A DNA stretch of 23,638 nucleotides from Lineolata rhizophorae. Taxonomy: Eukaryota > Ascomycota > Dothideomycetes > Lineolatales > Lineolataceae. The notes under the pieces were generated by a model. It searched no databases, was not told the DNA's origin, and was given only the letters and a program-made list of their open reading frames with translations. Where the stretch lies: assembly GCA_010093515.1 (NCBI GenBank), contig MU001684.1, forward strand, positions 10,067 through 33,704, given 5' to 3'. The translations under genes were made by a program, and so were the position numbers. Shown in pieces: positions 1-23,638 of the stretch (position 1 is its first letter; the number at the start of each line of letters is the position of its first letter).

Positions 1-1809
1 GGCAAAGCCGGGGTCGTCCGGCGCGAGGTCGCTAGGCCAGCAAGGGTTCTCCCACAACCCGTCGTCGCGCGCTGTGAGGTTTTGCCAGTGTTTGACCTCG
101 AACACCGGCTTCGGGACATTGATTCCGACAGAGGTGATGGTCGCTGAAGATGAAGTCAGTGGTTCAATCGGCCTCGCGCACTTTGGGGCTTGCTTACTTG
201 TGACACCACTTCCCGACGTCACCCTTGAAGTGGAGTTGACCGTGCGGTACAATGCCGAATGTCTCACTCGTGTGCTTTCAATGGTTGTAAACTCGCCATG
301 ATTTTCGCAAAACTGCCTCCATAACTGGCCAGCGCCGACGTTTTGGTTACTTGGTATATACCGTATCCGTTGGCCCACCGCCGGCCACTGGCTTCTAAGT
401 GTTGGCCAAAACAGCTTTGGCGGCCATTCGTCACGCTGGCACTTTGGGCTAGAGGTCGACAATGCTGTTGTTTTCGTGGTCAAGGTAGGCTGTTCGTACT
501 CGACCCACCCGGTTACCCAGGAATAGTGATGTTGAATTCCGGAAGGCACAATTCCCCCGCGCTTTGATGTGCTGTACCGCCTCGTGGCAGTTCCTTTCCC
601 ACTGCGCGTTGTTCCGTCTGAGCAAGTCCAGCGCACCATCTCTGGGATATCTGAGTAGACACTCATTACAGAACTAATAGTGAAGTATCAGTTAATTGCG
701 CCTGGACGCGAAGGTTATGTAGCCTACCGATAATGATAGCATGCCTGCGTGTATCGGCGGCTGCAAGTAAGCTCCGGAGTGGTAAGGGTAGTAGCTATTC
801 TCGTAGTCGTCGTCGTGTGCACGTGTTCTCGATTATCGCAGGAGGACTGTCCATCCGCCCGCTTGGCGAGGTGGCAGGCGGACGGAGTCGGCATGCTAGA
901 TGTGTCGGCATGAGTTGATCGGGCCCGGTTGCTTTCTGAAGACGGCCGAGAAGGTGTCCTAGAGTGAGAAGTGTCCGGGTGAGAAGTCTCCCTCGTAGTA
1001 GCAGTGCCCCTCGAGCTTGGATCGCCTTCCCTCGTGGAAGTGGCTCTCACGTGAGAAGTGTCCGTCGAACGAGAATCGTCCCTCGTTGACCCGTCCCGAG
1101 AATCGTCTCGACTCCGGCCGTCTGAGTCTCCCCGGCAGCCGCGCCCCCTTCTGCAACCCGTCCCGGAGATTCCCTGGACGCCGCGCAAGGTGGCAAACAT
1201 GCCGTCAATCATTTCAACGTACTCACTGTTTCCGCAGGGAAACAGCCAGTCCAAAAAGTCCTGAGAGCCCAGCCCGTTCTCCGCAAACGTCTTGGCTGCC
1301 GAGATCGCGGCTCTCATTCCGACCGATATTACCGTTCCAACGCCTGGGATACCTAGAGGGCCGTACTCGAGGACCAGACCGAGAGCGTTCTTGAGGATGG
1401 CGCAGCCAATGTCGCCGATTGCGGGCAGGGCGAGCACGATTTCCTGGAACAGTTCCTCCACGAAGGGCATGTCGCAGATGCATTCTCCTATGGTATACTG
1501 ATTCCCTTCCGGGTCGGTGTACAGCGGCGTGCCGTTTCCGGGAGTGTCCGCAGAACAGGTCACGGAATGAGCGCCGCCCGTCGCCAGATCTCCGCACTGC
1601 GGCTCACAGATCTCGAGCCCTGTCAGCCCCCGAGTCGTGCCAAGGTACTTGCGGCAAAGGCCCTGGTCCTGCAGGCCGACGGTGTTCTGCTCGAACTCCT
1701 CTTCGGTCTCCCTATTTGGCTTAGCCTCGCGACGGTATACTTGGAGATCAGTAAGGGATGACACGACATCGGCAATTGCTACAAACAACAACAAAATGAA
1801 CGGCTTCAT
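1..1809 (-). CDS. Large secreted Cys-rich protein, 3' end beyond window; exons 728-1809 and <1-673
   Basis: Starts at ATG 1809. Residues 1-18 form a signal peptide (hydrophobic FILLLFVAIA), followed by a dibasic RR at 26-27. A Cys-rich segment (51-112) contains CEPQC and CICD. A hydrophobic Gly/Ala region (118-175) may be an amphipathic or membrane-active helix pair. Residues 218-335 are a Ser/Arg/Asp/Thr-rich linker with RDDSR-type repeats and a KR at 316-317. The first ORF stops at 724, but a GTAGGC donor at 727 and a TTAG acceptor at 674 give a 54-nt intron with a CTGAT branch. Splicing joins CG|T in frame to an open frame that reaches base 1, so at least 585 residues lie in the window. 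The second part has CQRDEWPP (439-446) and a GAGQLWRQFC motif. From memory these resemble NucA/NucB-like nuclease folds (CDExPxAS and a QG-L pattern), so an extracellular nuclease-like C-terminus is a tentative idea. Product unproven; coding status strong. Confidence 0.82.
674..727 (-). other. Intron of the secreted Cys-rich protein gene (54 nt)
   Basis: Read on the minus strand it begins GTAGGC and ends CACTATTAG, with TTAACTGATA as a plausible branch site. Removing it fuses the signal-peptide exon to a further open frame of 673 nt without changing frame. Without it the downstream 670 bp of clean minus-strand coding sequence would have no start. Confidence 0.75.
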
Positions 1810-1835
1810 AGCGAGACCGGAAAAGGGATGAACAG

Positions 1836-1895
1836 ACTGAACAAAGACTGAAAATAAACTGAGCGGAAACTGAACGGAAACTGAATGAAAACTGA
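1836..1895 (-). repeat. Six ACTGA copies at exact 11-bp period in the leader of the secreted-protein gene
   Basis: ACTGA begins at 1836, 1847, 1858, 1869, 1880 and 1891, always 11 bp apart; the spacer bases vary (mostly A and G). On the transcribed (minus) strand this is TCAGT every 11 nt, 27-86 bp upstream of ATG 1809, so it lies in the 5' leader or core promoter. It may be a minisatellite or a helically phased binding array; the sequence cannot tell which. Confidence 0.8.
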
Positions 1896-2047
1896 CTTAC
1901 CATATTGCGAACCGTTAAGGCTTAATAAATAGATTCCGGAGCGCTAGGAACGAGTGGAAAGCCACGTCTCTAAAGCAGACTCCATCCACATCTTCAGATA
2001 GCAGCTGTTCGTGGCATCGCCGCCGCCTTCCGGCTTTGATGGGGGCG
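1896..2047. other. Intergenic: upstream region of the secreted-protein gene
   Basis: Contains an A/T-rich stretch (about 1,920-1,935, reading CTATTTATTAAG on the minus strand) that could serve as a weak TATA element for the gene starting at 1809. No other gene is visible. Confidence 0.3.
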
Positions 2048-2479
2048 TAGAGTTCGTGTGGTGGCGGGTCGACTATTTGTGACACTTTTCAGAGTCCTAT
2101 TAGCCAGGTACTCCACGGAGGCCGCACAGTCAATGCGGCAACTCGAGGACGCCGCCTCTTTATTGTTGCAAAATGTCCGTTACAGCTCCAACATAATAAG
2201 TCCAACAGAATTCCCGTGCCACATGTATGGCGAGATGGGCGGCGAGGTGAGGCTAAGTCGACCAAAGAGAATGCTGGCCTCCGCGGCTTATCAAACCCAG
2301 CAACGGTGCCTATCAAAGATGCAGAGACGAAGGCGAATAGATTCCAGAAGGAAATAGCCAGAGAAATTGCACTTCCACGCGCTGTGCGGCTTAGCAAATC
2401 GATTGGAAAATCGCCCTCCCGCACTGGCACTCCGCATGGTAAGCAAAAAACTTGTGTAGTCGAGACAAAAGCGCTATAA
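2048..2479 (+). other. Orphan open frame, possible exon or gene remnant
   Basis: A plus-strand frame is open for about 143 codons (after TAG near 2,045 to the stop at 2,477-2,479) but has no ATG in its N-terminal part. It has a possible acceptor TTTTCAG at 2,086-2,092 and a strong-looking donor GTAAGC at 2,439, so it could be an internal exon of about 346 nt. The translation is basic and Lys/Arg/Ser-rich, with no domain I recognise. A TATAAA at 2,475-2,480 overlaps its end and points rightward, but only an 18-codon ORF (ATG near 2,541) follows. It may equally be a relic. Confidence 0.25.
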
Positions 2480-2644
2480 AGCACTCAGTCAGTTCATACA
2501 CCACAGGATAAGCTTGTGCAAACTTAAACTTGCCGAAAAGTATGCATTTAACTTTTTTTCCGAACGTACAAACTACGAACCTATCGGCGTGCCAATGAGT
2601 TCGGCAATTGTTCGGAGATATGTCGGCTTCTGTTGATTCTGGAT

Positions 2645-2726
2645 ATCTAGAACGGGAAGACCAAGTGCATTCACGTTAGAAAATGGTGCTGAGGCTGCAT
2701 GAATACATAGGCGCCTGTCAGAGGGT
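2645..2726 (-). repeat. Copy A of a diverged coding-like repeat (partner at 8,012-8,100)
   Basis: Read on the minus strand it contains ATGCAGCCTCAG, then a stretch encoding NVNALGLPVL. The copy at 8,012-8,100 has the same 12-mer and encodes NVNGLGLPIP. The upstream parts also match (CCCTCTGACAGGCGCCT versus CCCCCTAACAGGTGTCT), with mostly transition differences. Here the frame is open for 86 codons (2,573-2,833) but starts only with GTG, so it is a fragment of an unrecognised gene or element. Confidence 0.5.
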
Positions 2727-2794
2727 TCCCATTTTGATAGATACCGTCGAAAGAAACGTTTTGCTACTGGAGGCTGCGGAAGCGAGTCGAGTGT

Positions 2795-3019
2795 ATGGCC
2801 GCGTACGTAGAGCACACTAGATACAGAGCACACAAGAAAATGTCAGAATGGGCTGTGTTTCATGTTGCTCTGATTTTAGTGTATGTAATGTGGTTTACGT
2901 GCGCAATCTCGTACACAGTGGTGAAAACCAACTTCCGCTCGCTGCGTAGCATCAACCAAAATCAATTATACCATTTCCAACAGAAAACAGCCCCCAAGCC
3001 TGCAGCTGCTCACTCATAG
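2795..3019 (+). CDS. Possible small single-pass membrane protein (74 aa)
   Basis: ATG at 2795. The translation has a basic start (HTRYRAHKK), then a 25-residue hydrophobic span (WAVFHVALILVYVMW...) that would make one membrane helix, and a polar Gln/Lys tail. It overlaps, on the other strand, the open frame that holds repeat copy A. There is no recognisable family or clear promoter, so it may be chance. Confidence 0.2.
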   Translation: MAAYVEHTRYRAHKKMSEWAVFHVALILVYVMWFTCAISYTVVKTNFRSLRSINQNQLYHFQQKTAPKPAAAHS

Positions 3020-3176
3020 ACCAATCATAGCATGAAGCGCAAATAAGGCGTGAGTATTAAGAGCGTTCGTTCATCAAATGTTACACTTGCATGGATCTCT
3101 TCTCACTGTGCACGCGGTAATTATAGGACCATTAAAGCAGAAGAGGCCTATTACTCGCGCGTCTGATGTTGCTACC
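3020..3176. other. Short non-coding stretch before the TATA box
   Basis: No open frame or RNA gene is visible. It leads into the TATA box at 3,177. Confidence 0.3.
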
Positions 3177-3186
3177 TATATATAAA
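3177..3186 (+). promoter_or_regulatory. TATA box TATATATAAA and pyrimidine-rich leader
   Basis: TATATATAAA is followed by about 110 nt of C/T-rich sequence typical of fungal 5' leaders, ending at ATG 3299. The leader also has a GTAAGA donor-like site at 3,294, just before that ATG. It apparently served the decayed locus downstream. Confidence 0.5.
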
Positions 3187-3298
3187 CAACCACCGCATTT
3201 ACGCAATGTCTCCTCGTCTTTACATTAACTCTACAGCATCTACCTTCACTATCTCATTTCAATACTTCAGTTCTACGTATCGATACAATCACGGTAAG

Positions 3299-4550
3299 AT
3301 GTCTAGTGTAAGTCTCCCATTGGGAGACAAGATCGAAAATGTCGATTAAGCCAAGTTAGATAGTACGGAGAGACAATTGATAATGCGTAATCGAATACTG
3401 GAGACAGAATGGGGGAGCAAGGAGCGGGAACTCGTGCAGTTCTAACAGCCTTCAATTCACGTGGAATACCTCAACGCTTACCACATTCACCATTACTCTA
3501 CGCTGACCGTTTCGCCTAACGAAACACTAACCGCCAAGGGCCCAACGCTATCTTCTTGAACTTGCAAAGGGAGGTTTCTAGACGTACATTATTCGGATGG
3601 CCGCGAACATGGGGACTCTATCCACCGCATAACTTCCATAGATACCCTCCGTCTCGTACGCGAGCAACTTTGCAAAATTCTAGACGAGATTTTCCACGCC
3701 ATTAGCTACCACGAAGGGTGAAATGTCTTCGAAGATACATTGGCATCTCATGGGTACACTAGCACCGCTAAGGCTACTCTGATACATTTTGCTAAGCATT
3801 TGAAACACAAGGCCGACATTCACGACCGTCCTCGCCGGATATATAACCACCATATGCTGATTCGTCTCGGGAATATCGATCATAACAAGTGAATGCCGAG
3901 CCGCCGAACACCCTTAGAAATATGAACGCCAACAAAATGCCGGTCATCGACTTTGAGCGCTCGGCAGTGAAAGAGGGAACTCGCTATCCGTTGACCCCTA
4001 TGTCACTGCACAAGCTCACGCGGACATCGAACCAGTAGCCGCCACATCTCAAGGCCGCTGAGAATATGTATATATTCACGAGTTAGCCTTGAAATGCAAT
4101 CTCGCCCCGGTTTTCAACGAGCGAAGGGTTCGAGTTGTCCGACGTCGATCACGTTGCTGTGAATGGATTTGGACCGTGGTTATTGAGCGATCGCAAGCCA
4201 GGGATGTCTACCCTAAAAGAAAGGATTCGAAGTGACATTATATCAGCCCACTAACTCTACGGACAAGACACCCGACTAGATTGTAGACGGCAGCCAAAAG
4301 ACGTAGAATGCTTTGCTGACTCAGTCACTTCACCTGGCGCTCAAGTTCTCAGTCTCGATACGGCGAAGGTAGAGCACTATGTCCAGTTCGTGATTTCGCT
4401 CCAAGTTGGATATCAACTACGGCGTGCTAGGCTCACACATGACTACTACAAGATCCCCTAGAAGGCACAGCGGATGTACAGACCGTGGCACACGAACTCA
4501 CCAAGAACGGCTTGTCCGACACGATGCGAACTGGCAATTACGGACACTCA
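3299..4550 (+). pseudogene. Decayed protein-coding locus, family not recognised
   Basis: From ATG 3299 one frame stays protein-like for about 590 bp (to about 3,891) although it is interrupted by several stops. Another frame takes over from about 3,937 to 4,550, again with several stops. Segments such as ITSIDTLRLVREQL and FEDTLASHGYTSTAK in the first frame, and VAVNGFGPWLLSDRK in the second, have the helical, mixed composition of real protein. Most stops are codons that one C-to-T change would make from CAA, CAG or CGA, as in repeat-induced point mutation or cytosine deamination. I do not recognise the family. The TATA box and leader in front suggest it was once expressed. An alternative is a gene with many introns, but stops this dense are hard to splice out. 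Confidence 0.5.
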
Positions 4551-5078
4551 TTTTTGACGCCGGTGACGAGCTGCCGTCGTCACATGTCTACCTTGCAGGT
4601 CTTCTCGTTGTCTTGCAAAACTCCCAAGCCACCAAAAAGGCCGAAGGAGATCGTTCGTTAACAGCCTTGCAGCTTTAGAGCCAAATGGCGAGACAAATAC
4701 GACGCCACCTAGGCATGTCGTGATGGCTCGCAGGCATTCAATAGCCTGGGTCACACAAATGAGATGTACGTCTCGTCTGAGCACAGATGGATCAATTTCA
4801 TGGCCTTCTCCGCAAAGTTGGCCTCGTCTGAGCTTCAACCTGGAACGCAAACGATAGCCTTCGGGCTGGCAGAGCTTCACGATGTTCTAGAGATGGATCC
4901 AGAAAAGGCATATGCAGCGCGAAGGGCGAAGAGATTTCACGAGCGAAGCAGGCCGTTGGGACCGGAACAGTTGTTCAGCATCGACGTGTGGCGGCGGGCG
5001 CAGTGGATACTGAATGCAGCTTCAGAATTAAAATCGGCGGGGCTAGAAGATAGTCACCAAGGGGAAGTGGATAGCTGA
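4406..5078 (+). pseudogene. Degraded DUF3632-like fragment
   Basis: Protein-like sequence moves between frames: 4,406-4,678 (has HVYLAGLLVVLQNSQ), a middle part in a second frame, and a clean 3' part from about 4,713 to the stop at 5,076-5,078. The last part contains HRWINFMAFSAKL, LAELHDVLE and VWRRAQWILNAA. From memory these match the order of conserved patches in the fungal DUF3632 family (W-NLNAF-ARL, then ALRDALE, then AAQWI). The frame changes at about 4,680-4,713 could be an unrecognised intron, but no good donor/acceptor pair is visible. It may be the tail of the decayed locus upstream or a separate gene. Confidence 0.42.
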
Positions 5079-5377
5079 GAATGAAAAACTGTGGGCGGGG
5101 TCCGCAGGTTTATGAGTAGAGAGGTGGTGCTTCTGGAAGGAGAGATTGCGACGCCTAGCCAGCCGACCCGAGCGAGCTCAGTCAAGAGGCAAAAGGGTCT
5201 GCAAATGCAGCGGCGCAGAATATGAACTACACGGCGAGTCTACTGGGTCGAACAAAAGAGCCTCGTCGTGACACAAAAACCCATACTCGCCGGCGGACAA
5301 GAATAGGCTAGAGCTTCGGACACCTGTGTACATTATTCTTCCAAGACATTCGTCGTATTAGCTCTGACAGGCTACAG
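5079..5377. other. Intergenic, 3' flank of the HET gene
   Basis: No gene is seen. The part next to 5,377 should include the 3' UTR of the HET gene, which is on the minus strand. Confidence 0.4.
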
Positions 5378-7583
5378 TTAGGCCAAGGCAATATTTTTCC
5401 GGCGTCTGACTTTGTCGCAAACTGGTAAGAACAAGTCGCTTCGGATTGTCATAGTTCCGATTCGTCTCGCAACTCCACCTTCCCATTCGATCAAGATAAA
5501 CATGCACAAAGCTTGGAGGTATTTCTTGTTCTCACCGACAAAAATGCCTTCCCAGGTAGCTTGGCCCAGCTCCCTGTAGAAATCACCATTAGTTTTATCA
5601 TCCTTCAAGAGTCTTACCCATCCAGACTCTTTTTCTAGATGCGCAGAACCATTTTCTAATGGAATCGGATGACCGATCCACCTGTACTCGTCCTCCTGCA
5701 CACCCCACTGCTGTTTCCTTAGACGAAATTGCACCACTGAAGCATAGAGGTGCAAGCGATGCGAAAGCTTTCCTTGGGTCCTCTCCGCTTGCGGCAGCTG
5801 CCGGTATGTGATGAGGTCTACGAGGGTGCCATCTTTCATCTCCACCTGAACGGAACACTCATTGTCCATTTCCGCTCGTTGGTCGTAGAATGAAAATGCG
5901 TTGACGCGACGATCCCACCCAGTCCACGACCAGCTAGGAAAATGCGTTCTCCTCGCAGAGGGAGCCTCGACGAGGTCCCAACAAAGGCCTCGAAGCAGTC
6001 CTTCGTCCGGCTTGTCAGGGCTAGCCCTATCAAATAGGGAGTCGGAGAGAATTGGAACCCCCCACACATGGTAGAGCGGATTGGCAGGGTCTTCCTCATA
6101 GGCCGAGAAAACTCCAGAAATTGCATTCAAGTAGTCCGAATTGTAGCTGAGGTTCCTTCGCGAGTATTCACCAATACGATCCTTGACAGCAATGCTTGAC
6201 TCTCCCGACATTTTCGTGTCGTCAAAGACCCTTGAACCAAACCGTTCAGGGACCGAGTTTTCAACGCGTCCCGTAGAGGTGTCCCTGGCGCCATTCATGG
6301 CCTCGCGCCAGGCCGTAGATCGACATTCGAAATAAGCTTGGCTGGCTGTGAAGAAAATCCGTCGCATTGAGAGGATCCCCTCCTGGTACGTCCACCCTCT
6401 GGTCAACCATTTGGATTTTTGGACTTCGTTAGTCGGGTTCTGAAGGGACGAGAGTAATTTCTTTCCGGCAATATCGGCCGACATCTGGGGGCCGCGCCCT
6501 TTTCCCCGCACTCCGGGAAAACCGAAGGAATCGTCTTGACCGGCGGCGGCAACTAGAGTCACAACCGCATTCTGATACACCAAGTTCATGGCTGCAATTT
6601 GGAGCTGCTTCTTCTCGCTCTCATTTTGCGCAATGCAGTATCGGTCAACCCACAGATACCGCAACCCAAGAGAACGCGTCGCCACGATGGCATCCTCGAT
6701 GACTTCGGGAAAATTGTTCGGTCCGTAGTCCCTCGGGGGGCCCCAGCTGGAAGCAGTCAGCGCAAATACCGAAACATAGAAGGGAGGGAGTACCGCACAC
6801 GTAACTTAGAGCGACATATTCGTCGTCCCCAGATGAGTCTACGAGCTCTCTCGTTTCTGTGTCCATCAGGCGCAAGAAAGGGACGGGGCGGAATACGTTA
6901 ACGCGACATCGTTCGTGGTGCGACCTGCAATGCCGGAGTTGCCAACCGACAATGTCGAAGTCGATCGCTTCGTTTGACACCAATCGAAGTGAATACGGCG
7001 GCGACGCGGCCGAGAGCGAGTGCAAGCCGATGAACTCGAATTGAGTCAACCATCTCAACATCTGGCTCGGTTCTTGCAGCTCTCTCCAATGCATGGTCGG
7101 GCTGACGGCGAGCACGACTGTGTCGGGAGCGGTAACATCATCTTCCGCGTCGGGGACTGCCTGCCACAACAGTTTGCCAGAGAAAGCGCGCAGCTCGAAC
7201 TCTGCGCCGTCGTACGTATCTTCGGCGACGGGAGCGAGGATGCACTTCAGCATCTGGCAGAAGGGACAAAAGTCGGCGAAGATCTGCGCGGCCCAGCAGC
7301 CCAAGGAGAGCACGAGATTGCCGTGTCGGCCATGGATATCGGCGCAGCAGAGGACCTGCGGAAAATCGATTTGCGCGCAACGCAGACAAAGCCCGTCAGG
7401 GTCTTGCGGACCAGCTCTCGTGATCTCGCTACGCTTTTCTTCTACAGCAACGTCGTCAAACCGAGCGCTCGCATGCCCTGCAGTGTCATCTTCGGCCGAG
7501 GCCTTGTCTTGGGCGACCGCATCCCGGCGCCGAGTGCGGGACCGGATCGCCGAGAGGGCGCTTGTCTTTAGGGTCTTGAACAT
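5378..7583 (-). CDS. HET-domain (heterokaryon incompatibility) protein, exons 6799-7583 and 5378-6746
   Basis: HET proteins trigger death of fused cells with unlike genotypes and are thought to have a TIR-like core. Splicing out 6,747-6,798 yields 717 aa. Seen in order: LCLRCAQIDF and CPFCQ in the N-terminal part, RLMDTETRELV, then YVALSYV|WGPPRDYG exactly across the splice junction (about residue 262). Next come PEVIEDAI, LGLRYLWVDRYCI, the GWTYQEGILSMRRIFF block and WSWTGWD. These are the hallmarks of the family, in the right order and at typical length. I take the first ATG at 7583 as the start. The frame is open upstream to a GTG at 7805, but no ATG precedes. Neighbouring DNA holds gene fragments, usual around HET genes. 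No partner gene such as a NACHT or STAND protein is fused or adjacent. It appears intact. Confidence 0.93.
6747..6798 (-). other. Intron of the HET gene (52 nt)
   Basis: On the minus strand it starts GTGCGG, has GCGCTGAC as a branch site and ends GCTTCCAG. It splits the Val codon of the conserved ALSYVWG motif. Without splicing the motif reads ALSYVCG and the frame then ends before the downstream HET blocks. Confidence 0.88.
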
Positions 7584-8011
7584 GAGGCCAAGCAACGGGT
7601 GCGACGGGAGCGCGTGGTGCGGAGCGCCAGTGGTGAGACCGAGGGAGAACAGCCTGGGCGCGGCGGCGTCGGAGGGACGATCTCCCGGCACGCCGCCCCT
7701 TTTCTCCTTGATATCGGCTCGCAGCTGCAGAACGCAGTCTCGAACGTGCGTGTCCCTCTTCACGGAAGTCAAGCACGCTCGGTTGTCCTGATGCCTCGTG
7801 TGCACTCATCACAGAATTGCCGCTTCCGAAATCGTCCTCCCACGTGCCCGTTCGCGCTCTATCCTTTAGCACGCCGTTAGAAGCGACCGCACTCCAACGC
7901 GCTCAGACGTTCCGGCCATCAGCATTTCATTTTTTTGGCGAGTGGTAGCAGGCATTTGTCCGGCGACGAAAGCCGTGCGCAGCACGCCGCAACTGGTCGA
8001 CGATGCAGACG
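7584..8011. other. Intergenic, promoter side of the HET gene
   Basis: GC-rich up to about 7,870. It should contain the HET promoter and leader, but no TATA box stands out. A minus-strand ATG at 7,872 opens a 128-codon frame antisense to nothing known. Its first 40 codons look protein-like and could be an extra 5' exon of the HET gene, although I find no convincing donor. Confidence 0.35.
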
Positions 8012-8100
8012 CCCCCTAACAGGTGTCTCAACGGCGTATTTATGCAGCCTCAGATAGTACTGTTCTCAATGTCAATGGACTTGGCCTACCCATTCCAGAG
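8012..8100 (+). repeat. Copy B of a diverged coding-like repeat (partner at 2,645-2,726)
   Basis: Contains ATGCAGCCTCAG and, in the matching frame, NVNGLGLPIP, aligned to NVNALGLPVL of copy A on the opposite strand. One stop lies just upstream in this frame, so it cannot be an intact gene as it stands. Confidence 0.5.
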
Positions 8101-8748
8101 CTCCACCGGAATCTGACAATCCGTTATGCCATCTTTGGACACCTGGCGCTGGTTTCACGCCGAATTTGGCGAAAGGACGGTTGGCAAATGCCGCATTGCT
8201 CCTTCGCGTTCGTCCCCACCTTTCGTCTTTCGCTTCAATCTATTTTTCTTGGTCGACACTATTGTTTTCCTGACCGATTTCTAGGGGTCGATTCATGTTC
8301 CCCGTTTTAGCTGGCCCATCCCACGGGCCGAGCTTCCAACGAGCCTCTTAGCGAAGGCGGACTTTCGGTCTCTTAGCAATCCGCCATGACATGGGCTATC
8401 GTCACATGCATCGCAGATGTTATCTGACTACGAACCTCGCTGCTTCCCAGTAGTACTTGCATCGGTTCGCGCAGGGCCACCATAGGTGCCCATCGACTGA
8501 TTATTCCCACCAACACTTTGTTATCACATTCTGGAATTCACAGCTGGTTCAGGTTCAATACCTTTATACCACTTAGGCGGCTGCCTGTGAGGACGGACAC
8601 GCCTGTAATTGAGACCAAGGAACCGCCAGGTCAATGCCTGCATGGTTTGTTGAAAACCAAACGGTACTTCAGCCCAGCTTGCAATGCTCTATGAACACGC
8701 TTTTCTTCTCAGTCATTCCCCAATACAACCCAGTTCCAATTCTTCCAT
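8101..8748. other. Intergenic, 3' flank of the disordered-protein gene
   Basis: No convincing gene is seen. Plus-strand open frames here (for example 8,023-8,310) have low-complexity translations or carry the decayed repeat copy B. Confidence 0.4.
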
Positions 8749-10333
8749 CTACCAATAGCCATTCCACCCCGTCCGCTCCGGTATATTCGGCCTCCATGGC
8801 CCCGATCCAGCCAACTTCGGCCCCTTATGCGCATTTTCCTTTGTCTCCTCGTCCTCGACCACGCCGAAGCGAGGACGGCCCTGCATGCAGCAGTAGTCTG
8901 CATACATGCCGTCGGGCCCGTCTTCGTACTCGTCTAGCACCATGCTCAGCTCGAATTCGTCCGAGTCTGTCAGGCCCACCACTTGAGCCGGCCCGATCCA
9001 GTTGACGCCAGCCATGTGTTCGTACTGTCCCTCAGCCGCGCCGTCGTCCCAGCGTATGATGGCGTCTACGAACGGTGCGCGAGAAGGGATTGGCTTAGGC
9101 GCCGCGAGCGGAGGTTGCTGACGCACTTGGTGAAGTGGTTCCTTGGGTTCGTTGACGGGTGCCTGGGCCGGCTGAGCCCGTTGTTGCTGGTGGCGAGTTT
9201 TCTGAAGCTCGTCTTTGCGGACGCGCTCGCGGCGCTGCGTCATGGCCGCTTCCTGACGGCGCCTGTGTGCGGCGTCAACAGCCGGGGACCGCGAGCGTCC
9301 ACCTTCATGTGATCCCCGTTTAAATTGACGACCGCGAGGACCCTCATCGCTCCTTTCCCGGGAGTCGCGAAGGTTGCTGCGATGGCGGTACGCGGCACTG
9401 TCGCTGGTTGTGACTTCCGTGCTGGTGCCCCACGGCGAGGGAGACGATCGAGCCTTAGAGGACGTCCCTGGAGGGATATAGACGAAGTTGGCATGACCGC
9501 CATCGGGGCTGGGCGTCTCTTCGGTGATGTCGGCGGTAACGATCACCTCTCCTTTAGCAGCACAAACAATGCTAGGACCAGCACTAGCATATATTGACGG
9601 GGCTGCGGGGTCGGGTTGGTACCGCTGAGTCTGGAGCGCGGACGATGGCAACACGCGACCGACGACTGCCGGACTCAAGTTGTCGTTCCAGGGAGAAGGC
9701 GTGCTCTTAGCTACATCGTCAGCGACCGTAGCAACTATATCGCCAATAGGCAAAGCTTCGCCCGAGTTGGCAATGCCACTGACATCTGAACCCCCAACTA
9801 GCGTCGACGTGGAGTTCATCACCGGACCAGGCATATGCGCGAGCTCAGAACCATGGTCACTCATGTCAAGCTCGGTGCCGAAGATTGCATCCTCCGCGTC
9901 CATATACCGATCAGATGCTTCAGCATCTTTGTCGGAAGCCGCGCCACTAGGATCAACATGACTACCTACGTTCTCCATGGGCACCACGCGCGGCTGTCCG
10001 GTCCACACCTTGGTCAGCGTAACCACGTGCGTAGGCGTCTCGACAATCTCCTCGCACTCGACCACTACGAGGACTTCTTGCAGCCCAGCAGAGCGGTCTC
10101 GGACACGCGAATACTTAGACTCGGTGCTACGAGAGGTGGTAGTGTGACGCTGGGTATAATCGAGATGCGCTACAGCGGAGCACATTTGTCAGTCGGGAAT
10201 GTCACATAGATATAGCAATAGCAAAGCCCAGGAACAACGAACCATTATCGCGCTGCTTCCAGGTTTGCGACTGTGTGTACTCGGCAAGTTCGTTGCCGGA
10301 GAAGGCGAGAGGAGGACTGGGAGGACTGTCCAT
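8749..10333 (-). CDS. Hypothetical disordered protein, 503 aa, exons 10243-10333 and 8749-10169
   Basis: ATG 10333 follows a C/T- and A-rich leader and is the first ATG of its frame. Exon 1 (91 nt) encodes MDSPPSPPLAFSGNEL... A 73-nt intron (10,170-10,242) then joins in frame to HLDYTQRHTTTSR. The sum, 1,512 nt, is an exact number of codons. After a short hydrophobic strand-like segment (about residues 50-75, QEVLVVVECEEIVE and HVVTLTKVW) the protein is mostly disordered. An acidic region follows, then a basic Arg/Gln-rich stretch around 300-370 with QRRERVRKDELQKTR, likely helical or coiled-coil. An acidic/aromatic C-terminus (RWDDGAAEG..., ending NGYW) closes it. No known domain is recognised. 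Acidic and basic blocks suggest a nuclear or nucleic-acid-associated role, but this is only an inference. Confidence 0.72.
10170..10242 (-). other. Intron of the disordered-protein gene (73 nt)
   Basis: On the minus strand it begins GTTCGT, has CCGACTGAC as a branch site and ends CCGCTGTAG. It separates exon 1, whose frame would otherwise run into a stop, from the long exon. The phase (one base, then CG) is preserved. Confidence 0.7.
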
Positions 10334-11587
10334 CTTGATAGGATCAGGAAAAAAGAGTTGGATAATGTGATTGCTGGTGGAATTTTGAAAGTATTTTTGG
10401 TGTGGTGTTTGATAGGTAGTGTACGTTGAAAGGCTGATAGAAATCGGTTCTGGAAAAGAAGAAGAGAGGTTGGTTCGATCTGTGTGCGACCAGGAATTTG
10501 AGCAATGGCTCGGCAAATTCCAGAATTCACACTCTATAGATCCGTTGATGGTGAATAAAAAGATCAAAGCGTTTGTGACGAACCAAACGCGAGTTTTCGA
10601 CTCGGTCACGATAGTCTAGCAAGAGTATTTCAACACACGCCGCGGTTAGAAACGCAAAGCTCGCAACACGCAAGGTTGTCCATGCAATGTTGGACATATT
10701 TTGCTTCAAACCGGTTGAAGCCGTTCAAAAGACGAGTGACGAATGCAGTTGCGCCTGGCTGACAATATAGCTCGGAAGGGGATTGTAGTTCTTAAATAGG
10801 CAAGTGATGGTAAAAAAGAAGCTTCAATTCCAGTACATCTCAAGGTTATAAAATAACATTAAGCAGCTAGCACCCTATATCATAACATTGCCATAAGCTC
10901 TAGTACCGAAAGAATCTAAAAACATTTCTGAAAGCGGATGAAAGCTTTTGACAGAGTGTTTACGCAGTCTTTTACCTAGCCAGTTTTCCAAAATGAGGAT
11001 TTATTGTCTACTATTCACAATGTTTAAGCATATGTAAAACGACTTCAGAACGCTATAAAGTGAATCTTTCAGGCACCCGTAACTGCCAATTCGTATGTGA
11101 AAGTGTGCAGGGCCATGTGGGTACCCTGGGCGGGGTTGTGGGCGTTGAGCTATCCGCGAACCGTGTTCATGCTTGGTAGATGCTGGCAGCGGAATGCTGC
11201 AGAGCCGATGGAAAGCGCACCTCGAACAGTCACTTGCGGAAGACACACACACCTAAACATCAAAACTCACCTCCTCCCGCTCTCCTTTTCTTTCCTTCTC
11301 CACCACACCATTTGAGTCGCTCTTCTATGGAGTAGACGATCTGTAGATGAGGTGCTTCCTCATTGGTTGAGTTGTCGGGATGCCTTTCTCCGATCATCAG
11401 TACTGAAATGATATGTTTTGTTTGGCTTATTTGCCGGACAACCGATGGGGTTCCTTTTATTGTTTTGCTTCCAACCGTCGAGGGAAATTCAGGTGTTTCT
11501 TTACTTCTGACAGCAGAGCTTAGGCTGGTATTACTTTGATGGTTTACTAAGAGCTGCAGTGATGAACATAGCTGTCTCAGAAGTGTT
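10334..11587. other. Gene-poor intergenic region
   Basis: Holds the leader and promoter of the gene starting at 10333, with a C/T-rich stretch at about 10,370-10,480 on its strand. About 10,620-11,090 is A/T-rich without useful open frames. A GC-richer island at 11,090-11,250 has short open frames on both strands (72 and 83 codons), but neither has a clear start, splice pattern or family. 11,320-11,587 shows nothing I can name. Confidence 0.4.
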
Positions 11588-11926
11588 CTATGAGTTCTGC
11601 TTCAATTTTGTGTCTGCTTTTCTTCGGTTGAGTTGTGGCACTGGACTAGTTAGCCGATTTTGTTGTACTGGCTAAGTGAGGAATCGAGAAGTTTGGTTCA
11701 CTGCAGCACTTCGCCAAAGTTCAAAGCCGATAATTTCTTGCTTGTTTTCTAGACATTTGCGTAATCTTACGTTGGTAAGTGATCCAAAGGAAAAAGCATT
11801 TTCGTCGACTTGACCGTTGCGCGACCTGGGCCCTCTTCGTTCCCTTGAGAGGTTCCTAGTGTTGTTGGATTGTTGAGTGCTTTGTTGTTTGGCATTGCCC
11901 AACTTCCGTGAGCTGCTAGTCGACAT
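11588..11926 (-). CDS. Possible small Ser/Asn/Gln/Arg-rich protein, exons 11771-11926 and 11588-11671
   Basis: ATG 11926 encodes MSTSSSRKLGNAKQQ... rich in Ser, Asn, Gln and Arg. A GTAAGA donor at 11,770 and a CACTTAG acceptor at 11,672 give a 99-nt intron; the second exon (PVQQNRLTSPVPQL...) ends at TAG 11,588, giving 79 aa. Unspliced, the same frame runs to a stop at 11,672. An upstream in-frame ATG at 11,947 would add seven residues. There is no recognised domain. The composition keeps the same character across the junction, which favours splicing, but the call is weak. Confidence 0.35.
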
Positions 11927-12877
11927 GGTTGTTTGATTGCTAAGCACAACATGGCCAAAAAGATGATGTTTTACAAGTCCATTGGGTTGCTAGCGGAGAG
12001 GTATATTTTCATTGATGGGAGAAGGACGCTGTATCATAATGCACCTTGAACGGCTTGAGCACTTCGCGTGGCTAACTGAGCCATAGCGGTGTAACATAGG
12101 TATTCAATAATGACTATGACTGCAGGGGAAAATATTTAGGCGGCAGATGCTTTTATTTCCTTTATTCCAGAATTTGCTGCTCACTCTATACTACCTCTGC
12201 ATCGTAGCTCTGTATACATCGCACTCCTATCCAATACCCGTGCCGGTGTTATATCCACATTATTATCTTGAAATTTTACGAGATGATATGTGACTAGCTA
12301 GATCTTAGTATTGAAATTAAAGAACTTACCAACCGCTTATAATAAGTGATTATATTGACTTTATTTAGGGAACATAGTTGCTTCAGCAATATCTATTGAC
12401 TTAGAGAATTAATCTCCTTTAATGTTCCAAGAGCACGTGCACACCCTGACTCTTCTCTAGCATAGCAGTAAAGGCTGAGGAAGGGACAAATAATCTCTCG
12501 CTCGCACATATAGAGCACGTGCACACATGGTCTATTGGTAAATGCAGATGGCGAGCCCAAGCGCCCTCCTTCAAGAATCGAGCTTTCGCCCACACCCGCA
12601 CCTTTCTAATACAACCTCAATTGTCAATTCCTATGTGGGGCCAAAAGCCACTTTCAACGTGAGGACCTTTATCGTGCTAGAGAAACTCAAGCATGAGTGA
12701 CTCCAGAAACAACCCTACCCTTCGTAGGAGTCGTACGAAAACAGCAGCATAGGACGTCATTCCTATACTAGATCTCTTAAGAAGGGAAAAGGTTCTGAGT
12801 TGTTAGCATACCTAAGAAAGAGATACTCACTTCACTCATTCTAGGTAATCATTTCATCTCATCCTCCGTTTACATGC
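11927..12877. other. A/T-rich gene-poor region
   Basis: No credible coding frame. It includes the paired CACGTG sites at 12,430 and 12,512, and 12,840-12,877 borders the 3' end of the gene on the right. Confidence 0.45.
12430..12526. repeat. Two copies of AGAGCACGTGCACAC, 82 bp apart
   Basis: Identical 15-mers at 12,430-12,444 and 12,512-12,526, each holding the palindrome GCACGTGC (E-box CACGTG, a bHLH-type site). They lie in otherwise A/T-rich DNA, several hundred bp from the nearest candidate gene. Confidence 0.5.
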
Positions 12878-13498
12878 CTAATCTTCTTCCTCCGGCCAAG
12901 CGCCGATAATCACCGGCCATGTTTCGCGCTTCCGGAACAGTGTGGCATCATCGTTGTTGTCGTTCACGAGTCGGGTTCCTCCCTTCGTAGTGGCGGCGGT
13001 AGTAGATTCCTGCTGCTCCGGCATCTTACCGGGGATGGCATTATAGGTCGTGAACTCGTGTACGGAGTTAGAATTGGATGCGCGTGTCTCGTTTTCAGTA
13101 CCGTCTTGCATCCTCTGTTGCCCTTTGTGATTCAGCCCTACTGCGTCGGCATTGGTGCTAATAGCAATGTCTTTGTTCTCATTCGTCACTTCCGTATTAT
13201 CTAGCGGCAATATCGGCAGCTGGTCCTCGTCCTGCAGCGGCACCGATTTCTTTTGTACCAACTCTAATGCATAAGGCCTTTTCTTCCTCGCCTCTAGGGC
13301 CAGCACTCTCGTTCGCTCCCTCATAGCCTCGATCCGATTCTGATGCAATGCGATCTGCTCCTGTTCTTCCTCACGTTCCCATTGCGCTCGCGCCACGGCC
13401 GCTTCGGCCGCCTCTTGCGCGCGGAAAGTGTCGCCAGGGAGTGCCTAGACGTGCGCGTCATGTGCACCGTGCGTGTAAGAGGCCTGTGGCGGGGGCAT
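12878..13498 (-). pseudogene. Glu/Gln/Arg-rich hypothetical protein gene with one in-frame TAG
   Basis: ATG 13498 (MPPPQASYTHGAHDAHV) opens a frame of 206 codons broken only by a TAG at codon 18 (13,445-13,447). After it the frame continues ALPGDTFRAQEAAEAAVARAQ and on to a stop at 12,878. The body has a charged helix (EREEEQEQIALHQNRIEAMRER), a KKRP basic patch and a polar, Thr/Asn-rich disordered tail ending RKRETWPVIIGAWPEEED. A TATA box lies 164 bp upstream. Either the gene has just been silenced by a CAG-to-TAG change, or an intron removes the stop (GTCTAG itself could be an acceptor, but I see no clear donor), or TAG is read through. No family is recognised. Confidence 0.55.
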
Positions 13499-13661
13499 TG
13501 CGATGAGTAGTGTGGGTGCAGCTGGTATGAAGCCGACACCCGTTAGCTCTACTCTTGGGAGGGGGTTTCCACTAATTTTAGATATTGTTGTTGGGACGTT
13601 GCAAGCGGGGCCACGTGAGAACCTCTCAGAGAGAGAAATTATCAGCGAAATAGAGGCCAGG
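13499..13661 (-). promoter_or_regulatory. 5' leader of the Glu/Gln-rich gene with a CACGTG site
   Basis: Downstream of the TATA box the minus strand has CTCTCTCTGAGAGG and a CACGTG at 13,612-13,617. The same frame is open through it (to an ATG at 13,687 that overlaps the TATA box), so a longer protein is formally possible but unlikely. Confidence 0.35.
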
Positions 13662-13669
13662 TTTATATA
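13662..13669 (-). promoter_or_regulatory. TATA box of the Glu/Gln-rich gene
   Basis: Minus strand reads GCTATATAAACC, a near-perfect TATA box, 164 nt before ATG 13498, which sets transcription start near 13,635. Confidence 0.55.
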
Positions 13670-15047
13670 GCAAACGTGTAAGGTCATGTTTCCCGCTTGT
13701 TAGAGAACAATGTGAGATCGTTGGTTGCATGTTGAGGGTACTTTCTCTGGGGTAATGCTCTTCAACAAACAAAGAAGTGTAATTTTTAAAGAATCACCTC
13801 TGGGATGCGAAACCCTGCATTCAATTCTCCTCGTTTATGCAGTGCCTTGATTTACATTTGGACGACTTCCAAGATATAAGTTTGAAGCATCAGAGTTTAA
13901 AGCATCAAAATAGATAGTGAAATGTTAATAGGAAGTTGAGCTTCTGACTATGTGGTTGGATTAAATTTTCCTCATCAGTAGCTATGCGTATAGTACTATA
14001 ATGTGTTGTAATGGTTTACCGTGTACGAGGGATATACTAAACCTAAGGCATTCACGACACTGGATATGCACTATTTTAAGTTGTCCGAAATTATGGAGCG
14101 GCTGGAGACTATATTTGACATAAAGGAAATAGCGTCTGGCTAAAGTAGATTGTCAAAACTGGCCTATTTCTTGCCTCCTTCCTTCTTTTTTTCTAGGTGG
14201 TGTTTCACTTTATTTAGCCCACAGCGAAAACACATCCGGCCGAGAAGAGATATCTTATCGACCCGTTACACGCGAGGCGGAAAGCCGAAACACGATGTGA
14301 TATACTTAACCTATCGAAATCGGGGATGGCACGCGCTGAGTATTATAAAAGCTAGTACCCGGCATATCGCCGCCATGCCGGATCATTGCGCGGTAGTTGG
14401 CTGGCGCCCCATGCTCAGGACGCGAAATGCAAAGCACCGGCGCGGGACGGCCCGCACGGATCGGCCCGCTAATGCGCCATAGATCATGCAGCTACGGAGT
14501 ACATACAGTGTGTAATACCGTCTTGGCACTTTCAAGCTGCAGACTGGGGTTAGAGTCGTAGGTACGCCGCAAAACTTTGTGCACATATGGATGTCGCTAT
14601 TTGCGCTTTTATCATTGGGCCCTATGCAAAGCAGATGATTCGCTCGTACTTTCGTCGGGCGGTGTAGGTCGCCTCGCTAGGTAGGTTGGTAGTAGACGGT
14701 CGTATAATCGGGATCTACGAAGGTCAGAATACGATAGGATGAAAGTAGTGTTAAAAAACGAAAGGCCAAGGATAGATGGATCTGAGAATGAGCATCTGCC
14801 ATAATTAAGCGTCGCCAAGTTGCCTCCATTCAAACTGATGTTCTCACTCTTTATCTCCTACCAACTAGCACACAATGTATCTGTATTGCAAATAAATTCT
14901 TTACACACATCTTAGACGTTATTCTCTTCGTAGTACTCTCCGTTGTTGACTTCTCATCTCGTAAGGCTTATATCGCAATGCTTGTTGCAGTAACGCGGCT
15001 TGAGTTTGGTACTTGGAATCAATGTGAAGGTGAACACGATTCTGTGA
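13670..15047. other. Long gene-poor region
   Basis: A/T-rich to about 14,210, then a GC-rich block at about 14,370-14,480, then mixed sequence. Open frames on both strands (up to 110 codons at 14,150-14,482) overlap each other and none has a domain, promoter or splice structure. No RNA gene is recognised. Confidence 0.45.
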
Positions 15048-15305
15048 ATGTCCTATGGCTTTGTAGATGCAATGCAGCATCATTATGGCGCTCAAGCTTC
15101 TCAGGAAGGAAGTACGACAGGGCTCAATATGAAGCTGGGGCGTTGTGCCGATGGTGATATAGTGCCGCTAGCCAACTTCGTCCCATCTATGGAATTTCTA
15201 AATTGGTTTCACGTTGCTTCCCCGTTCTGGAAGGCTTTTGATTTTGTTATGCTAATCTTTAGCAGGGCGGGGAGGCAGTCTCTAATAGAATGGTATGGTT
15301 CGTGA
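15048..15305 (+). CDS. Possible small protein (85 aa)
   Basis: ATG 15048 follows a TGA directly and opens an 85-codon frame with balanced composition: MSYGFVDAMQHHYGAQ, a Gly-rich middle and an aromatic hydrophobic end (FLNWFHVASPFWKAFDFVMLIF) that could be a membrane helix. No promoter element or family is recognised; it may be a gene fragment. Confidence 0.27.
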   Translation: MSYGFVDAMQHHYGAQASQEGSTTGLNMKLGRCADGDIVPLANFVPSMEFLNWFHVASPFWKAFDFVMLIFSRAGRQSLIEWYGS

Positions 15306-15675
15306 ACAACGTGTCACTGGCTCCAGTAGATGCACGGAGCCCAAGTTTCTAAGCATTAGCCCATCTGCAATATACGATCACTTTTGGGTTGCACTATGAG
15401 AAGTTGTAGAAGCTGCCTTGGACATAGGTAAGCGAAAGTATATCGCTAATCTTATAATGCATAGAGAAGATCCGAGCATCGAGTCCAAGGACAATAATAG
15501 GGCAAATCACTTTGCACTTTCCTCTAACTGCAGCAAGTGATCTAGAGCTGCCTGCCAAATACAGCGGCCAGCCGCACTTGCCGTGCCGCACTTCAGCCCT
15601 GTCAAGGCAGGCACGAATGAGCCTATGTACATTCACCCGTCGCGCTAGCGAATTCCTCACGTGCAGCGCCCACGA
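15306..15675. other. Upstream region of the RGG-box gene
   Basis: Minus-strand open frames here (for example 15,394-15,717) run through the promoter of the RGG gene and look like chance. No other gene is seen. Confidence 0.4.
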
Positions 15676-15682
15676 TATATAA
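15676..15682 (+). promoter_or_regulatory. TATA box of the RGG-box gene
   Basis: CACGATATATAATGC gives TATATAA about 165 bp before the start codon. Transcription from about 15,705 would give a short leader exon, CACCACCAACCTCAAGAGAA... The ATG at 15,682 lies inside the TATA element and so should not be in the mRNA. Confidence 0.5.
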
Positions 15683-15748
15683 TGCTGCTCGCCACCGTTG
15701 CGTCTCTTCTTTCTCACCTCGCACCACCAACCTCAAGAGAACAAGAGG

Positions 15749-15839
15749 GTAAGATTCCCACGTGCATGCTTGCGCGTGCGTTTGCATGCAGATGTGTCCT
15801 TGGTATAGAGCCTCCATAATACTTACTGATTACGCTCAG
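15749..15839 (+). other. Probable 5' UTR intron of the RGG-box gene (91 nt)
   Basis: Starts GTAAGA, ends TTACGCTCAG with TACTGAT as branch site, and stops three bases before ATG 15843. No upstream frame can be joined in phase from an ATG in the leader, so it should be non-coding. Confidence 0.5.
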
Positions 15840-15842
15840 AAG

Positions 15843-16520
15843 ATGACGCACAAATACGTCGATGAGAACGGCGTCCTTCGCGACGCCTACCGCGATCATG
15901 CTGCTGAGATCGAGCAGATGATGAGGTCTTTGGGTGAGCTACATGATTTCATTTTATCTCATTTCCATCATGTCATCTATGCACAGCATGTCCAGTAGCA
16001 CGCATATGCATCTACATACGCGGGCAGCATTTCACTCGTTGCATCACTTCCACAACTGCTGCGAACAGGCTAATTCACGTCAGACCCATCGGCATCCCGG
16101 CCCGGCCAGACCTCTTCTTCTCCCTCCTCGGCCCAGCCTGCCCCGCCACAGCAGGCGGCCCAGCCGCTGCATCAGCAGCGCCAACAACACCAGGCGCACC
16201 AAGCGCCTCAACAACAGCAGCGCCCACAACAAGCTGCCGCGGACGCCGCCTCCGCCGCGCCTGCCTACGCCGCTACCTCTGCCGATGACGTCACCACTGC
16301 CACTGGGCAAGCCGGGCGTGGTGGCCGCCGGGGCGGAGGTGCGCGCGGTCGCGGACGTGGCGGTGGCGGTGGGAGAGCCGAGTTTGGAACCGGCGGGCGA
16401 GGAGGTGGAAGTGGGGGGGTCCGGAAGAGATGCCCCCCCAGCGACGCGAGGAGGAAGAAGAAGAGGGAGAAGAGGGAGGAGACGAAGTTGGCGAGGGAGA
16501 TGGAGAAGTTGGGGCTGTGA
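15843..16520 (+). CDS. RGG-box protein, 175 aa, exons 15843-15933 and 16084-16520
   Basis: Exon 1 encodes MTHKYVDENGVLRDAYRDHA and a predicted helix to residue 30. A 150-nt intron (GTGAGC at 15,934, ACGTCAG to 16,083) joins TTG-G to AC-CCA in frame. Residues 31-105 are Pro/Ser, then Gln/Ala/His-rich. Residues 105-142 are an RGG/GRG stretch (GRGGRRGGGARGRGRGGGGG), the typical arginine-methylated RNA- or DNA-binding tract. Residues 143-175 are a strongly basic then charged helix ending EMEKLGL. RGG and Q-rich segments suggest an RNA-associated or condensate-forming protein, but there is no RRM or helicase domain, so the role is inferred. Exon sum is 528 nt, an exact codon number. Other frames in the same DNA are open too (GC-rich repeats) but lack the splice fit. 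Confidence 0.75.
15934..16083 (+). other. Coding intron of the RGG-box gene (150 nt)
   Basis: GTGAGC donor and TTCACGTCAG acceptor with GGCTAAT as a possible branch site. It interrupts a Asp codon (G|AC) and contains a stop in the exon 1 frame. Confidence 0.7.
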
Positions 16521-17115
16521 CTGAAGCCAGCCTAGGGGCACTGTCCCCTTAGTCACAACCCTAGGTACAAGAATGCAACACCACGCATTGACCCTCCTCA
16601 CTTCCGGGATACAGCCGGGCCGTTAGCCCGCACGCTGCCTGCATAGACGTCGGACCCTCGGCTGAGGACTAAGAGAGATCGCAGATCGGCGATTAGTGAT
16701 ACCACAGGTGGACCTACATCAACCACTGTGATTGCAGGGGCTTCCATCGCTTTGGGTTTGACCACATCCCATTCGCAACGTGACGTGCTAGTAGTTAGAG
16801 TTGTGTTTAGTAGTTGAAGCTGGTACTGGCGCCCTTATTCTAGGGTGATATCTTGTCTATCGAGTACTCAAGCACCCAAGGCGTGCGTCCCGCTGCTTTA
16901 TCCCTATATCAACCACCTGTTGAACATGATCTTACTCCTTTCATCCAAGTTGCATTTCTCTATCTAAATCTCTTCTCGCGCAATGCGCGCTCATCCTATG
17001 CCACGTGCGTCAAACATGCATTTTTAACTTCGTTCTCAAGGCCGATGTACAATACGACTCTTCATGCATGCAGCTTAGCATCGATTCATTTCCCTTCGCA
17101 GATGCCCCTTTAGCT
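16521..17115. other. Intergenic, tail-to-tail between two genes
   Basis: 3' flanks of the RGG gene (plus strand) and the Cys-containing small gene (minus strand). No further gene is seen; the short plus-strand frame at 16,853-17,113 has no supporting signal. Confidence 0.4.
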
Positions 17116-17424
17116 CTACCTACCTGCCCTCTCTCCCATTCGCAACTCGCATAATGCCTTCGCCGCCTCGATATCCATTTGCCTGCACATGCACACACCC
17201 GTTTCCTTTGCCTTCTCCCACCCGGCGAGAATGTGCGCTGGCGTACTATTTGTGTCTGCCAAGAGGGGCGCGAAAACGTGGCAGAGACAGATGGTGCTCT
17301 CGGATTTCTTGCTAGTAGGAGTTGGAGAAGCCGACGTGGCTGCAGGGGTACTGGGTGCCGTGGAGAGGTTATGGCTCGTAGCTGTTGGTCGCGAGAGAGA
17401 GGGCGGAGTGGTTGTGGTCGGCAT
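17116..17424 (-). CDS. Small Thr/Pro-rich protein with Cys pairs (102 aa)
   Basis: ATG 17424. Residues 1-42 are Thr/Ser/Pro-rich (MPTTTTPPSLSRPTATSHNL...), followed by a compact segment with CLCH, HILAGWEKAKETG and CMCRQMDIEAAKALCELRMG. The two Cys-x-Cys pairs could bind metal. The frame is open upstream past 17,530 without an ATG, so a 5' exon is possible. No family is recognised; the composition change between halves looks protein-like. Confidence 0.45.
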   Translation of the reverse strand: MPTTTTPPSLSRPTATSHNLSTAPSTPAATSASPTPTSKKSESTICLCHVFAPLLADTNSTPAHILAGWEKAKETGVCMCRQMDIEAAKALCELRMGERAGR

Positions 17425-18230
17425 GCCTGCAGTTATGGTGGCAGGCTTATTCCAGCGTAGGCTCGAACTTGGGTGTAGGACGTAGTGATGTAATAGACGC
17501 GTTTCTGTTAACGCTGAGCGTTTTGCGAGCTATTGAATTGGTCCTTGGAATTTAGGAAGAAATTGTAGTCGCAGTAAGGAATTGCGTAAAGACGCAAAAC
17601 TCAGCAGGAATATTTCTGTGCTGCGTAGAGTTGGATGTGTTATTGGTGACAATGTGGCCCCAACAAGGGGAGAAGAGAAGTGTAGTTGTCCCCGGAATTG
17701 CAAACTCGCCGGATATTTATATGGAGCTGTAGGTAGCTTGAAAATGTTTTGTCTTCTATTAATGTGCCGGTAGCGTGGGGAAATGTGGGCGCATGTGTTC
17801 AAATACATTTCTCGCACATTTCTTTCATTTGTACTGTACAGGGGTGCTATGACTGCGTTGGAGTGCTAAGCACTTTTCTTGCAATTGGAAAGTTTAATTG
17901 CGCATGCGCGTACCGGCATCACATCCACGGTGAAACCACGATTTGAGTTTTGAACGTTTTAAGGTCTATTGGACGAACAATTTTAAGGACTTGCGAACTT
18001 ACCGAAATCCGAGTTGAAGAGTCTGATATAGTGGCAGTAATCGTAGAAATGGTTATTGGAGCTATATCAAGAGCTGTTGTTAGCGGCAGTATCATGCTTC
18101 ACTAGAATTCATAGCTAGAGATTTAGGAGTGCAAGCAATGCTTTATATTAATTTAAGCATTGCAAAATCTAGAAAGCCATTTCCCGGACAAGCTCTATTC
18201 TGTCTAGTGGACCCCCTGCCGCACGTTATG
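17425..18230. other. Gene-poor region
   Basis: Overlapping short frames of 60-98 codons on both strands with no shared signal. A/T-rich from about 17,940. No RNA gene or repeat is seen. Confidence 0.4.
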
Positions 18231-18557
18231 CTATTCTTCGTTGTACAGCCACTTTTCACAACAATAGCCACCGCTTGTGGCATTCCTCCACCTAAGCCGC
18301 GGCCACTCAGTCGGGCGGCCGCGCGATATCCGAATCACGATCTGAGCGACGAAAAAGCCAGGCAGCAGCGCGATCTGAAGCAAATCATCCAGGATATAGC
18401 TCAGTCGGGTGTGGTCATGAGTTTTGAAGAAGGTAAGGAAATCCATGCCGATGCGGAGGAAATTGCTGAGGATGACCAGGAGCCCGCCGGTACCAAAGAT
18501 GTGGTAGAGAAGCGCTGTAGTGAGAGTAGATAAAGCGAGGATAATGAGGGACTGCAT
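18231..18557 (-). CDS. Small membrane protein (108 aa)
   Basis: ATG 18557. Starts MQSLIILALSTLTTALLYHIFG, a signal anchor, followed by a second hydrophobic span (GTGGLLVILSNFLRI) and a third (LLQIALLPGFFVAQIVI), with a basic polar tail. A TATA-like element is 107-115 bp upstream. An opposite plus-strand frame (18,129-18,533) is Glu/Lys-rich, as antisense of hydrophobic code often is. I prefer the minus strand for the start context and promoter. Confidence 0.42.
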   Translation of the reverse strand: MQSLIILALSTLTTALLYHIFGTGGLLVILSNFLRIGMDFLTFFKTHDHTRLSYILDDLLQIALLPGFFVAQIVIRISRGRPTEWPRLRWRNATSGGYCCEKWLYNEE

Positions 18558-18663
18558 TGTGACGAATTCGCGGGTAGTACCTCAAGAGTGGTTTATCTTT
18601 GCACACCTACAACTACTTTGAGAAGGCGCTTCTGGTGGGCTGAGCTGTAGGAGGGGGAATGGG

Positions 18664-18673
18664 GCTATATAAC
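18664..18673 (-). promoter_or_regulatory. TATA-like element upstream of the membrane protein gene
   Basis: The DNA reads GGCTATATAACGTG on the plus strand, hence CACGTTATATAGCC on the minus strand. It is near-symmetric, so direction is uncertain; the gene at 18,557 is the only nearby candidate. Confidence 0.4.
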
Positions 18674-19619
18674 GTGGAGCAGAACAACCATTCTACGGAT
18701 TTCAAGTGTGTGTTCAGCTGTCACGGTTCTTTGTTTTACTAGCTCAATACATTGTCCTGTATTCCTTTAAGAAATCATATGGGAAGGCAGCATATACCAA
18801 AGACGCCCTAGCTAGAAGTGAAGTCTGATACCAAGTACAAGAACTCCTCTAAAATAACGATATTCTCGTGAACTCAATGGGACATGCCCCAACCATGCCA
18901 CGATCACTGTACTTTTCCCGGCCTATGCTCTACCAGCTTCTCACATCGTTCAATAAACTCTGTGGCTAGCCACTTTCCCTCTTCAAAATGTTCCCAGGCG
19001 CCGCACAGCCTTAGATGCCCCCTGACAAAGGCGTCCCAGGGTTTCCTCTCCTCCGAACACTCTTAGCCACGCGTTATACCTCTACTACGGCGAGGCGGAT
19101 TCTGGTAGCACGAATCATTGGTAAAGAAGGCGTCGATTGCAATGTTAACCCCGTCGCTGTTGAATTCGATCGGACGGCGCTTGCTAAAGACGAGGGGATA
19201 CAAGACGGTAACGGAACGAGCGAGGGCGGTAGTCGAAATACTAGGCACGTCCAGCTAAGCGTTGAGTTGGGAGCGCGCAAGAGACCTAGCTTAGACGGCT
19301 GGATAGGAGCAGATATAAGGACGACGGGGAGCGCTCTGCTTCGGCGTGGCCCTGGCACGGCGGTGCCGCCCGGAATGTAGGCTTCATCGATGTAAGAGAC
19401 CACTTAGAATTTTGATCGCTAACTACCCTTTGACAGGCAACTACTATGCTAACTATGATTTTCTAGACAGCCCGAACGCGACAGCTTCAACGCCGATATT
19501 CGGATCTCAAGACCATGCTAACGTCCCAGAGCATTCCTCCCTCCGCGGCCATTCCTAACAATATCCATTTTCATGTTTCGCACACACAAGCCCTGCTTTC
19601 AAAAAAAAAAAAAATTAGG
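18674..19619. other. Gene-poor region with ambiguous frames
   Basis: Overlapping frames at 19,015-19,380 (plus, 121 codons) and 19,074-19,403 (minus, 109 codons) cover the same DNA. Neither has a domain, clear promoter or splice sites, so neither is annotated. Ends with a run of 14 A at 19,601-19,614. Confidence 0.35.
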
Positions 19620-19987
19620 TAAAAGCTTCAGTGCCTCGCTCTACCAAAGTTAAGCCAATCCCAACCGAAGACTTGCAGTGCGATGCCAGCCGAATATATA
19701 TTGGCGAAGTGACAAGAGCCAGCGAGAAAAACCCCGAGGAGCTACGCAAGACGCTGTGGAAGCGTGACACATCATTTCCTATCTCCGTTCAAGGACATCG
19801 TGAGATCACGTACAAGCAACTACGCTATATCTCTGCCCAACCTAGGAGCTACTCCATAAGGGCTGCTGAGAATTGGAATGTATGCGAAGAGAAAAGTGCC
19901 AGAGACATGTTTATGCCGGGATACCTAAAAAAGTGTACCCAAACACAGAGATACCGAGGAATGATTCGACGATGCAGAAGGCGCTAG
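19620..19987 (+). other. Orphan open frame, possible exon or gene relic
   Basis: Open from a TAG at about 19,617 to the stop at 19,985-19,987, with no ATG until codon 93 of the GTG frame (19,631). Translation looks protein-like (IYIGEVTRASEKNPEELRK, GHREITYKQLRYISAQPR) and is Lys/Arg-rich. GCTTCAG at 19,624-19,630 could be an acceptor. It lies directly after the poly-A run. Family unknown. Confidence 0.22.
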
Positions 19988-20449
19988 GCGTCCAGGTACG
20001 GTAGAAAAGAGAATAAAGGTATTTGGTTTAGGAGGCATACAGACGTAAAGTGAGGCAATGTTTTGGCCTTGCTGTAGGTCTTGCTTATCTTATCGTAGCT
20101 GCTATTCCATCTTTCTCCTGCGGACTTGTCCGCCTGACAAACCATGGGCCTATAAGAGTGTGCTATAACGCGCGCCTCTGTTTGTTTTTGGGGACCTTTT
20201 ATCTTCTTATAATCCGCCCTACCACCCCGCGGAACGATCTCCTCCACGCTCTTCTAAACACGCATTCAAGCCACTACTACATTACAATTAAGCTCCGCTC
20301 TTCGGTCCTCGTCTGCAGCAACGCGTTTTTGTCTACAGCGGAAAAGAAAATCTAGAACTCTGCTCGCACCTCGCCCGGCCGGGTTCGGACGAAATACGCA
20401 CTACACAATCGCTGCCGACAAGGGCGCTACAAATCCCACCACGCCCAAT
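19988..20449. other. Upstream region of the small membrane protein gene
   Basis: Contains CTTATAATCC near 20,207, a weak TATA-like sequence about 240 bp before ATG 20450, and a C-rich stretch near 20,280-20,440. No separate gene is annotated. Confidence 0.35.
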
Positions 20450-20761
20450 ATGGCATCCGATGCGGCCGTTCATGGCCCAAATAACGACGCTGTGTCCATT
20501 ATCCAAACCACACTTGCCATGTTGCTCTTTGTCCAGCAAATTATCGAAGTCTACAAACTCGTACGAGCCGTTAGCAAACTTGTGTTCTGGATCGCGCGAG
20601 TCGTTGTCAAGTCTTCGGTCTACATTGCAGGCGGAATCGTCGGACTACTCGAACTCGTAGTCATGCAAACGCAACGTTTCATGTCCCGTGTTTTGAGCCA
20701 ACTTCTAAAGCCGGAGCTATCGATCGTGATCGTCGCGCTTACGCTGTTCTTCTCAAACTAA
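20450..20761 (+). CDS. Small multi-pass membrane protein (103 aa)
   Basis: ATG 20450 (CCAATATGGCATCC). After a polar 14-residue start there are three hydrophobic spans: about 16-34 (SIIQTTLAMLLFVQQIIEV), 44-70 (with IVGLLELVV) and 88-102 (LSIVIVALTLFFS), the last ending two residues before the stop. Basic residues fall between spans (YKLVRAVSK, QTQRFMSR). No family is recognised. It has a complete start and stop and consistent composition, so I think it is real. Confidence 0.5.
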   Translation: MASDAAVHGPNNDAVSIIQTTLAMLLFVQQIIEVYKLVRAVSKLVFWIARVVVKSSVYIAGGIVGLLELVVMQTQRFMSRVLSQLLKPELSIVIVALTLFFSN

Positions 20762-21335
20762 CCGACGTCGAAAGATTACGGCTGTCCGAAATCTCAAACT
20801 CGTCCCACGAGATGCGTTCCTGCGCATTGGCTAGAGGCGTTGGGTAAGAGTTGAGAAGGAAGGAAAGGCATAAAGCAGTGGTTGTGTGGGGGATAGCGCG
20901 ATGGCAGGGTAGCACTTCGCTGCGTTCGGCGGCGGCTCAGGCCAAATAGGCTCTGGCATGGGTATGGAATATACTTCAAATGCAGTGTGCTTGCATGCGT
21001 CTGGCCTACCACGCGAACCGCCAAACATGCCTTATATTTCCGCTATGACATGGCGCACGCGAAAACCAGATGGCCAAAGGGGGGCATTGGCGCAAGGCAA
21101 CAACGCCCTGGCGATCCATTCATCTCGCCTACCACATGCCCATATCCTTCGCTGCCAGGCCGATACTTCCAGTCCGCTCCTCGCATCCCGCGCCGTGCGG
21201 TGCTTCATCTAGCCTGACCGTGAGGTCGGCTTTGGTACGGCATCGGGAGACCCCGGACTCGTCCCAGGGCATCGATGTGGAGGCGCCGGGCCTAGACCGG
21301 ACGGCTGCAAGCGGAGAGAAAGTGGGCGTGGCAAC
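20762..21335. other. Intergenic leading into the GC-rich repeat array
   Basis: A 65-codon minus-strand frame with ATG at 21,028 (Pro-rich, MFGGSRGRPDACKHTAF...) has a stop directly upstream and no other support. GC content rises from about 21,040. Confidence 0.35.
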
Positions 21336-22200
21336 GAAGCAAAGTAAGTTGGCCCGTTTTGAGTTTGGATGCGCGCTTGTTTCTCGAGGATAGGGAGGGC
21401 GAACGCCGGGCGCCGGTTGGCGCCACAAGACGCGGGGGCAGGATCCAACCAATCGCGCGCGGGCCGTCTGGATCGGGAAATCCGGCGCCGCGGCAAAATC
21501 GAACGTCGGCAGGATTTTCCTCGCCTTTCAGCGTCATCTCCTCCACGGCTGCGGCGCCCCGGGGCCTGCGGCCCAAGCCACACGCCCTCCCCGACCGGAT
21601 CCGGCAACCTCCGGCCTAAAATCGAACGTCGACATTTTCGTCACGAAATCGGCATGCGGCTCTCGTTGCCCAGGTGGTCGCACGGCGTGCCGATGCGGCA
21701 ACTGCAAGCCACCCGTCGACGCGCCCAATCGCGAGCCGTGCGCCGCGCTGGATCAGGAAGTCCTGATCGCAAAATCGACCGTCGGCATAATTATCAACAC
21801 GCTAGATGAGGCTGTTCTCTCGTGCGCTCGCGCCGTCGCCCGGCCACGCGGTCGCTGCATCCAACCAACCACACCAGCCTCGTCCGGATCCGGCAACTTG
21901 CATCGCAAAATCGAACGTCGGCGAGCCTTTCCATCATAGCCGTGCCCAATGGCGCCCGCCCGGGCACATGGAACGCGGCGGAACAGCGTTTCGACCCAAC
22001 GGCGTGTCGAGCCAATCATTCGGTCGCGGCCCCGGATTGGGGAATTGCTAGTAAAATCTAACGTCGGCTGGATTTTTGTCGTGATAGGCACGCGCGCATT
22101 GTGGAATTGGAGCGTGTCGTTCTCGGAAGAGTGCTACGAAAGCGTCCGGAAGAGATCCTGGATCGGTCCCTGATCCGATAGAGTAACGTACGCGAGCTGG
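21336..22200. repeat. GC-rich diverged tandem array, about 7 units of 123-153 bp
   Basis: Core AAAATCGAACGTCGGC or a close variant starts at 21,495, 21,618, 21,771, 21,907 and 22,053. Weaker copies sit at about 21,342 (AAAGTAAGTTGGC) and about 22,179 (AGAGTAACGTACGC). Spacings are 153, 123, 153, 136, 146 and 126 bp. About 19-25 bp before most cores lies GGATC inside a dyad (CCGGATCCGG, or GATCAGGAAGTCCTGATC). Before that, several units carry CCAATC or CCAACCAA; after the core several have ATTTTC-TC. Many open frames occur on both strands here only because the DNA is GC-rich. No known element ends are seen. Confidence 0.82.
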
Positions 22201-22309
22201 GCAGTCTAACTACATTTAGGATCCAACACACATCCCCAGATTTGAAGCTGTAGGAAACTACACGCAATTGAGATTATACGATAGATCGTAGGTGTTGAGG
22301 AAAATCCAC
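22201..22309. other. Short spacer between array and Copia remnant
   Basis: A/T-richer sequence without gene signals. It may include the decayed end of the Copia element, but no LTR boundary is visible. Confidence 0.3.
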
Positions 22310-22700
22310 TCATCCAAGCTGTCCTACGAATCGCTCATGATGCTGATGTACAAGAGCCCTTTGTAAGGCCGTTAGCGACTATATTAGCTGTGGCCACCTA
22401 TTCTATAGCGACGCAGCCTTTATCAATTTCTTGCCGAATCCGGAGGCGTTGAATATCAACGTGTTTCAACTTTGTACGAGTTGTAGTGTAGCCTTGTAAG
22501 AACTAGCATGCCCTAGCCTGGCACAGTATCGCACCCTGGGTGCAACACTGCCAGCTAAGAACATATACTCGCTAACACCTAAAGAACTAGTGTAGCTCCA
22601 GTATAGATATCGTAATCGAGTAGAGCAAAGTGAAGCAAGATCTTTTTTCAGCACTATACGGGCTGTCATGGACAGCATAGATAGTGGCAGCAGTAGCACG
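22310..22700 (-). mobile_element. Broken Ty1/Copia retrotransposon remnant (RNase H end of pol)
   Basis: On the minus strand short stretches match the end of Copia polyproteins: SEYVFLAGS (RNase H region), then TKLKHVDIQRLRIRQEIDKG and VATANIVANGLTKG, in family order. It is a fossil: only the 3' part of pol is present, with several breaks, so it is inactive. It appears old to middle-aged, since the motifs are recognisable but no own LTR is attached. Confidence 0.8.
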
Positions 22701-22974
22701 TAAGTTTACGGCTACGCGGTGCCGGCCCCGGCTCCGCTCTATGCGGCACATGTAGATCGCAGAATAGAGCTTAGCTCGTGCTCTGCAACCTCACCTAATG
22801 CACTCTGTTTGACACCGTACTCTCTGAGACGCTCGACATGGGCGATAGTAGTTGAGTGAAGCAAAGCGAGGCAAGACTAATCAGGCCGCGAAGCAAGCTA
22901 TGTACGAGTGAAGCGAGTAACAAGAGAGGGCTACAGGTATAACCTCGTTAATATATTGATAAATTATTTGGCTG
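22701..22974. other. Spacer between Copia remnant and solo LTR
   Basis: Contains a GC palindromic stretch (GCCGGCCCCGGC near 22,723) and short GAAGCAAAGCGAG / GAAGCGAG repeats at 22,858-22,920, plausibly more decayed element sequence. A protein-like minus-strand stretch at about 22,760-22,850 (HVERLREYGVKQSALGEV) is too short to assign. Confidence 0.3.
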
Positions 22975-22979
22975 TCTGT

Positions 22980-23154
22980 TGTAATGGGCTAGAGCCCAGG
23001 TAGATCCTCGGTGGAACCTTCGGTAAGACTTCGGATCGGGGTTGAGTACCTCCGATCCTCTGCTAGGTAGAAAACTCTATCCGAGAGCCTTTCGGCTCCT
23101 TATCGAATACAATCCTGTTACCAGGCACCGGCAACCTCTGCGCAGCCCCTTACA
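22980..23154. mobile_element. Solo LTR, 175 bp, probably Copia-type
   Basis: Begins TGTAATGGGC and ends CCCCTTACA, so its ends are the inverted pair TGTAA/TTACA with the TG...CA of LTRs. It is bordered by TCTGT at 22,975-22,979 and TCTGT at 23,155-23,159, a 5-bp target duplication. No primer-binding site or coding part adjoins either side, as expected after LTR-LTR recombination. The intact duplication suggests a fairly recent insertion. Orientation is uncertain; the minus strand would match the nearby pol remnant. Confidence 0.8.
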
Positions 23155-23159
23155 TCTGT

Positions 23160-23597
23160 TACCTACAAGAAAGACAGAATGAAATCAATAGAAGCTCAGT
23201 AAATAAAAAAAACCAGTCTATCAAGGAGCGGATCACAAGTCGTACAGCACTGTTATAGAACCAAAGTCCGATTGAGGTGGAGATAAGATGTAGAACCGAA
23301 GTATAAGGCCTATCTAGTGATCTGTCTAGTAGTGAGATCCAGGCGGAGTTGAACGTACGTGCCCAGCCCACTCGCAGATGCTGTACTTCTACGTATAGTA
23401 GCATTTCACTCGATACGGCCAAAAATCAACAGGAAGCAAAGCTTCTACCTGGTTACAGTTGACCTGGCCTGTTAGCCAGACCTTGGCACATGGTCTTGGC
23501 ATGTTAAAAGGCTACTATACCTATGCAATTTTAACTGGTTTACTTAGGTTGCATATTTAATAGGTCTATTTGCCTTAAATGTTTAATAACGTAATCA
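23160..23597. other. A/T-rich sequence without a gene
   Basis: A minus-strand frame (23,159-23,422, 87 codons) is hydrophobic and lacks a family or a clear ATG context. Small inverted motif AGACC/GGTCT at 23,478-23,496. Nothing else is seen. Confidence 0.35.
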
Positions 23598-23631
23598 CCC
23601 ACCGAGTGTCTCAACCCATCGAGTGTCTCAG
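23598..23631. repeat. 17-bp tandem repeat, two copies, at the window edge
   Basis: CCCACCGAGTGTCTCAA followed directly by CCCATCGAGTGTCTCAG; two transition differences. It could be the start of a larger array or the end of a DNA transposon whose body lies beyond the window. Confidence 0.55.
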
Positions 23632-23638
23632 GGACGCG

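Follow-up and report, generated by a model that had tools for sequence, protein, structure and literature searches.

The window, i.e., the whole stretch of 23,638 nucleotides that was analyzed, is located on contig C15 of a 31-Mb genome (48 contigs). It harbors a HET-domain gene (Pfam PF06985, E 8.5e-24) and, following a 103-aa ORF without Pfam match, an array of five boxes in GC-rich DNA (GC 0.63-0.64 across 21001-22000; Table 1). The HET-domain gene suggests that the genome is that of a filamentous fungus. To the right of the window there are two neighboring DUF3669 ORFs (L029:5644-7026 and 7758-9059, +).

Organization of the Array in the Window

Each box ends in the core AAAATCGAACGTCGGC, and all five cores have the same orientation (pattern search with up to three mismatches allowed; each copy has at most one). 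The chance expectation for the entire window is 0.16 matches, and five were reached in none of 100 shuffles, so that the five strong copies proposed by the sequence-only reading are borne out and lie above chance. A repeat finder returns the identical five copies, and the steps between cores are 123, 153, 136, and 146 bp. Tandem Repeats Finder reports no array at the boxes. Two additional weak copies had been proposed, but a box profile applied to the window (filters off, E up to 10; all five window boxes are among its 17 training sequences) gives just five in the array region, its ten matches elsewhere in the window all having E ≥2.8. The array does occur within the interval first delimited, 21336-22200, although the boxes cover less of it. 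The longest direct repeat detected in 20800-23638 is a 51-nt repeat associated with boxes 1 and 4.

A GGATC dyad had been placed 19-25 bp upstream of each strong copy. GGATC indeed starts 25, 21, 21, and 21 bp before the core in four of the five copies and is replaced by GGATT at 19 bp in the fifth, but a perfect dyad (GATCAGGA-AG-TCCTGATC) is present only in the upstream half of box 3 and is not kept in the aligned upstream halves of the other boxes. The CCAAT-like motif described before several copies is found as CCAAT ahead of three of the five.

Table 1. Coordinates of boxes, repeats and genes in the window, and places of full box copies in the genome.
Feature	Position	Strand	Upstream half	Core (mismatches to AAAATCGAACGTCGGC)	Profile E	Remarks
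HET-domain gene	5378-6685	-				
103-aa ORF	20450-20761					precedes the array
Complete window array	21470..22068	+				five boxes, single orientation, steps 123-153 bp
Box 1	21470..21510	+	GGATCGGGAAATC	AAAATCGAACGTCGGC, 21495-21510 (0)	1.2e-07	training sequence
Box 2	21595..21633	+	CCGGATCCGGCAACC	21618-21633 (1)	1.4e-08	training sequence
Box 3	21748..21786	+	CTGGATCAGGAAGTC	21771-21786 (1)	9.7e-09	training sequence
Perfect dyad of box 3	21751-21768					
Box 4	21884..21922	+	CCGGATCCGGCAACT	21907-21922 (0)	2.2e-10	training sequence
Box 5	22032..22068	+	CCGGATTGGGGAATT	22053-22068 (1)	5.6e-08	training sequence
51-nt direct repeat	21430-21480 and 21846-21896	+				71%; before and into boxes 1 and 4; has ATCCAACCAA stretch
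17-bp repeat	23597-23630					two copies
Places of full copies	C1:1.174M, C6:188k, C7:145k, C7:959k, C11:1015k, C15 (window)					
Places of full copies, continued	C22:498k, C24:255k, C26:467k, C30:313-315k, C37:159k					

The Composite Box and Its Distribution in the Genome

The shared box consists of a sequence near CNRATYNGGNAAYY, a gap of 4-15 bp, and then GTAAAATCGAACGTSKRC; the AAAATCGAACGTCGGC core is one half of this composite. GGATC is typical of the window copies, whereas genome-wide the upstream half is closer to CNRATYNGGNAAYY; the element itself is a composite and exceeds the length claimed from the window. In the window and 19 further loci, profile R1, built from 17 copies, finds at least 32 non-redundant copies with both upstream half and core (E <6e-4; 16 of the 32 are training sequences). 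These occur at 11 places on 10 contigs, with C7 carrying two (C7-145k and C7-959k). Matches to the core part only are found on C28, C10, C14, and at C1:401k (E 3e-4 to 0.016).

In pattern searches of the genome, the core with up to two mismatches gives 54 matches vs. 15 for the reversed pattern. For GTAAAATCGAACGTCGGC (up to three mismatches) there are 63 matches and 24 in the reversed control; the 11 places account for 27 of the 63, and the remaining 36 barely exceed the control (those on C28 and C10 were retained in a set of 34 copies, and 34 isolated ones were dropped). The composite pattern of upstream half plus core yields 38 matches against 5 in the reversed control, with 24 in the 11 places, the one at C1:401k retained among the 34 copies and 13 dropped, and a second composite pattern with shorter spacing yields 16 against 0, all 16 in these places. 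The exact 13-mer TAAAATCGAACGT occurs 21 times in the genome (19 in the 11 places) and once in the reversed control. Neither viral nor prokaryote collections contain a match to the exact 33-place box pattern; four single matches of viral contigs to an 18-place pattern, none of which extends to the longer one, were taken as chance.

Three of the 34 copies (k10, k28, k1s) fit the profile through their core part alone. With k10 and k26c set aside, 32 copies agree without exception at seven core positions; four of these 32 have T in place of the C of ATCG, and 28 have C. In 25 of the 34 copies a GGNAA begins between -24 and -13, compared with 0-3 of 34 at seven other offsets; nine copies are without an upstream GGNAA in that form. 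A third block, near RAAWTTCAAGATCNGTACCARACTTTG, lies downstream of the core and is common to the arrays on C1, C7-959k, C11, and C37, here termed subfamily A. Searched without the core, this block gives 10 matches vs. 0 in the control, nine of them adjoining a core copy and the tenth, on C1, having a recognizable GGTAGTC upstream and no good core. The E-box CACGTG is present at -80 to -36 in 10 of the 34 copies (background 0.0175 per 45-bp window; binomial 2.4e-10, a value that overstates the enrichment because related copies are treated as independent and the background is less GC-rich); the window array contains none.

More arrays sharing the core at 120-155 bp spacing had been named as support; further arrays exist, but without a fixed spacing in this range. 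The distances are 151-271 bp in C11, C37, and C7-959k, 121-459 bp in C7-145k, and 16 and 97 bp in C26, where another copy lies about 600 bp off. Because spacing varies between arrays, the suggested nucleosome phasing is unsupported. In C26 the 16-bp core is duplicated head-to-tail (AAAATCGAACGTCGGT then AAAATTGAGCGTCGGC, locus minus strand, L023:2470-2501). Orientation is uniform per array save for one inverted copy on C1 (L055:1311-1720), in which one box is opposite to the other two, the sole clear exception.

Conservation of Boxes and Spacers

Identity within the window array is 0.92 over the first ten core bases and falls to 0.19-0.33 in the 10-bp bins beyond -30 and beyond +30, apart from 0.49 at -50 to -41, in agreement with the original impression of a kept core and a diverged spacer. 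Subfamily A behaves similarly: the first ten core bases are 0.97 identical both within arrays (20 pairs) and between arrays (71 pairs), and bins before -30 or beyond +70 are 0.20-0.35, within and between arrays alike. Between subfamily A and 11 other copies the same ten bases are 0.96 identical, and part of this conservation is ascertainment, because nearly all copies outside the window were found by core patterns, some also by GGNAA. The downstream-block search is the sole test free of this bias, since it does not use the core, and it covers subfamily A. The block itself is 0.79-0.83 identical at +20 to +39 and then decays from 0.67 to 0.40 by +69 within the subfamily; across its four arrays it is 0.74-0.83 identical, compared with 0.55 for random 35-mers under the same alignment. 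Against the same 0.55, identity over the whole 26 bp upstream is 0.63-0.76 for copies of one array and 0.49-0.73 for copies of different arrays, the latter values being mostly 0.5-0.7 and little higher than random. The upstream half is thus weakly kept outside GGNAA, and only this short part is clearly kept.

Spacers were compared by gapped alignment against shuffled controls. The mean spacer z is 0.4 in the window, 0.3 in C7-959k, 1.4 in C37, 1.9 in C11, 2.0 in C1, and 4.4 in C7-145k, whereas box z ranges from 7.5 (window) to 20.4 (C7-959k). Spacers are slightly more alike within C11, C37, and C1 (1.4-2.0) than between subfamily-A arrays (mean 1.2), and C7-145k is a partial exception, its spacers being not fully free. 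A young or neutral tandem satellite, whose units should be more alike within than between arrays, is disfavored for the window and subfamily A by their near-random flanks, which in subfamily A differ about as much within as between arrays. The view that the array is unlike a neutral satellite therefore holds for these, with C7-145k as the partial exception. Near-random flanks around an intact core indicate that the arrays are old and mostly not homogenized (C7-145k in part excepted). A strictly neutral tandem repeat would not retain its core amid lost spacers, and selection is likely to have kept it.

CENP-B-box satellites also have a conserved short box, NTTCGNNNNANNCGGGN, in units of 120-200 bp. 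The arrays resemble them in this respect but comprise 2-5 boxes between ordinary genes, with spacers mostly not homogenized and a mismatched box: compared by eye with this consensus, the reverse-strand core fits TTCG and not the A or CGGG.

Genomic Surroundings

The arrays sit between ordinary genes without a consistent position relative to them. The C11 array is downstream of an Ariadne-type RBR gene, the C37 array between a PIG-L gene and an ELO gene, the C7-959k array upstream of, and on the same strand as, an ESF1-type gene, and the C1 array downstream of a Spb1-type gene, mostly on the opposite strand. Those on C22 and C30 are near an M28 peptidase and a TRAPP gene, respectively, and the C24 array is near a GH17-like enzyme (two exons, each below the Pfam cut-off). 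The C26 array has a PDDEXK_12 ORF on one side and a zinc-knuckle ORF on the other, and on C10 the core-only site is near a HET gene. Three ORFs of 100 aa or more overlap the window array, none with a Pfam match (E up to 0.1), and no transposase or reverse transcriptase domain is found in selected ORFs near the arrays. Three ORFs over the C11 and C7-959k arrays give one Pfam match, far below cut-off.

Used as a BLAST query, the window array matches itself only, and the C11 array matches itself plus 11 stretches of 35-90 bp in C1, C7, C11, and C37; no longer element common to the arrays was found with these two queries. A match of about 139 bp at 81% links C30a, on C30, with C6. Together with the shared downstream block, this match implies that units spread by duplication or transposition, and blocks common to unlinked arrays show that the duplication is ancient.

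Putative Clusters of Protein-Binding Sites

In homotypic clusters of transcription factor binding sites, conserved sites recur in intergenic DNA and the spacers between them are free. The arrays likewise contain several copies of a motif close together, beyond chance, the motif being conserved and the spacers free (in C7-145k not fully so). On the sequence evidence, the arrays are probably homotypic clusters of composite, direction-bearing candidate protein-binding sites, kept by purifying selection at the DNA level. The family relationship of the copies, their clustering, their orientation per array, the conservation of core vs. flank, the lack of an RNA fold in subfamily A and the lack of a protein domain over the array are all consistent with this reading, and the protein-binding role that had been suggested at the outset remains the best fit among those considered. 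As in homotypic clusters, one short motif is kept and the remainder is lost; in contrast to them, each site is a long composite of about 40-75 bp, orientation is uniform per array (C1 excepted), and no target-gene logic is seen at the arrays.

The unit would comprise the upstream half near CNRATYNGGNAAYY and the nearly invariant core GTAAAATCGAACGTSKRC, separated by 4-15 bp of free sequence; four arrays add the third block near RAAWTTCAAGATCNGTACCARACTTTG, and in some units an E-box CACGTG lies about 36-84 bp upstream. Both halves would be read by one sequence-specific factor or by a pair of them; the bipartite form, with a gap of varying length, is suggestive of two contacts or two proteins, and the uniform orientation of a directional complex. 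Adjacent sites would raise occupancy, and the cluster may then, to judge from its intergenic position, serve as a regulatory or chromatin-organizing platform between genes (enhancer, silencer, boundary or anchor). Spread of the boxes by ancient duplication fits this reading.

The main rival is that the arrays are relics of an ancient dispersed repeat of about 200 bp (a small non-autonomous element or euchromatic satellite), the box being the recognition site of a transposase or other mobility protein and selection acting for spread rather than for the host. This is possible, although it seems doubtful. Units do occur both singly and in tandem at unlinked places, the C30a-C6 match and the downstream block in four places point to shared descent, spacer similarity persists in C7-145k, and the C26 array lies between the PDDEXK_12 and zinc-knuckle ORFs. 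However, subfamily-A copies are old by their flanks and still have an intact core, which a dead element would lose; only 32 full copies were found among the loci examined (window + 19), and neither the BLAST searches from the window and C11 arrays nor the scan of selected nearby ORFs reveals a shared long element with ends or a mobility enzyme. The two readings can both hold.

A more specific alternative, by analogy, is a dedicated chromosome-organizing system of filamentous fungi, in which the arrays would serve, for example, for pairing or anchoring or as boundaries, and a dedicated multi-domain DNA-binding protein would read them. The few places per genome and the repeated direction-bearing boxes recall the design of nematode pairing centers. 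According to PMC9071541, the HIM-8/ZIM zinc fingers of C. elegans read 12-base motifs of the pairing centers, and each chromosome is enriched in these motifs at one of its ends. The common feature would be that dedicated proteins read motifs concentrated in special regions of chromosomes; here, the 32 full copies lie at 11 places on contigs not assigned to chromosomes, two of the places on one contig. Such a system appears rather improbable.

Clusters of a small non-coding RNA gene and TFIIIC-only sites are both less likely than a mobile repeat. A conserved unit of about 75 bp with free spacers resembles clustered small RNA genes, but the consensus fold of 14 subfamily-A copies has -0.13 kcal/mol and three pairs, none changed on both sides, so that the compensatory base pairs of a structured RNA family are lacking in these copies, and the gap between the halves varies in length. 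No Rfam family reaches the gathering score in the window, and eight loci give one chance-level match, outside the boxes. An RNA gene is accordingly quite improbable.

TFIIIC-only sites and the B-box boundary arrays of S. pombe are tandem short boxes between genes. The arrays share this layout, and their reverse strand, CGTTCRATTTT, is close to the Pol III B box, such that they could be additional TFIIIC sites forming boundaries without transcription. Relative to the consensus GGTTCRAnYCY, as given in PMC11547032, 9 of 11 positions are matched in 28 of the 34 copies, 10 in one and 8 in five, and the R position of the consensus is occupied by G or A (28 vs. 4 of 32). By this form of the consensus, however, position 1 is C rather than G in all 34 copies, position 10 (consensus C) is T in 32, C in one and A in one, thus failing in 33, and the best copy stops at 10 of 11, so that the strict B box is absent. 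The conserved blocks also extend past what a B box explains, and by eye no A box (TRGYnnARBGG) is seen in register. No tRNA was found in the window or 12 loci, although an extra-TFIIIC site would not need one. The arrays are therefore very unlikely to be TFIIIC-only sites.

Chance similarity or a protein-coding repeat is scarcely credible: open frames overlap the window array and an in-frame peptide can be read from the subfamily-A unit, but the shuffles and the composite-pattern controls speak against chance, and several spacings, 136 and 146 bp in the window among them, do not divide by three, with third codon positions of the core hardly varying in any frame.

Novelty and Implications

The box matches none of the families tested in motif, length or architecture, in line with the first impression that no known family could be recognized; clustered binding sites are themselves a known kind of element. 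No description of the box was found in open-licence PMC papers, nor did a word search of these papers yield conserved arrays in fungi. In such papers the 12-mer TCGAACGTCGGC has a sole match, unrelated, about haloarchaeal GFP, and among the matches listed for the 11-mers AAATCGAACGT and ACGTTCGATTT none is evidently a fungal DNA element; the latter are taken for chance, such as primers.

A compact fungal genome offers no easy explanation for clustered long conserved non-coding boxes. Should a protein read them, the boxes provide a ready probe to find that protein and a means to test whether fungi keep special chromosome sites besides centromeres, telomeres, and rDNA. If they are instead a mobile family of great age, it needs explaining how one box persisted while the rest of each unit was scrambled.

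Two further local repeats occur. The C7-145k array (L021:2100-3900) contains a second word, approximately TATCACGATGTTGA, eight times (up to three mismatches, both strands; the reversed word gives 0), which has 0 occurrences in nine other box regions. Near the right end of the window, the 17-bp unit ACCCACCGAGTGTCTCA is repeated head-to-tail in two copies with 94% identity.
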